Below the pieces are notes generated by a model that saw only the letters and a program-made list of their open reading frames with translations, did no database searches and was not told the DNA's origin. A DNA stretch of 64,000 nt from Arthrobacter sp. PGP41. Its GTDB lineage: Bacteria > Actinomycetota > Actinomycetes > Actinomycetales > Micrococcaceae. Positions 1 to 64,000 of the stretch are shown in pieces (positions within the stretch are counted from its first letter, which is position 1; each line of letters starts with the position of its first letter). The position numbers and the translations under genes were made by a program. The stretch lies in assembly GCF_002953935.1 (NCBI RefSeq), contig NZ_CP026514.1, positions 2,294,001-2,358,000 of the forward strand, in the 5' to 3' direction.

Positions 1-1
1 C

Positions 2-685
2 GAAATAGAAGCTGCGTTCCAGCTGATCTGCCAGGACGGCGCGGACCCCTTGCTCACCCTTATGGGCCATTCGACTGGAGGGCTGGTGGCGGCGCTGTGG
101 GCCAGCCGGCATCCCGGCAGGGTCTCCCGGCTTGTCCTGAACAGCCCGTGGCTGGAAATGCACGGCAGCTCACTGGTGCGGCGTGCGGCGTCCAGGATGG
201 TGGCACCTGTTGCGCGGTTCCGGCCCGAAGCCGTGCTCCGGCTTCCGGAGCGCGGGTTCTACTGGCGGACCATCAGCAGCTCGGCCGAAGGTGAGTGGAC
301 CCTGGATGACCGGTACCGTCCCCCGATGGCATTTCCCGTGCGGGCCGGCTGGCTCAATGCCGTGCTGTCCGGGCACTCCAAGGTGGCGCGGGGCCTCAAC
401 ATAAACGTTCCCATCCTTGTCCTGTTGTCCGGCGGCAGCGCCAACGGCCTCTTCTGGTCTGAGGAGATGCGGCGGACGGATGCCGTACTTGACGTCAACA
501 TCATTGCCGCGCGTGCCCTGACGCTTGGCCGCACGGTGACGGTGGAACGGATAGACGGCGCCCTTCATGACGTGTTCCTCTCCCCTGCTGCAGTGCGGGC
601 CGACGCCTACGCCCGGTTAGCACGCTGGCTCAGGGCATACGGGGACGATGACCCGGAGCCATCCGAGAGTTCGAAGAGCGGATGA
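2..685 (+). CDS. Alpha/beta hydrolase, 5' end outside the window
   Basis: The reading frame is open from the first bases of the window, so the N-terminus lies upstream; the TTG at 50 is probably internal. The visible part has the nucleophile elbow GHSTGG (Ser in the GxSxG context) and a late His in GALHDVFLSP, about 45 residues from the end, that fits the catalytic His of the alpha/beta hydrolase fold. The protein ends in a polar, acidic tail. No signal peptide can be judged. It converges on uppS with about 85 bp between the stops and no clear terminator hairpin. The family covers lipases, esterases and lysophospholipases; the substrate cannot be read from the sequence. Confidence 0.8.
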   Translation, partial: EIEAAFQLICQDGADPLLTLMGHSTGGLVAALWASRHPGRVSRLVLNSPWLEMHGSSLVRRAASRMVAPVARFRPEAVLRLPERGFYWRTISSSAEGEWTLDDRYRPPMAFPVRAGWLNAVLSGHSKVARGLNINVPILVLLSGGSANGLFWSEEMRRTDAVLDVNIIAARALTLGRTVTVERIDGALHDVFLSPAAVRADAYARLARWLRAYGDDDPEPSESSKSG

Positions 686-770
686 GCGAAGGACACACGG
701 GCTCAGGGGCTACCCCGCCTGAAGGCCGCCGCCTGCCGGACCCGGGTGCGCCGCCGGCCGGGCGTGGACC

Positions 771-1598
771 CTAGGAGCCCGCGGGTGTTGCGGCATCCAC
801 CGCCCCGCCGTACCGGCGGTCCCGCTGGGCGTACTCCTCCACTGCCGTCCACAGCGTCCGGCGGTCGACGTCGGGCCACAGCGTGTCCATGAAAACGAAC
901 TCGGCATAGGCCGACTGCCAAAGCATGAAATTGGACAGCCGCTGCTCGCCCGAACTGCGGAGGAACAGGTCAACGTCCGGCAGGTCCGGCTCGTCGAGGT
1001 ACTTCTGGATTGTCCGCTCGGTGATGGCACCAGGTTTCAACCTGCCTGCGGCAACCTCGGTGGCGATGGCCGAGACAGCGTCGGTAATTTCAGCCCGGCC
1101 GCCGTAATTAACACACATGGTCAACGTGCAGGTGGTGTTGCCTGCCGTGAACTCCTCGGCCTCTTCCAGCTCCCGGATGACCGAGCCCCACAGCCGCGGC
1201 CGGCGTCCGGACCAGCGGACGCGCACGCCCCATTCATCGAGCTGGTTTCTTTGCCGGCGCAGCACATCCTTGTTAAATCCCATCAGGAAGCGCACTTCCT
1301 CCGGAGACCGGCGCCAGTTTTCCGTGGAAAAGGCGTACACGCTGACATACTCGATGCCGAGTTCTATCGCCCCCGCCATGACGTCCAGCAGCGCCGGCTC
1401 CCCTGCCTTGTGCCCTTCTATCCGCGGCAGTCCGCGCTGGTTGGCCCAGCGCCCGTTCCCGTCCATCACGATCGCCACATGGCGTGGAATGAACTCTGCG
1501 GGGATGGAGGGCGCCACGGCTCCGGACGGATGCGGGTACGGGGCAACCACCGGGTGGGTGCGCTTTCTGGACGAGGGGTTCTTTTTGCCGAGGGCCAC
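771..1598 (-). CDS. uppS: Isoprenyl (polyprenyl diphosphate) synthase, UppS family
   Basis: A 275-residue cis-prenyltransferase that condenses isopentenyl diphosphate onto an allylic diphosphate to make the polyprenyl carrier for peptidoglycan and cell-wall glycans. The family signature IVMDGNGRW lies at residues 43-51, with the Mg-binding Asp at 46; FSTENWRR follows at 90-97, and the C-terminal [11 protein letters not shown] and QSAYAEFVF motifs bind the diphosphate of IPP. The first 35 residues are a basic, Pro-rich extension common in actinobacterial homologues. It starts 2 bp after recO, so the two are likely co-transcribed and coupled. Whether the product is C50 or C55 cannot be told from sequence. 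Confidence 0.95.
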
Positions 1599-1600
1599 TG

Positions 1601-2353
1601 TCAGCTTCGCTCCACATGTTTGAGGGACTTCAGGACTCGTTCAAGATGCCATTGCAGGTACGCCGCCACCAGGCCCGCGGCCTCTTTCCGGTGTGGCGGA
1701 AGGGAGCCGTCCGCCGTGGTCCAGTCGCCGGTCAGCAGTGCCGCCAGGAGGACCACGGTTTCCGGCGCCGGCGCCGGCGATCCTGGGGGCCTGCATCCGC
1801 TGCAGACCATACCTCCCAGTGGCGCCGAGAAAGCGTTATGGGGGCCGGGGACCCCGCAGCGGGCGCAGTCCGTAAAGCTTGGGGCCCAGCCGCCGGTGGC
1901 CAACGCCCGCAGCAGATAGGAGTCGAGGATCAGGCCGGCGGCGTGTTCATCCCTGCTCAGGGCGCCCAGCGCACCCACAAGCAGGTTGTACTGGGCAGTT
2001 CCTGCCTCCCCGTCGACGTCGGTCAGTTTCTCCGCCGTCTCGGTCATCGCCGCCGCCACCGTGTACCGGCCGTAATCGGCGGCAATGCTGCCGCCGTAAG
2101 CGCCCTTGGCCACCGCCTGGGTGACGATGTCCAGCGTCTTGCCGGAAACAAGCTGCAGGTCCGCCACCATAAAGGGCTCAAGGCGGGCTCCGAACCGGCT
2201 GCTGGTGCGCCGGACCCCCTTGGCAACAGCCCGCACCTGGCCGTGGTGCTTGGTCAGGAGGGTGATGATCCGGTCCGCCTCGCCCAGCTTATGGGTGCGC
2301 AGTACGACGGCGTCGTCCCGGTATGCGCGGGAGGCGAAAGAGTGTTGGGCCAC
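1601..2353 (-). CDS. recO: DNA repair protein RecO
   Basis: A 250-residue RecO. In the RecFOR pathway it anneals single strands and loads RecA on SSB-coated DNA. The N-terminal OB fold is visible in the stretch beginning [20 protein letters not shown], followed by a helical domain. Four cysteines at 163, 166, 184 and 187 (CARC and CSGC) form the zinc site seen in many RecO proteins. The gene starts with GTG and runs straight into uppS, as in many actinobacteria; leuA lies 101 bp upstream on the same strand. Confidence 0.95.
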
Positions 2354-2454
2354 GCCTTTATCTTCCCATCCTTTGCAGGCACCATTCCGCCGGCCGTCAC
2401 CGGGCGGGGCTCCGTTGTGCGGCCGGCGGCACCCGGCGGCACAACGGTGCGGTC

Positions 2455-4275
<1,821 letters not shown>

Positions 4276-4301
<26 letters not shown>

Positions 4302-4332
4302 GGCAGCTAAGAAGAAGGAGCTCTGCACGCAC
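4276..4332 (-). promoter_or_regulatory. leuA leader peptide, MRAELLLLSCRGEASDAI
   Basis: An 18-codon reading frame from GTG (4330-4332) to TAG (4276-4278), ending 81 bp upstream of leuA. Codons 5-8 are four consecutive leucines (CTC CTT CTT CTT), three of them a codon uncommon in high-GC genomes. A TACCCT hexamer (4339-4344) lies 6 bp upstream of the GTG, the arrangement of a leaderless actinobacterial transcript. Ribosome stalling at the Leu run when charged Leu-tRNA is scarce would change downstream RNA folding. Leader peptides ahead of leuA are known in Streptomyces and Corynebacterium. The reading frame and codon run are seen directly; the mechanism is inferred. Confidence 0.75.
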
Positions 4333-4446
4333 CTTTTGAGGGTAACACGCGTGCGTAAGATGAAAGGGCACTACCGTCCGTAAAGTCCACCATGCAGACG
4401 CCGCCGGGTTATCGACCGGGCGTGGCCCTTCATCAAAGGAGTTTCA

Positions 4447-6399
4447 GTGCCCATATCGGGGATCGACCTGTCCACCATCGACCACACCGTCCGGCCGCAG
4501 GATGACCTGTACCAGCACGTCAACGGTGCCTGGCTGAAGGCCGCGGAAATCCCTGACGACCGTCCGCTTGAAGGAGCCTTCACGGCGCTCCGGGACGGTT
4601 CAGAGATCGCTGTCCGGGAAATCATTGAAGAGGCAGCGGCCAAGGGTGAAGCCGCCAGCGGAATCGAGCGGAAGATCGGGGACCTCTACAACAGCTTCAT
4701 GGACGAGGCCGTTGTTGAAGCGAAGGGCATCGAACCTATCCGGCAGAGGTTGGCGGCCGTGTTCGCCACAACCTCCGTGGCTGAGCTCGTGTCCCTGGCA
4801 GGGCGGCTCTTCCGGGCCGATGTTGGCGGGCTCTTCTATATCTACCCGGCCCCTGACGCGGGCAACCCCGACCGGATTCTGCTGTACACCGGGCAGGGCG
4901 GACTCGGCCTCCCCGACGAGTCGTACTACCGGGAAGAAAAGTTCGCACCGATGGTTACGGCGTACACAGCCCATGTGAAGACCATGCTTGAGCTGGCCGG
5001 GGTTGCGGACGCCGGTGCCGCCGCCGGGCGGGTGGTGGAGCTGGAGACCAAGCTCGCGTCCCACCACTGGGACAATGTCACGCTGAGGGACCCGCAAAAG
5101 ACATACAACCTGAAGACCGCGGATGAAGCGTCCGCGCTGTTCCCGCTGCTCACCACATGGTTTGAAGCCGCCGGCATCGACGAGGCCAAACGCCAGGAAG
5201 TTGTGATGAGCACCCCGCCGTTCTTCGATGGCGCCGCGGCGCTCCTCGAGTCCGAGCCGCTGGCCCACTGGCAGGAATGGCTCGCCCTGCGGGTGGTAAG
5301 TGCCGCGGCCCCCTACCTTTCGTCGTCGTTCGTCGATGCCAATTTCGCCTTCTACGGAACCACGCTCAGCGGCACCCCGCGGAACAAGAACCGCTGGAAG
5401 CGCGGTGTCGCCGTCGTCGAAGCGGCGCTTGGCGAAGCTGTGGGACAGATCTACGTGGCCCGGCACTTCCCGGAGACCCACAAGGCCCGCATGCAGGCGC
5501 TCGTTGCCAACCTGATTGAGGCCTACCGGCAGAGCATCACGGCCGTGGGCTGGATGGGAGAGGCCACGAAGGCGGAAGCGCTGCGGAAACTGGAGGGGTT
5601 CCGGGCGAAAATAGGCTACCCGGAGGAATGGATTGATTACTCCGCCGTGGAGATCGACCCGGCTGACCTGCTGGGCAATGTGGAACGTGCACATAATGCC
5701 GACGTCGACCGGCACCTTGATGAGGTGGGCAAGCCGGTGGACCGCAACAAGTGGCTCATGACCCCGCAAACGGTCAACGCGTACTACCACCCGATGATGA
5801 ACGAAATAGTGTTTCCGGCAGCGATCCTGCAGCCCCCGTTCTTCACAGCCGATGCTGACGACGCGGTGAACTACGGCGGCATCGGGGCTGTCATCGGGCA
5901 CGAGATCGGCCATGGTTTTGATGACCAGGGTTCCCAGTTCGACGGCGGCGGGGCGCTGCGGAACTGGTGGACGGACGAGGACCGGCAGGCTTTCGAAAAG
6001 CTCACCGCCAAACTCGTGGCCCAATTCGATGCCCTGTCACCCTCCGCGGCGCCAGGACACAACGTCAACGGCCGGCTCACGCTTGGCGAAAACATTGGCG
6101 ACCTGGCAGGACTGGCGATCGCGTACAAGGCCTACCGGATCGGCCTTGACGGCAAGGAACCGGATGTCCTTGACGGCCTGACCGGGGACCAGCGCTTCTT
6201 CGCCTCGTGGGCCGCCGGCTGGCGGCAGGTCATTCGGCAGGAGGAGGCCATCCGCCGCCTCGCGACGGACCCGCACTCCCCCAACGAGTTCCGCACCAAT
6301 GCCATTGCCAGGAACCTCGACGCTTTCCACGAGTCATTCGAGGTTTCCGAACAGGACGGCATGTGGATGCCTCCCGCGGAACGCGTCAGTATCTGGTAA
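4447..6399 (+). CDS. M13 (neprilysin/PepO-type) zinc metallopeptidase
   Basis: A 650-residue endopeptidase of family M13. The zinc-binding helix VIGHEIGHGFDDQG places HExxH at residues 485-489, and ENIGDLAG supplies the third ligand Glu at 548 with the stabilising Asp at 552. The length matches full-length bacterial PepO-like enzymes. No signal peptide or N-terminal membrane anchor is present, so a cytoplasmic or non-classically exported enzyme cleaving oligopeptides is expected. The GTG at 4447 is preceded by AAAGGAG. The gene stands alone, divergent from leuA and convergent with the LCP gene, with a terminator hairpin immediately after the stop. Confidence 0.93.
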   Translation: MPISGIDLSTIDHTVRPQDDLYQHVNGAWLKAAEIPDDRPLEGAFTALRDGSEIAVREIIEEAAAKGEAASGIERKIGDLYNSFMDEAVVEAKGIEPIRQRLAAVFATTSVAELVSLAGRLFRADVGGLFYIYPAPDAGNPDRILLYTGQGGLGLPDESYYREEKFAPMVTAYTAHVKTMLELAGVADAGAAAGRVVELETKLASHHWDNVTLRDPQKTYNLKTADEASALFPLLTTWFEAAGIDEAKRQEVVMSTPPFFDGAAALLESEPLAHWQEWLALRVVSAAAPYLSSSFVDANFAFYGTTLSGTPRNKNRWKRGVAVVEAALGEAVGQIYVARHFPETHKARMQALVANLIEAYRQSITAVGWMGEATKAEALRKLEGFRAKIGYPEEWIDYSAVEIDPADLLGNVERAHNADVDRHLDEVGKPVDRNKWLMTPQTVNAYYHPMMNEIVFPAAILQPPFFTADADDAVNYGGIGAVIGHEIGHGFDDQGSQFDGGGALRNWWTDEDRQAFEKLTAKLVAQFDALSPSAAPGHNVNGRLTLGENIGDLAGLAIAYKAYRIGLDGKEPDVLDGLTGDQRFFASWAAGWRQVIRQEEAIRRLATDPHSPNEFRTNAIARNLDAFHESFEVSEQDGMWMPPAERVSIW

Positions 6400-6406
6400 T
6401 GGAGAG

Positions 6407-6446
6407 GGAACAGCGGGGCACGCCTTCCGGCGGGCCCCGCTGTTCC
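6407..6446. terminator. Bidirectional terminator between the M13 peptidase and LCP genes
   Basis: A perfect 13-bp inverted repeat, GGAACAGCGGGGC (6407-6419) and its complement (6434-6446), with a 14-nt loop, starts 8 bp after the peptidase stop codon and lies 40 bp from the end of the convergent LCP gene. It is followed by only a short T-run (TTGT), typical of high-GC terminators. Confidence 0.75.
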
Positions 6447-6486
6447 TTGTCAGTGACTGGTCCGCTGCACTGGCTGGTCGGGTCGG

Positions 6487-8058
6487 CTAGCGCTCGACGA
6501 TGAGCATCGGATTGGCCTGCTGGCAGGATGCATCCTTGGCCGTCTGATTTACGATGTCTTCGGGCAATACCGCAGCCCCGTAGGTGGTGCCGGAGGTGAA
6601 GTCGGTACCGAGGTACACCTGGACCCCTGCGATGTTCGGGGCAGGGATCATTTGTTCGGCGGGAATACCCAGCATTGCTGCAACGTCCGCTGCCACATCC
6701 GCGAAGTCCAGGCCGTAGTAGACCACTGACTGCGCCACCGCCGTCGCCTCGAACTGACCGGCCTGCGCGAATCCGCCGGAAACCAGGGCCTGCACTATTT
6801 CCTGGGCACGGCCCGGGACGCCGCTGCCGTTGGCCACCGTGACAGGCTGCAGGGCTTTGTCGTAGGGCGGGAGCGCAGGTGCGGTTTCCGTGGGGGCCGG
6901 GGACGGGGGTGCTGACGTCTCCGTTGGCGCGGGCGACGGAGCGGTTGGATCGGTAAGGTCGACGTCCTGCCGCATTGCGGAGAAGAGCTGGGAACCAGCA
7001 GGCTCGGCAATCTGGAGCCTGTTCGGATCCAGCACCGCGGGAGCGGTGGGCACAGCCACGAACGCCACCTTGCTGACATCGATGTCCTTGAGCCGGGACC
7101 CTATGGTGAGCAGGCTGGGCACCGAGGCCAGTCCTTCATCGACGGTCAGGTTCTGGGTTACCACGTCGGCGATCTTCAGCATCTTCCCGGGATCCGCGAG
7201 CGTACCATCGTCCTTGATCTTGCGGGTCAGGGACGACAGGAACCCTTGCTGGGCCTTGATCCGGCCGAGGTCGCCGCCGTCGGCAAAGGCATGCCGGGTG
7301 CGCAGGAACGCGAGGGCCATTTCACCCTGGACAGCCGAGGTGCCGGCCGGCAGCCGCAGGCGTGAGTCAGGATCGTATACGGCGTCGCTGATGCACACCT
7401 CCACGCCCCCAACCGCATTCGACAGTTCCTTCACCGCATTGAAGTCAGCCATCATGAAGTGGTCCACCTCGAGGCCAGTGAGCTTGTTGACCGTGTCCAC
7501 GGCGCAGCCAATGCCTGCTTCGGCCATGGCTTCATTGATCATCACACCGCTGCGGGCCGGATAGACCTTGTTGGTTTTCGGGTCCTTGCACTCCGGGATG
7601 TCAACCAGCAGGTCCCGCGGGAAGCTGATGACGCTGACGCGCTTGTTGTCCTCGGAGATGTCCATCAGCATCATGACATCCGACTTGCCGTATCCGTTGG
7701 AGTCATCGGCGGTGCCGTACTCGGAGTTCTTACCGTCACGGGTGTCCGAACCGAGAATGAGTATCTGCATTCGTCCGGTGGCATCGCTCACGGATTCGGT
7801 GCTGCCGCCGCCTGCATTCAAGGGCGCCTTGGAAATATTGCCCTGCAGGCGCAGGAACCAGAAACCGGCGAAGGCGAGTCCGCCCACAATAGCCACTGAC
7901 AGGAGGGCCGTGACCACCTTCAGCCAGACCGGCATCCCGCTTGTCGGCCCCAGATGGCGGGCTGCGCCGACGATACCATCGTCCGCATGGCGGGATACGG
8001 GTACAGTCCCGGCGGGACCGTCAAATCCATTGTCGCGTCTGTCGCGGCCTAGCCCCAC
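6487..8058 (-). CDS. LCP (LytR-CpsA-Psr) family cell-wall glycopolymer ligase with LytR_C domain
   Basis: A 523-residue membrane-anchored LCP protein. Such enzymes transfer polyprenyl-linked glycopolymers onto peptidoglycan on the outer face of the membrane. Order: basic cytoplasmic N-terminus (about 1-45), one membrane helix (LKVVTALLSVAIVGGLAFAG, about 46-65), the LCP domain with ILGSDTR, SFPRDLLVDIP and FLRTRHAFADGGDLGR (the conserved Arg/Asp set that binds the lipid pyrophosphate), a Pro/Thr/Glu-rich linker, then a C-terminal LytR_C domain beginning near VTVANGSG. The GTG at 8058 has AGGAAGG 8 nt upstream. The Pro-rich spacer probably crosses peptidoglycan. Confidence 0.92.
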   Translation of the reverse strand: MGLGRDRRDNGFDGPAGTVPVSRHADDGIVGAARHLGPTSGMPVWLKVVTALLSVAIVGGLAFAGFWFLRLQGNISKAPLNAGGGSTESVSDATGRMQILILGSDTRDGKNSEYGTADDSNGYGKSDVMMLMDISEDNKRVSVISFPRDLLVDIPECKDPKTNKVYPARSGVMINEAMAEAGIGCAVDTVNKLTGLEVDHFMMADFNAVKELSNAVGGVEVCISDAVYDPDSRLRLPAGTSAVQGEMALAFLRTRHAFADGGDLGRIKAQQGFLSSLTRKIKDDGTLADPGKMLKIADVVTQNLTVDEGLASVPSLLTIGSRLKDIDVSKVAFVAVPTAPAVLDPNRLQIAEPAGSQLFSAMRQDVDLTDPTAPSPAPTETSAPPSPAPTETAPALPPYDKALQPVTVANGSGVPGRAQEIVQALVSGGFAQAGQFEATAVAQSVVYYGLDFADVAADVAAMLGIPAEQMIPAPNIAGVQVYLGTDFTSGTTYGAAVLPEDIVNQTAKDASCQQANPMLIVER

Positions 8059-8153
8059 GTGGTGAACCTTCCTCTAAAAACCAAATCCGGTCCATTTTAG
8101 TGGCCAAGACTGGGAAAACGCCCGGCGGCCTCCGCCGGCGCAGCTGAAGCGGC

Positions 8154-9113
8154 TCAGAAGCCCAGCTTCACCAGCTGTTTCGGGTCCCGCTGCCAGTCCT
8201 TCGCCACCTTCACGTGAAGGTCGAGATAGACCCGCGTGCCCAGGAGCGCCTCGATGCCCTTGCGGGCATTAGTGCCCACTTCACGCAGCCGGCTGCCGCC
8301 CTTGCCGATGATGATCGCCTTCTGCGAGGGACGCTCAACGTACAGATTGACCCGCACGTCCAGCAACGGGCTGTCTTCGGGCCGGTCTTCGCGGGGCACG
8401 ATTTCCTCCACCACCACAGCGAGCGAGTGGGGCAGTTCATCACGGACACCTTCCAGCGCCGCCTCCCGGATCAGTTCCGCGACCATGACCGCCTCGGGCT
8501 CGTCCGTCAGTTCACCGTCAGGGTAAAGCGGGGGCGATGGCGGCATGTGGCTGATCAGGACGTCAGCCACGGTGCCCACCTGGAAGCCGTCGGTGGCAGA
8601 TACGGGAACCATGTCCTTCCAGCCATCCTCCCCCATCACTTCCCTGCCAAGGGCTGCGACAGCCAGGAGCTGTTCCGTCAGGGCCTGGCGGTCCACGAGG
8701 TCGGCTTTGGTAACGATGGCGATCACGGGCTTGCGGCCAACCGCGGCGAGCTGGGCGGCAATGAACTTGTCCCCGGGACCGATCTTTTCGTTGGCGGGCA
8801 GGCAGAACCCAATCGCATCAACTTCGGCGAGGGTGTCCGCCACGAGATCGTTGAGGCGCTTGCCAAGGAGCGTGCGGGGTCGGTGGAGTCCTGGCGTATC
8901 CACGAGGATGAGTTGGGCATCCTCGCGGTGAACGATGCCGCGGATGGTGTGGCGGGTAGTCTGCGGTTTGGCGGACGTAATGGCCACTTTCTTGCCCACC
9001 AGCGCGTTCGTCAACGTGGACTTGCCTGCGTTGGGCCGCCCCACCAGGATCGAAAATCCTGCGCGGAAACCGCCGAAATCGTCCTGGCCCTCGGCCTTAT
9101 TTTTCTTGCTCAC
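8154..9113 (-). CDS. era: GTPase Era
   Basis: A 319-residue Era, a GTPase that binds the 3' end of 16S rRNA during 30S maturation. G1 GRPNAGKS is at 25-32, G3 DTPG at 72-75 and G4 TKAD at 135-138; the C-terminal KH domain has IIIGKGGSRLREVG. I chose GTG at 9113 because AGGGAG sits just upstream and conserved sequence begins shortly after; the frame stays open to 9227 but that extension is unconserved and lies within corC. Era overlaps the 3' end of corC by 17 bp, so translation is likely coupled in a ybeY-corC-era run devoted to ribosome maturation. Confidence 0.95.
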   Translation of the reverse strand: MSKKNKAEGQDDFGGFRAGFSILVGRPNAGKSTLTNALVGKKVAITSAKPQTTRHTIRGIVHREDAQLILVDTPGLHRPRTLLGKRLNDLVADTLAEVDAIGFCLPANEKIGPGDKFIAAQLAAVGRKPVIAIVTKADLVDRQALTEQLLAVAALGREVMGEDGWKDMVPVSATDGFQVGTVADVLISHMPPSPPLYPDGELTDEPEAVMVAELIREAALEGVRDELPHSLAVVVEEIVPREDRPEDSPLLDVRVNLYVERPSQKAIIIGKGGSRLREVGTNARKGIEALLGTRVYLDLHVKVAKDWQRDPKQLVKLGF

Positions 9114-10428
9114 GTGAAACTCCCTGCTGGGTTGCTTCCGCCTCGTCGAAGAGATCTTCAAGGTCAGTGTCTTCTTTTGCCAACGGTGCCGCAATAATGT
9201 GGCTGACGCGGTTTCGGCGGCCTTCAAGCCGGTCGGCCCGCAGGGACACCCCGTGTACTTTCACGGAGCTCCCCACAATGGGAACGCGGCCCAGGGCCTT
9301 GGCGAGCAGGCCGCCGACGGTGTCCACTTCGTCATCGTCAAGCTCAATGCCGAAGAGCTCGCCAAGGTCGTCGATGCCCATGCGCGCGCTGACCCGGTAT
9401 GAACCGTCACCCAGCTCCACGGCCTCCGCGCTTTCGGTGTCGTACTCGTCCACGATTTCGCCCACGATTTCCTCGATAAGGTCCTCGAGGGTGACCAGGC
9501 CTGCCGTTCCGCCGTATTCGTCGATCACGATGGCCACGTGCGTGGACTCTTTCTGCAGCTCACGGAGCAGGTCGCTGACGGGTTTCGACTCCGGTACGTA
9601 CCGAACGTCGCGGGCGAGCGACTCCACCAGCGGCGGTTCCTCATTGGGCGCCAGCTCATGGATGACGGCGGCGACATCCTTTAGGTAGATGATGCCCAGG
9701 ATTTGGTCGGTACTGTCGCCGATGACCGGAATCCTGGAATAGCCGGAGCGAAGGAAAAGGGACATGGCCTGGCGCAGGCTCGACCCCGCCTCGATGGTGA
9801 GGATGTCGGTCCGGGGCACCATGACGGCGCGGACAAGGGTGTCACCGAAGTCGAAGACGGACTGGATCATCTCAGCCTCCGTGTCCTCGATCATGTCCGA
9901 TTCGCTGGCGCGCTCCACGAGCTCACGGAATTCCTGCTCGCTGAAGAACGCCTCGTCACCACCTGGGGCTCCGGGCGCCGCCGTGCTTCCAAGCCTCACC
10001 AGCCAGCCAGGGATGGGCCCCAGCACCCAGGTGAGGAAACGGATCATTGGAGCGGTGAAGCGGACAACAGCGGCTGCGTGGAGCCGGCCGAGCTGCCGCG
10101 GGGAGACACCAACAATGACGAAGCCCAGCAGCGCCATAATCCCGGTGGCCGCGACGCCCGCAAGCCATACGTTGCTGAGCAGGCTGTAGAGCAGGACGGA
10201 CACGGCGACGGCGGATGCCATTTCGAACCAGATGCGCCAGAACCGCAGGGCGCGGATGTGCGCCACCGGCTGGCCGAGGATGCGACGCAGGGCGGTGCCG
10301 CGGCTCTTGACCAGGGCTTCTTCGGCGTCATGGCGCGGGATGAAGTTGAACGCGGCCTCCGCCGCGGTCAGCACCGCCGCAACGGCCAGGAAAACCAGGG
10401 CCATTGCCGCGAGGAGCAGGGGCGTCAC
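9097..10428 (-). CDS. Hemolysin/CorC-family membrane protein (DUF21, CBS pair, CorC_HlyC)
   Basis: A 443-residue protein of the CNNM/CorC family, linked to Mg2+/Co2+ export or homeostasis. The N-terminal DUF21 domain (about 1-185) has several hydrophobic helices, starting LLLAAMALVFLAVAAVLTAA. Two CBS domains follow (MVPRTDILTIEAGSSLRQAM and HVAIVIDEYGGTAGLVTLED), then a CorC_HlyC domain (SYRVSARMGIDDLGELFGI). It overlaps ybeY by 4 bp and era by 17 bp, the usual actinobacterial arrangement. The old name hemolysin is historical; transport activity here is inferred from family. Confidence 0.9.
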   Translation of the reverse strand: MTPLLLAAMALVFLAVAAVLTAAEAAFNFIPRHDAEEALVKSRGTALRRILGQPVAHIRALRFWRIWFEMASAVAVSVLLYSLLSNVWLAGVAATGIMALLGFVIVGVSPRQLGRLHAAAVVRFTAPMIRFLTWVLGPIPGWLVRLGSTAAPGAPGGDEAFFSEQEFRELVERASESDMIEDTEAEMIQSVFDFGDTLVRAVMVPRTDILTIEAGSSLRQAMSLFLRSGYSRIPVIGDSTDQILGIIYLKDVAAVIHELAPNEEPPLVESLARDVRYVPESKPVSDLLRELQKESTHVAIVIDEYGGTAGLVTLEDLIEEIVGEIVDEYDTESAEAVELGDGSYRVSARMGIDDLGELFGIELDDDEVDTVGGLLAKALGRVPIVGSSVKVHGVSLRADRLEGRRNRVSHIIAAPLAKEDTDLEDLFDEAEATQQGVSREQEK

Positions 10429-10898
10429 TGGGTGGTCTCGGCAGGCGCTTCTTTGCCCGTGAAGCCGGACAGCAGCTCACGCTGGAGCCCGAACATCTCG
10501 GCTTTTTCCTCGGGTTCGGCGTGGTCGTATCCCAGCAGATGCAGGATGCCGTGGGTGGTCAGCAGCAACATCTCGTCCTGGAGGGGGTGGCCGGCGTTTT
10601 TGGCCTGCACCCGGGCCACCTGCGGGCAGATGGCAATGTCGCCCAGCATTCCCTGGGGCGTGGGCCGGCCGGGCGTACCCGGGGTCAGCTCGTCCATGGG
10701 CACGGACAAAACATCCGTGGAACCTGGCTCGTCCATCAGCTCAATGTGAAGCTTCTCCATAGCCGGCTCGTCCACCAGGAGGATGGACAGTTCAGCCTGC
10801 GGATGGATGTAGAGCTGTTCGAAGATATATCGGGACAACGCCACGAGTTCAGCTTCGTCCACCTGGACACCGGACTCGTTGTTGACCTCGATGCTCAT
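10425..10898 (-). CDS. ybeY: Endoribonuclease / rRNA maturation factor YbeY
   Basis: A 157-residue metal-dependent RNase involved in 16S rRNA 3'-end maturation and 70S quality control. The HGILHLLGYDHAEPEE stretch carries the H3xH5xH zinc motif that defines the UPF0054 family. The length is normal. It overlaps phoH by 4 bp upstream and corC by 4 bp downstream, indicating translational coupling across phoH-ybeY-corC-era, an association conserved widely in bacteria. Confidence 0.96.
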   Translation of the reverse strand: MSIEVNNESGVQVDEAELVALSRYIFEQLYIHPQAELSILLVDEPAMEKLHIELMDEPGSTDVLSVPMDELTPGTPGRPTPQGMLGDIAICPQVARVQAKNAGHPLQDEMLLLTTHGILHLLGYDHAEPEEKAEMFGLQRELLSGFTGKEAPAETTQ

Positions 10899-11983
10899 GA
10901 GCGTTCTCCCCGCTTGCCGGCGCCGGCCGAATGCTTCACCCGGCTGCGCTGCGCCTCATCCCAGATGCTGTAGGCATTGACAATATCCCCCACCAGGCGG
11001 TGCCGCACGACGTCCGCGGCGTCCAGCACCGAGAAGCTGACGCCTTCGATGCCTTGCAGGATCTCCTCGACGATGCGGAGCCCGGAGCGGGTGCCGAAGG
11101 GCAGGTCAACCTGGGTGACGTCGCCGGTGACAACCATCTTGGAGCCGAAGCCCAGCCGGGTCAGGAACATCTTCATCTGCTCGGGCGTGGTGTTCTGCGC
11201 CTCGTCAAGGATGATGAAGGCGTCATTGAGCGTGCGTCCGCGCATGTAGGCCAGCGGAGCCACTTCGATGGTGCCCGCTGCCATCAGCCGGGGGATGGAC
11301 TCCGGGTCCATCATGTCGTGCAGGGCGTCGTAGAGCGGGCGCAGGTAGGGATCGATCTTGTCGCTCAGGGTTCCAGGCAGGAATCCCAGCCGCTCCCCTG
11401 CTTCAACTGCAGGGCGCGTCAGGATGATCCGGCTGACCTCTTTCTGCTGAAGCGCCTGCACTGCCTTTGCCATGGCCAGGTAAGTTTTCCCTGTTCCGGC
11501 CGGACCGATGCCGAAGATCACGGTGTTGTCGTCAATGGCGTCGACGTAGGTCTTCTGGTTCAGCGTCTTGGGGCGGATTGTCCTCCCCCGGCTGGAAAGG
11601 ATGTCGTGGGTCAGAACATCCACGGGGTTCTGCAGTGACTGGGTCCGCAGGAGCGCCACGAGCTGCTGAAGGACAGCCGGACTGATGACCGTGCCGCGGG
11701 CCACCAGGCCGCGGACCTCGTCGAGGAGCCGCATGATGCGGGGCACGTCGCTGGCAGGACCAGTGATGGAGAGTTCATTTCCGCGGACATGGAAATTGAC
11801 GTGCGGGAACTGTTCCTCGATGAAGCGCAGCGCCTCATCGTGGCTGCCCAGGGACTGGACCATTTGGTCGGAGTTGTCGAAAAGGACAACCTCGGTACGG
11901 CTGCCGGGCAGGGAATGGGGAAATTCCCCCGCAGCGCCTTCGCCTGTGTTGAGCCGGCGCTTTCCATTCGCTGATTCAGTCAT
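10895..11983 (-). CDS. PhoH-like ATPase
   Basis: A 362-residue PhoH-family P-loop ATPase, probably an RNA helicase-like factor acting with YbeY in RNA processing. Walker A is GPAGTGKTYLAMAKA; Walker B is FIILDEAQN. A short N-terminal KH-like segment (ELSITGPASDVPRIMRLLDE) precedes the ATPase domain. I place the start at the ATG at 11983 (MTESANGKRR); the frame is open back to 12172, but those 63 codons contain nothing conserved. No strong ribosome-binding site is visible at 11983, so the start is the least certain part. It is first in the phoH-ybeY-corC-era run. Confidence 0.9.
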   Translation of the reverse strand: MTESANGKRRLNTGEGAAGEFPHSLPGSRTEVVLFDNSDQMVQSLGSHDEALRFIEEQFPHVNFHVRGNELSITGPASDVPRIMRLLDEVRGLVARGTVISPAVLQQLVALLRTQSLQNPVDVLTHDILSSRGRTIRPKTLNQKTYVDAIDDNTVIFGIGPAGTGKTYLAMAKAVQALQQKEVSRIILTRPAVEAGERLGFLPGTLSDKIDPYLRPLYDALHDMMDPESIPRLMAAGTIEVAPLAYMRGRTLNDAFIILDEAQNTTPEQMKMFLTRLGFGSKMVVTGDVTQVDLPFGTRSGLRIVEEILQGIEGVSFSVLDAADVVRHRLVGDIVNAYSIWDEAQRSRVKHSAGAGKRGERS

Positions 11984-12340
11984 GGTGACGGCCCGCAGGC
12001 CCGTGTTCCCCTCAAAGTCCGAAATAATGTCCACCGCAGGGCCGGCCACCGCATCCGGCGCGCCTTGCCCAAGCGGTCCCTCCATCTTACGCCAGTACGG
12101 CGGCAACACCGGATGGGGCAAGCAGCCACGGACCGGCCCAAGGTGATCCTTTGGCGCGGGAGGGTGCGTCATTAGGTATCAACTTCATATCGGCCTCATA
12201 TCGTTCCCGTTGCAGTTGGCCCCGGGGACCACGGCAGGGCCGTTCTGCCCCCAGCCCTGTGCCATGCTGGAAATCAAGCTTCATTGCTGGAATACCGCCG
12301 CCCGGAAGCGGCCCATTCGCGAAAGGACAGGCAACCGAAC
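11984..12340. other. Intergenic region upstream of phoH and the GerMN lipoprotein
   Basis: A 357-bp divergent region if both starts are as proposed. It should hold promoters for both genes. The octamer TCATATCG occurs twice, 11 bp apart (12185-12192 and 12196-12203), a helical-turn spacing that could be an operator. A frame in phase with PhoH stays open through part of it but shows no conserved sequence. I see no RNA gene. Confidence 0.4.
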
Positions 12341-13288
12341 GTGCCGGAATCTGCTGCGCCCCTGAGGGCAGGACGACGCCGGGGCCGTGCGCGCCCTGCG
12401 GTCCTCGCGGTGGTCCTGGCAGTGGGCCCGCTCCTGGCTGGGTGCCTGGCCGAGCCGAATCCTGCACCCACCGGCCTCCTGAACTCCGGACCTGCCGCCA
12501 CCGGCACCGCGCCATCCACCAGCGCCCCGCTTGAAACCACGCAGTCCTCCAACAAGGCGCCGGTGTACTGGATTGGCCGCACCGGCAGCAACGTATTCCT
12601 CTACCGGGAGTTCCGGGACGTGCCGGAGCAGGAAAACCCCGTGACGCGTGCCCTCCGGGCGATGATGAAGGATAAGCCGCTTGACCCGGACTTCTTCACC
12701 CCCTGGCAGAATCCCAGCAAGCTGGCCACCTCGATTTCCGGCAAAGACGTTATTACGGTGGACGTGTCCGAGGACGCGTTCAACAGCAACCTCGACGCCG
12801 ACATGGCGGCCCGTGCCGTCCAGCAGCTTGTCTATACGGCCACGGCCGCTGCGGCCAGCTCCGGACTCATCGATTCCGGGCAGCAGATCCGGGTGCGGAT
12901 CCTGGTGGATGGGCACACGGACTACGTTGCTTTCGACCACGTCCAGCTGGGTGACCTTATGACGAGGGGCGCGGGCATGGTGGCGCCCGTCTGGATCATC
13001 GATCCGCAGGAAAATGTGGAAATTGCCGACGGAAGCGTGAAGATCACTGGCCGCAGCACCCTGGCCGGCAGCAAGCTGCGCTGGCAGATCCAGCGGGCGG
13101 AGCAGGATGGCAGCAAGGCACCGTTCCTCACCGGTGAAACAACAGCGTCCGCCCAGCCCGGTCAGGGAGGGGTCTTTACGCTGGCCCTCACGCTGCCTGC
13201 CGGCGACTACGAGTTGCGCGTGGCCCAGGCCGGCGCGGACGGGCAGCCGGACCAGAACGAGGACTCGCGGGCTTTCAAAGTCCGCTAG
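12341..13288 (+). CDS. Lipoprotein with GerMN and Gmad2 domains
   Basis: A 315-residue predicted lipoprotein. A Pro/Arg-rich basic N-terminus leads to a hydrophobic segment and the lipobox LLAGC (Cys about 35), then a Ser/Thr/Pro-rich linker. Residues about 85-215 match the GerMN domain (VYWIGRTGSNVFLYREF onward), and the C-terminal 90 residues match the Ig-like Gmad2 domain, ending LPAGDYELRV. These domains are named from Bacillus spore germination, but this lineage does not sporulate; in actinobacteria they occur in cell-envelope lipoproteins (compare LpqB). Start at GTG 12341, with AAAGGA upstream; an in-frame upstream start at 12284 is less likely. Confidence 0.82.
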   Translation: MPESAAPLRAGRRRGRARPAVLAVVLAVGPLLAGCLAEPNPAPTGLLNSGPAATGTAPSTSAPLETTQSSNKAPVYWIGRTGSNVFLYREFRDVPEQENPVTRALRAMMKDKPLDPDFFTPWQNPSKLATSISGKDVITVDVSEDAFNSNLDADMAARAVQQLVYTATAAAASSGLIDSGQQIRVRILVDGHTDYVAFDHVQLGDLMTRGAGMVAPVWIIDPQENVEIADGSVKITGRSTLAGSKLRWQIQRAEQDGSKAPFLTGETTASAQPGQGGVFTLALTLPAGDYELRVAQAGADGQPDQNEDSRAFKVR

Positions 13289-13316
13289 CCTGCACCCTGC
13301 AGCGTTAGCGCCCTGC

Positions 13317-14111
13317 TCAACCCGCAGGTTCGGCACTATGCGCCGCCCAGCGGCCCAGGACGTCGCTGGCAAGCACGACGGCGGCGGGGCCGGCGGTGGA
13401 TGAGCGCAGCACATGGTGCCCCAGCAGGGCCGTGACGGCACCTTTGCCGCACAGCCGGGTTACTTCCCGAGGACTGATTCCGCCTTCCGGCCCAACGATC
13501 AGGAGGACTTCGCGGGGCTCCGTTGAGGTTCCGCCGCGCTGCCATGCTTCCAGCACGGTCCGCAAGGGGCGAACCGCGTCTTCATGCAGGATCACGGCAA
13601 GCCCTGCAGCCTCCACGAGGGCGGCCAGCGCGGCGGTGTCGACGGCGGGCCGCACCTCGGGAACCCACGCGCGGCGCGCCTGCTTCGCTGCTGCCGTGAC
13701 CACGGACTGCCATTTGGCGTGGGCTTTCGCGGCCCGGTCGCCTTTCCACCGGACGATGGACCGTTCGGACTGCCAGGGTATGACGGCGTCAATCCCGAGT
13801 TCAGTTGCCGTCTCGATGGCAAGTTCGTCGCGGTCGCCCTTCGCCAGTGCCTGTACCAGCACCAGCCTGGTCCCCGGTTGCGGCTCAACAGCAAGGGAAG
13901 CACACTCAACACCCAGCCCGGAGGAGGAGGCCGCAACCACCTTTCCGCTCATACGGGTCCCGGCGCCGTCCACGATGTCAACGGACTCGCCGGGGGCAAG
14001 CCGCTTCACTGTGACGGCGTGCCGCGCCTCCGGCCCATCCAGGACAAAGACGTCTCCCGCCACCAGTTGGTCAAGGGAACCGGGAGGGGTGAAAAAGACC
14101 GGATTGCTCAC
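13317..14111 (-). CDS. rsmE: 16S rRNA (uracil-1498-N3)-methyltransferase RsmE
   Basis: A 264-residue SPOUT-class methyltransferase that modifies U1498 of 16S rRNA using S-adenosylmethionine. An N-terminal PUA-like part (VFVLDGPEARHAVTVKRLAPG) is followed by the trefoil-knot domain, whose SAM loop is LLIVGPEGGISPREV and whose C-terminal knot segment is HHVLRSSTAGPAAV. Length is typical. It starts 2 bp after dnaJ, an order conserved across actinobacteria, so rsmE is probably transcribed with the HrcA-controlled dnaJ. Confidence 0.95.
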   Translation of the reverse strand: MSNPVFFTPPGSLDQLVAGDVFVLDGPEARHAVTVKRLAPGESVDIVDGAGTRMSGKVVAASSSGLGVECASLAVEPQPGTRLVLVQALAKGDRDELAIETATELGIDAVIPWQSERSIVRWKGDRAAKAHAKWQSVVTAAAKQARRAWVPEVRPAVDTAALAALVEAAGLAVILHEDAVRPLRTVLEAWQRGGTSTEPREVLLIVGPEGGISPREVTRLCGKGAVTALLGHHVLRSSTAGPAAVVLASDVLGRWAAHSAEPAG

Positions 14112-14113
14112 CG

Positions 14114-15241
14114 CTACAGGTTACCGAGCCGGTCCCGGAGCTTGGCGAACATGCCCCCGCTGGCTGCAAGCTTGCCCTCAGTGATCTGCTCGCCGCGCAT
14201 CTTGGCAAGCTGACGCAGGAGGTCCTCCTGCGCGGCGTCGAGCTTGGCTGGAGTCTCGACTTGGAGGTGCACTTTCAGGTCGCCGCGCCCGTACCCGCGA
14301 AGGTGGGTCACGCCAAGTCCGCGAAGTGTGATGATCTCGCCGGACTGGGTGCCGGGCTTGACGTCGATTTCCTGCGGTCCGTCGAACGTTTCCAGGCTCA
14401 CCTCGGTGCCCAGTGCGGCAGCGGTCATGGGAATGTGCAGGGTTGCGTGGAGGTCGTCGTTATCACGGACATAGGTGGCGTCGTTGTTCACGCGGATCTC
14501 GACGTAGAGGTCGCCGGCAGGGCCGCCGGCCGGACCTGCTTCGCCCTGGCCGGAGAGCTGGATGCGGGTTCCGGTGGCTACGCCGGCGGGAACCTTGATG
14601 GTCAGCGAACGGCGGCTGCGGACGCGTCCCTGGCCGCTGCATTCATTGCAGGGGTCCTTGATGACGGTGCCGAAGCCCTCGCAGGTACCGCACGGGGCGG
14701 CGGTCATGACCTGTCCCAGGATGGAGCGCACGGCCCGCTGGACCTGGCCGCTGCCGCCGCAGATGTCGCAGCGTTCCGGATGGGTTCCCGGCCGGCAGCA
14801 GGAACCTTCGCAGGTGGGGCACGTGACGGCCGTGTCCACTTCGAGTTTCTTGTTGACGCCGAAGACAGCGTCGCGGAGTTCGATGCGGACACTGATGAGC
14901 GCGTCCTGGCCGCGCCTGACGCGGGAAGCCGGGCCGGTTGTTCCGCCGGCGCCGAAGAACGTGTCGAAAATGTCCTGGAACGCGAATCCCTGGCCCGCGT
15001 AGCCGCCTCCGCCGAAGCCGTTGTCCGTGCCGTTCTCGTTGCCGGTGGTGTCGTAGACACGGCGCTTCTGCGGGTCCGACAGAACCTCGTAGGCGTGGGT
15101 CACGGCCTTGAAGCGGTCCGACGCGTCTTCACCGGGGTTGACGTCCGGGTGAAGGGTGCGCGCCAGTTTGCGGTAGGCCTTCTTGATCTCTTCTCCCGTG
15201 GCCTCCGGTGAGACTCCAAGGACGTCGTAGTGGCTGCTCAA
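14114..15241 (-). CDS. dnaJ: Chaperone DnaJ (DnaJ2 type, linked to hrcA)
   Basis: A 375-residue co-chaperone that stimulates DnaK ATPase and presents unfolded clients. J domain at 1-70 with HPD at 31-33; Gly/Phe-rich linker ([22 protein letters not shown]); zinc-binding domain; C-terminal substrate domain. Three zinc repeats are canonical CxxCxGxG ([24 protein letters not shown]). The first reads CPTCEGSCC, with Cys where Gly is usual, giving two extra cysteines. It lies between hrcA and rsmE and should be under the CIRCE at 16393. Confidence 0.95.
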
Positions 15242-15319
15242 AGTTTGTATCTCTTCCTTGTTGTACTGCCTGCAGTTGGACTGCGGAAAATGCTCTGCAT
15301 GCCCGGGGACGGGAAAACG

Positions 15320-16333
15320 TCAGGGTCCCAGGATCCGCGAAAGGTAGCGGGCAACGGCCCTGACTGCGGCCATGGTGGTGGGATAATCCATCCTGGTTGG
15401 TCCCAGGACACCAATTTTCGCAACGTGGTCCGGTCCGTACCCTGTGGCAACGACGGAGGCCTCGGCCAGGCCGTCGTAGGGATTCTCGCGGCCGATGCTG
15501 ACGGCCACCCCGCGATGGTCCTGCGCCATTTCGCTTAGCAGGCGCAGCATGACCACCTGTTCCTCAAGCGCTTCCAGGACCGGTCCGATGCTGAGCGGAA
15601 AGTCCACGTTGGACCGCGCAAGGTTGGCGGTGCCCGCCATGACCATGCGGTCCTCCCGGCTGCTCTGGGCCAGGCCCTCGAGGCCGACGGCGAGGGCCTG
15701 GGCCGCCTGCCCTTGCCCCGGGCCGGCGGTGGCCACCACTGCCGGCAGGGACTGCGCGAGCTGGCTCAGCGGAGTGCCGGCAAGGGAGCCAAGGAACCGT
15801 GCCCTCAGGGTGGCGAGGGCGTCGTCCCCCAGGTCCTGGCCGACGTCGATAACGCGCTGTTCCACTTTGCCGCTGTTCGCGATCAGCACCACCAGCACCT
15901 TACGCGGTGCGAGGAGGACGAACTCGATATGGCGGACCAGTGCCCGGCTCAGGTGCGGATACTGGACCACGGCAACCTGGTTGGTCAGCTGCGACAACAG
16001 GCGGACCGTGCGGTCAAGGACGTCGTCCAGGTCGTCAGACCCTTCCAGCAGCGACTGGATGGCCCTGCGCTCAGCCTGGGACAGGGGTTTGACGGCCGAG
16101 ATCTGGTCCACGAAGAGCCGGTAACCCTTGTCAGTGGGGATACGCCCGGCGCTGGTGTGCGGAGCGGTGATCAGGCCCTCTTCCTCCAGGGCGGCCATAT
16201 CGTTCCTGATCGTTGCGCTGGACACACCGAGATGGTGCCGCTCCACCAGGGCCTTGGAACCCACGGGTTCCCGGGAATGGACGTAGTCCTCCACGATTGC
16301 ACGCAGCACTTCAAGTTTGCGTGGCTCGCTCAT
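15320..16333 (-). CDS. hrcA: Heat-inducible transcription repressor HrcA
   Basis: A 337-residue repressor of class I heat-shock genes. The N-terminal winged helix has [21 protein letters not shown] as recognition region, followed by the inserted dimerisation domain and GAF-like domain. The ATG at 16333 has GGAGGTGGAG immediately upstream, clearly better than the in-frame start at 16399, which would lie inside the CIRCE operator. The operator 60 bp upstream shows autoregulation with dnaJ. HrcA activity normally depends on GroEL; groEL is not in the window. Confidence 0.95.
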
Positions 16334-16392
16334 ACTCCACCTCCATCCAGGGTTCGGGCGGACGCGCCGCCCGCGCTGTGCCACCTCAAGGG

Positions 16393-16419
16393 TTAGCACT
16401 CGACATGCCTCAGTGCTAA
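16393..16419 (-). promoter_or_regulatory. CIRCE operator for HrcA
   Basis: TTAGCACTC, nine bases, then CAGTGCTAA. This matches the CIRCE consensus (TTAGCACTC-N9-GAGTGCTAA) except for one base in the right arm. It lies between the hrcA start and a candidate -10 box, CATAAT (complement of 16426-16431), so bound HrcA would block transcription of hrcA-dnaJ-rsmE. The divergent gene at 16510 may also be affected. Confidence 0.92.
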
Positions 16420-16509
16420 CAGTCTATTATGACTCCCGCCGTTGCTAGCATTGGTACCGCTCCGGGCGAAAATCCGGACCTGTGACCGAACGCTAGGCGG
16501 AGTGAAACC

Positions 16510-17364
16510 ATGCAGTACCAGAACTGGGGCCCACGCGACTTGTCCGCTCCCGCAAAAACTGAACTGCCCGAGGTTCCCGTTGAACGGGGAATGGTGCTTG
16601 AGGATGTCCAGTCCGGCTGGGTGGGCGCCGTGACCCGGGTGGAAAAATCCGGCGGCATGCACGTGGTCGCCCTGGAGGACAGGCGCGGAAAGTCCCGGTC
16701 CTTCCGGCTTGGTTTCGGGTTCCTCCTCGAAGGCCAGGCCATTAAGCTCCTGCCCCCGGCCCCGCGGCAGGCCGCCGGTGCCGTTGCCGGACCCGGCCGG
16801 ACCGCCTCCGGGTCCGTCCGGGTGGCCGGCCACCGGGCACAGGTGGCCAAGGCCAGCCGCATCTGGGTGGAAGGAAAGCACGACGCCGAACTGGTGGAAA
16901 AGGTCTGGGGAGACGACCTGCGCGTGGAAGGCATCGTCGTCGAACCCCTGCACGGCATTGATGACCTGGCGGCGGCAGTTGCAGAGTTCAGGCCGGGACC
17001 GGGCAGGCGCCTGGGCGTCCTGGTGGACCACCTGGTGCCGGATTCCAAGGAATCCCGCATTGCGGACGCCGTCATGGCCTCGCCGGGTGCTGCGGGGAAC
17101 GTCCTGATTGTGGGCCACCCTTACGTGGACGTGTGGCAGGCCATCCGGCCCGCCGTCCTGGGCATTGAGCAGTGGCCGGTAGTGCCGCGCGGGCAGGACT
17201 GGAAGACCGGGATCCTCGCAGCGTTCGGCTGGCCCCATGCCACAAAGGAAGACATCGGGCTTGGCTGGCAGAAACTGCTCGGCGCCGTCCGCTCGTACGC
17301 GGACCTGGAAGCTTCCCTGCTGGGCAGGGTCGAGGAAGTCATCGACTTCCTCACCGTGCCCTGA
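16510..17364 (+). CDS. DUF3097 family protein
   Basis: A 284-residue member of DUF3097, an actinobacterial family without an assigned function. The N-terminal third has small-barrel-like sequence (GMVLEDVQSGWVGAVTRVEK); the C-terminal two thirds begin IWVEGKHDAELVEKVWG and contain LGVLVDHLVPDSKESRI, a pattern of an acidic residue near a Gly and later acidic residues that resembles a Toprim-like fold. That resemblance is my inference. ATG at 16510 has GGAG upstream. It is divergent from hrcA and may share regulatory DNA with the CIRCE element. Confidence 0.85.
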   Translation: MQYQNWGPRDLSAPAKTELPEVPVERGMVLEDVQSGWVGAVTRVEKSGGMHVVALEDRRGKSRSFRLGFGFLLEGQAIKLLPPAPRQAAGAVAGPGRTASGSVRVAGHRAQVAKASRIWVEGKHDAELVEKVWGDDLRVEGIVVEPLHGIDDLAAAVAEFRPGPGRRLGVLVDHLVPDSKESRIADAVMASPGAAGNVLIVGHPYVDVWQAIRPAVLGIEQWPVVPRGQDWKTGILAAFGWPHATKEDIGLGWQKLLGAVRSYADLEASLLGRVEEVIDFLTVP

Positions 17365-17413
17365 AGGACGGCTCTGCCCCGGCGTAAGCATTCCGGGCCG
17401 GATATGGGGCCGG

Positions 17414-17431
17414 TACCAAGTATTCTTGGTA
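17414..17431. repeat. 18-bp inverted repeat upstream of the DUF4870 gene
   Basis: TACCAAG-TATT-CTTGGTA, a perfect 7-bp inverted repeat with a 4-bp centre, 50 bp after the DUF3097 stop and 83 bp before the next start. There is no T-tract, and the A/T-rich centre is unlike surrounding DNA, so an operator is as likely as a terminator. Confidence 0.4.
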
Positions 17432-17514
17432 TTGCGGATCCTGCAACATTGCAGGCCCGGCACACCCAATAAGCTTTCTTAGCCGGCACCATTGCACTTC
17501 AGAAGGAACAGACT

Positions 17515-17937
17515 GTGGCAGAAAACGCACGCGATCACAGGGACAGCCCGGGCGGCCAGGGCCGTTCGGAGTACCACGGCGTTCCCGCGAATGCGCTGCC
17601 CCTGACGGCCAGCGAAGACCGGCAATGGGCCACCATGGCGCACTTCGGGGGCATCCTGGGCTGCGTTCCGTCGCTGCTGATCTACCTGATCTTCCGGGAC
17701 CGCGGCCCCTTCACGGCGCAGGAATCCAAGGAAGCCCTGAACTTCAGCCTCCCGCCCACCATTGCTGCCCTGGTGGCGAACATCCTGGTGGTCTTCGTCC
17801 CCGTGATCGGCAACGTCTTCGCCGTTATTGCCACCCTCATCTGGATTGCGCTCACCTGCTTTTCGGTGGCGGCCGGCATCCATGTCAACCGTGGCCAGCC
17901 GCACCGCTATCAGTACAACCTGCGCTGGATCAAGTAA
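17515..17937 (+). CDS. DUF4870 domain-containing membrane protein
   Basis: A 140-residue small integral membrane protein. After a polar N-terminus of about 35 residues come three hydrophobic segments: HFGGILGCVPSLLIYLIF, TIAALVANILVVFVPVIGNV and ATLIWIALTCFSVAAGI. The motif FTAQESKEALNF between the first and second is characteristic of DUF4870 (Tic20-like) proteins. Function is not established. The GTG at 17515 has AGAAGGA upstream. It converges on hemW with a terminator-like hairpin between them. Confidence 0.85.
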   Translation: MAENARDHRDSPGGQGRSEYHGVPANALPLTASEDRQWATMAHFGGILGCVPSLLIYLIFRDRGPFTAQESKEALNFSLPPTIAALVANILVVFVPVIGNVFAVIATLIWIALTCFSVAAGIHVNRGQPHRYQYNLRWIK

Positions 17938-17953
17938 CCGTCACGAACAACAC

Positions 17954-18004
17954 GGGGTCACTTCCGTCCCAATCCGGCAAGGATATCGGGCGGGAAGTGG
18001 CCCC
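17954..18004. terminator. Bidirectional terminator between the DUF4870 gene and hemW
   Basis: GGGGTCACTTCC (17954-17965) pairs with GGAAGTGGCCCC (17993-18004) as a 12-bp stem with one G-U pair and a 27-nt loop. It sits between the convergent stops. No T-tract follows on the plus strand. Confidence 0.55.
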
Positions 18005-18020
18005 GCGTTGCTTGGTGCGG

Positions 18021-19250
18021 TCAGGCCGGCAGGACCCGGCGGACCACCGCGTCTGCCAGCAGCCTGCCTTTGAGGGTGAGGACCAGCCTGCCCCTGAAAG
18101 CGGCAGCAGGATCCACCAGGCCGTCCGCGATCAGCCCGGCAACCTCATGCCGTCCTTCCGGGCCCAGCGACGACACTTCGAGGCCGGACTGGAGGCGGGC
18201 CTCGAGCATCACACGCTCGACGCCCCGGGTCTCCTGGTCCAGGGTTTCCCTGCCGGCCGCCGGTGACACACCCTGCGCGAGGCGTCCGGCGTAGGCCGTG
18301 GGGTGTTTGACGTTCCACCACCGCACGCCGCCCACATGCGAGTGGGCGCCGGGCCCGATCCCCCACCAGTCGTCACCGCGCCAGTAAGCGAGGTTGTGGC
18401 GGCACGCCTGCTCCGGCGTGCGGGCCCAGTTGCTGACCTCGTACCAGCCCAGGCCTGCTTTGGTGATGAGGTCGTCGGCGAGCTCGTACTTGTCGGCGTG
18501 GTCGTCGTCGTCGATCCCTGGAACTTCGCCACGGCGGATCTGGGCGGCGAGCTTGGTGCCCTCCTCGATGATCAGCGCGTAGGCGCTGATGTGGTCCGGC
18601 TGATACGACAGCGCCGTCTCCAGGGAGTACCGCCAGTCGTCCAGGGACTCCCCCGGCGTGCCGTAGATGAGGTCCAGGCTCACAGCCAGTCCGGCGTCCC
18701 GGGCCCACTGCACAACCTGCGGGACACGGCTGGGGGTGTGGGTCCGGTCAAGCACTTTGAGGACGTGCGGCACTGCAGACTGCATGCCGAAGGAGACTCG
18801 GGTGAAGCCGGCTTCCTTCAGGATGGCAAGTGATTCAGGTGTGACGGAGTCCGGGTTCGCCTCCGTGGTGACCTCGGCGCCGTCCTCGATTCCCCACTCT
18901 CCTATGGCGCGCCGCAGGATCAGGGCGAGGTCCCCGGCGGGAAGCAGGGTTGGTGTGCCGCCGCCAAAAAACACCGTGCTGAGCGGGCGCGCAGGAAGCC
19001 CTGATTCCGCCAGAACCTTGGCTGCCAGGGACACTTCGGAGGCGGCGGTTGCGGCATAGGCGTCCTGCGAGGCGCCGCCGCCGAGCTCCGTGGCGGTATA
19101 GGTGTTGAAGTCGCAATAGCCGCAGCGGACGGCGCAGAACGGAATGTGGACGTAAAGTCCGAACGCCCGGCCCGCAGCACCGTCGGCTGCCTGCGAAGGC
19201 AGGAGACCGTCCGACGGCGCCGGGTCGCCGAGGGGAAGAGTGCTAGGCAT
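18021..19250 (-). CDS. hemW: Radical SAM heme chaperone HemW
   Basis: A 409-residue radical SAM protein related to, but distinct from, coproporphyrinogen III dehydrogenase HemN; HemW binds heme and delivers it to respiratory enzymes. The [4Fe-4S] motif is CAVRCGYCDF (CxxxCxxC) and the typical HemW motif FGGGTPTLL follows. ATG at 19250; it lies 37 bp after lepA, an association conserved in many bacteria and usually followed by hrcA-dnaJ, as here after two intervening plus-strand genes. Confidence 0.92.
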   Translation of the reverse strand: MPSTLPLGDPAPSDGLLPSQAADGAAGRAFGLYVHIPFCAVRCGYCDFNTYTATELGGGASQDAYAATAASEVSLAAKVLAESGLPARPLSTVFFGGGTPTLLPAGDLALILRRAIGEWGIEDGAEVTTEANPDSVTPESLAILKEAGFTRVSFGMQSAVPHVLKVLDRTHTPSRVPQVVQWARDAGLAVSLDLIYGTPGESLDDWRYSLETALSYQPDHISAYALIIEEGTKLAAQIRRGEVPGIDDDDHADKYELADDLITKAGLGWYEVSNWARTPEQACRHNLAYWRGDDWWGIGPGAHSHVGGVRWWNVKHPTAYAGRLAQGVSPAAGRETLDQETRGVERVMLEARLQSGLEVSSLGPEGRHEVAGLIADGLVDPAAAFRGRLVLTLKGRLLADAVVRRVLPA

Positions 19251-19286
19251 TGCAGGGGCCTCCGGTGGCGCCGGCCGCTGTGACCA

Positions 19287-21140
19287 CTACTTCTTGGCCT
19301 TGTCCTTGGACTCATCCGTGGTGAGCGCGGCGATAAAGGCTTCCTGGGGGACCTCAACGCGTCCCACCATCTTCATGCGCTTCTTGCCTTCCTTCTGCTT
19401 CTCGAGCAGTTTGCGCTTACGGGAGATGTCACCGCCGTAGCACTTGGCCAGGACGTCCTTGCGGATGGCGCGGATGCTTTCCCGGGCGATGATCCTGGAG
19501 CCGATGGCCGCCTGGATGGGCACCTCGAACTGCTGGCGCGGAATGAGTTCGCGCAGCTTGGTGGTCATCATCACGCCGTAGGCGTAGGCCTTGTCGCGGT
19601 GCGTGATGGCGGAGAAGGCATCCACCTGTTCGCCCTGGAGCATGATGTCCACCTTGACGAGGTCCGCCACCTGGTCGCCGTCTGCCTTCCAGTCGAGCGA
19701 GCCGTAGCCGCGGGTCTTGGACTTGAGGATGTCGAAGAAGTCGAACACAATCTCGGCGAGCGGCAGGCGGTACCGGATTTCCACCCTGTCCTCGGACAGG
19801 TAATCCATTCCTCCCATGACGCCGCGGCGGCTCTGGCACAGCTCCATGATGGCACCGACGAATTCGTTCGGCGCCAGGATGGTGGCCGCCACCATCGGCT
19901 CGCGGACCTCGGAGATCTTGCCGGACGGGTATTCGCTGGGGTTGGTCACGTGGACCACCTTCTTGTCCTCCAGCGTCACCTCGTATTCCACATTGGGGGC
20001 CGTGGAAATCAGGTCCAGGTTGTATTCGCGTTCGAGCCGCTCGCGGGTGATTTCCAGGTGGAGCAGGCCCAGGAAGCCCACCCGGAACCCGAAACCCAGC
20101 GCAGCGGAGGTCTCCGGCTCGTAAACCAGGGCGGCATCGTTGAGCATCAGCTTTTCCAGTGCATCGCGCAGCACCGGGTAGTCCGTCCCGTCCAGCGGGT
20201 ACAGGCCGGAGAAGACCATCGGCTTGGCATCGGCGTAGCCGGGCAGGGATTCAGCAGCCGGCTTGGCGAGGTTGGTGACGGTATCGCCGACCTTGGACAG
20301 CCGGACATCCTTTACCCCGGTGATGAGATATCCCACCTCGCCGACGCCGAGGCCCTTCGAGGGCGTCGGCTCCGGGGAGCTCACGCCAATCTCAAGGAGT
20401 TCGTGCGTGGCACGCGTTGACATCATCTGGATGCGTTCGCGGGGGTGCAGCATGCCATCCACCACGCGGACATACGTGACCACGCCGCGGTAGGTGTCGT
20501 AGACGGAGTCGAAAATCATTGCGCGGGCCGGGGCATTGGCATCACCTTGGGGAGCCGGCAGGTCGCGGACGATTTTGTCCAGCAGCGCTTCCACGCCCAT
20601 GCCGGTCTTTCCCGATACCCGCAGCACGTCCTCCGGTTCGCCGCCGATCAGGCTGGCAAGTTCAGCCGCGTACTTCTCAGGCTGCGCCGCCGGAAGGTCG
20701 ATCTTGTTCAGGACCGGGATGATGGTCAGGTTGTTTTCCATCGCCAGGTAAAGGTTGGCAAGGGTCTGCGCCTCGATGCCCTGTGCCGCATCCACCAGGA
20801 GGATTGCTCCCTCGCAGGCCGCCAGGGAACGGGAGACCTCGTAGGTGAAGTCAACGTGTCCGGGGGTGTCGATCATGTTCAGCGCGTAGCTGACGCCATC
20901 CAGCTCCCAGGGCATGCGGACGGCCTGGGACTTGATGGTGATGCCACGCTCGCGTTCGATGTCCATCCGGTCCAGGTACTGGGCCTTCATGTCGCGGGAC
21001 TGGACCACTCCGGTGAACTGCAGCATCCGGTCGGCCAGGGTGGATTTACCGTGGTCAATGTGCGCGATGATGCAGAAATTCCGAATAATGGCCGGATCTG
21101 TCGCGGCGGGCACCGGGGCGGTGCGGGCCATGGGAGACAC
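19287..21140 (-). CDS. lepA: Elongation factor 4 (LepA)
   Basis: A 617-residue translational GTPase that acts on stalled or mispositioned ribosomes and in initiation/biogenesis. G1 is [10 protein letters not shown]3 DTPGHVDF, G4 NKID. The LepA-specific C-terminal domain is present ([19 protein letters not shown] near the end). GTG at 21140 has AAGGA upstream; an in-frame ATG three codons later is an alternative. Adjacent to hemW in the usual order. Confidence 0.96.
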
Positions 21141-21327
21141 GCAGGGTCCTTACTGTTGGCATTCACTGACGGCTTTGCGCAACCAGGCAGGGCGCGCCGA
21201 GGGCACGCTGCGGCCCGACCGCACATTTTCAACCTCCAGTGTCCCACGTCAGGGACCGCGCCGCCGCATCCTGAGCGGAGCTCCTGCCTTCACCCTCCTG
21301 CGCCGGGCGCGGCTATAGGCTTGCTGA

Positions 21328-21858
21328 ATGGTTCTCAATCTCCGCTCACTGCAGGATGCCGTCAGGACAGGCCTCCGGGCACTGCGTGACGCCGCCAGGA
21401 CTTCCGCTGCGCCTGGCCCCGGCTCCTCCCGCGGCCGCGCGGCGCCCGCGGCTGGCGACGTCTATCCAGGGGACTTCCAGGGCCGGTTCAGCGTCCGCTA
21501 CGCACCGAGGCCCGATGGTGAACCGGATCCGGGTGAGGTGGTATGGGCGTGGGTGCCCTACGAAGAGGACCACAGCCGGGGCAAAGACCGCCCAGTGCTT
21601 CTAGTTGGACGCAGCGGCAGCTACCTGCTGGGGGTAATGCTCACCAGCAGGGACCGCGTCCCCGAAGCTGCCACCTCACAGGACTATGTCGACCTGGGCG
21701 CCGGCGCCTGGGACCGGCAGGGCAGGGCCAGCGAAGCCCGGCTGGACCGGATCGTGCAGCTTCGGCCGGACGGCATCCGGCGGGAGGGTGCTGTCCTGGA
21801 CCGTGCGCGCTTCGATACCGTGGCGGCCGGACTGCGCAGGCGACACGGCTGGACGTAA
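21328..21858 (+). CDS. PemK/MazF-like protein, no antitoxin visible
   Basis: A 176-residue protein with a PemK/MazF-type small barrel in the C-terminal 120 residues: GDVYPGDFQGRF, then GEVVWAWVPYEEDHSRGKDRPVLLVG, which matches the GDIVWVDF...GSEQRGRRPALVI region of MazF toxins. MazF enzymes are sequence-specific mRNA endoribonucleases. An unusual N-terminal 45-residue basic, Ala-rich extension precedes it. No antitoxin-sized gene lies upstream or downstream. This conserved single-gene form between lepA and rpsT in Arthrobacter-type genomes may not be a toxin. Confidence 0.75.
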   Translation: MVLNLRSLQDAVRTGLRALRDAARTSAAPGPGSSRGRAAPAAGDVYPGDFQGRFSVRYAPRPDGEPDPGEVVWAWVPYEEDHSRGKDRPVLLVGRSGSYLLGVMLTSRDRVPEAATSQDYVDLGAGAWDRQGRASEARLDRIVQLRPDGIRREGAVLDRARFDTVAAGLRRRHGWT

Positions 21859-21924
21859 ACCCGGAAATGGCCAGCCCTGCCGCTGACCTGCTATTCTTTG
21901 TAGCTGTGTGTCCGTGCAGGTCGA

Positions 21925-21944
21925 CGGCCACTGATGGTTGGCCG
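21925..21944 (+). promoter_or_regulatory. Small hairpin in the rpsT leader
   Basis: CGGCCA (21925-21930) and TGGCCG (21939-21944) form a 6-bp stem with an 8-nt loop about 85 bp upstream of rpsT. It could belong to a leader involved in S20 autoregulation or be incidental; no family match can be made by eye. Confidence 0.25.
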
Positions 21945-22027
21945 CCATAGGTATCCCCACGCCGCTCAGTCAATGGCCAATCTGAAAGCCCTCTAGACCA
22001 TTTCCGCATTAAAAAGAGAGTTCACAC

Positions 22028-22288
22028 GTGGCGAATATCAAGTCCCAGAAGAAGCGCATCCTCACCAACGAGAAGGCACGCCTGCGCAACAACGCAGTCA
22101 AGTCGGAGCTGAAGACGGCCATCCGCGCCGTCAACACCGCCGTTGAGTCCACGGACAAGGATGCAGCTGCTGCTGCCCTGGTTACTGCCAGCCGCAAGCT
22201 GGACAAGGCTGTCAGCAAGGGTGTTCTGCACAAGAACAACGCAGCGAACCGCAAGTCGGCGATCTCCAAGAAGGTCAACGCACTGTAA
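22028..22288 (+). CDS. rpsT: 30S ribosomal protein S20
   Basis: An 86-residue S20, a helical 16S rRNA-binding protein. The N-terminus [20 protein letters not shown] and the basic, Ala-rich remainder are diagnostic. GTG start at 22028 with AGAGAG upstream. It is followed by a strong hairpin terminator and converges on holA, the standard actinobacterial arrangement (holA and rpsT convergent). Confidence 0.97.
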
Positions 22289-22315
22289 GGTTTCCAGTTC
22301 AACCGAACTGATGGT

Positions 22316-22346
22316 TGTGGCCGGTCCCGCTCGGGGACCGGCCACA
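22316..22346. terminator. rpsT terminator
   Basis: A perfect 13-bp stem, TGTGGCCGGTCCC (22316-22328) with its complement (22334-22346), loop GCTCG, 27 bp after the rpsT stop, followed by CATCTTT. It may also stop read-through from the convergent holA. Confidence 0.85.
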
Positions 22347-22412
22347 CATCTTTAAGCCGCAGACATACGGCCCCGGGGCCGGTGGATGGACCCCAAGACA
22401 AGGCAGGAACAG

Positions 22413-23429
22413 TCAGCGGCCCTGGACGGACATGGCGATCACCGTGACCGCATGCTCCACTGCATACACGGGATCCCGGGAAAGGCCCTTGACCTGCGCA
22501 TCCGCCTCGGCCGTGGCCTGGATGGACCGGACCAGACCGTCCGGGGTCCACCGGCGGACGTCGCGCTGCGCCTGCTCCACCAGCCAGGGCTGCATGCCCA
22601 GTTCCGCGGCGATCTGGGCAGAGGAACCCGACGCCCCGGCAACGCGCGCCACGGTCCGGAGTTTTGCGGCCAGCGCGGCAACAAGCGGAACGGGGTCCGC
22701 TCCGGTGGCGAGGGCATGGCGGAGGGTGGACAGGGCCAAAGGAGCGTTGCCGGCCATTGCCGCGTCCGCCACCTTGAAGGCCGTCGCTTCGATGCGCCCA
22801 CCGTAGTAGCGGTCCACGATGTCTGACGTCACGGTGGTCCCGGCATCGGCGATCAGCTGGCTGCACGCCGCCGCAAGTTCCGAAAGGTTTGCGCCGACAG
22901 CGTTGACCAGGGCCTGCACCGCCTCCTGCTCAATACGGCGGCCGCCGGCCTTGAACTCGGCCGTCACGAAAGCCACTTTGTCTGCGTCCTTCTTGAGGGG
23001 CTGGCAGTCAACTACGGGCCAGCCGCCCTTCTTGACGGCGTCCAGGAGTTTCTTCCCCCGGACTCCCCCGCCGTGCCGGAGGACCAGGACAGCGTCGGGT
23101 TCCGTGTGTTCTACATACCGAAGCGCGTCAGCAAGGAAGGCGTCATTCATGGCTTCGACGGCTTCGACCTCGATGAGCTTACTTTCACCGAAGAGCGACG
23201 GGCTGACCTGCATCAGCAGGGTGCCCGGCTCATAGGCAGCCGCATTGATGCGGCTGACCTCCACGTCCGGAGCCGCCGCCCGGACCTGGGCACGGATGCG
23301 GTCCATTGCCCTGATGCCCAGGTACTCCTCCGGGCCGCTGACCAGCACCACGGCAGCGGGCGTCACATCCCGCCAGGCGGCTGCATTCGATGCCGGGGAA
23401 CGGGTTGCTCGCTTCTGCGCAGCGGCCAT
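22413..23429 (-). CDS. holA: DNA polymerase III subunit delta
   Basis: A 338-residue delta subunit of the clamp loader, which opens the beta clamp. Typical features are VVLVSGPEEYLGIRAMDRI near the start, VLVLRHGGGVRGKKLLDAVK in the N-terminal domain, and a C-terminal helical collar domain. ATG at 23429 with AGGAA upstream was preferred; the frame is open to 23561 without conserved sequence. Its first 67 bp overlap the 3' end of the comEC reading frame. The comEA-comEC-holA order is conserved in actinobacteria. Confidence 0.92.
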   Translation of the reverse strand: MAAAQKRATRSPASNAAAWRDVTPAAVVLVSGPEEYLGIRAMDRIRAQVRAAAPDVEVSRINAAAYEPGTLLMQVSPSLFGESKLIEVEAVEAMNDAFLADALRYVEHTEPDAVLVLRHGGGVRGKKLLDAVKKGGWPVVDCQPLKKDADKVAFVTAEFKAGGRRIEQEAVQALVNAVGANLSELAAACSQLIADAGTTVTSDIVDRYYGGRIEATAFKVADAAMAGNAPLALSTLRHALATGADPVPLVAALAAKLRTVARVAGASGSSAQIAAELGMQPWLVEQAQRDVRRWTPDGLVRSIQATAEADAQVKGLSRDPVYAVEHAVTVIAMSVQGR

Positions 23430-25471
23430 CGTGGGTTCCTTCCGGAAAGTCTTGTGGAGTATTCCAGCCTGCCACGTCCGGCCGCCCGGTCCAAGCCGGC
23501 TGGCGACAGTGGCACCATGGGCCGGCTGGAACCGGGCACTGACCTGAGGCCAGGGCGGCACACTGCACTGCCTTGTCCCGATTCAAGGGCTTCGATCAGG
23601 GCTACAACGCGCCGATGGGACGCCAGGACGCATTCGGCGACCCGGCGGGGACGGGACGCCGCCCACAGCGTTCCAAACGTGACGGCTGACAGGAAGAGCA
23701 TGGTGAGCAGGCCGGCGACGCCCTCCGGCCAAGGAAGTGATGCACCCGGGAGCTGTGAGGTGAACCTTGCCGTAGCTGCAATGCCGGCGCTAAAGGTGCC
23801 AGCCACGGCGATCAGGGCTGTGGCGGGCCAGGGCGCCGGAATTACCAGGGGCACGGCTGCCGTCCCCAGAAGTATCACCGGAGCCACCAGGGGTGAAGCA
23901 ATGACATTTGCCAGCAGCGAGTACGTTGCGAACTGCGGTTGCAGCAGCACTGTCACTGGCCCGCACATTAATTGCGCCGACAATGGGACTGCGACCCCGG
24001 CGGCCGCCCAACGCGGAATGGACACCGGCGTCCAGTCGATGATGCGGCGCCCAAGGATAATGATCCCCAGGGTGGCCAGGACGGACAGCAGGAACCCGAA
24101 GCTCGACCCCAGCCCCGGGTCGATCAGCAGCAGCGCGATTACGGCCACGCACAGGAAGCTCAGCCCGCGGCCGGACCGCCCGCCTGCCAGCGAGATCAGT
24201 CCAACAGCCCCCATCAGCGCCGCCCGCAGCACGCTGGCATCGGGGCCCACGAGCACCACGAACAGGCCCAGTCCGGTCCCGGCCAGCACAGCAGCCGGCA
24301 CGCGTCGCAGGCGGAAGCTCCGGCAGGCCAGCAGCAATGCACCGAGGACGAGGCTGCAGTTGGCCCCGCTGACAGCTGTCAGGTGCGTCATGCCTACTCG
24401 TTTCATGGCGCTGTCCAGGCCCTCATCCAGCACGCTCGTGTCTCCCGTGACCATGCCGGGAAGCAGGCCCGCTGGATCGGGGGCGAGGAAAGAGGCTGCG
24501 GCAACAAACCGTTCCCGCAGTTCTTTGGCGGATCCCTGCAGTAGCGGCGATTCGGTGGGCCGCCCGGGCGGGGATGAAGCAGTGAGGATGCCTGCTTCCT
24601 CCCTGCCCGGGTCAGGAGGGCGAAGCTTTCCCGCGGTGCGGACCAGCTGGCCCGGCACAAGGGTTCCCCAGTCCCGGCCGCCCATAACAATAAGGTGGGC
24701 ACGCGTCCTGAGAAGGACGCCGCCGGTGCTGATGTCCCGCGTCCAGACGGGCACCGACCAACGCTCGGTCGGTCCGGCCTGGCCGCGTACCGCCAGTGCG
24801 CGCGGGGCGCCTGCCACTTCGACCACGGCTACCACCGATTTTCCGGACGCAACCGCCCCCGCGAGCGGACCTTCAGACCTCTGGCTGGAAGCGACGGCCG
24901 AGTGCGCTGCCGCGGCGGCAGCCAGGAAGAGTGCTACCGCGCTGGTGGCCAGGAAGCTGCGCCGAACGGGAGTAGGCGCGACTCCCGGTGCCCGTCGGTC
25001 GCAGGGCCGGGCGGCGCGGAACAGCAGGAGCAGCCCCAGGGCCACCGCTCCGCAACACACCACTGCCAGGGCTGCGGGCGCCAGCCACAGCCCAGCGACG
25101 GACGCAGCCCACACCGTGGCTGCCGGCAGGGTGAGGCGAACGTCGGTGCGGCGGCGCGGGGCCTCAGCGGGAGTGCGGGGGGTCGTCGCTGCACCGCCCT
25201 TCACTGCCCGCTGCCAGGCGCCCTCCAGGATCCGGCTCCAATGCTCCAGGACACGGTGCCGGAAGGGCATTGCAGCCCCCGGCGACGGGGGCCGGCAAGG
25301 AGCACCGCCGGAGCGGACCGCCGGATTTTCACGGGTCCCGGGAAGGCGGGCGCCTGCGTGACGGACGCCCGCAGTGCCGGGTGAAGTAGACGGGCCTTGC
25401 ACAGCGGACTCCACGTAACGGCTCCAGGGACTCGTTTGGGAGGTCTTCCTGCCACTACCCATCGGGATCAC
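23363..25471 (-). CDS. comEC: ComEC/Rec2 family protein, lacking the C-terminal metallo-beta-lactamase domain
   Basis: A 702-residue inner-membrane protein of the DNA-uptake channel family. The N-terminal half has membrane helices and a DUF4131-like OB region (VVAVVEVAGAPRAL, GVLLRTRAHLIVMGG); the competence domain is clear (HLTAVSGANCSLVLGALLLACR), followed by many helices ending near SAVTFGTLWAA. The last 75 residues are low in conservation and run 67 bp into holA. Most ComEC proteins continue with a metallo-beta-lactamase domain of about 250 residues; here there is no room for one before holA. GTG at 25471 lies 17 bp after comEA; the ATG at 25462 is an alternative start. Confidence 0.85.
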   Translation of the reverse strand: MIPMGSGRKTSQTSPWSRYVESAVQGPSTSPGTAGVRHAGARLPGTRENPAVRSGGAPCRPPSPGAAMPFRHRVLEHWSRILEGAWQRAVKGGAATTPRTPAEAPRRRTDVRLTLPAATVWAASVAGLWLAPAALAVVCCGAVALGLLLLFRAARPCDRRAPGVAPTPVRRSFLATSAVALFLAAAAAAHSAVASSQRSEGPLAGAVASGKSVVAVVEVAGAPRALAVRGQAGPTERWSVPVWTRDISTGGVLLRTRAHLIVMGGRDWGTLVPGQLVRTAGKLRPPDPGREEAGILTASSPPGRPTESPLLQGSAKELRERFVAAASFLAPDPAGLLPGMVTGDTSVLDEGLDSAMKRVGMTHLTAVSGANCSLVLGALLLACRSFRLRRVPAAVLAGTGLGLFVVLVGPDASVLRAALMGAVGLISLAGGRSGRGLSFLCVAVIALLLIDPGLGSSFGFLLSVLATLGIIILGRRIIDWTPVSIPRWAAAGVAVPLSAQLMCGPVTVLLQPQFATYSLLANVIASPLVAPVILLGTAAVPLVIPAPWPATALIAVAGTFSAGIAATARFTSQLPGASLPWPEGVAGLLTMLFLSAVTFGTLWAASRPRRVAECVLASHRRVVALIEALESGQGSAVCRPGLRSVPGSSRPMVPLSPAGLDRAAGRGRLEYSTRLSGRNPRWPLRRSEQPVPRHRMQPPGGM

Positions 25472-25488
25472 GGCTCAACCGGGCCTTC

Positions 25489-26388
25489 TCATACCGTCAC
25501 CAGCGGCAGCAATGCTTCAAGCATCTTGGGTCCCACGCCGTCCACGGCATCCAACTCCTCGACGTTCTTGAAAGCCCCATGCTCCTTGCGCCAGTCCACG
25601 ATCCGCCGGGCAAGGACGGGGCCCACTTTCGGCAGGGCATCCAACTCCTCCACCCCCGCCGTGTTGAGGTTGATTTTTCCTTCGGCCGCCGTTGCACTGC
25701 TGCCGCCATCCTGGCCTGCGCCATCCCGCCCGGCCGCAGGGACCGCCTCCCCTTCCCGCGGAACATGGATCTTCTGGCCGTCCTCCACGGCGAGGGCAAG
25801 GTTAAGGCGGTTCAGGTCAGCGCCCGGCGCCCCACCTCCTGCAGCTGCGACGGCCTCGTGCACCCGGCTTCCGGCAGGCAGTTGAACCACGCCCGGCCTT
25901 GCCACCGCCCCGGCTACATGGACCACCACCGATCCGGAGGATTCATCGCCGGTGGCGTCCGTGGCAGCTTCAGGACCACCTCCGCTCTCCCGGTCCCCTG
26001 CAGGGGCGCCTTCCGCCACCGGGCTGCCAGGGCTGATGCCGCTGAGGGGCAGGGTCTCCGGACGGCCTGATCCCGTCTGCCACCAGAACCATGCCCCCGC
26101 CGCAACAGAAAGGATGCCCAGCAGCAGAGCGAGGCGCGGCCCCAGCCGCCACCGGAGCGCCGGCCCCACCGCAGTGGTGGCGGCAGGATCCAAGTCCTGC
26201 CGGGAACCGGCGGGCGGGGAATGCGGGGAGGCGCCCGGCGGGTCCCCGGCCGGTCCCCGGTACTCAAAGGGCTCGGGCCCGTGACCGTTCAGGAGCAGGC
26301 CGGCGGGTGGCTGCCCGAGGGCGGCCCGCAGGCGTTTACTGGCATGGCGCGCCGAACCACCTGCTTCTCCAGCGTCCCGGCGTGACAT
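25489..26388 (-). CDS. comEA: ComEA family DNA-binding protein
   Basis: A 299-residue membrane-anchored DNA receptor-like protein. A long polar N-terminus with a Pro/Ala-rich region precedes one membrane helix (RLALLLGILSVAAGAWFWW). Then come a Gly/Ser/Glu-rich linker, a SLBB domain (VVHVAGAVARPGVVQLPAG), a Gly/Asp-rich spacer, and at the C-terminus a double helix-hairpin-helix (INLNTAGVEELDALPKVGP and VEELDAVDGVGPKMLEAL) that binds duplex DNA. Adjacent to comEC, so a DNA-uptake pair; no other competence genes are in the window. Confidence 0.92.
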   Translation of the reverse strand: MSRRDAGEAGGSARHASKRLRAALGQPPAGLLLNGHGPEPFEYRGPAGDPPGASPHSPPAGSRQDLDPAATTAVGPALRWRLGPRLALLLGILSVAAGAWFWWQTGSGRPETLPLSGISPGSPVAEGAPAGDRESGGGPEAATDATGDESSGSVVVHVAGAVARPGVVQLPAGSRVHEAVAAAGGGAPGADLNRLNLALAVEDGQKIHVPREGEAVPAAGRDGAGQDGGSSATAAEGKINLNTAGVEELDALPKVGPVLARRIVDWRKEHGAFKNVEELDAVDGVGPKMLEALLPLVTV

Positions 26389-26437
26389 AGCTCCACGCTA
26401 GGGAAACGTCCGGGCGCGGCAACAGGTCAGGCATGCG

Positions 26438-27436
26438 TTATGTGGAAAGGCCTGCCGAACGGCTGTCCGTTTCCGTCCGCGCTTCCCCCACGATCACGGC
26501 CAGGACCCCCAGGCCGGCGTGGGCTGCGAGGACAGCGGGAAGCGGGCTGGTCTGGGCCGGCGGGCAGCCCGGCAAGGCCAAGGCCAGGCGCGCGGCCAGG
26601 TTTTTCGCTTCGTCGGCGTTCCCAAAGTGGTGAACGGCGAGGCTGACGGCCGAAGCCGGACGGCCGGAAGCATCGGCAACAACGATCTCCTCGAGCCGCG
26701 CAACAGCCCTGGCAGCAGACCGCACCTTCTCAAGCGGCACAATCCTGCCGCCATCAACCGCCAGGATCGGCTTGATGGCCAGCATGGTCCCCAACAGAGA
26801 AGCGGCTGCACCAATCCGGCCCCCGCGGCGCAGCTGCTCCAGGCTCGGAACATAGAAATACACCTTCGTCCGCCCCGCCTGGCCAGTCGCGGCAGCGGCA
26901 ACGGCCGAAGCGTCACCGCCGTCGGCCGCCGCTGCCACTGCCGCCTGGACGGACATGCCCAGAGCCATGCCGACGGTCCGGGAGTCCACAACCTCCACCG
27001 GGATGTCCACTCTGGCCGCAGCCAGCCTGGCCGCATCCGCCGTCCCGGACAGGTCGCCGGAGATATGGACAGAGACCACCGCCTCGAAGCCCTTGTGCCG
27101 GGCAGCACGGTAGGCCTGCTCGAACTGGCCGGGCGAGGGCCGGGAGGTCTTGACGGAGGTCCCGCTGGCCAACGCCAGGGCAATTTTTTCGGAGATCTCG
27201 TCTTCGCCCTCGCCATAGATCTCTTCCCCCACCATCACGGGCATGGCAATGACGGTCAGGACTCCAGTGCCTTTGAGCTCCGACACCCACTCCGGCGGCA
27301 AGGCAGCGGCGGAATCCGTGACCACGGCAGTACGCACGACGGCGTTAGGCCGGGTTCCAGCACCGTCACGCCTGGCGCGCATTCCCGCCAGGCGTGCGCG
27401 GATCCATGGCCAGGCTGCGGCGTCGCGGTCGGGCAA
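26438..27436 (-). CDS. DegV family fatty-acid-binding protein
   Basis: A 332-residue DegV-like protein. These proteins bind a single fatty acid and, in firmicutes, serve FakA as FakB. Visible motifs are VVTDSAAALPPEW at the start of the fold, TSRPSPGQFEQAYRAA (the TSxPS ligand-contact motif), and ISGDLSGTADAARLAA. The first 35 residues are Arg/Ala-rich and may partly be upstream of the true start. Located between leuS and comEA on the same strand. Confidence 0.88.
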   Translation of the reverse strand: MPDRDAAAWPWIRARLAGMRARRDGAGTRPNAVVRTAVVTDSAAALPPEWVSELKGTGVLTVIAMPVMVGEEIYGEGEDEISEKIALALASGTSVKTSRPSPGQFEQAYRAARHKGFEAVVSVHISGDLSGTADAARLAAARVDIPVEVVDSRTVGMALGMSVQAAVAAAADGGDASAVAAAATGQAGRTKVYFYVPSLEQLRRGGRIGAAASLLGTMLAIKPILAVDGGRIVPLEKVRSAARAVARLEEIVVADASGRPASAVSLAVHHFGNADEAKNLAARLALALPGCPPAQTSPLPAVLAAHAGLGVLAVIVGEARTETDSRSAGLST

Positions 27437-27458
27437 AGGGGCCTCCTGGGGTCACGGC

Positions 27459-27485
27459 AGGCCGCCGGGGCTGCTCCGGCGGCCT
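27459..27485 (-). terminator. Hairpin after leuS
   Basis: AGGCCGCCGG and its perfect complement form a 10-bp stem with a 7-nt loop, 8 bp after the leuS stop and before the degV start. No T-tract follows, so it may be a terminator or a stabilising 3' hairpin. Confidence 0.5.
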
Positions 27486-27492
27486 GGCCCGG

Positions 27493-30027
27493 CTAGGCCG
27501 GGACGATGTTGACCAGTTTAGGTGCGCGGACAATCACAGTACGGATGGCGCGGCCGTCCAATGCCCGCTGGACATTCTCCGACGCAAGCGCCAGTTCGCG
27601 CAGCTGGTCCTCGGAGACGTTTGGCGAGACTTCCAGCCTGTCCCGGACCTTGCCCTGGACCTGCACCACCGCCGTGACGGTGTCCTGGACCAGCAGGGAT
27701 TGGTCATGGGCCGGCCATCCCGCATTCGCGACGGAGGCCGGGTGGCCCAGGACGTTCCACATGTCCTCAGCCGTATACGGCGCGAAAAGGCTCAGGATCA
27801 CCGCGACGGCCTCAGCGGCCTCGCGCACGGCCGGGTCGGCGCCGCCGGCTCCGGAGGCTGCATCTATGGTCTTGCGGGTGGCGTTGACCAGCTCCATCAA
27901 CTTGGCCACCACCACGTTGAACTTGTTGGCGTCCAGCAGCGCGGCGGCGTCGGCGATGGTCCGGTGCGTGACGGAGCGCAGTGCGCGGTCGCCGGTGGTG
28001 ACGTCGACGCCGGTTTCGCTCGCCACATCCTGGGCCAGGCGCCACGCCCGCGCGAGGAACTTGGCGGAACCGGAGGGTGAAACGTCAGCCCAGTCCACGT
28101 CGTCCTCGGGCGGGGAGGCGAAGATCATGGTGAGGCGGACGGCGTCCACACCGTATTTGTCCAGCTGCTCGCCGAGGTCAACACCATTGCCAAGCGACTT
28201 GCTCATGGCTTTGCCGCCGTTAAGCACCTGGCCCTGGTTGAGCAGGGCGCTGAACGGCTCGTCGGCGTCGATCATTCCGAGGTCGTGGATGACCTTGGTG
28301 AAGAACCGGGCGTACAGCAGGTGCAGGATGGCGTGCTCAACGCCGCCGACGTACTGGCCCACCGGCATCCAGTCGTTGATTTTCTCCGGGTCGAAGGGTC
28401 CCTCCGTATAGTGCGGGGAGACGAAACGCAGGAAGTACCACGACGAGTCCACGAAGGTGTCCATAGTGTCGGTATCCCGCTTGGCCGGGCCATGGCAGGA
28501 CGGGCAGTCGACGTTGACCCACGCTTCGGCGGCAGCCAGCGGAGAGGTGCCCTTCGGCGACAGGTCCTCGCCGCGCAGGTCGGAGGGCAGCGTGACAGGC
28601 AGCTGCTCATCGGGAACCGGGACCTCGCCGCAGGACGGGCAGTGGATGATCGGGATGGGTGTGCCCCAGAACCGCTGGCGGCTGAGCAGCCAGTCCCGCA
28701 GGCGGAAGTTCACGAACTTCTCGCCGGTGCCCTGGCGCTCCAGGATAGCGATCGCGGCGGGGATGGCCTCGGCCTTGGGCAGGCCGTCCAGCTCCCCGGA
28801 GTTGATCAGGGTGCCCTCGCCCGCGGTAGCCGTGCCGGAAACGGCAGGGTCTTCCTCGCCCGTGTCCAGGACTGCCCGGACGGGCAGGTTGAAGGTACGG
28901 GCGAAGTCAAGGTCGCGCTGGTCGTGGGCCGGCACGGCCATGATCGCGCCGGTGCCGTAGTCGGCCAGGACGTAGTCAGCGGCCCAGACGGGCAGCTTCT
29001 CCCCGTTCAGCGGGTTGACGGCGTAGCGGCCGGTGAAGACGCCGGTCTTCTCCCGCTCAGTGGACTGGCGTTCAATCTCGGAGAGGGCCTTGACTTGCTC
29101 GCGGTATTCGTCCAAGGCAGCGGCGTGTTCCCCGGTGACGAGTTCGACGGCGAGTGGTGCGTCCGCGGCCACCACAAAGAAGGTTGCCCCGTAAAGGGTG
29201 TCGGGGCGGGTGGTGAAGACCGTCACGTCCTTGGCGGGCTTGCCGCCGTCGGCCTCGATCACGAAGGTGACGTGGGCACCCTCGGAGCGCCCGATCCAGT
29301 TCTTCTGCATGGCCAGGACGCGCTCGGGCCAGTGGCCGCGGAGCTGCTCCATGTCGTCGAGCAGCCGGTCGGCGTATTCGGTGATCTTGAAGTACCACTG
29401 GTTGAGGGACTTTTTGGTGACGGTGGTGCCGCAGCGCTCGCAGGCACCGTTGACGACCTGTTCGTTGGCCAGCACCGTTTGGTCCGTGGGGCACCAGTTG
29501 ACCGGGGAGTCCTTGCGGTATGCCAGCCCGCGCTCGTAGAAGCGCTTGAACAGCCACTGGGTCCAGCGGTAGTACTCGGGATCCGAGGTATGCAGCCGGC
29601 GCGACCAGTCGGCCGAGATGGCGTACCGCTTGAAGGATGCGGCCTGGGTGTCGATATTGGCGTAGGTCCACTCGCTGGGGTGGGCGTTGCGCTTGATTGC
29701 AGCGTTTTCCGCAGGCAGGCCGAATGAATCCCAGCCGATCGGGTGCAGGACGTCGTAGCCCTTCTGGCGCAGGTAGCGGGCCACCACGTCACCCATGGCG
29801 AACGCTTCCGCATGGCCCATGTGGAGGTCGCCCGAAGGGTACGGGAACATGTCCAGGACGTAGCGCCGCTCCCGCGACCCGTCGTCGACAGGCGTGAAGA
29901 CCTTAAGGTCTTCCCATACCTGCGGCCACTTGGCCTCCATCGCCGTGAAGCTATAGGTGCCCTCCACGGGCGCCTCCGCCGACTCTGTTGCTGTTGTTCC
30001 GGTCTCTGTCTCCGGCTGAACGCCCAC
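27493..30027 (-). CDS. leuS: Leucyl-tRNA synthetase
   Basis: An 844-residue class Ia synthetase that charges tRNA-Leu. The HIGH region is [16 protein letters not shown]; the KMSKS loop reads [14 protein letters not shown]1 editing domain lies between ([15 protein letters not shown]), with a zinc-binding Cys cluster ([21 protein letters not shown]). I chose GTG at 30027, with GAAGAGGG upstream; the frame is open to 30129 but that part is an attenuator hairpin and leader. A leucine leader peptide and hairpin upstream indicate attenuation by Leu-tRNA charging. Confidence 0.95.
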
Positions 30028-30116
30028 TGCTGCCCTCTTCTGTTCTGTTACGGCATCTGTGCTGCCATAACGGCCTGATCCTGCTGCTGCCACCGGAATG
30101 CTCCCGGACACACAAA

Positions 30117-30138
30117 AGCCCCTCACCATGGAGGGGCT
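30117..30138 (-). terminator. Attenuator hairpin in the leuS leader
   Basis: On the leuS strand, AGCCCCTC-CATGGT-GAGGGGCT is an 8-bp perfect stem with a 6-nt loop that runs into TTTTGTG. It begins 8 nt after the leader-peptide stop codon and ends 90 bp before the leuS start. This is the position and form of an intrinsic terminator used in attenuation. Confidence 0.7.
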
Positions 30139-30146
30139 GCCGCACG

Positions 30147-30200
30147 CTATCCGTTGGTCCGGATACCGGGCGGCTGGCTAAGCAGAAGGATCGCACGCAT
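30147..30200 (-). promoter_or_regulatory. leuS leader peptide, [17 protein letters not shown]
   Basis: A 17-codon frame from ATG (30198-30200) to TAG (30147-30149). Codons 5-7 are leucines (CTT CTG CTT). TAAAGT (30207-30212) lies 6 bp upstream of the ATG, as in a leaderless transcript. The first residues, Met-Arg-Ala-x-Leu-Leu-Leu-Ser, match those of the leuA leader at 4276-4332, and a terminator-like hairpin follows at once. The reading frame is seen; ribosome-mediated attenuation in response to leucine is inferred. Confidence 0.75.
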
Positions 30201-30567
30201 GAAACCACTTTAGCGCACCCGGGCAGCAACGCTGCCGGGTGCCTGCCGGAAATGACGGCCCCCGCCAGGACCCACAGGGTACGAGTCCCCCTACTGCAAC
30301 GGCCCGCAGGATTACGTGTCCCCCTACTGCCGCCACCCGCGAAACCACGTGCACTCCCTAACCCCCTACAGGCGCGAACTTGCGTGCCTTTCCCTCTTGC
30401 CAACAACGGCAGCGCAGGTGCATTGTAATGACCAAGTCTGTGGGGAAACTGACTGGTCTCCGGCGTAGGAGCCTGAAATGTATTCTTGCCATTTACACCC
30501 GCAGCAACGTAGCCGCGGGCTGCACCTTTCGTTTTACCCCAGCCGAGAAACCAGCAGGTGACATACC
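30201..30567. other. Intergenic region between the leuS leader and the RND operon
   Basis: This 367-bp divergent region holds the leuS promoter element (30207-30212), a GC-rich inverted repeat (30215-30227 with 30231-30242), the tandem repeats at 30281-30379, and then about 190 bp upstream of the first RND permease, including TATTCT at 30481-30486 as a possible -10 box. No regulator gene and no convincing small ORF were found. Confidence 0.5.
30281..30379. repeat. Three degenerate 33-bp tandem repeats
   Basis: Units begin at 30281, 30314 and 30347. The first two share ACGWGTCCCCCTACTGC (W = A/T) at their left ends (30281-30297, 30314-30330); the third is a weaker copy starting ACGTGCACTCCCTA. 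Right halves of the units are less similar. The period is exactly 33 bp across all three. It is between the leuS and RND promoters, so binding sites or a remnant of a dispersed intergenic repeat are possible. Confidence 0.6.
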
Positions 30568-33500
30568 ATGTTTGGCTGGGTTACCCGGTTCAGCATGCAG
30601 TTTCGGATCCTGGTTCTCGCCATCGCAGCGGGCCTCATTACTTTTGGCGTAGTGAATGTTCCACACATGGCTGTGGACACCATGCCGGAGTTCGCCCCAG
30701 CACACGTCGAGATCCAAACCGAAGCCCTTGGGCTTTCCGCCGTTGAGGTCGAACAGCTCATCACCGCACCCATGGAGGCCGACCTCCTCAACGGTGTCGC
30801 CTGGCTGGACGAGATCCGTTCGAAATCCGTTGCCGGCCTGTCTTCCATCGAGCTCATCTTCGAGCCCGGAACCGACCTCCTGCGTGCGCGCCAGCTGGTC
30901 GCGGAACGCATGACCCAGGCGCACGCGCTGCCCAACGTCTCTTCCCCGCCCCTGATCATGCAGCCTATGTCCTCCACCAGCCGCGTCATGATGGTCAAGA
31001 TGAACTCCAAGGAGCTCTCGGGCATCGACATGTCTGTCCTGGCCCGGTGGAAGATCAAGCCCCGGCTGATCGGTATCCCCGGCGTCGCGAACGTCTCCAT
31101 CTGGGGCCAGCGCGAACAGCAGCTGCAGGTCGAAGTCAATCCTGCGCAGCTGCGGGACAAAGGCATCACCCTTGAGCAGCTGGTCAAGACCACGGGTAAC
31201 GCAGTGTGGGTTTCGCCGCTGAGCTTCCTTGAGGCTTCAACGCCGGGAACCGGCGGCTTCGTGGAATCACCGAACCAGCGACTCGGCATCCAGCACGTCC
31301 TCCCCATCCGCACCCCGGCAGACCTGGCCAAGGTCAGCGTGGAGGAAGCGGACCCGCCGTTGCTGCTGGGCGACATCGCCCAGGTGAAGGAAGACCATCA
31401 ACCACTGATCGGCGATGCCGTTGTGGGAGCTGATGCGGGCCTGATGCTGGTGATCGAAAAGTTCCCCAACACCAGCACCGTAGAGGTCACCCGAAATGTC
31501 GAAGCGGCTTTGAAAGACATGGAGCCCGGCCTCACGGGAGTCCAACTTGATACGTCCGTCTTCCGTCCCGCAACCGATGTCCAAGACTCGGTCAACAGTC
31601 TAGCTCTCGCGTTGCTGATCAGCCTGCTGGTCGCGGTCGCCCTTTTCTGGCTGTTCTTCCGCTCCTGGCGGGTCGCCGTGATAGCGCTTGTGGCCATCGT
31701 AACAACGGTCACAACGGCGGCGGTTGTGCTGATCGCCCGAGACGCCACACTCAACGTTGCCATCCTGGTGGGCGTACTGCTCGGCACGTCCGTCATTGTG
31801 GGTGACATCGTAGAAGAGCTCCAGGCCCACCGGCGAACGTCGACGGACCGGGGTGCCCTCGAGGGGCAGCCTGCCAGGTCGCTGGCAAACCGCGTCGTCA
31901 GGGGTGTGCGCACCCCGCTGTTCCATGCCTCATTGATCATGGTTGTTGTCCTCGCTCCAACGCTCTTCCTCACCAGCGTGGCCGGCGCGTTCTTCACGCC
32001 GCTTTTCTGGTCACTGGCCCTTACCCTTGGGGCCGCACTGCTCGTCGGACTGTCCGTGACACCTGTATTGGCTCATTTCCTGCTTCCGGCGAAGACTGCT
32101 CCGGCCAGGGAACTTCCCGCTGTCGGACGCGCGAAGGCATACTACGGCCGCACGCTGGACGGGATCGGTCCTCGGAGAGGCCTAGCCGTCGCGGCGATGG
32201 TGGTCGTGGGAATGCTTGGGATCGCAGCCGGTTCCCAGCTGACGCTCAACAGGCAACTCGTTCCCACGCTGCCAGACCGGACCCTCCTGGTCCAGTGGGA
32301 CAGTGCAGCCGGAACATCGAATGACGAAGTCCGCCGCATCGCGGCCCGGGCTTCCGACGAACTGCGGGCCCTCCCGGGAGTTTCCGGGGTTGGCGGGCAT
32401 GTGGGCAGAGCGATCTCCTCCGATCAGGTGGTGGGCAACAGCTCCGCTGAACTCTGGATCTCCATTGATCGGGAGGCAAACTTCGCCGAGACGGAGCGTG
32501 CCGTACGGGACGTGGTCCAGGGCTACCCCGGCATTGCGCATAACGTGATGAACTACTCGCAGCAGTCGATGGGCGATGTGCGAACCAGCATGGAGCCGGG
32601 TTTCGCGGTCCGGGTTTATGGAACGGAAATGCCGGTGCTGCGCGAAAAGGCGGAGGAGGTCCGCCAGGCCATTCGGAAGGTTGCCGGCGTGAACAACCCC
32701 ACCGTTGTCACCGCCGACATGACCCCGATTGTCGAGGTAAAGGTCGATCTTGCGGCTGCGGAAAAGCACGGTGTAAAGCCGGGTGACGCAAGGCGCGCCG
32801 CCGCGACGCTTATGCAGGGCATCGTTGTAGGAAACCTCTTCGAACAGCAGAAGGTGTTCGAAGTGGTCGTCCGCGGAGCTGTGGGCGTCCGGGACGACCT
32901 GACCAGCATCCGGGAACTGCTCTTGGATACGCCTAGCGGCGGCCACGTCCAACTCGGCCAGATTGCCGATGTGCGCATGGTTCCCAACGAGGTTGTCATC
33001 CAACATGATGCCACTTCCAGGCGAATCGACGTGGTGGCCGATGTTAGCGGACGACCGCTTGCAGACATCCAGCGGGATATCGAGGCGGCCATCCAGCAGA
33101 TTCAGTTCCCTGTCGAGTACCACGCCGAGATCCCCACAAAATATGGTGAGCTCCAGGCCGCGGATACCTTGGTGCACGGACTCGGAGCTGCTGCGGCCCT
33201 GGCTGTGCTGCTCCTGCTCCAGACAGCGGTGAGGAGCTGGAAACTGGCTGTCGCCACATTCCTGGCACTTCCCGCCGCGATGTCCGGAGCGGCGGTGGCG
33301 GCCTGGTTCGGATCGGCGTCGCTGTCCTGGCTGTCGCTGACAGCGTTTGCAGCTGTTCTGGCCATCGCCGCACGCAATGCGGCAATGCTGTCCGCACGCG
33401 TCGACGAGATCTGGCGCGGGACTGCCGGAGCGCAGCGCACGGACGTGGTCATGCAGGCAGCCCGGGATCGGGTATCGCCGGTCCTGAAGTCGGCGGTCAT

Positions 33501-33738
33501 CACGCTCCTCGTGATGATGCCGCCCGCCATCCTGGGCGGCACAGTTGGCCAGGCCTTGATTGCTCCGATGCTGCTGATTATTGGCGGCGGCCTGGTGACC
33601 ACAACGCTCGTGGGGCTCTTCATCCTCCCGTCGCTCGCCCTCTGGTTCGGTCCACGCACCGAGCCCGAAGAGTGGTCGGAAGTCTACGAATCAGAACATC
33701 CAGTCATGTCGATGCCGGAAAAGGTGAAAGTATCATGA
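30568..33738 (+). CDS. RND efflux permease, CusA/AcrB-like, with atypical proton-relay motif
   Basis: A 1056-residue polytopic protein of the AcrB/ActD/CusA family. It has the full RND plan: TM1, a large extracytoplasmic domain (from about residue 35), TM2-6, a second large domain (about 550-850) and TM7-12. Family sequence includes DTMPEFAPAHVEIQTEALGL after TM1. In TM4 the acidic pair of RND pumps reads Gly412-Asp413, and the Glu of the VEN motif is Gln419; the basic TM10 residue is Arg936. It overlaps the next gene by 4 bp (ATGA). A drug, metal or lipid substrate is possible. RND pumps of this type usually serve diderms; this host is monoderm. Paralogue: 34192-37332. Confidence 0.88.
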   Translation: MFGWVTRFSMQFRILVLAIAAGLITFGVVNVPHMAVDTMPEFAPAHVEIQTEALGLSAVEVEQLITAPMEADLLNGVAWLDEIRSKSVAGLSSIELIFEPGTDLLRARQLVAERMTQAHALPNVSSPPLIMQPMSSTSRVMMVKMNSKELSGIDMSVLARWKIKPRLIGIPGVANVSIWGQREQQLQVEVNPAQLRDKGITLEQLVKTTGNAVWVSPLSFLEASTPGTGGFVESPNQRLGIQHVLPIRTPADLAKVSVEEADPPLLLGDIAQVKEDHQPLIGDAVVGADAGLMLVIEKFPNTSTVEVTRNVEAALKDMEPGLTGVQLDTSVFRPATDVQDSVNSLALALLISLLVAVALFWLFFRSWRVAVIALVAIVTTVTTAAVVLIARDATLNVAILVGVLLGTSVIVGDIVEELQAHRRTSTDRGALEGQPARSLANRVVRGVRTPLFHASLIMVVVLAPTLFLTSVAGAFFTPLFWSLALTLGAALLVGLSVTPVLAHFLLPAKTAPARELPAVGRAKAYYGRTLDGIGPRRGLAVAAMVVVGMLGIAAGSQLTLNRQLVPTLPDRTLLVQWDSAAGTSNDEVRRIAARASDELRALPGVSGVGGHVGRAISSDQVVGNSSAELWISIDREANFAETERAVRDVVQGYPGIAHNVMNYSQQSMGDVRTSMEPGFAVRVYGTEMPVLREKAEEVRQAIRKVAGVNNPTVVTADMTPIVEVKVDLAAAEKHGVKPGDARRAAATLMQGIVVGNLFEQQKVFEVVVRGAVGVRDDLTSIRELLLDTPSGGHVQLGQIADVRMVPNEVVIQHDATSRRIDVVADVSGRPLADIQRDIEAAIQQIQFPVEYHAEIPTKYGELQAADTLVHGLGAAAALAVLLLLQTAVRSWKLAVATFLALPAAMSGAAVAAWFGSASLSWLSLTAFAAVLAIAARNAAMLSARVDEIWRGTAGAQRTDVVMQAARDRVSPVLKSAVITLLVMMPPAILGGTVGQALIAPMLLIIGGGLVTTTLVGLFILPSLALWFGPRTEPEEWSEVYESEHPVMSMPEKVKVS

Positions 33739-34190
33739 CCAGCAAAAGCCTCCTTCGGCGCCTGCCAGTCGCAGCTGCTGTCTGCGCCGCACTGTTGTCC
33801 TCACTGCCCGCCTGTGCCCAAACCACAGCGCAGGCGGAGTCTTCATCCGAAGCGCCGGCGAAAGTGGAGAAGAATGCCACCACTGGCATCGCACGGATAA
33901 CACTCAGCCAGCGGGCCATTGATCGGCTTGAACTGCTCACGGATACCGTCAAGCCTGCCCCGGAGGGGGGAGGCATTGTCCTTCCCTACGCTGCCCTGCT
34001 TTACGACGCCCACGGGAAGACGTGGGTTTACGCGAACCCCGAGCCGAGGGTGTTTGAGCGCCAGGCTGTCACCGTCTCCAAAGTGGAGGCCGGTGTGGTC
34101 ACGGCCAGCGCGGGTCCCGCGGTCGGGACTCCGGTGGTGACCGTGGCTGCCGCTGAGTTGTTCGGCGCCGAGTTCAACACAGGCAAATGA
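33735..34190 (+). CDS. Miniature membrane-fusion/adaptor-like secreted protein
   Basis: A 151-residue exported protein. A basic start and hydrophobic core (LPVAAAVCAALLSSLPAC) form a signal peptide; LPAC may act as a lipobox, though it is a weak one. The rest resembles the C-terminal membrane-proximal part of CusB/CzcB-type adaptors: ITLSQRAIDRLELLTDTV, IVLPYAALLYDAHGKTWVYA, FERQAVTVSKVEAGVVTAS. The barrel-sandwich and helical hairpin of normal adaptors (about 400 residues) are absent. It starts inside the stop of the upstream permease and ends 1 bp before the downstream one, so all three are translationally coupled. The similarity is by eye. Confidence 0.72.
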   Translation: MTSKSLLRRLPVAAAVCAALLSSLPACAQTTAQAESSSEAPAKVEKNATTGIARITLSQRAIDRLELLTDTVKPAPEGGGIVLPYAALLYDAHGKTWVYANPEPRVFERQAVTVSKVEAGVVTASAGPAVGTPVVTVAAAELFGAEFNTGK

Positions 34191-34191
34191 C

Positions 34192-37100
34192 ATGCGCCGG
34201 ATCGTAGCGGCCAGCCTGAGGTTTAGATCGATCGTCATAGCGTTGGCGGCGGCTCTGATGATGGTTGGCGGGGCGCAGCTCAGCAGCGCATCGGTGGACG
34301 TATTCCCCGAATTCGCGCCGCCCAAAGTCGAGGTCCAGACAGCCTGCCTGGGACTGACAGCCGCTGAGGTGGAGGAGCTGGTGTCAGTTCCCCTGGAAGA
34401 GGCGTTCAACGGCATTGACGGCCTCGATCACATGCGGTCCAAGTCGGTACCCCAACTCTCATCCATTGTGATGGAGTTCAAGAACGACATGGATCTGCTC
34501 ACCGCCCGCCAGCTGGTGTCCGAGCGGATGGCGACAGTTATTCCGACCCTGCCTACGTGGGCAGCGCCGCCGGTGATGCTGCAGCCGCTGTCTTCCACCA
34601 GCCGGGTGATGAAGATCGGGTTGTCCTCCGACACCCGGTCCCTGATCGAGATGTCGATGATCTCCTACTGGAACATCCGGGCCCATCTGCTCCGCGTCCC
34701 GGGAGTGGCGAATGTGGCAATCTGGGGTGAACGCCTCCAGATGCTCCAGGTCCAGGCTGATCCGGCCAGGTTGGCAGCACACAAGGTCAGCCTTGAATCC
34801 GTCATGACCACCACGGCCAACGCCCTCGACGCCGGCCTGCTGCAATATTCCCCAGGCGCCGTGATCGGCACCGGCGGATCGTTCGACACACCCAATCAGT
34901 CAATCGGAATCACCCATACACAGCCCATCACGTCACCCGCGGAGCTTGCGCAAGTGACACTCGAAGATCGGGAGGGACTGCCCCCGCTCCGGCTGAGTGA
35001 CGTGGCAAACGTGGTGGAGGACCATCAACAGTTGATTGGGGACGCCGTCATCAACGGCGGCCCGGGGTTGATGCTGATCGTGGAGAAGCTGCCGTGGGGC
35101 AACACCCTCGAAGTCACGCGAGGGGTGGAAGAGGCAATGAAGCAGCTCGAACCCGGACTGACGGGAATCGCTGTGGACACGGCCATCTTCAGGCCGGCGA
35201 CATTTATCGAGGAATCGCTCGGCAATCTCGGCGTAGCCCTCCTTCTCGGATGCCTGTTGGTCATTCTCGTGCTGAGTGTCTTCCTGTTCCAGTGGCGGAC
35301 GGCTTTGGTCAGCGTGCTGGCCATCCCCTTGTCATTGATGGCTGCAGCCCTCGTGTTGTATTGGACCGGCGGAACAATCAACACAATGGTGTTGGCGGGG
35401 TTGGTGATCGCCGTCGGTGTGGTGGTGGACGACGCCATCATCGACGTCGAGAATATCGTCAGGCGCCTGCGGCACCACCGGGCAACCGGCGGCACCGAAA
35501 GCACCGCGAGGGTGGTGGTCAATGCATCCCTGGAAGTCCGCGGACCTATTGTCTACGCCACGCTGATCATTGTGGCGGCCACGGTCCCGATTTTCTTCCT
35601 GGACGGGCTGACGGGCGCGTTCTTCCGGCCGCTGGCCACCTCCTACACCCTCGCGGTCATGGCGTCCATGGTCGTGGCGCTCACAGTGACGCCGGCGATG
35701 GCATACATCTTCCTCCGAAACGCCAAGCTGGAGGACAAGGATCCGCCTGTTGTCAGGGTCCTGAAGCGCTGGTATGCCAATGCGCTGCGTCCCATCGTCC
35801 GACGCCCCGTTCCAGGGTATGTCTCCCTTGGCGTCCTGGGTGTGGTCGGTATCGTGGCGGCACCGCTGCTGGGCCAGTCGTTGCTCCCCTCCTTTAAGGA
35901 ACGTGATTTCCTGATGCACTGGCTCACGCAGCCCGGCACGTCCAACGCGGAGGAGGTCCGTGTCAGCGAACTGGCCTGCAGGGAACTCATGACCATCCAA
36001 GGCGTGAACAACTGCGGGGCCCACACGGGGCAGGCGTTCAACGCTGATGAGGTGGTGGGCGTCTACTTCGGTGAGAACTGGATCAGCGTTGACCCCGGGG
36101 TGGATTATGACAAGACCCTTGCAAAGGTTCAGGAAGTCGTGGACGGCTACCCCGGAATCGTCCGGGATGTCCAGACCTACCTGAAGGAACGCATCCGCGA
36201 GGTTTTGACTGGTACTGGTTACGCTGTGGTGGTCCGCGTCTACGGCGACGACCTTGCTACCCTCCGCCAGGAAGCTGACAAGATCAAGGAAATACTGGGG
36301 GGCATCGATGGCGCCATCGGCGCGAAGGTTGCCCTGCAGGCCAACATCCCGCAGATCGATGTGGAAGTGAACCTGGAAGCGGCGAACCGCCACGGGCTGA
36401 AGCCGGGCGACGTGCGCCGTGCGGCTGCCACCATGGTGGCCGGCGAAGAAGTCGGCGACATCTACCGGGACGGCAAGGCCTACGACGTCCAGGTGTGGAG
36501 CCCCCCGGAGGTCCGGACGAGCGTTACGAGCATAGAGAACCTCATACTCGATACGCCCTCCGGGCAAAAGATCCGGCTGGCCGACGTGGCCGCAGTTTCG
36601 GTGAAGCCCACGCCCAACGTCATCGAGCGCTCAGAAGGGTCCAGGCGCATCGACGTCAGTGCCAACGTCAAGGAAGGAGACCTGGCGAAGGTAGTGGAGA
36701 AGCTCCAGTCTGAGATGGGTTCGGTTCAGTTCCCTGTCGGCTACAGCGCGGTTGTCCTTGGCGAGTATGCCGAGCGGCAGGCAGCATCCCAACGGTTGCT
36801 CTTCTACTCGTTTGGCGCTGTCATCGTTGTCTACCTTCTCCTGCAAGCAGCCTTCAAGAGCTGGCGGCTGGCAACCCTGGCCATCCTGACCCTGCCGGTG
36901 GCGCTCGTGGGCGGAATTATCGCAGCCCATCTTAGCGGTGGAATCCTGTCCCTGGGTTCCCTGGTTGGCTTCCTCACGCTCATGGGGATCGCGGCCCGCA
37001 ACGGCATCCTGCTCATCAACCACTGCCAGCACCTCGAACAGTTCGAGGGCGTCCCCTTCGGCCCGGAACTGGTGCTTCGGGGGGCTGCCGAGAGGCTGTC

Positions 37101-37332
37101 GCCGATCCTGATGACGACGCTGGCCACCGCGCTGGCCCTGGTGCCGCTTGTGGTGATGGGCAACATCCCTGGCCACGAGATCGAGCATCCCATGGCAGTG
37201 GTGATCCTGGGCGGGCTGGTCACGTCGACGTTGGTCAACCTGTTCATCGTCCCCTCGCTGTACCTGCGTTTCGCCAAGGGCGGCCGCGGCCGGCGCAGCA
37301 CCCCCGAACTGCAGCCGGCCCCTGCGGCGTAG
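34192..37332 (+). CDS. RND efflux permease, CusA/AcrB-like, with intact acidic pair
   Basis: A 1046-residue RND permease, paralogous and collinear with the one at 30568-33738. TM1 is followed by DVFPEFAPPKVEVQTACLGL. TM4 has the canonical GVVVDDAIIDVENIVRR, with Asp413, Asp414 and Glu420; TM10 has GIAARNGILLINH with Arg936 where AcrB has Lys. This subunit should be proton-coupled. The first domain carries FNGIDGLDHMRSKSVPQLSS, typical of heavy-metal and multidrug RND pumps alike. The pair may form a hetero-oligomer as MdtB/MdtC do. Transport substrate unknown. The C-terminus is short and basic. No regulator or outer-membrane channel gene is nearby. Confidence 0.9.
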   Translation: MRRIVAASLRFRSIVIALAAALMMVGGAQLSSASVDVFPEFAPPKVEVQTACLGLTAAEVEELVSVPLEEAFNGIDGLDHMRSKSVPQLSSIVMEFKNDMDLLTARQLVSERMATVIPTLPTWAAPPVMLQPLSSTSRVMKIGLSSDTRSLIEMSMISYWNIRAHLLRVPGVANVAIWGERLQMLQVQADPARLAAHKVSLESVMTTTANALDAGLLQYSPGAVIGTGGSFDTPNQSIGITHTQPITSPAELAQVTLEDREGLPPLRLSDVANVVEDHQQLIGDAVINGGPGLMLIVEKLPWGNTLEVTRGVEEAMKQLEPGLTGIAVDTAIFRPATFIEESLGNLGVALLLGCLLVILVLSVFLFQWRTALVSVLAIPLSLMAAALVLYWTGGTINTMVLAGLVIAVGVVVDDAIIDVENIVRRLRHHRATGGTESTARVVVNASLEVRGPIVYATLIIVAATVPIFFLDGLTGAFFRPLATSYTLAVMASMVVALTVTPAMAYIFLRNAKLEDKDPPVVRVLKRWYANALRPIVRRPVPGYVSLGVLGVVGIVAAPLLGQSLLPSFKERDFLMHWLTQPGTSNAEEVRVSELACRELMTIQGVNNCGAHTGQAFNADEVVGVYFGENWISVDPGVDYDKTLAKVQEVVDGYPGIVRDVQTYLKERIREVLTGTGYAVVVRVYGDDLATLRQEADKIKEILGGIDGAIGAKVALQANIPQIDVEVNLEAANRHGLKPGDVRRAAATMVAGEEVGDIYRDGKAYDVQVWSPPEVRTSVTSIENLILDTPSGQKIRLADVAAVSVKPTPNVIERSEGSRRIDVSANVKEGDLAKVVEKLQSEMGSVQFPVGYSAVVLGEYAERQAASQRLLFYSFGAVIVVYLLLQAAFKSWRLATLAILTLPVALVGGIIAAHLSGGILSLGSLVGFLTLMGIAARNGILLINHCQHLEQFEGVPFGPELVLRGAAERLSPILMTTLATALALVPLVVMGNIPGHEIEHPMAVVILGGLVTSTLVNLFIVPSLYLRFAKGGRGRRSTPELQPAPAA

Positions 37333-37363
37333 TCCTTTTTCAACGAGCATGAAAGGCACTGAG

Positions 37364-38260
37364 ATGACGCTCTTAGCACGCCGCCTCGCGGCATGCGGGT
37401 CTGTGCTGCTGCTGGCCTTCGGATCGCTGACGGCTATGTCGGCACCGACGGCGGCCGCGCCGGCGTCCGAGGAACTCTGCGGCCCCGGTTCCGCGATCAA
37501 TTTCGACCGGTCCGCTTTCCCGGAATATCCACGGATCGACAACAAGTGGTTCCCGCTGAAGCCGGGCATGCAGTTCACCACGGTGGGCACCGTGACCTCG
37601 GCCGACGGCGTCCACGAACACAAGGTGGTCCACACGGTCACCGGACTGACGAAGGTGATCGACGGCGTCACAACGCGCGTGCTGTGGGACCGCGACTACT
37701 CTGACGGCGAACTGGTCGAATCCGAACTGGCCTTCTTCGCCCAGACCCGCGGCGGGGATGTGTGGCTGTTTGGCGAATACCCGGAGGAGTACGAGAACGG
37801 GGAGTTCGTAGGTGCCCCAAGCACCTTCATCAGCGGATTGGCCAAGGCTCAGGCCGGCATCGCCATGCAGGCTAAGCCGAAGACCGGCACGGCCTCTTAC
37901 GTCCAGGCATACGCACCCAAGGTTGATTTCCTCGACTGCGGGACAGTGTTCAAGAAAAACCAGAAAGTCTGCGTCCCCACCGGGTGCTACGACGACGTCC
38001 TGGTGATCGACGAATACAACCCCCTGGAACCGCCTGAGGCCGGACACCAGCGGAAGTTCTACTCAGCCGGAACCGGGCTGATTAAGGTTACTGCCGTTGG
38101 AGGCCCGGACCAGGAATTCATGGATCTGGTGAAAGTGCGGAAGCTGAACGCCGAGCAGTTCGCGGGCGTCAACGCGCAGGCGCTGGAACTGGACGAACGG
38201 GGCTATACGGTCAGCCGGAGCGTCTATGCCAAGACGCCTCGCGCTGAACTCGACGACTGA
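37364..38260 (+). CDS. Secreted protein of unknown function, RND operon partner
   Basis: A 298-residue protein with a signal peptide (basic start, hydrophobic SVLLLAFGSLTAMSAPTAA, likely cleaved after Ala-Ala-Ala near residue 32). The mature part has Cys in ELCGPGS, FLDCGTVF, KVCVPTGCYDD, the last three close enough for disulfides or metal binding. Conserved-looking stretches include YPRIDNKWFPLKPGMQF and LWDRDYSDGELVESELAFFAQ. I recognise the type as a recurring actinobacterial hypothetical protein but know no assigned function. ATG at 37364 has AAAGG upstream and was preferred to 37349. It is 31 bp after the second permease and ends at a strong terminator, so it closes the operon. Confidence 0.75.
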   Translation: MTLLARRLAACGSVLLLAFGSLTAMSAPTAAAPASEELCGPGSAINFDRSAFPEYPRIDNKWFPLKPGMQFTTVGTVTSADGVHEHKVVHTVTGLTKVIDGVTTRVLWDRDYSDGELVESELAFFAQTRGGDVWLFGEYPEEYENGEFVGAPSTFISGLAKAQAGIAMQAKPKTGTASYVQAYAPKVDFLDCGTVFKKNQKVCVPTGCYDDVLVIDEYNPLEPPEAGHQRKFYSAGTGLIKVTAVGGPDQEFMDLVKVRKLNAEQFAGVNAQALELDERGYTVSRSVYAKTPRAELDD

Positions 38261-38302
38261 GGCACCGCAAGTTCCCGGCCGGTGCCTGAAGCCCGGCACA
38301 AG

Positions 38303-38334
38303 GAAGGAGGGCGGCACCCGTGCCGCCCTCCTTC
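38303..38334. terminator. Terminator between the RND operon and glpK
   Basis: A perfect 15-bp inverted repeat, GAAGGAGGGCGGCAC (38303-38317) and its complement (38320-38334), with a very short loop and a following CTTCTACGTT. It lies between convergent stops 43 bp and 29 bp away and probably works in both directions. Confidence 0.88.
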
Positions 38335-38363
38335 TACGTTGTCCGGTCCCGGGCAGGGGCGCC

Positions 38364-39878
38364 CTATCGCACGTCCTCGTCCACCCAGTCCATGGATTTG
38401 GTAACGGCCTTCTTCCACAGGCGCAGCTGGCGGTCCTGCTCGGCCTGGTCCAGCTGCGGTTCCCAGCGCTTGTCCTCGGACCAGTTGGCGGAGCACTCCC
38501 CCAGGTCCTTCCAGAAGCCGACGGCAAGGCCGGCCGCGTAGGCGGCACCCAGCGCGGTTGTCTCCACTACCTTTGGCCGGATGACGGGGACGCCCAGGAT
38601 GTCCGCCTGGAACTGCATCAGCGCATCGTTGGCCACCATGCCGCCGTCGACCTTCAACTCGGTCAACGGAACCCCGGAGTCCGCGTTCACTGCGTCCAGG
38701 ACCTCCCGCGTCTGGAAGGCGGTGGCCTCCAGCGCGGCCCGGGCGATGTGGTTCCTGTTGACGAACCTGGTCAGTCCCACGATGGCGCCGCGGGCATCGG
38801 ACCGCCAGTACGGTGCGAAGAGGCCGGAGAAGGCCGGGACGATATACACGCCGCCGTTGTCCTTCACGGACGCTGCCAGGGTTTCCACCTCGGGTGCGCT
38901 GCTGATCATGCCCAGGTTGTCACGCAGCCACTGGATGAGCGAGCCGGTGACGGCGATCGAACCCTCCAGGGCGTAGTGCGGCGCAGCGTCACCGAGTTTG
39001 TAGCCGACCGTGGTCAGCAGCCCGTTCTTGGAGTGGACAATCTCCTCGCCGGTGTTGAAGATCAGGAAGCAGCCCGTGCCGTACGTGTTCTTGGCCTCGC
39101 CTGCCTCGAAGGCCGCCTGGCCGAACGTGGCGGCCTGCTGGTCACCGAGGATTCCGGCGACGGGAACCTCCCGCAGGAGCTGGGAGGTGTGCACGGTGCC
39201 GTACACCTCCGAGGACGACTTGATCTCCGGCATCATGGTCCGGGGAACACCGAAGATGCTGAGGATCTCCTCATCCCACTGCAGGGTTTCCAGGTCCATG
39301 AACAGCGTGCGGGAGGCGTTGGTGACGTCAGTGACGTGGACCCCGCCGTCCACTCCGCCGGTCAGGTTCCACAGGACCCACGAGTCGGTGTTGCCAAAGA
39401 CCAGGTGGCCGGCTTCAGCCCTTGCCCTTGCGCCGTCAACGTTGTCCAGGATCCACTTGATCTTTGTTCCGGAGAAGTACGTGGCCAGCGGGAGCCCCAC
39501 TTTTTGCTTGAAGCGGTCAGGCCCCCCATCCTTGGCCAGCGCGTCCACGATGTCCTGGGTGCGGGTATCCTGCCAGACGATGGCGTTGTACACGGCCTCG
39601 CCGGTTGTCTTGTCCCACACCACCGCAGTTTCACGCTGGTTGGTGATGCCGACGGCGGCGATATCGTGCCGCGTCAGGTTCGCCTTCGACAGCGCGGAGG
39701 CGATGACCTCCCTGGTGTTGTTCCAGATCTCGGCGGGGTTGTGCTCTACCCAGCCGGCCTGCGGGAAAATCTGTTCGTGTTCCATCTGCCCGGAGGATAC
39801 GATGCTCCCGCTGTGGTCGAAGACAATGGCACGGGTGCTGGTGGTTCCCTGGTCGATGGCGATTACGTACTGGTTCAT
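38364..39878 (-). CDS. glpK: Glycerol kinase
   Basis: A 504-residue FGGY kinase that phosphorylates glycerol to sn-glycerol 3-phosphate. N-terminal phosphate motif [14 protein letters not shown]; glycerol contacts in [14 protein letters not shown]-terminal nucleotide motif [24 protein letters not shown] at 39878 (MNQYVIAID) is the family N-terminus; the frame is open further upstream without conservation. Last gene of glpD-glpF-glpK, 49 bp after glpF. Confidence 0.97.
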
Positions 39879-39927
39879 GGTTGACGTCCTTGTCTGTAAT
39901 GGAGTTGAGCTGTGGTCGGATAGCGGG

Positions 39928-40677
39928 TCAGGAGGCGGCGGTGACGATGATGGGGGCAATCCTGGCGACGATGCCGCCCAGGGCGCCGCCAACCAGCGGG
40001 CCTACCACCGGAATCCAGGAATAGCCCCAGTCACTCGAGCCCTTGCCTTTGATGGGAAGCAGGGCATGGGCAATGCGTGGACCGAGGTCGCGGGCAGGGT
40101 TGATGGCGTAACCGGTGGGGCCGCCCAGGGAGACGCCGATGCCGACGACGAGGAGCGCGACGGCCAGCGGGCCCAGGCCGGAGGGAGTCCCGCCGAAGGT
40201 CAGGATGACGAACACCAGCACGAAGGTGCCGATGATCTCGGTCACCAGGTTCCAGGAAGTGGAGCGGATGGCCGGACCGGTGGAGAAGACGGCGAGCTTG
40301 CTGGCGACCTCTTCTTCGGCGTCAAAGTGCTGCTTGTAGGCGAGCCAGCAGACGACGGCTCCGAGGAAGGCGCCGAGCATTTCGCCGCCGAAGTACGTCA
40401 GGGTGGAGGCGAAATCCACCGGTACGTCCGGCGCGTATTCAGCCTTTCCATTGATGAGCAGGCCCAAGGTCACGGCAGGATTCAGGTGCGCCCCGGACTT
40501 TGCGGCCACGTAGACACCCGCGAAGACAGCGACGCCCCATCCCCAGGTGACCATCAGGAACCCTCCGCTGTTGCCCTTTGTCCCCCTCAGGGCGACGTTG
40601 GCGACGACGCCGCAACCCAGCAGGGTCAGCATCGCCGTTCCGAATACTTCGGAAAGGAAAACTATTCCAAGAGACAT
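39928..40677 (-). CDS. glpF: Glycerol uptake facilitator (MIP/aquaporin family)
   Basis: A 249-residue six-helix channel. Both NPA boxes are present: [11 protein letters not shown] and [13 protein letters not shown]; the Asp after the second NPAR is a hallmark of glycerol facilitators rather than water-only aquaporins. It admits glycerol for trapping by GlpK. ATG at 40677 with a purine-rich AAGGAGTCA upstream. Two hairpins lie between it and glpD. Confidence 0.96.
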
Positions 40678-40702
40678 CTTTGACTCCTTATTTTCTAATG
40701 AA

Positions 40703-40755
40703 GGTCCCTCGCGGGTTGAGGGACCGTGGGGCCGGGGCGGGTTGCCGCCCCGGCC
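40703..40755 (-). promoter_or_regulatory. Paired hairpins in the glpD-glpF intercistronic region
   Basis: On the transcribed strand an 11-bp GC-rich stem (40730-40740 with 40745-40755, loop 4 nt) is followed by an 8-bp stem (40703-40710 with 40718-40725, loop 7 nt), all within the 90 bp between glpD and glpF. They may cause partial termination or protect the upstream message, setting unequal levels of glpD and glpFK. Confidence 0.6.
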
Positions 40756-40767
40756 GGCAGCCGGGTC

Positions 40768-42594
40768 CTAGGCGACCAGGCTGTGGGTTTCTACGCGGTG
40801 AGACCGCTCCAGAATGTCTTGGGCGTGCTTGATCTCTGCCGCACGGGCTGCGGCATTCCACCCCAGTGGCGCCGACAGCACCTCTGCCACCTCGTTGAGC
40901 AGCTCGCCCGTCACCAGGCCCCGGAACGCCAGCGAGGTCCGGCGAATGAGGACGTCCACCAGGTGTCCCACCTGCTCGTGTGCCGCCATGAACTCAAGTT
41001 CACGGACGCTCAGTTCGCGGGTGGAGCGCAGAAGCCTGTCAGGTCCGGCGTCGAGGTACTCCATCACAGCTCCAGCACGGGTCCCGTACCTGGTCAGGAG
41101 CAGCGCCGTACGGTCGGCGTCACGGCCGGCGGCCATATGCGCCTTGATCCATTTCTGGACCCCTGCCTCATCGGCAGGGAACCCGGCGCCGCCGCCGATA
41201 GCCAACTGCGCGGTGGAGACTTTACGTTCCATCCCGATCTCGCCCAGGACGTCGTTGGTCATGTGTTCGGCGAGGGCACGGAAGGTTGTCCATTTGCCGC
41301 CTACCAGGCTCAAAACCACGGCGCCCTTTCCATTCCCGTCCTGTCCCGTTTCGCGGCGCTCGATGCGGTAGTCGCGCGAAACGAAGCCGGGCTGGGTGGC
41401 ATCGTGGCGTGGCAGCGGCCGCACTCCGGAGAAGGTGTAGACGATCTGCTCACGGGTGACGGCGATGTCCGGGAACACGTGGCCTATCAGGTCGAAGAAA
41501 TACTCGATTTCTTCGTCTGTGCAGATGGCGTCCTCCGACATGTCCGCATCCACATCCGTGGTACCCACCAGGACGCGGTCACCCATGGGGTAGATCAGGA
41601 CGATCCGCCCGTCCGTGTGCTCGAAGAAGATTTCCCTGCCGCGGCAGGCTTCAAGGAGCGCAGGGTGGTCCAGGACGATGTGGGAGCCCTTGGTGCCGCC
41701 CATGAACGTGGATGCAGCGCCCATTGCCGCGTTGGTGAGGTCCACCCAGGCGCCCGTGGTGTTCACAATGACGTCTGCAGTGAAGTCGAACTCCTCCCCC
41801 GTCAGTTCGTCCCGCAGCCGCACGGTGCTCCCCCGGCCGGTGCCCGGATTGGGCTGTCCGGTGACGGACTGCAGCGAGACGTAGTTGCTGGCACGGGCGG
41901 TGCTGCCTTGCCCGTTGCCTTCACCTGTTGCCGCCCGCCCGGCCTTCTCCCCGTCCTGGAGTACGTCAAGCGTGAGCCGCTCCGGGTTGTGCACGGAAGC
42001 GTCGAAGTACGTCGCCGTGTATTTCACGTCGGGCCGGAGGCTCGGCAGCTCGGCAAGGGCTCGCTGGCCGCTGCGGAACTGGTGCCGCGGGACGGCGCCG
42101 CCATCCCGGGAAAAGGAGTCGTACAGGCTCAGGCCGAGCTTGATGAGGAAGGCACCCCGCTCCTTCGGTTTGCCGTGCTGCTTGTGCGTCAGGAAGCGAA
42201 GCGGTGCCGCCAGGACACCGGAGAAGGTGCTAAAGATTGGGATGGTGGTCTGCAGCGGTTTAACGTAATGCGGGGCGATGCGAAGCAACCGGTTGCGTTC
42301 CACCACCGATTCCCGGACCAGGCGGAACTCGCCGTTTTCCAGGTAGCGGATGCCGCCATGGATCATGTGGGAGGAGGCGCCGCTGGCCCCCTGGCAGTAG
42401 TCGCCGCGTTCCACGAGGGCGACGTCCACGCCCTGCAGCGCGAGGTCGCGGAAAGTTCCCACGCCGTTGATGCCGCCCCCCACCACCAGGACCTTGGCGT
42501 GTGGACGGCGCCTGAGGTGGTGCACTGAAGTGCGCTCAACTCCTGGCTTCGGCGCTGAAGCAATAGGTAGGACGTTAAAATCCTTGGGTCCCAA
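40768..42594 (-). CDS. glpD: Glycerol-3-phosphate dehydrogenase/oxidase, FAD-dependent
   Basis: About 608 residues. Oxidises glycerol 3-phosphate to dihydroxyacetone phosphate at the membrane, passing electrons to quinone (or oxygen). The FAD-binding motif is VLVVGGGINGVGTF followed by VALVERGDYCQGAS; SSHMIHGGIRYLENGEF is the GlpD substrate-flavin region; the C-terminal domain DAO_C begins near SLVGGKWTTFRALAEH. I favour TTG at 42594 because AAGGGAG lies at the right distance; an ATG at 42633 gives 621 residues. First of the glp operon and divergent from its likely regulator. Confidence 0.94.
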   Translation of the reverse strand: MGPKDFNVLPIASAPKPGVERTSVHHLRRRPHAKVLVVGGGINGVGTFRDLALQGVDVALVERGDYCQGASGASSHMIHGGIRYLENGEFRLVRESVVERNRLLRIAPHYVKPLQTTIPIFSTFSGVLAAPLRFLTHKQHGKPKERGAFLIKLGLSLYDSFSRDGGAVPRHQFRSGQRALAELPSLRPDVKYTATYFDASVHNPERLTLDVLQDGEKAGRAATGEGNGQGSTARASNYVSLQSVTGQPNPGTGRGSTVRLRDELTGEEFDFTADVIVNTTGAWVDLTNAAMGAASTFMGGTKGSHIVLDHPALLEACRGREIFFEHTDGRIVLIYPMGDRVLVGTTDVDADMSEDAICTDEEIEYFFDLIGHVFPDIAVTREQIVYTFSGVRPLPRHDATQPGFVSRDYRIERRETGQDGNGKGAVVLSLVGGKWTTFRALAEHMTNDVLGEIGMERKVSTAQLAIGGGAGFPADEAGVQKWIKAHMAAGRDADRTALLLTRYGTRAGAVMEYLDAGPDRLLRSTRELSVRELEFMAAHEQVGHLVDVLIRRTSLAFRGLVTGELLNEVAEVLSAPLGWNAAARAAEIKHAQDILERSHRVETHSLVA

Positions 42595-42692
42595 AACAAC
42601 TCCCTTGGGGCTTTGTGTGGCGCGGCATCGCATGTTTGAGCCGCCGTTTCATGACTATTCTTTGAAGTAATGGAAAATGGAGTCAAGCACTA

Positions 42693-42706
42693 TGCACAAA
42701 CGTGCA
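42693..42706. promoter_or_regulatory. Candidate operator between glpD and the regulator
   Basis: TGCAC-AAAC-GTGCA, a perfect 5-bp inverted repeat with a 4-bp centre, 14 bp before the regulator start and about 100 bp upstream of glpD. Position and symmetry fit a site for the SorC/DeoR-type regulator controlling itself and the glp genes. No experimental tie is visible. Confidence 0.5.
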
Positions 42707-42719
42707 GATGGGAGTACTG

Positions 42720-43694
42720 ATGGCCACCTCGCGCCACTCTGACGCACTGCGGGCTGCACAAATGTATTACCTGCAGGACCTCACCATGGACGCCATAGCC
42801 CGGGAGCTGGGGACGTCGCGCTCCACGGTCTCCCGCCTCTTGTCCTCGGCCCGCGAATCCGGCCTGGTGCAGATCCAGATCCGCAATCCCCTGGATACGG
42901 GCCCAGAACTGGAGGGTAGGATCCGCCGCCGGTACGGCGTGGATGTCCACGTGGTTCCGGTCCTGGAGATACTCAACGAGGCGGAAACACTGGACCGGGT
43001 GGCAATGCAGGCAGCACGAACCATCGGACCGCTGGTGGATTCAAATGCGATCATCGGAGTGGCCTGGGGATCCACCCTGAGCGCCGTCAGCCGCCACCTC
43101 ACGCGCAAGATCACCCATGACAGCGTCATCGTGCAATTGAACGGCGCCGGCAACATGCACACCACGGGCATCACGTATGCCAGCGACATCATGCGGCGGT
43201 TCGGAAGCGCCTACGGGGCCAGGGTTGAACAGTTTCCGGTGCCGGCCTTCTTTGACCACGCAGCCACCAAAATTGCCATGTGGAATGAACGCAGCGTGCA
43301 ACGGATCCTCGAACTCCAGGCGAAGATGAGCATCGCGATTTTCGGCGTGGGCTCCGTGGACGCCGACTATCCCAGCCACGTCTATGCCGGCGGATACCTG
43401 GACGAGGCGGACCTCAACACCTTGGCAACTTCGGATGTTGTGGGAGACGTAGCGACCGTTTTCTTCCGTAGCGACGGCTCCTCCGACGGGATCGTCCTCA
43501 ACGAACGGTCCACCGGACCCGCACTCTCGCAGTTGCGGCAAGTCCGACGGAGGATCTGTGTAGTGTCCGGCGCTTCCAAGATCAACGGGCTCCGCGGTGC
43601 CCTGGCGGCGGGCCTGGCCACGGACCTGATCCTCGACGAGGCCACCGCGCGCCGCCTGGTGGATTTTGAAGGCCTCGCCGCCGCTGGTGGGTAG
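42720..43694 (+). CDS. Sugar-binding transcriptional regulator (SorC/DeoR type)
   Basis: A 324-residue regulator. The N-terminal helix-turn-helix is AAQMYYLQDLTMDAIARELG with recognition helix SRSTVSRLLSSARESG; the remaining 250 residues form the SorC sugar-phosphate-binding domain (IIGVAWGSTLSAVSRHL, FGVGSVDADYPSHVYAGGYL, CVVSGASKINGLRGAL). Family members sense phosphorylated sugars or polyols; glycerol 3-phosphate or dihydroxyacetone phosphate is a reasonable guess from the divergent glp operon. ATG at 42720 has GGGAG 5 nt upstream; GTG at 42702 is an alternative but overlaps the operator. Confidence 0.9.
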   Translation: MATSRHSDALRAAQMYYLQDLTMDAIARELGTSRSTVSRLLSSARESGLVQIQIRNPLDTGPELEGRIRRRYGVDVHVVPVLEILNEAETLDRVAMQAARTIGPLVDSNAIIGVAWGSTLSAVSRHLTRKITHDSVIVQLNGAGNMHTTGITYASDIMRRFGSAYGARVEQFPVPAFFDHAATKIAMWNERSVQRILELQAKMSIAIFGVGSVDADYPSHVYAGGYLDEADLNTLATSDVVGDVATVFFRSDGSSDGIVLNERSTGPALSQLRQVRRRICVVSGASKINGLRGALAAGLATDLILDEATARRLVDFEGLAAAGG

Positions 43695-43704
43695 AGTCGT
43701 GGCT

Positions 43705-44574
43705 ATGAGAACTTCACCGCGGCTCAGCCTGAACAACGGCGTGCTGATCCACCAACTCGGATACGGACTCTACAAGGTCCCGGCCGCCGACGCGGAAGGC
43801 CTCGTCGCCACTGCGCTCGCAGCCGGATACCGCCACTTCGACACGGCGGCGATGTACGGGAACGAAACCGGAGTGGCCCGGGGCATCAGCTCCCAACTGG
43901 GCGGTGACGCGGGCAGCGGCGGCTCGGGCGAGCTGTTCCCGGCTCTGTCCCGGCAAGACATTTTCGTCACCACGAAGGTGTGGAACAGCGACCACGGCTA
44001 CGACGCCACGCTGCGAGCCTTTGATGAGTCCATGGTCAATCTCGGGCTTGACTACGTGGACATGTACCTCATCCACTGGCCTTGTGCCGCCCGCGGCCTG
44101 TTTCCGGACACGTACCGTGCACTGGAAACGCTGTACCGGGAAGGAAAGGTCCGTGCCATCGGCGTCAGCAATTTCCAGCCCGCCCACCTTGACCGGCTGC
44201 TGCAGACAGCGGAAGTGATCCCTGCCGTCAACCAGATAGAACTGCATCCGTGGCTGCAGCAGGAAGAACTCCGGACACTGCATGATGGACTGGGTATCCG
44301 GACCGAAGCGTGGAGCCCCCTGGGGCGCGGCCAGGTCCTCGCCGACCCCGTTGTCCACGCCTGCGCCTCCGAACATGGCAAAACCCCCGCCCAGGTGATC
44401 CTCCGTTGGCATATCCAGCTGGGAAATATTGCCATCCCCAAGGCAAGCTCGGAGGGGCGGATCCGGGAAAACCTGGACATCTTCGACTTCGAGCTCTCCG
44501 CCCGGGACATGGCGGCGCTCGCCGGGCTGGACCGGGGTTACCGCACCGGTTCCCACCCGGACACCGTTAACTGA
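43705..44574 (+). CDS. Aldo/keto reductase
   Basis: A 289-residue NADPH-dependent oxidoreductase of the AKR5-like group (2,5-diketo-gluconate reductase type). The catalytic tetrad can be read: Asp and Tyr in FDTAAMYGNE, Lys in TTKVWNS, His in YLIHWP. The C-terminal NADP motif is GNIAIPKASSEGRIREN. ATG at 43705 is favoured; GTG at 43699 is close. It follows the regulator by 10 bp, and a hydrolase and glycosyltransferase follow, suggesting one transcript. The substrate is unknown. Confidence 0.9.
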   Translation: MRTSPRLSLNNGVLIHQLGYGLYKVPAADAEGLVATALAAGYRHFDTAAMYGNETGVARGISSQLGGDAGSGGSGELFPALSRQDIFVTTKVWNSDHGYDATLRAFDESMVNLGLDYVDMYLIHWPCAARGLFPDTYRALETLYREGKVRAIGVSNFQPAHLDRLLQTAEVIPAVNQIELHPWLQQEELRTLHDGLGIRTEAWSPLGRGQVLADPVVHACASEHGKTPAQVILRWHIQLGNIAIPKASSEGRIRENLDIFDFELSARDMAALAGLDRGYRTGSHPDTVN

Positions 44575-44584
44575 GGCAGGAGAC

Positions 44585-45511
44585 ATGACTACAGCCCAGC
44601 CCGGGTCCGCTGCGCCCGCCTACTTCAGCGCCGACCTGGCCGCACGCACGTCCGCCTCCACCCTGGAGCTCGACGGCGGCAAGGTTGCCTATTGGACCTA
44701 CGAACCGCTGCTGGCCGGCCCGGAAACACGCACCATCCTGGTCATCCATGGCTTCCGCGGAGACCATCACGGACTGCTGCGGGTGGCAGACCAGCTTCCC
44801 GAGATGCGGATCATCATGCCGGACCTGCCCGCATTTGGTGATTCCGCGGCGTTCCGGTCCGGCGGGCATTCCGTGGAGCGCTACGGCCTGTTCATTACGG
44901 AATTCATGGCAGCACTGGGCCTGGGCCCGGACACGGTCCTGCTGGGCCACTCGTTCGGCTCCATCATTGCGGCGCACTTCGTGGCCGATCACCCCGGAGC
45001 CGTGGACCCGCTGATCCTGATCAACCCCATCGCGGCACCGGCGCTGGCGGGGCCAAAGGGTGTGATGACCAGGCTGGCCGTCCTGTACTACCGCCTTTCG
45101 GCCCGCCTCCCCCGGCCGGCGGGACTGGCCCTGCTGCGGAATCCGCTGATTGTCCGGGTGATGAGTGAAACCATGGCCAAGACCGGCGATAAGGACCTCC
45201 GCCGTTTCATCCACGGCCAGCACCACGCCTACTTCAGCGCTTTCGCCAGCCGGGAGAGCCTCCTCGAATCGTTCACGGCATCAGTCAGCAGCCATGTGGC
45301 GGAAGTAGCCGGCCGGCTGACCCTGCCAGTGCTGCTGATCGCGGGGGAAAAGGACGAGATCGCCGTCCTGGCCGACCAACACCGCCTGGCTGCGCTGCTG
45401 CCGGACGGAGAGCTCCAGGTGATTCCCGGCGTCGGGCATTTGATCCACTATGAAACACCTGGACCGGCAGCCACTTTCATCCGCAGCTTCCTTAAGGACC
45501 ATCCCGCGTGA
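44585..45511 (+). CDS. Alpha/beta hydrolase
   Basis: A 308-residue alpha/beta hydrolase. Oxyanion region ILVIHGFRGDHHG; nucleophile elbow LLGHSFGSIIAAH; acid in IAGEKDEIAVL; His in VIPGVGHLIHYETP. No signal peptide. GGCAGGAGAC before ATG 44585 is a good ribosome-binding site. It is 10 bp after the aldo-keto reductase and overlaps the next gene by 4 bp (GTGA), so coupled to the glycosyltransferase. Specific substrate not known. Confidence 0.9.
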   Translation: MTTAQPGSAAPAYFSADLAARTSASTLELDGGKVAYWTYEPLLAGPETRTILVIHGFRGDHHGLLRVADQLPEMRIIMPDLPAFGDSAAFRSGGHSVERYGLFITEFMAALGLGPDTVLLGHSFGSIIAAHFVADHPGAVDPLILINPIAAPALAGPKGVMTRLAVLYYRLSARLPRPAGLALLRNPLIVRVMSETMAKTGDKDLRRFIHGQHHAYFSAFASRESLLESFTASVSSHVAEVAGRLTLPVLLIAGEKDEIAVLADQHRLAALLPDGELQVIPGVGHLIHYETPGPAATFIRSFLKDHPA

Positions 45512-46590
45512 AGATTGTCATTGACGCACGATATACCCGGACAGACCACCACGACGGCATCAGCCGCTACGGCGCCAGCCTGATCGCCGCCACGGCCAAA
45601 ATCGCCGACGTATCCATGCTGGTCTCCGACGTCCGGCAACTAGCCCTTCTCCCCGACGTTCCCTACACCCTCATCGGCAGCCCGCTCTCGCCGTCGGAAC
45701 TGTTTGTTGCGCGAACCATCAACAAGCTCGGCGCCGACGTGGTGGTGTGCCCCATGCAGACGATGGGAACGTGGGGCCGCAAGTACGGACTGGTCCTGAC
45801 CCTCCATGACCTCATCTACTATGAACACCCGGCCCCGCCAGGCTTCCTCCCCGCGCCGGTGCGGCTGCTGTGGCGGCTGTACCACAAGGCATTCTGGCCG
45901 CAGCGGCTTCTCCTCAACCGCGCCGATACCGTGGCCACCATCAGCAAAACCACTGCAGCGCTGATCGCAAAGTACCGGCTGACGCGCCGTCCGGTGCGGA
46001 TCATCAGCAACGCCCCCCAGCCGGGCCAGGATCACATGCCCCCGCGCGCTGAGGCCGGGGCCGAACGCTCACTCGTCTACATGGGGTCCTTCATGCCCTA
46101 CAAGAATGTGGAAACCATGGTGGCGGGGATGGCCTCACTTCCCGGCTACACGCTTCACCTGCTCAGCCGGATTACCCCCGAGCGCCGCGCCGAACTGGAG
46201 AAGCTCGTCCCGCCCGGAGCCCGGGTGGTGTTCCACAACGGCGTCAGCGACGAGGAATACCACGCGCTCCTTCGCACCGCCTCGGCGCTGGTAAGCCTGT
46301 CCAGGGCTGAAGGCTACGGGCTCCCCCTGGTGGAGGCGATGTCCCTGGGCACCCCCGTGATTGCCAGCGACATCCCTATTTTCCGGGAAGTTGGCGGAGA
46401 CGCCGCACTGTATGTTGATCCTGCATCCCCGGAGCAGTTTGCCGCCGCGGTGCACACCCTCCAGGACAACGTCCGCTGGCAGGACATATCACGGCGTTCC
46501 GCAAGCCGTGCCCGTGAGTTCAGCTGGGATGAATCGGCGCGCCAACTGGTGGATGTCGCACACGAAATCATGGTGCGGCGCCGGCGCTAG
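45508..46590 (+). CDS. Glycosyltransferase family 4 (GT-B fold)
   Basis: A 360-residue glycosyltransferase. The N-terminal half has DARYTRTDHHDGISRYG, a typical acceptor-side opening; the donor-binding half includes YMGSFMPYKNVETMVAGM, SRAEGYGLPLVEAMSLGTPVIASD (the E-x7-E region) and ALYVDPASPEQFAAAV. It probably uses a nucleotide-activated sugar to build a glycolipid, polysaccharide or mannosylated product. GTG at 45508 overlaps the hydrolase stop. Its stop lies 11 bp from the convergent priA. Confidence 0.9.
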   Translation: MKIVIDARYTRTDHHDGISRYGASLIAATAKIADVSMLVSDVRQLALLPDVPYTLIGSPLSPSELFVARTINKLGADVVVCPMQTMGTWGRKYGLVLTLHDLIYYEHPAPPGFLPAPVRLLWRLYHKAFWPQRLLLNRADTVATISKTTAALIAKYRLTRRPVRIISNAPQPGQDHMPPRAEAGAERSLVYMGSFMPYKNVETMVAGMASLPGYTLHLLSRITPERRAELEKLVPPGARVVFHNGVSDEEYHALLRTASALVSLSRAEGYGLPLVEAMSLGTPVIASDIPIFREVGGDAALYVDPASPEQFAAAVHTLQDNVRWQDISRRSASRAREFSWDESARQLVDVAHEIMVRRRR

Positions 46591-46601
46591 CGAACTGCCT
46601 G

Positions 46602-48665
46602 CTAGAGCACGTCAACGCCGTCCAGCCGGAGCTGGAAAGGTTCAGCGGATCGCTTCGCCGCTGCAGCCGCCCGGGCGACCCGCAGCACGCGGGTCACGGT
46701 GGCTGCCTGGCCATACGGGAAAAAGAGCAGGGTGCGCACATCCTCCACCGAGCGGCGGGAGGAGGGCGGCCCGTGGAGCACCACGGGTGCCGGCCCGGCG
46801 GTCCGAAGGGCGATTCCCGCGGAGCCAAGCTCCGCCGCCACGGCGGCTGTGTACTGCTCGACAGCGGCCCTCGGCCCTGTAGCCGACGCGATGCGGACCG
46901 CCGGGGGAAGCTGCAGCTCCGACCGCAGGGAGAGTTCCCTGTGCGCATATCCGGCAGGATCCCAGCGAAGCAGGGCGCCGACTGCAGCCGTGTCCGCGGC
47001 CGTGACCACCACCACGCCGCCGTCCTGGGCAGGTCGGACCAGTACAGCGGCGTTGAACCACCGCCGGACAGTGTCCTCGCCGGCCCGCAAAGTTTCGCGC
47101 CGCAGCAAGGAATCGCCGTCCAGCAGCAACGCAGCAGCGTATCCGCCCGGGGCCACCGGTTCGGCTCCCACAGTCGCGACCACCAGTGCCTTGCCCGGAC
47201 CGACTGCCGCTTTTACATGGTCGCCGGAAGATGTAATGACGGTTTTCCCCGGGAAGGCGCGGCCGAGTTCCTCGGCGGTCCTGATGGCCCCGGTGGCTCC
47301 CTTGCGCAGCCGCCGGCCTCCGCAGTGCCCGCAATGCCAGTCCGGCGCTGGCGTGGAGCACCACCGGCACTGGGGCATGGCTGAAGTACCGCTGGCGCCC
47401 GCAACCGCCAACGGTCCCTGGCAGGTGCCGCAGCGCGCCGGCTCACGGCAGGTTTCACAGGCCAACGACGGCGCATAACCCGCCCGGGCAACCTGGACAA
47501 GGACCGGTCCGCGTTCCAGCCCTTCCTTGGCTGCACGCCAGGCAGCGCCCGGAAGGCGGGCGATCCTCGCAAGCGGGTCCCGCTCCTGTTCAAAGCTGTC
47601 CGCCGTATTCACCACCCGCGGAACCGTCCGCCGAACCTCGGGGCGGTCCGCCTCTACGGCCAGCGCCCAGCCTGCTTCCACCAGCCGCTGGCTTTCGGTG
47701 CTGCGGGCATGCCCTGCAAGGAGGCAGGCGGTGCCTTCCTGCTCAGCGCGCAGGAGCAGGACCTCGCGGGCGTGCGCGTAAGGGGCGCGTTGCTCGATGT
47801 GGAGGTCGTCGCCGTCGTCCCAACAGGCCACCAGGCCCAGGTCCTTGACGGGCGCAAAGGCTGCTGACCTGGTACCGATGGCCACCCGCGCGGTCCCGGC
47901 CAAAAGATTCAGGAAGCTCCGGTACCGCGGGGTGGGACCGTCGTCGGCCGTCAACCGTGCTACCGCGTTCTCCGGCACCAGGGTCCGTAAGGCATCCTCA
48001 AGCCGGTCGAGGTCGCGGTAGTCCGGGACCACCACCACAGCGCCCCGGCCCGCGGCGTAGGCAGCGGCGACCGCCTCCGCCAGCAGGTCCGGCCACCCCC
48101 CTGCACCAAATCCCTTAAGCGGGTTCAGCACCGCACGGGGGGAGCCGCCGCCGGCAAGGTGGCGCAGGAACGGCAGTCCGTTGCGGTAGGAGGCCCAGGC
48201 ACTCGCCGCAAACCGGTCCGTCCCGGACCCGGAAGGCTGATCCGAACCCGGGGCAGCTCCTGCGGTATCAACCGGCTGCGCAGCATCAACCGGGTCCGCG
48301 GCACCATTTTGCTCGGTGGCAGCAAACTCCTTTTCCAGCCGGGCCACGCGGGGCGGGACAGCGACGCGAAGAACGTCGCTGACTGTTCCCGCGTAGCGCG
48401 CCGCCACTGATGTGGCGAGTTCCCTGACAGCGGGCGTGAGGACAGGCACCGGGGAGACGATTTTCGCCAGCGGCACCAGGGTGTGTCCGGCGTCGGACTC
48501 CGCCACGCGCTCCATGATGAACCCGTTAAGGTCCTGGCCGTTGAATTTGACCTTGACCCGGACCCCCGGCTTGGCGGATTCGTCGAGGGCCTCCGGAACC
48601 CCATAGTCGAAAAGCCTGTCCAGGTGCGGAAGGGAGGATTCCACCAGCACCTTGGCCACGGGCAT
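46602..48665 (-). CDS. priA: Probable primosomal protein N' (PriA), helicase motifs absent
   Basis: 687 residues from ATG 48665. It has the PriA DNA-binding start (RVKVKFNGQDLNGFIMERV) and paired Cys motifs of the zinc domain (CETC, CGTC, CRWCSTPAPDWHCGHC), but no Walker A GxGKT or DExH box; the positions where ATPase motifs belong contain AAYAAGRGAVVVVPDYRDLD. Actinobacterial PriA is known to lack helicase motifs. In-frame conserved-looking sequence extends upstream (LLQGFPSAPRPSGPQL), and an AUC codon at 48780-48782 has GGAGG 8 nt ahead, so the real start may be there, giving 726 residues. Confidence 0.88.
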   Translation of the reverse strand: MPVAKVLVESSLPHLDRLFDYGVPEALDESAKPGVRVKVKFNGQDLNGFIMERVAESDAGHTLVPLAKIVSPVPVLTPAVRELATSVAARYAGTVSDVLRVAVPPRVARLEKEFAATEQNGAADPVDAAQPVDTAGAAPGSDQPSGSGTDRFAASAWASYRNGLPFLRHLAGGGSPRAVLNPLKGFGAGGWPDLLAEAVAAAYAAGRGAVVVVPDYRDLDRLEDALRTLVPENAVARLTADDGPTPRYRSFLNLLAGTARVAIGTRSAAFAPVKDLGLVACWDDGDDLHIEQRAPYAHAREVLLLRAEQEGTACLLAGHARSTESQRLVEAGWALAVEADRPEVRRTVPRVVNTADSFEQERDPLARIARLPGAAWRAAKEGLERGPVLVQVARAGYAPSLACETCREPARCGTCQGPLAVAGASGTSAMPQCRWCSTPAPDWHCGHCGGRRLRKGATGAIRTAEELGRAFPGKTVITSSGDHVKAAVGPGKALVVATVGAEPVAPGGYAAALLLDGDSLLRRETLRAGEDTVRRWFNAAVLVRPAQDGGVVVVTAADTAAVGALLRWDPAGYAHRELSLRSELQLPPAVRIASATGPRAAVEQYTAAVAAELGSAGIALRTAGPAPVVLHGPPSSRRSVEDVRTLLFFPYGQAATVTRVLRVARAAAAAKRSAEPFQLRLDGVDVL

Positions 48666-48868
48666 GTTCTTTGACAGCTGCGGTCCTGACGGCCGGGGCG
48701 CGGAAGGAAACCCCTGCAGGAGGGTAGGCTGAACGCCACCCGGGACGTCCAGGAAAGGCTTGAGGGTCCTGTCAGTAGCGATGGCAGTTACCTCCGTTCA
48801 GCTCCCGGGTGGACATGACCAGCCAACCACACGGCAGCGACATTCCGCCGAAGGCATGGTGCCCAGGC

Positions 48869-48897
48869 AAAAGGCCCGGGGCGGCCCACCGGGGCTT
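48869..48897 (-). terminator. metK terminator
   Basis: On the metK strand the stop codon leads directly into AAGCCCCGG, an 8-9 nt loop, and CCGGGCCTT with one mismatch, followed by TTG, so that four T residues end the stem. It lies upstream of priA and would separate metK from it. Confidence 0.55.
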
Positions 48898-50131
48898 AGG
48901 CGTTGAAAAACGCCTTCAAATCATCAACTCGGTCCAGCCGCTCCCAAGTAAAGTCCGGCTCATCGCGGCCAAAATGGCCGTGTGCCGCCGTCTTGGCATA
49001 GATGGGGCGCTTCAGGTCCAGCGCATCGATGATGGCGCGGGGGCGCAGGTCGAAAATCTCCGCGATGGCGGCACTGATCCGGGCAGGATCAACGGTTTCG
49101 GTACCGAAGGTTTCCACGTAGGTGCCAACCGGACGGGCCTGGCCAATGGCGTACGCAATCTGGATCTCGGCGCGTTTGGCGAGTCCTGCCGCCACCACGT
49201 TCTTGGCAACCCACCGCATGGCGTAAGCAGCCGAACGGTCCACCTTGGACGGGTCCTTGCCGGAGAAGGCGCCGCCGCCGTGCCGGGCCATGCCGCCATA
49301 CGTGTCAACGATGATCTTGCGGCCGGTGAGGCCGGCGTCGCCCACGGGTCCGCCAATGACGAACTCACCGGCCGGGTTGAGGATATTTCGCACCCGGGAC
49401 AGGTCCAGGTTGGCGCCTGCGAGGACCGGTTCGATGACGATCGACGCGAGGTCGGCCCGGAGCTGGTTCAGGCTTGCACCTTCGGCGTGCTGGCTTGAGA
49501 TAACCACGGTTTCCACCGAGACCGGAACGTCTTTGTCGTATCCGACAGTCACCTGGGTCTTGCCGTCCGGACGCAGGTAGGCCAACTGGCCCGACTTGCG
49601 CACTTCGGTGAGGCGCTCGGACAACCGGTGTGCCAGCCAGATGGGCAGGGGCATGTAGGAGGGGGTTTCGTCGCTGGCGTAGCCGAACATGAGGCCCTGG
49701 TCGCCGGCGCCCTGAAGGTCGTAATCGTCTTCCTGGCGCCCTTCACGGGCCTCCAGCGAGTTGAACACGCCGCCGGCGATGTCGTTGGACTGCTGGCCGA
49801 TGGACACGGACACGCCGCAGCGGGCGCCGTCGAATCCGTTGGCCGAGGAGTCATAGCCGATGCCCAGGATGGTTTCACGCACGATCTGGGGAATCTCCAC
49901 GTAGGCATCGGTGGTGACTTCGCCAGCAACGTGGACCAGGCCTGTGGTGGCCATCGTCTCCACCGCCACCCGGGATTCGGGGTCGGCGGCCAGCAGTGCG
50001 TCCAGGATGGCGTCACTGATCTGGTCGCAGATCTTGTCCGGGTGTCCCTCGGTAACCGACTCGGAAGTGAAGAGCCTGAGCGCGGGAGGCATGGCCCCGG
50101 AAGTCTGGGGAAGGTGCAGCGGTAAAGTCAC
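48896..50131 (-). CDS. metK: S-adenosylmethionine synthetase
   Basis: A 411-residue methionine adenosyltransferase. Signature motifs [12 protein letters not shown] (ATP/methionine site) and [16 protein letters not shown] (P-loop-like) are both intact, as is [21 protein letters not shown] near the start. GTG at 50131 is preceded by AAGGTAG. It stands 86 bp after coaBC. No SAM riboswitch is seen upstream; the gap has only a short 6-bp hairpin. Confidence 0.97.
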
Positions 50132-50217
50132 TCAACTACCTTACTGGTTGGAATACGCCCGCCCCGCAGGAGACGCCGGGAGATGTCTCCGTGCTAAGCG
50201 AACGTGGGCTGAAACAC

Positions 50218-51459
50218 TCAGGCGCGGGGCGAAACGGCATTCAGTTCAAAGGCTATCCGGCTGATGATGGCCGCCGATACCTCGGTCTTGGTTCCGGACG
50301 CCTCCTGTGGTTCGGAGCCGGAGCGGGCCAGGATGACAACCGAATTGGTGTCCTGGCCAAACACTTTGTCCGTCCCCACATGGTTGACCACCAGCAGGTC
50401 GCAGCCCTTGCGCTGCAGCTTCGCTTCGGCGTGCGCCAGGACATCGCCGTCGCTGTCTCCGGTTTCCGCGGCGAAGCCGACAATCAGCTGGTGTCCCTCC
50501 CCCCGGGCGGTGCTGTTGCGCAGTTCCACGAGCTCCTGCAGGATGTCCGGGTTGCGGACCAGCGCGATGACCGGATCGGCATGGCCGTCACGCTTCTTGA
50601 TCTTGGTGTCCGAGACCTCCGCGGGGCGGAAGTCCGCCACTGCCGCGGACATGATAACGACGTCGGAAACAGCTGCCGCTGCCAGCGCCGCCTCCCGCAA
50701 TTGCAGGGCGGTCTCCACCTGGACAACCTCGACGCCTGCCGGCGGCGGGACTTCCATATGGGCTGCGAGCAGCCGGACGGTTGCTCCTGCATTCCGGGCG
50801 GCTACGGCCAGGGCGACGCCCTGCTTGCCCGAGGACCTGTTGCCGAGGAACCGCACCGGGTCCAGCGGCTCGCGGGTGCCGCCCGCGCTGATGGTGACGG
50901 TGCGGCCGGCCAGCGGGAGCTGGAAGTCCTGCTGCCCCTCCACCAGGGCCATGGCTGCGGCAAAAATGGCTTCCGGCTCGGGGAGCCGGCCGGGCCCTGA
51001 ATCTGCGCCCGTGAGCCGTCCGGTGGCCGGCTCCAGGACCGCGGCCCCGCGCCCGCGGAGGGTTTCGACGTTGGCGCGGGTTGCCGCGTGCTGCCACATT
51101 TCGGTGTGCATTGCGGGGGCGAACAGCACCGGTCCGTGAGCCATCAGCAGTGTGTTGGTCAGGAGGTCTCCGGCCTGTCCGGTGGCAGCCTTCGCCAGGA
51201 GGTCTGCCGTGGCCGGAGCGACGACCACGAGGTCCGCCTCGTGGCCGAGGCGCACGTGGTTGACCTGGTGGACGTCGTCGAAGACGCTGTTGCTGACCGG
51301 ATTCCCGGACAGTGCCTCCCAGGTGGCGGTGCCCACAAACCGTGTGGATGCCTCCGTGGGAATCACGGTCACGTTGTGCCCGGCTTCAGTAAAAAGCCGG
51401 AGGAGCGACGCCACCTTGTAGGCGGCAATCCCTCCCCCGACTCCGAGGACTATGCGCAC
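50218..51459 (-). CDS. coaBC: Phosphopantothenoylcysteine decarboxylase / phosphopantothenate-cysteine ligase
   Basis: A 413-residue bifunctional enzyme for two steps of coenzyme A synthesis. The CoaC half has the flavoprotein start VLGVGGGIAAYKVASLLR, the His of HQVNHVRLG and FAPAMHTEMW. The CoaB half begins near VTISAGGTREPLDPVRFLGNRSSG and has KIKKRDG for CTP. GTG at 51459 has GGAGG upstream. It follows rpoZ by 34 bp in the order gmk-rpoZ-coaBC-metK. Confidence 0.96.
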   Translation of the reverse strand: MRIVLGVGGGIAAYKVASLLRLFTEAGHNVTVIPTEASTRFVGTATWEALSGNPVSNSVFDDVHQVNHVRLGHEADLVVVAPATADLLAKAATGQAGDLLTNTLLMAHGPVLFAPAMHTEMWQHAATRANVETLRGRGAAVLEPATGRLTGADSGPGRLPEPEAIFAAAMALVEGQQDFQLPLAGRTVTISAGGTREPLDPVRFLGNRSSGKQGVALAVAARNAGATVRLLAAHMEVPPPAGVEVVQVETALQLREAALAAAAVSDVVIMSAAVADFRPAEVSDTKIKKRDGHADPVIALVRNPDILQELVELRNSTARGEGHQLIVGFAAETGDSDGDVLAHAEAKLQRKGCDLLVVNHVGTDKVFGQDTNSVVILARSGSEPQEASGTKTEVSAAIISRIAFELNAVSPRA

Positions 51460-51493
51460 GTGACCTCCGTCAACAGCACGTCAGGCGGCAGTT

Positions 51494-51754
51494 TTAGTCT
51501 GCAGGCTGGATCGGCGTGGAGACCAGCTTGCCTTCGTTGATCTCGCGGAGCGCGATCGAGAGGGACTTCTCGTTCAGCTTGGTGTCAACCAGCGGGCCGA
51601 CGTACTCGAAAAGGCCCTCGTGCAGCTGGGCGTAGTAAGCGTTGATCTGACGAGCACGCTTGGCACCGAAGATCACCAGGCCGTACTTGGAATCTGCCGC
51701 TTCGAGCAGCGAGTCGATCGGCGGGTTGATGATGCCTTCAAGGTTCGTGGACAC
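51494..51754 (-). CDS. rpoZ: RNA polymerase subunit omega
   Basis: An 86-residue omega subunit that helps assemble RNA polymerase by chaperoning the beta' subunit. [35 protein letters not shown] contains the conserved first helix region; the conserved stretch near the end is [20 protein letters not shown] at 51754 with GGAGAATTC upstream; 15 bp after gmk. Confidence 0.97.
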
Positions 51755-51769
51755 GAATTCTCCAAAGTT

Positions 51770-52366
51770 CTAGCGGGTTGACGGTTCCGGCAAACCGTGC
51801 GGATGCGGGGTCAGCCCCATGAGTGAAACTAGCTCGTCCGCTGCCCGGCGAACGTCGTCATTGATGACGGTATGGTCGAACTCCGGTTCAGCAGCAAGTT
51901 CCAGTTTAGCGGTTTCCAGGCGCCGCTGCTGTTCCTCGGGGGTTTCGGTGCCCCGGCCCACCAGGCGGCGGACCATTTCGTCCCAGCTGGGCGGGGCAAG
52001 GAACACGAACTGGGCGTCCGGGACAGCGGCCTTCACCTGCCGCGCACCCTGCAGGTCGATTTCCAGGAGCACGGACCGGCCCTCGGCGATGGCCTGGTTC
52101 ACCGTGCTCTTCAGGGTCCCATAGGTGTTTTGGCCGTGGACCACTGCCCATTCCAGGAGTTCGCCCTCGACGATGAGTTTTTCGAACTCTTCCTTGGACT
52201 TGAAAAAGTAGTGGACCCCGTCCTGCTCGCCGGGGCGGGGTGCACGGGTGGTGGCGGATACCGACAGCCAGACCTCGGGATAGTTGTCCCGGATATAGGT
52301 GGACACGGTGCCTTTGCCAACAGCCGTCGGACCAGCGAGGACTGTCAGTCCGGGTTTCTTGCTCAC
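51770..52366 (-). CDS. gmk: Guanylate kinase
   Basis: A 198-residue enzyme converting GMP to GDP with ATP. P-loop [17 protein letters not shown] (Ala for the more usual Ser/Gly in the loop, as in other actinobacteria); GMP-binding [19 protein letters not shown]; the LID region [20 protein letters not shown] start at 52366. 46 bp after mihF on the same strand. Confidence 0.97.
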
Positions 52367-52412
52367 GTATTCCTTTGCCGGGGTTTGGGGTAAAGCGGGC
52401 TTACGGCCCGCC

Positions 52413-52730
52413 CTAATTCTCGTCTATAAAATCTACCAGCGCCCGGCGCTGGTGAACGCCCAGGCCACGGACCCTGCGGGAAGCGGCGATTCCCAACTGG
52501 CCCATGATCGCCGCGGCGCGGACCTTTCCGATGCCCGGAAGTGCCTCCAGCAGTTCGGAAACCCTCATCCGCGCCAGTGCATCGTCCTGCTGCGCGGAGT
52601 CGATGATGTCCGCGCAGGACCTCTTGCCGTTCTTCAGGCTTTCCTTGGCCGCCGCGCGGGTGGCCCTGGCTGCTGCTGCCTTGTTCAGGGCGTCAGCCCG
52701 TTCCGACGCGGATAACGGTCGCAGGACCAT
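52413..52730 (-). CDS. mihF: Integration host factor, actinobacterial type
   Basis: A 105-residue nucleoid protein of the mIHF/sIHF type, unrelated in fold to E. coli IHF. The helix-two-turn-helix region is [25 protein letters not shown] and the C-terminus [18 protein letters not shown] contacts DNA. ATG at 52730. It precedes gmk, its usual neighbour, and follows pyrF after 111 bp that contain a perfect palindrome. Confidence 0.95.
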
Positions 52731-52758
52731 GTGGGCACCCCCGGATTCGGCGGACTGT

Positions 52759-52782
52759 GTCCAAGGGCGGCCGCCCTTGGAC
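52759..52782. repeat. 24-bp perfect palindrome between pyrF and mihF
   Basis: GTCCAAGGGCGG followed directly by its complement. It has no spacer and no T-tract. It could fold as a hairpin that ends the pyr transcript or act as a protein-binding site for mihF. It lies 59 bp after the pyrF stop and 28 bp before mihF. Confidence 0.6.
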
Positions 52783-52841
52783 CTGTCCTGAAACTACCCT
52801 TTGGTGCTGCCCGAATCAATGCATCCGGTGAAAACACGCCG

Positions 52842-53706
52842 CTATTCGCTGCGTAGGCCGTCCAGTGTCCGCTGCGCGGCGTCCCGCAGGCTGCCCAGGT
52901 CCGGCCCGGCGGACAGGATGTCCCGGCTCGATGTTCCGAGGACCTGCGGATAGGCGGTACCGAAGGTGGCGCGGAGGTCGGCAGGCGTGGCTCCCTGCGC
53001 CCCGAGGCCCGGCGCCAAGAGCGGGCCTCGAACCGCAGCCAGGTCCAGCTCCAGTTCGGCGAGAGCCGAGCCCACGGTTGCACCCACCACCAGGCCCACA
53101 GAACCCAGGCTCCCGGGGTAGCGCCGGTTTTCCGCCGCGGCAGCTTCCACAATCCGGCGTGCTACCGAATCCGCTCCCCCGACATGCTGAACGGAGGGGC
53201 CTTCGGGGTTGGACGTCAGTGCAAGGACAAAGACGCCGCGGCCGGTCTCTGCAGCTAGGTCCAGGGCTGGCCGCAGCGACTCAAAGCCGAGGTACGGGCT
53301 CAGTGTCACAGAATCAGCCGCCAGCGGGGATCCGTCCCGGAGCCAGGCGTCGGCATAGGCCGCCATGGTGGAACCGATGTCTCCGCGCTTGGCATCCGCG
53401 ATGGTGAGCACCGACTCATCGCGCGCTTCGGCAAGGAGTTCCTCCAGCACGGCCATCCCGGCGGAGCCGTGGCGCTCGTACAGCGCCACCTGCGGCTTGA
53501 TGGCGGCAGCGAGCGAACCCACGGCCTCCAAAACCGTCAGCGAAAACCGCCTCAGCCCGTCGGCGTCGTCGTCCAGCCCCCAGGCCTTCAAGAGCACTGG
53601 GTGCGGATCGATGCCGACGCAGAGCGGACCCCGGGCGGCCATGGCTGCGCCAAGCCGGGAGCCGAAGGGCTCCCGGCCCTGCACTTCAGCGGACGCTGGT
53701 GCCTGC

Positions 53707-53714
<8 letters not shown>
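52842..53714 (-). CDS. pyrF: Orotidine 5'-phosphate decarboxylase
   Basis: A 290-residue enzyme making UMP, of the longer group (type 2) found in actinobacteria. The catalytic [11 protein letters not shown] provides Lys and Asp; the start [11 protein letters not shown] holds the first β-strand Asp. GTG at 53714 overlaps the carB stop by 8 bp, so translation is coupled. The frame is open to 53942 within carB but without homology. Last gene of the pyr operon. Confidence 0.95.
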
Positions 53715-57020
<3,306 letters not shown>

Positions 57021-57021
<1 letters not shown>

Positions 57022-58304
57022 TACTTCTTGTCCTCAGTCTTGTTGTCGTCGTTGTGGCCGGTACCGGCAGCGGGGTGGGCGGAGTCCACCGGTTCCTTCG
57101 ACAGGTTGGCGGTCCTGCCGTCCCGGGTGCCCTCCATCAGTTCAATGAAGCGGTCAAAGAGGTAGGCGGCGTCGTGGGGTCCAGCGGCTGCTTCCGGGTG
57201 GTACTGGACGGAGAAGGCGGGGATGTCCAGGCAGGCGAGGCCTTCCACCACATCGTCGTTCAGGCTGACGTGGCTGACCTCAACGCGGCCGTAACGTGCC
57301 TCCGGCGCCTGCGTGGCGCCGTCGAGCGGTGCATCAACGGCAAAGCCGTGGTTCTGGGAGGTGATCTCCACCTTGCCGGTGCGGCGGTCCAGGACGGGCT
57401 GGTTGATACCGCGGTGGCCGTACTTGAGCTTGTAGGTGCCGAAGCCGAGCGCGCGGCCCAGGATCTGGTTCCCGAAGCAGATGCCGAAGTAGGGCAGCTT
57501 TTCGTCCAGGACGGAGCGGAGGAGCTTGACCTGGGCGTCGGCCGTGGCGGGGTCGCCGGGGCCGTTGGACATAAAGAAACCGTCGGGGTTGACGGCCTTG
57601 ACGTCTGCCAGGGTGGCGGTGGCCGGAAGCACGTGCACGCGGACGCCGCGCTCGGCGAACCGGACCGGGGTCATGGCCTTGATGCCAAGGTCGATGGCGG
57701 CGATGCTGAAGCGGGGTTCGCCGTCCCAGCCGTGGTCCCTGGGTTCCACCACGTAGGCTTCGTCGATACTGACTTCCTCGGCCAGCCGGGCGCCTTCCAT
57801 CGGGGCGCTGGCCAGTACGGCGTCGAGCAGTTCCTTGTCCGTGGCCTCGGCGGCCTCGCCGGAGAAGATGCCGGCGCGCATGGTCTTGTGTTCGCGCAGG
57901 TGGCGGGTGATGGCGCGGGTGTCCACGCCCTGGATGCCGACGATGCCCTGCGCCACCAGCTCCTCGTCCAGCGAACGCTCGGAGCGCCAGTTGGAGGGAC
58001 GGCGGGCGGCATCCCGGACGACATAGCCGGCCACCCAGATGCGGCGGGACTCGGCGTCCTCATTGTTCACGCCGGTGTTGCCGATGTGCGGTGCGGTCTG
58101 CACCACGAGCTGGCGGGCGTAGGAGGGGTCCGTAATGGTCTCCTGGTAGCCGGTCATGCCGGTGGCGAAGACTGCTTCGCCCAGCGCGGTTCCGGTGGCG
58201 CCGTAGCTGCTTCCGCGGAAGATGCGGCCGTCTTCGAGCACCAGCGCAGCGGGAGCTGATACGGGAGCGGAAACTGGGGCGGTTACTGCGGTGTTTGTTG
58301 TCAC
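57021..58304 (-). CDS. carA: Carbamoyl-phosphate synthase small (glutaminase) subunit
   Basis: About 427 residues. The N-terminal CPSase domain ([18 protein letters not shown]) is followed by a class I glutaminase with nucleophile Cys in [12 protein letters not shown] and the His-x-Glu in VQYHPEA. GTG at 58304 is preferred, with GGAAAG upstream and 4 bp after the upstream stop; the ATG at 58328 would overlap the previous gene by 20 bp. The C-terminus is Lys/Asp-rich. Confidence 0.95.
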
Positions 58305-58308
58305 TGTC

Positions 58309-58830
58309 TTACTTTCCACTATTGGCATCAGCCGCGGGGGCCGAAGAGATCAATTCCTGAAGTGCTGCGATGAGCACGATCCTGTCCTCTGCGCGCCTGG
58401 TCCGGAAGCCGGTGTCCAGCACGTGGCTGCCGTGCTCCCATGCAAGGACCAGGAGGCCGTCCTTCTCCACGAACTTTCCGGCCATCCCGCTGTCCAGCCG
58501 GACGCCGGCCAGGGACGCCGCCGGGATGTAGAGCGCCGGAGCGCCGGAACGGTCAAAGAGGACGCCGTGCCTGTAGACCTCCAGCGTGGCATTGGTGCGG
58601 ATGCCCAGCGCATGCACTGCGATCCGGTCCAGCCAGTCACCGGCGGTGGTGGACGCTACGTACTGGCCCTCGGCGGCGGCGAACGGCTCCCCCGGCGCCT
58701 CCGGCACCACAGGCAACTGTTCGACGTCGGACTGGCGTCGGAGGCGGTTCCGCCAGCCCATCCAGATGAGGGCGAATGCTATGGCGATCAGGCCCAGCGT
58801 AATGAGCAGCGACAGTAGCTTGGTGTCCAT
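58309..58830 (-). CDS. Membrane-anchored protein between pyrC and carA
   Basis: 173 residues with one N-terminal membrane helix ([22 protein letters not shown]) and a soluble C-terminal domain with alternating strands ([43 protein letters not shown]) that looks like a PH-like barrel. A gene at this place is conserved in actinobacteria, including the mycobacterial pyr operon, but its function is unknown. The start ATG (58830) shares a base with the pyrC stop, so it is coupled to the operon. Confidence 0.82.
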
Positions 58831-60182
58831 CAGGCTGCGCCTGCTGTTGTGGCCGACCCGTACGGGTATGGCGTGTTGAGCTCGCCATTGAGGACGGTGG
58901 GGTGGCCCTTGAAGAACGTCGCCACCACCTTGCCGGGCAGTTCCATGCCCTTGAACGGTGAGTTCCGTCCCATGGTGGCCATCTTGGCAGGCTCCACGGT
59001 CCAGCGCGCGGCCGGGTCCACCAGCGTGATGTTGGCGGGCTCCCCTGCTTCCAGCGGCCGGCCCTGATCCTCGAGGCGACCGATCGCCGCAGCCGCCGTG
59101 GAGGTCACCCTGGCGAAATCCGCCCAGGTGATCAGGCCGGTTTCGATCATGGTGTGCTGGACCACGGACAGGGCAGTTTCCAGTCCGGTCATTCCCATGG
59201 CCGCCTGCGCCCACTCGCATTCCTTGTGCTCACTGGGGTGGGGCGCGTGGTCCGTGCCGACGACGTCGATGGTGCCGTCGGCGAGGCCGGCGCGCAGGGC
59301 CTGGACGTCGGCGTCGGTCCGCAGCGGCGGGTTCACCTTGTAGACGGGGTCGTAGCTGCGGACCAGGTCGTCGGTCAGGAGCAGGTGGTGTGGGGTGACC
59401 TCGGCAGTGACGTTGATGCCGCGTTCTTTGGCCCAGCGGATGATTTCCACCGAACCGGCGGTGGAGACGTGGCACACGTGGAGCCGGGACCCAACGTGCC
59501 GGGCCAGCAGGACGTCGCGGGCAATGATGCTCTCCTCCGCCACCGCGGGCCAGCCTGCCAGCCCCAGCACGGCGGACACTTCGCCCTCGTTCATCTGGGC
59601 GCCGGCGGTCAGGCGGGGTTCCTGCGCGTGCTGGGCCACCACGCCGTCGAACGCCTTGACGTATTCCAGCGCACGGCGCATGAGGACGGGATCGTGGACG
59701 CAGATGCCGTCGTCGGAGAACATCCGGACCCTGGCGCGGGAATCGGCCATGGCGCCCAGCTCGGCAAGCTGTTCCCCGGCCAGGCCCACGGTGACGGCGC
59801 CGACGGGCCGGACGTCCACCCAGCCGGCCGTTTGGCCGAGGGTGTAGACCTGTTCCACCACGCCGGCAGTATCTGCCACGGGAGTACTGTTAGCCATCGC
59901 ATGGACCGCGGTGTAGCCGCCCAGCGCGGCGGCCCGGGTTCCGGTCTCCACGGTTTCGGCGTCCTCGCGGCCGGGTTCGCGGAGGTGGGTGTGGACGTCC
60001 ACCATGCCGGGCAGGGCCACCAGGCCGGCGGCGTCGATCACCGTGGCGCCCGTGGCCCGGTCATCGGCGGCAAGGCCGGTGCCGGTTTCGGCGATGAGCC
60101 CGTCGCGGATCAGCAGGTCCGTCGCTTCGCCGCCCAGGATCGAGGCGCCGCGGATCAGGTAGGTTCCGGTGTTGGCTGCCAT
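58830..60182 (-). CDS. pyrC: Dihydroorotase
   Basis: A 450-residue class I amidohydrolase forming dihydroorotate. The metal motif is [11 protein letters not shown] (HxH plus Arg for substrate); [12 protein letters not shown] contains the catalytic Asp and FVxxHAPH-like region; QHAQEPRLT and HVCHVST supply further metal ligands. Start ATG at 60182 shares a base with the pyrB stop. The short basic C-terminus abuts the next gene. Confidence 0.96.
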
Positions 60183-61207
60183 CAGTTGCTCTCCTTGGTG
60201 GAATGGGTGCCGGCATACGCCAGGGCGGGGGTGGCGGCTGGTCCGCGGGTGTCCCCGGAGAGCAGCAGGTAGAGTGCGGCCATGCGCACCGAGACGCCGT
60301 TGCGGACCTGGGCCAGCACGGTGGAACGCGGTGAATCAGCGGCTGCCGCCGAAATTTCCAGGCCCCGGTTCATGGGGCCGGGGTGCATGATGATGGTGTC
60401 CTTCATGCCCAGGGTGTCCAGCGCCCGCAGGCGGTTGTCATCAAAACCCCAGCGGCGGGAGTACTCGCGGGTGCTGGGGAAGAAGGATGCGTTCATGCGT
60501 TCACCCTGGACGCGGAGCATCATGACGGCGTCAACGCCCTGTTCGAGGGTTTCGTCCAGGTTGTAGCTGACTTTGCAGGGCCACTTTTCGACGCCGATGG
60601 GCAGCAGGGTGGGCGGCGCCACGAGGGTGACGTCGGCACCGAGGGTGCGCAGGAGCCAGACGTTGGAGCGCGCCACCCGCGAGTGCAGGACGTCGCCGGC
60701 GATGGCCACCCTCATGCCCTTGAGGTCAGCCCCTTCGGAGCCGGTGCCGGCCAGGCGGGCCCAGTGCCGGCGCATGGTGAAAGCATCCAGCAGTGCCTGG
60801 GTGGGGTGTTCGTGGGTGCCGTCCCCGGCGTTGATGACGGCGGCGTCGATCCAGTCAGTTGCGGCCAGGCGGTGCGGCGCACCGGAGGCCCAGTGGCGGA
60901 TCACGACGGCGTCCGCGCCCATGGCGGAGAGCGTCTGGGCGGTGTCCTTCAGGGACTCCCCCTTTGACACCGAGGATCCTTTGGCGGCGAAGTTGATGAC
61001 GTCCGCCGAGAGCCGCTTGGCGGCGGCCTCGAAGGAGATCCTGGTGCGGGTGGAATCTTCGAAGAAGAGGTTCACTACGGTACGGCCGCGAAGGGCCGGG
61101 AGCTTTTTGACCTCGCGGTCGCCCACGGCAGCCATTTCCTCGGCGGTATCGAGGATACGGATGGCATTGGCGAGGCTGAGGTCCCCGGTGGAGAGCAGGT
61201 GCTTCAT
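60182..61207 (-). CDS. pyrB: Aspartate carbamoyltransferase catalytic subunit
   Basis: A 341-residue enzyme joining carbamoyl phosphate and aspartate. [13 protein letters not shown] holds the STRTR phosphate loop; [11 protein letters not shown] and [10 protein letters not shown] are the other active-site segments. No pyrI regulatory subunit is present. Overlaps pyrR by 4 bp (ATGA). Confidence 0.97.
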
Positions 61208-61791
61208 GAGCGGCCCTCGATAACTACTTCGTTGACGGGCGCGCCGCCGGGGGCGGTGTCGGTTTCCTCAAGCCGGACCCTGACCTTTTCCGCAGATGAC
61301 GTGGGCAGGTTCTTGCCGACGTGGTCCGCCCGGATGGGAAGCTCCCGGTGGCCCCGGTCGATCAGGACGGCGAGCCGGACGATGCGGGGGCGGCCGAGGT
61401 CCACGAGGGCGTCCAGGGCGGCGCGGATGGTGCGGCCGGAGTAGAGGACGTCGTCGATCAGGACCACCACCTTGTTGTCGATGCCGGTGCGCGGCAGCTT
61501 GGTGGGGTACGGCGGCCGGGTGCCCTGGTGGGAGAGGTCGTCACGGAACATGGTGACGTCCAGCTGGCCGACGATGGCCGCTGCGTCCACGGTGGGATCC
61601 GCGGCGGCGATTTTCCCGGCGAGCCGGACAGCGAGCGGGTAACCGCGGCGCGGGATGCCCAGCAGGACGAGGTCCTGGGATCCCTTGTTGGCCTCAAGGA
61701 TCTCATGGGCGATACGAGTGAGGGCCCGGTCAATGTCCGCCTGGCTGAGGACAACCCTGGCTGGAACCGGTGCGCTGGTGACGTAAGTCAA
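61204..61791 (-). CDS. pyrR: Bifunctional PyrR: pyr RNA-binding regulator / uracil phosphoribosyltransferase
   Basis: About 195 residues. The PRPP-binding motif [20 protein letters not shown] is typical of PyrR, and [13 protein letters not shown] and [11 protein letters not shown] are also conserved. PyrR with UMP binds a hairpin in pyr mRNA and lowers expression. I favour TTG at 61791, with GGGGAG 8 nt upstream; GTG at 61818 is an alternative. First gene of the pyr operon. Confidence 0.93.
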
Positions 61792-61867
61792 CGCTCGTCT
61801 CCCCTTTCCCCGCCTCACGGGACGGAATTAAAAAAGGATCATGTGCGCCTCAAAATTACCACAGCGG

Positions 61868-61891
61868 CCTCCCTGGACGTGCGTCGGGAGG
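61868..61891 (-). promoter_or_regulatory. Candidate PyrR-binding RNA hairpin in the pyr leader
   Basis: On the pyr strand the RNA reads CCUCCC-GACG-CA-CGUC-CA-GGGAGG: an outer 6-bp stem, a two-base bulge on the 3' side and an inner 4-bp stem. Its 3' half, GUCCAGGGAGGCC (complement of 61866-61878), closely resembles the PyrR-binding loop consensus of Bacillus (UCCAGAGAGGCU). It lies 77-100 nt upstream of the pyrR start. A six-T run follows about 35 nt later (61830-61835) but with no obvious terminator stem. Confidence 0.65.
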
Positions 61892-61967
61892 ACGCGGTGA
61901 TGGTCACACTTAGGCTGCCTATTGCGGCCGGCCCGCCTTGATCTTAGGTGTCCCGGCGACTCGCACC

Positions 61968-61973
61968 TAGGCT
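61968..61973 (+). promoter_or_regulatory. Candidate -10 box of a leaderless prsW-like transcript
   Basis: TAGGCT lies 7 bp before the ATG at 61981 and no ribosome-binding sequence is present there. The spacing fits transcription starting at the ATG itself. No good -35 is seen. Confidence 0.4.
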
Positions 61974-61980
61974 TTTCGGT

Positions 61981-63258
61981 ATGTCGATGCATCCGAGCAC
62001 CCCTGCGTCCGGCCGGCCCGAAGATCCATGGGAACGGGGAACCGCGCCGCTGCCCGCCGAGGCCAACCCCAGCTGGATGGGGCACGTGCAGCCGGGGAAC
62101 TACCGTCCGGCGCCCGGGCACCAGGGGGCGCCGGTTGGAACTGTGGTGCCGCCGCAGGTCCAGGGAACCATGGTGAAGGCGGGCAGGTCCCGCAGCGGAC
62201 TGCTGGGTCTGACCGTGGGCGTCAGTGCCCTGGCCCTCCTGAGTCTTTTCCTGGTGGTGCCGTTCCTGCTGTCCAGCACGGGGCCGGCCGGGTTCGTGGT
62301 GGGGTTCCTGGCATCATTGATCCCCTTGTCCGTGGTGCTCCTGGCCGTGCACATCATCGACAAGTGGGAGCCCGAGCCAAAGCGGCTGCTGTACTTCGCC
62401 TTCACGTGGGGCGCCGCGGTATCCATTGCCGTAACGCTGCTCATCCAGCCGTTCTTTGTCCTGACGTACGAGTTTTCGGACGCGGCGGACCTCCGGACCT
62501 ACATGGCCACCGTGCAGGCTCCGATTGTGGAGGAGTTCGCTAAATCCCTGGGGCTGCTGATGCTGCTCCTGCTGGCGAGGAAACACTTTGACGGGCCGGT
62601 GGACGGCGTGGTCTTCGCGTTCACCATCGCCGGAGGTTTCGCCTTCACGGAGAACATCCTGTACTTCGGCAGGGCCATCGCGGAGTCGGCCGATCCCGCG
62701 GGCGAGTTCGCCCAGGTCTTCTTCCTCCGCGGGGTCATGTCGCCCTTTGCGCACGCGATCTTCACGGGCACCACCGGGCTGGTCATGGGGTTCGCCGCCC
62801 GGCGCTGGCATACCGGCGCCTCGGTGGCCGCTTTCCTGGTGGGGCTGCTGCCTGCCATGTTCCTGCACAACCGCTGGAACAGCATGGGCCAGGGCTTCCT
62901 GGTGGACTACGTCCTGGTCCAGGTGCCCATCTTCTTCCTTGCCCTGGGCGGCATCATCCTGCTGCGCGTCGCGGAGAAAAGGCTGACCCGGCAGCGGCTG
63001 CTCGAGTACTCAGCGGCAGGCTGGTTTACTCCGGCCGAGGTGGAGCTCCTGGCCACCGCGGGCGGACGGCGGACGGCATTGAACTGGGCCGGCAGCTATG
63101 GCAGGAAACGGCAGATGAAGGAGTTCCTGAAGGCCGCCACGCATCTGGCAAACACCCGGCAGCGCATCCTGAGCGGCCGCGATGTCCAGCTGCACCAGGC
63201 TGAGGAGCGGCAGCAGCTGCAGCGCATCCTGGCCCTGCGGGCCGCCGTCGCCGGCTGA
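61981..63258 (+). CDS. PrsW family intramembrane metalloprotease
   Basis: A 425-residue polytopic protein. A Pro/Gly-rich cytoplasmic N-terminus (about 70 residues) precedes about eight hydrophobic segments. PrsW motifs are present: APIVEEFAKSLG (EExxK), GGFAFTENILYF (FxxxEN), SPFAHAIFTGTTG (His) and FLHNRWN. In Bacillus PrsW cleaves an anti-sigma factor; in actinobacteria the substrate is not known. The C-terminal 100 residues are a basic, helical, Gln/Arg-rich soluble tail. Divergent from pyrR. Confidence 0.88.
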   Translation: MSMHPSTPASGRPEDPWERGTAPLPAEANPSWMGHVQPGNYRPAPGHQGAPVGTVVPPQVQGTMVKAGRSRSGLLGLTVGVSALALLSLFLVVPFLLSSTGPAGFVVGFLASLIPLSVVLLAVHIIDKWEPEPKRLLYFAFTWGAAVSIAVTLLIQPFFVLTYEFSDAADLRTYMATVQAPIVEEFAKSLGLLMLLLLARKHFDGPVDGVVFAFTIAGGFAFTENILYFGRAIAESADPAGEFAQVFFLRGVMSPFAHAIFTGTTGLVMGFAARRWHTGASVAAFLVGLLPAMFLHNRWNSMGQGFLVDYVLVQVPIFFLALGGIILLRVAEKRLTRQRLLEYSAAGWFTPAEVELLATAGGRRTALNWAGSYGRKRQMKEFLKAATHLANTRQRILSGRDVQLHQAEERQQLQRILALRAAVAG

Positions 63259-63270
63259 CGCCCCGCCCGC

Positions 63271-64000
63271 TCACCTGACCGGGTACGCGGACGCCTTCGG
63301 TATCAGTGCCAGCGCCTCGTCCAGTACCTTCCCGAAGTTGCCGGGATCGTGGGCAAAGCGGCCCAGGAAGAGTCCCGATGCCCCGTGGAGCAGGGGAAGG
63401 AGTCCCGGCTTCGCCGAGCCGCCATAGATGATTGGCACGCTTCCCGGCGTCCCGCCCTGTCCGGAGGCTTCCCCTTCCAGCAGCATGCGCAATGAACGCA
63501 GAACTGCGGAGATGTATCCTGCCCCGGCCGGTTCTGCCGCCCCGATGGCCCAGACAGGTTCGTAAGCGACGATGAGCCGCGAGGCCAGGGCCCAGTCTCC
63601 GCCCACGGCATCGTGGATCTGTCGGTGGACAAAGGTGGCGGCAGCCGTTGGCCCGGTTGTCCCGTCCTGTGCTTCCTCCCCCACGCACAGCAGGGGTGTG
63701 ATGCCGGCGTCGTCTGCCGCCCGGACCTTGCGTGCGATCATCGCGTTGTCCTCGCCGAAATGGCGCCGCCGTTCGGCGTGCCCGATTTCCACCAGGCCGA
63801 CCCCCAGCTCCCCCAACAGGGACGGAGCCACTTCCCCCGTCCAGGGCCCGTCCTCCCAGCCGCAGTTCTGCGCGCCGAGGCGGACCGGCGATCCTTCAAG
63901 GATCCGGTTGGCGGCGGGCAGTACCGGGAAGGTGGGGACCACAAACGGGACCACCCGTCCGGCCGCCAGGGCCGGACGGATGTCCACTTCATGCCGGATG
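63271..64000 (-). CDS. Triosephosphate isomerase family protein, 5' end outside the window
   Basis: At least 242 codons; the frame is open to the window edge, upstream of the GTG at 63987. TIM signatures are complete: LVEIGHAERRRHFGE with catalytic His, AYEPVWAIG with catalytic Glu, and IIYGGSAKPG with the phosphate loop. The first beta strand with the usual Asn-Lys is not fully visible. It lies outside the gap-pgk-tpi glycolytic cluster expected for the main TpiA, so it may be a paralogue acting on another triose or tetrulose phosphate; that is inference. Confidence 0.85.
   Translation of the reverse strand, partial: IRHEVDIRPALAAGRVVPFVVPTFPVLPAANRILEGSPVRLGAQNCGWEDGPWTGEVAPSLLGELGVGLVEIGHAERRRHFGEDNAMIARKVRAADDAGITPLLCVGEEAQDGTTGPTAAATFVHRQIHDAVGGDWALASRLIVAYEPVWAIGAAEPAGAGYISAVLRSLRMLLEGEASGQGGTPGSVPIIYGGSAKPGLLPLLHGASGLFLGRFAHDPGNFGKVLDEALALIPKASAYPVR

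Follow-up and report, generated by a model that had tools for sequence, protein, structure and literature searches.

A candidate channel-free RND exporter with two permeases and a docking-domain adaptor in Arthrobacter sp. PGP41 and other bacteria

How could two RND permeases that share an operon-like unit with one very small adaptor-like protein work in a soil actinobacterium? The question is raised by a locus in a window of 64,000 nucleotides (positions 2294001-2358000) from Arthrobacter sp. PGP41, whose genome is a single contig of 4.27 Mb. The locus contains four genes, here called A, S, B and X, with the following features.

30568-33738, + strand: permease A, 1056 aa, an RND permease of the AcrB/CusA superfamily
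31801-31806, + strand: Gly412-Asp413 in TM4 of A, where the first Asp of the proton-relay pair is replaced by Gly
33735-34190, + strand: S, 151 aa with the ATG of 33735 as start codon, overlapping A by 4 bases; a lipoprotein-type signal with Cys27 is followed by a predicted membrane-proximal domain of MFP/PAP fold (residues ~41-147)
34192-37332, + strand: permease B, 1046 aa, after a 1-base gap downstream of S
35428-35433, + strand: Asp413-Asp414 in TM4 of B, the intact proton-relay pair
37364-38260, + strand: X, 298 aa (303 aa from an alternative in-frame ATG at 37349)
38304-38333: perfect inverted repeat of 14 bp with a 2-base centre, between X and a convergent glpK-like gene

The four open reading frames and their coordinates agree with an earlier note on this DNA, which had described two full-length RND permeases around a small protein, followed by a further gene. 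That note had also placed a terminator after X. The perfect 14-bp repeat is indeed present and is a possible terminator, but it has no T-run and was left unscored by a terminator scan. The flanking genes, read by eye from the open reading frames, are leuS-like and glpK-like, both on the minus strand; no regulator or channel gene adjoins the unit, in agreement with the note.

Is this arrangement a unit or an accident of one genome? The idea had been put forward on the understanding that it would fall if the genes were rarely found together elsewhere. A search with the single S sequence found matches in 6/297 genomes of the order, two of which (L017 and L018) were weak, lacked the permease unit and were dropped. 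A 12-row S profile matched 73 of the 198 genomes of the genus, including two that depend on weak matches (E ~5e-4 to 8.5e-4), which probably arose by chance. Across the phylum, S was matched in 16/396 genomes, and one weak match without permeases from the class of the window (L116) was dropped. Scanning the named genomes for a pattern yielded 55 S loci; with 14 more, from 13 genomes of other Actinomycetota classes, 69 loci were studied in detail. Since the searches used S as query, the permeases found beside it are independent evidence for the unit. By script and hand reading together, 65 S loci have enough sequence on either side to be judged, and 64 of them show the order permease-S-permease on the same strand; the sole exception is a different operon in a planctomycete (L098). 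A strict adjacency script, which requires matched segments to lie no more than 200 bases apart, found permeases on both sides in 56/69 loci. Its 13 failures were read by hand: besides L098, they comprise contig ends (L050, L054, L092 and L109), broken frames (L070) and seven loci, four from Rokuibacteriota (L093, L094, L095 and L097) and three deep ones (L103, L107 and L114), in which this distance was exceeded by the matched segment but not by the gene. X is the next gene after B in 36/63 loci. This base consists of the 68 loci other than L098, minus five without room (L054, L092, L105, L109 and L115); the script alone counted 31, to which hand reading added the four Rokuibacteriota loci and L070, where X is in pieces. 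Eight X-bearing loci belong to other Actinomycetota classes. The genes are thus a conserved unit, and the idea was not refuted on this count.

Both permeases match ACR_tran (PF00873; cut-off 28 bits) over nearly all of the model, A with 430 bits (residues 6-1023) and B with 693 bits (residues 8-1027). Neither reaches the cut-off of TIGR00915 (HAE-1, 940 bits; A 138, B 350) or of TIGR00914 (HME, CusA-CzcA, 701 bits; A 327, B 537). The latter bears on whether the unit could be a heavy-metal efflux system of the CusA/ZneA type. ZneA is the nearest solved structure for A and B alike, with CusA next for B, and CusB and ZneB come nearest to the predicted fold of S. Nevertheless, besides the scores below the TIGR00914 cut-off, H576, F626 and E670 of B face, in the alignment, three methionines of CusA that we take to be its metal-binding M573, M623 and M672, and TM4 of B carries an Asp-Asp pair where CusA and ZneA have a single Asp. 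A metal efflux system is therefore set aside as the best reading, on the strength of the family scores and the residues opposite the methionines, and we regard it as rather improbable. Elsewhere, the source genome encodes another RND permease of full length and has a single match that is weak and partial; the flanks of the former are oxidoreductase-like and, by eye on the ORF map, do not have the look of an adaptor.

A and B differ in how they have evolved. Each is about 40% identical to the relatives of the other. From 61 selected rows, a quick maximum-likelihood tree with one distant outgroup was built, in which A rows and B rows are split by one branch (SH-aLRT 99). Rokuibacteriota form the first split in both halves, whose subtrees are similar by eye. 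We infer an old duplication as the source of the pair; the root of the tree lies where two long branches join and is therefore uncertain. Compared pairwise with two relatives, A has a dN/dS of 0.11-0.13 and B one of 0.06-0.08, while S and X lie at 0.096-0.124. Judged from dN and from branch lengths, the evolutionary rate of A is about 1.6-2 times that of B. At the level of sequence, B is thus the conserved partner and A the faster-evolving one. In the proton relay, the TM4 Asp-Asp pair is present in all 71 rows of B, whereas the column of the first Asp holds G or T in 53/53 Micrococcales rows of A (three loci enter twice). Outside the Micrococcales, that column in A holds D in 15/16 rows and N in 1/16, and the whole pair is kept in 14/16. 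An Arg in TM10, at the place of Lys940 of AcrB, is kept in 68/69 rows of A and in all 70 rows of B that have a letter there. The TM11 motif hardly varies in B but does so in A.

Other divisions of labor have to be weighed. For instance, A could be a degenerate, non-transporting regulatory subunit, with transport carried out by B and S; the loss of the TM4 Asp, the drifting TM11 motif and the faster evolution of A would be expected of such a protein. By contrast, a dN/dS of 0.11-0.13 across the entire length of A means that A is under purifying selection and is not decaying, the TM10 Arg is nearly always kept, and most A rows of deep lineages have an intact relay pair, all of which make a merely regulatory A quite unlikely. 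Alternatively, A and B might form separate homotrimers, A3 and B3, that share S and are merely co-expressed. Each is a nearly full-length match to ACR_tran, and A outside the Micrococcales could be autonomous, as it keeps its own Asp-Asp pair in most rows. Nevertheless, the first Asp is gone from every Micrococcales A row, and the permease pair stays joined in all but one of the loci with room, so we consider independent pumps unlikely, if a little less so than a purely regulatory A. A mixed trimer of A and B remains our preferred reading.

What kind of protein is S? S has no Pfam match at E <= 1, and thus no match to the MmpS family either; among NCBIfam models none exceeds its cut-off, and the sub-threshold matches are to linaridin_CypA (E 0.046) and to the C-terminus of RND_mfp (E 0.086). 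A profile of S against PDB sequences gave five matches up to E 10: two adaptors (6vej, E 0.23; 4l8j, E 0.33), a glycoside hydrolase (E 0.24), Paratox (E 0.58) and a beta-lactamase (E 0.72). The question was settled by fold comparison and by homology to full-length adaptors, which identify S as adaptor kin. In the predicted model, about 105 residues are confidently folded and the longest helix has at most 9 residues; the fold is that of an MFP membrane-proximal domain and resembles CusB and ZneB in their end parts. The 151 residues of S, with their signal-like N-terminus, include no lipoyl domain, beta-barrel or alpha-helical hairpin, and in a profile search against 67 full-length adaptors a median of about 249 residues is missing. 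The predicted fold, the homology and the signal motif thus characterize S as a putative lipid-tethered MFP adaptor cut down to its membrane-proximal, permease-docking domain, which bears out the earlier description of S as adaptor-like. Among the best 120 of 221 relatives, those bearing a name are mostly called 'hypothetical protein'.

It has to be asked whether S is instead an MmpS-like small accessory protein without kinship to MFP adaptors. MmpS proteins have about 140 aa, and the size of S, its place in the operon and the host phylum all recall MmpS5-MmpL5. In that system, too, a small accessory protein accompanies an actinobacterial RND transporter, and the genes overlap at ATGA (PMC12346298). 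By contrast, S has no Pfam match and its predicted fold is of the MFP type, and A and B are of the ACR_tran type; S as an MmpS relative was accordingly rejected and is very improbable. BesA, a hairpin-less adaptor of Borrelia, has chains of 262-275 residues, far more than the folded part of S, and it partners the outer-membrane protein BesC.

The earlier note had envisaged a single-membrane version of an RND pump. No OEP/TolC match was found in the whole source genome, and neither Omp85 nor OEP was matched in any of 15 Actinomycetota and Thermomicrobiales carriers (14 of them Actinomycetota), several of which are incomplete assemblies; in both cases, controls were positive in 7/14. The proposed lack of a channel is therefore supported for the Actinomycetota carriers checked; in Actinomycetota, S has about 141-161 aa where read. 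S is also short on one Thermomicrobiales contig, where S and B alone are visible. Nevertheless, the system is not exclusively a single-membrane one, because all four Rokuibacteriota genomes match both Omp85 and OEP and share the gene order and a hairpin-less adaptor. With chosen start codons, three of their loci have an S of 238-243 aa and the fourth has one of 174 aa; these proteins include a stretch like the barrel region. Consequently, a single membrane that made the hairpin dispensable would explain only part of the pattern. The planctomycete genome likewise matches both Omp85 and OEP; near its S match lie genes for an OEP channel and for a full adaptor (HlyD_3 match), together with a single permease gene. 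From this locus through Rokuibacteriota to Actinomycetota, the adaptors make up a graded series. The hairpin may have been lost at the outset in a diderm, or the unit may have been passed from one phylum to another, two possibilities that a tree with a single distant outgroup cannot tell apart. Moreover, the records from Rokuibacteriota, Thermomicrobiales and the planctomycete were assembled from metagenomes, which leaves room for binning errors.

X is predicted to be a secreted, beta-barrel-like protein with a LolA/YmcC-like fold. Its identity to the secreted barrels LolA, YmcC-like and DUF1849 proteins is only 6-13%, and neither Pfam (E <= 1) nor NCBIfam, sub-threshold matches included, returned anything. 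Among the best 120 of 1805 relatives, those bearing a name are mostly 'hypothetical protein', and the gene neighborhoods of X relatives in the source genome gave no functional hint.

Taken as one system, the unit can be set against known pumps. MdtABC has a full adaptor and TolC, and its two permease genes lie side by side. Like MdtABC and MuxABC, the unit pairs one adaptor with two RND permeases that have diverged; it differs from MdtABC in that the adaptor gene lies between the permease genes and one permease lacks the first TM4 Asp in this lineage. With CusBA(C) and ZneCAB it shares the permease superfamily and the fold of S, but it has two permeases, its S has been reduced to the end part, and its genome has no channel match. 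SwrC/YerP of Bacillus is a lone permease that is not known to have an adaptor of the S kind. It is comparable in being an RND permease of a Gram-positive (YerP; PMC8277102). According to PMC4338810, MdtBC functions in the form B2C, whose subunits divide the proton and substrate roles between them, and the membrane-proximal domain of MFPs changes shape, thereby stimulating transporters; MmpS5 has been proposed to fasten the MmpL5 trimer (PMC12346298).

On these grounds, we find it reasonably probable that the unit is a channel-free RND exporter with a mixed A/B trimer, S as a clamp and either X or the cell wall as acceptor. By analogy with MdtB2C, the likeliest assembly would be a mixed trimer of A and B, in which B, with its intact relay, would supply the energy as the main proton-driven partner and A would mainly shape substrate binding or pace the cycle. 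From the role of the membrane-proximal domain in known pumps and the MmpS5 precedent, S may dock on the periplasmic domains of the permeases, clamping and stimulating the trimer from the membrane surface. The substrate would probably be amphiphilic rather than copper or silver, metal export being less likely, and it would exit at the top of the funnel, where X might take it over or the cell wall receive it directly. There is perhaps an even chance that the unit represents a widespread, undescribed RND exporter class with two permeases, a docking-domain adaptor, no need for a channel, and unloading onto a Lol-like carrier that is either secreted or anchored by a lipid.

If true, this would be an unusual version of a well-known family of drug and metal pumps, in which the membrane-proximal domain alone suffices as adaptor and permease activation is separable from channel bridging. 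Two reviews leave a gap here; S would be the case that they expected and would go beyond it, with the permease-docking domain alone left. The unit would also offer a small natural system for adaptor roles in RND pumps other than TolC bridging, and its altered relay partner a natural experiment in the labor division of mixed RND trimers. Among the matches listed from full-text literature, mostly without subscription journals, no description of the unit was recognized. A word search of a 2026 adaptor review (PMC13328181) found 'Gram-positive' once, in the abstract, and neither BesA nor MmpS. By the account in PMC10872679, a broad RND phylogeny left out Actinobacteria and Chloroflexi as well as most Firmicutes; this may explain why the unit was missed.

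Finally, the best protein relatives bearing a name come from Pseudarthrobacter and Arthrobacter. In Sinomonas, the unit lies, by eye, between leuS-like and glpK-like genes as it does in the window, which argues for vertical descent there.

The A-S-B-X unit (RND permease A, minimal adaptor S, RND permease B and secreted beta-barrel-like protein X) is present twice in some Arthrobacter genomes, as at L015/L016, which are the loci also numbered L074/L078 (Arthrobacter ipis), and at similar loci among L069-L096. In these two-copy genomes, the second unit is of a diverged type, whose A is ~47-55% identical to that of the window, and X is usually absent directly downstream of it. In Arthrobacter sp. 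Hiyo4 (L070), the A frame is whole and each of S, B and X is broken, through either decay or sequencing errors; the frame pieces were not joined.

In one genome from another Actinomycetota class (L108, G320:C68; S-type genes at 8241-8696 and 11943-12554), permease A is preceded by an additional S-type gene, giving the order S-A-S-B-X. Downstream of two Rokuibacteriota units, separated by a gap or one additional gene, secreted-looking proteins of 428-433 aa are encoded:

L093, 15685-16971
L097, 8722-10023

Both have an N-terminal coiled-coil-like stretch, and a Pfam search of them returned no family above the cut-off. They are possibly outer-membrane partners.

Elsewhere, the window's genome also encodes:

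G000:C1:2698342-2701407 (= L012 8331-11564), further full-length RND permease
G000:C1:251099-251902, X relative, 68% identical over the matched part
G000:C1:1144180-1144722, X relative, 31% identical over the matched part

No adaptor gene adjoins this permease, judging its neighbours by eye, an arrangement more ordinary for Gram-positive bacteria. Both X relatives are distant from the unit, and the 68% identical one bears a lipoprotein-type signal. At L014 16842-18940 / L119, X-like fragments share a region with the unit; close to these fragments is a pair of genes that, by eye, resemble the ATPase and permease of an ABC exporter.
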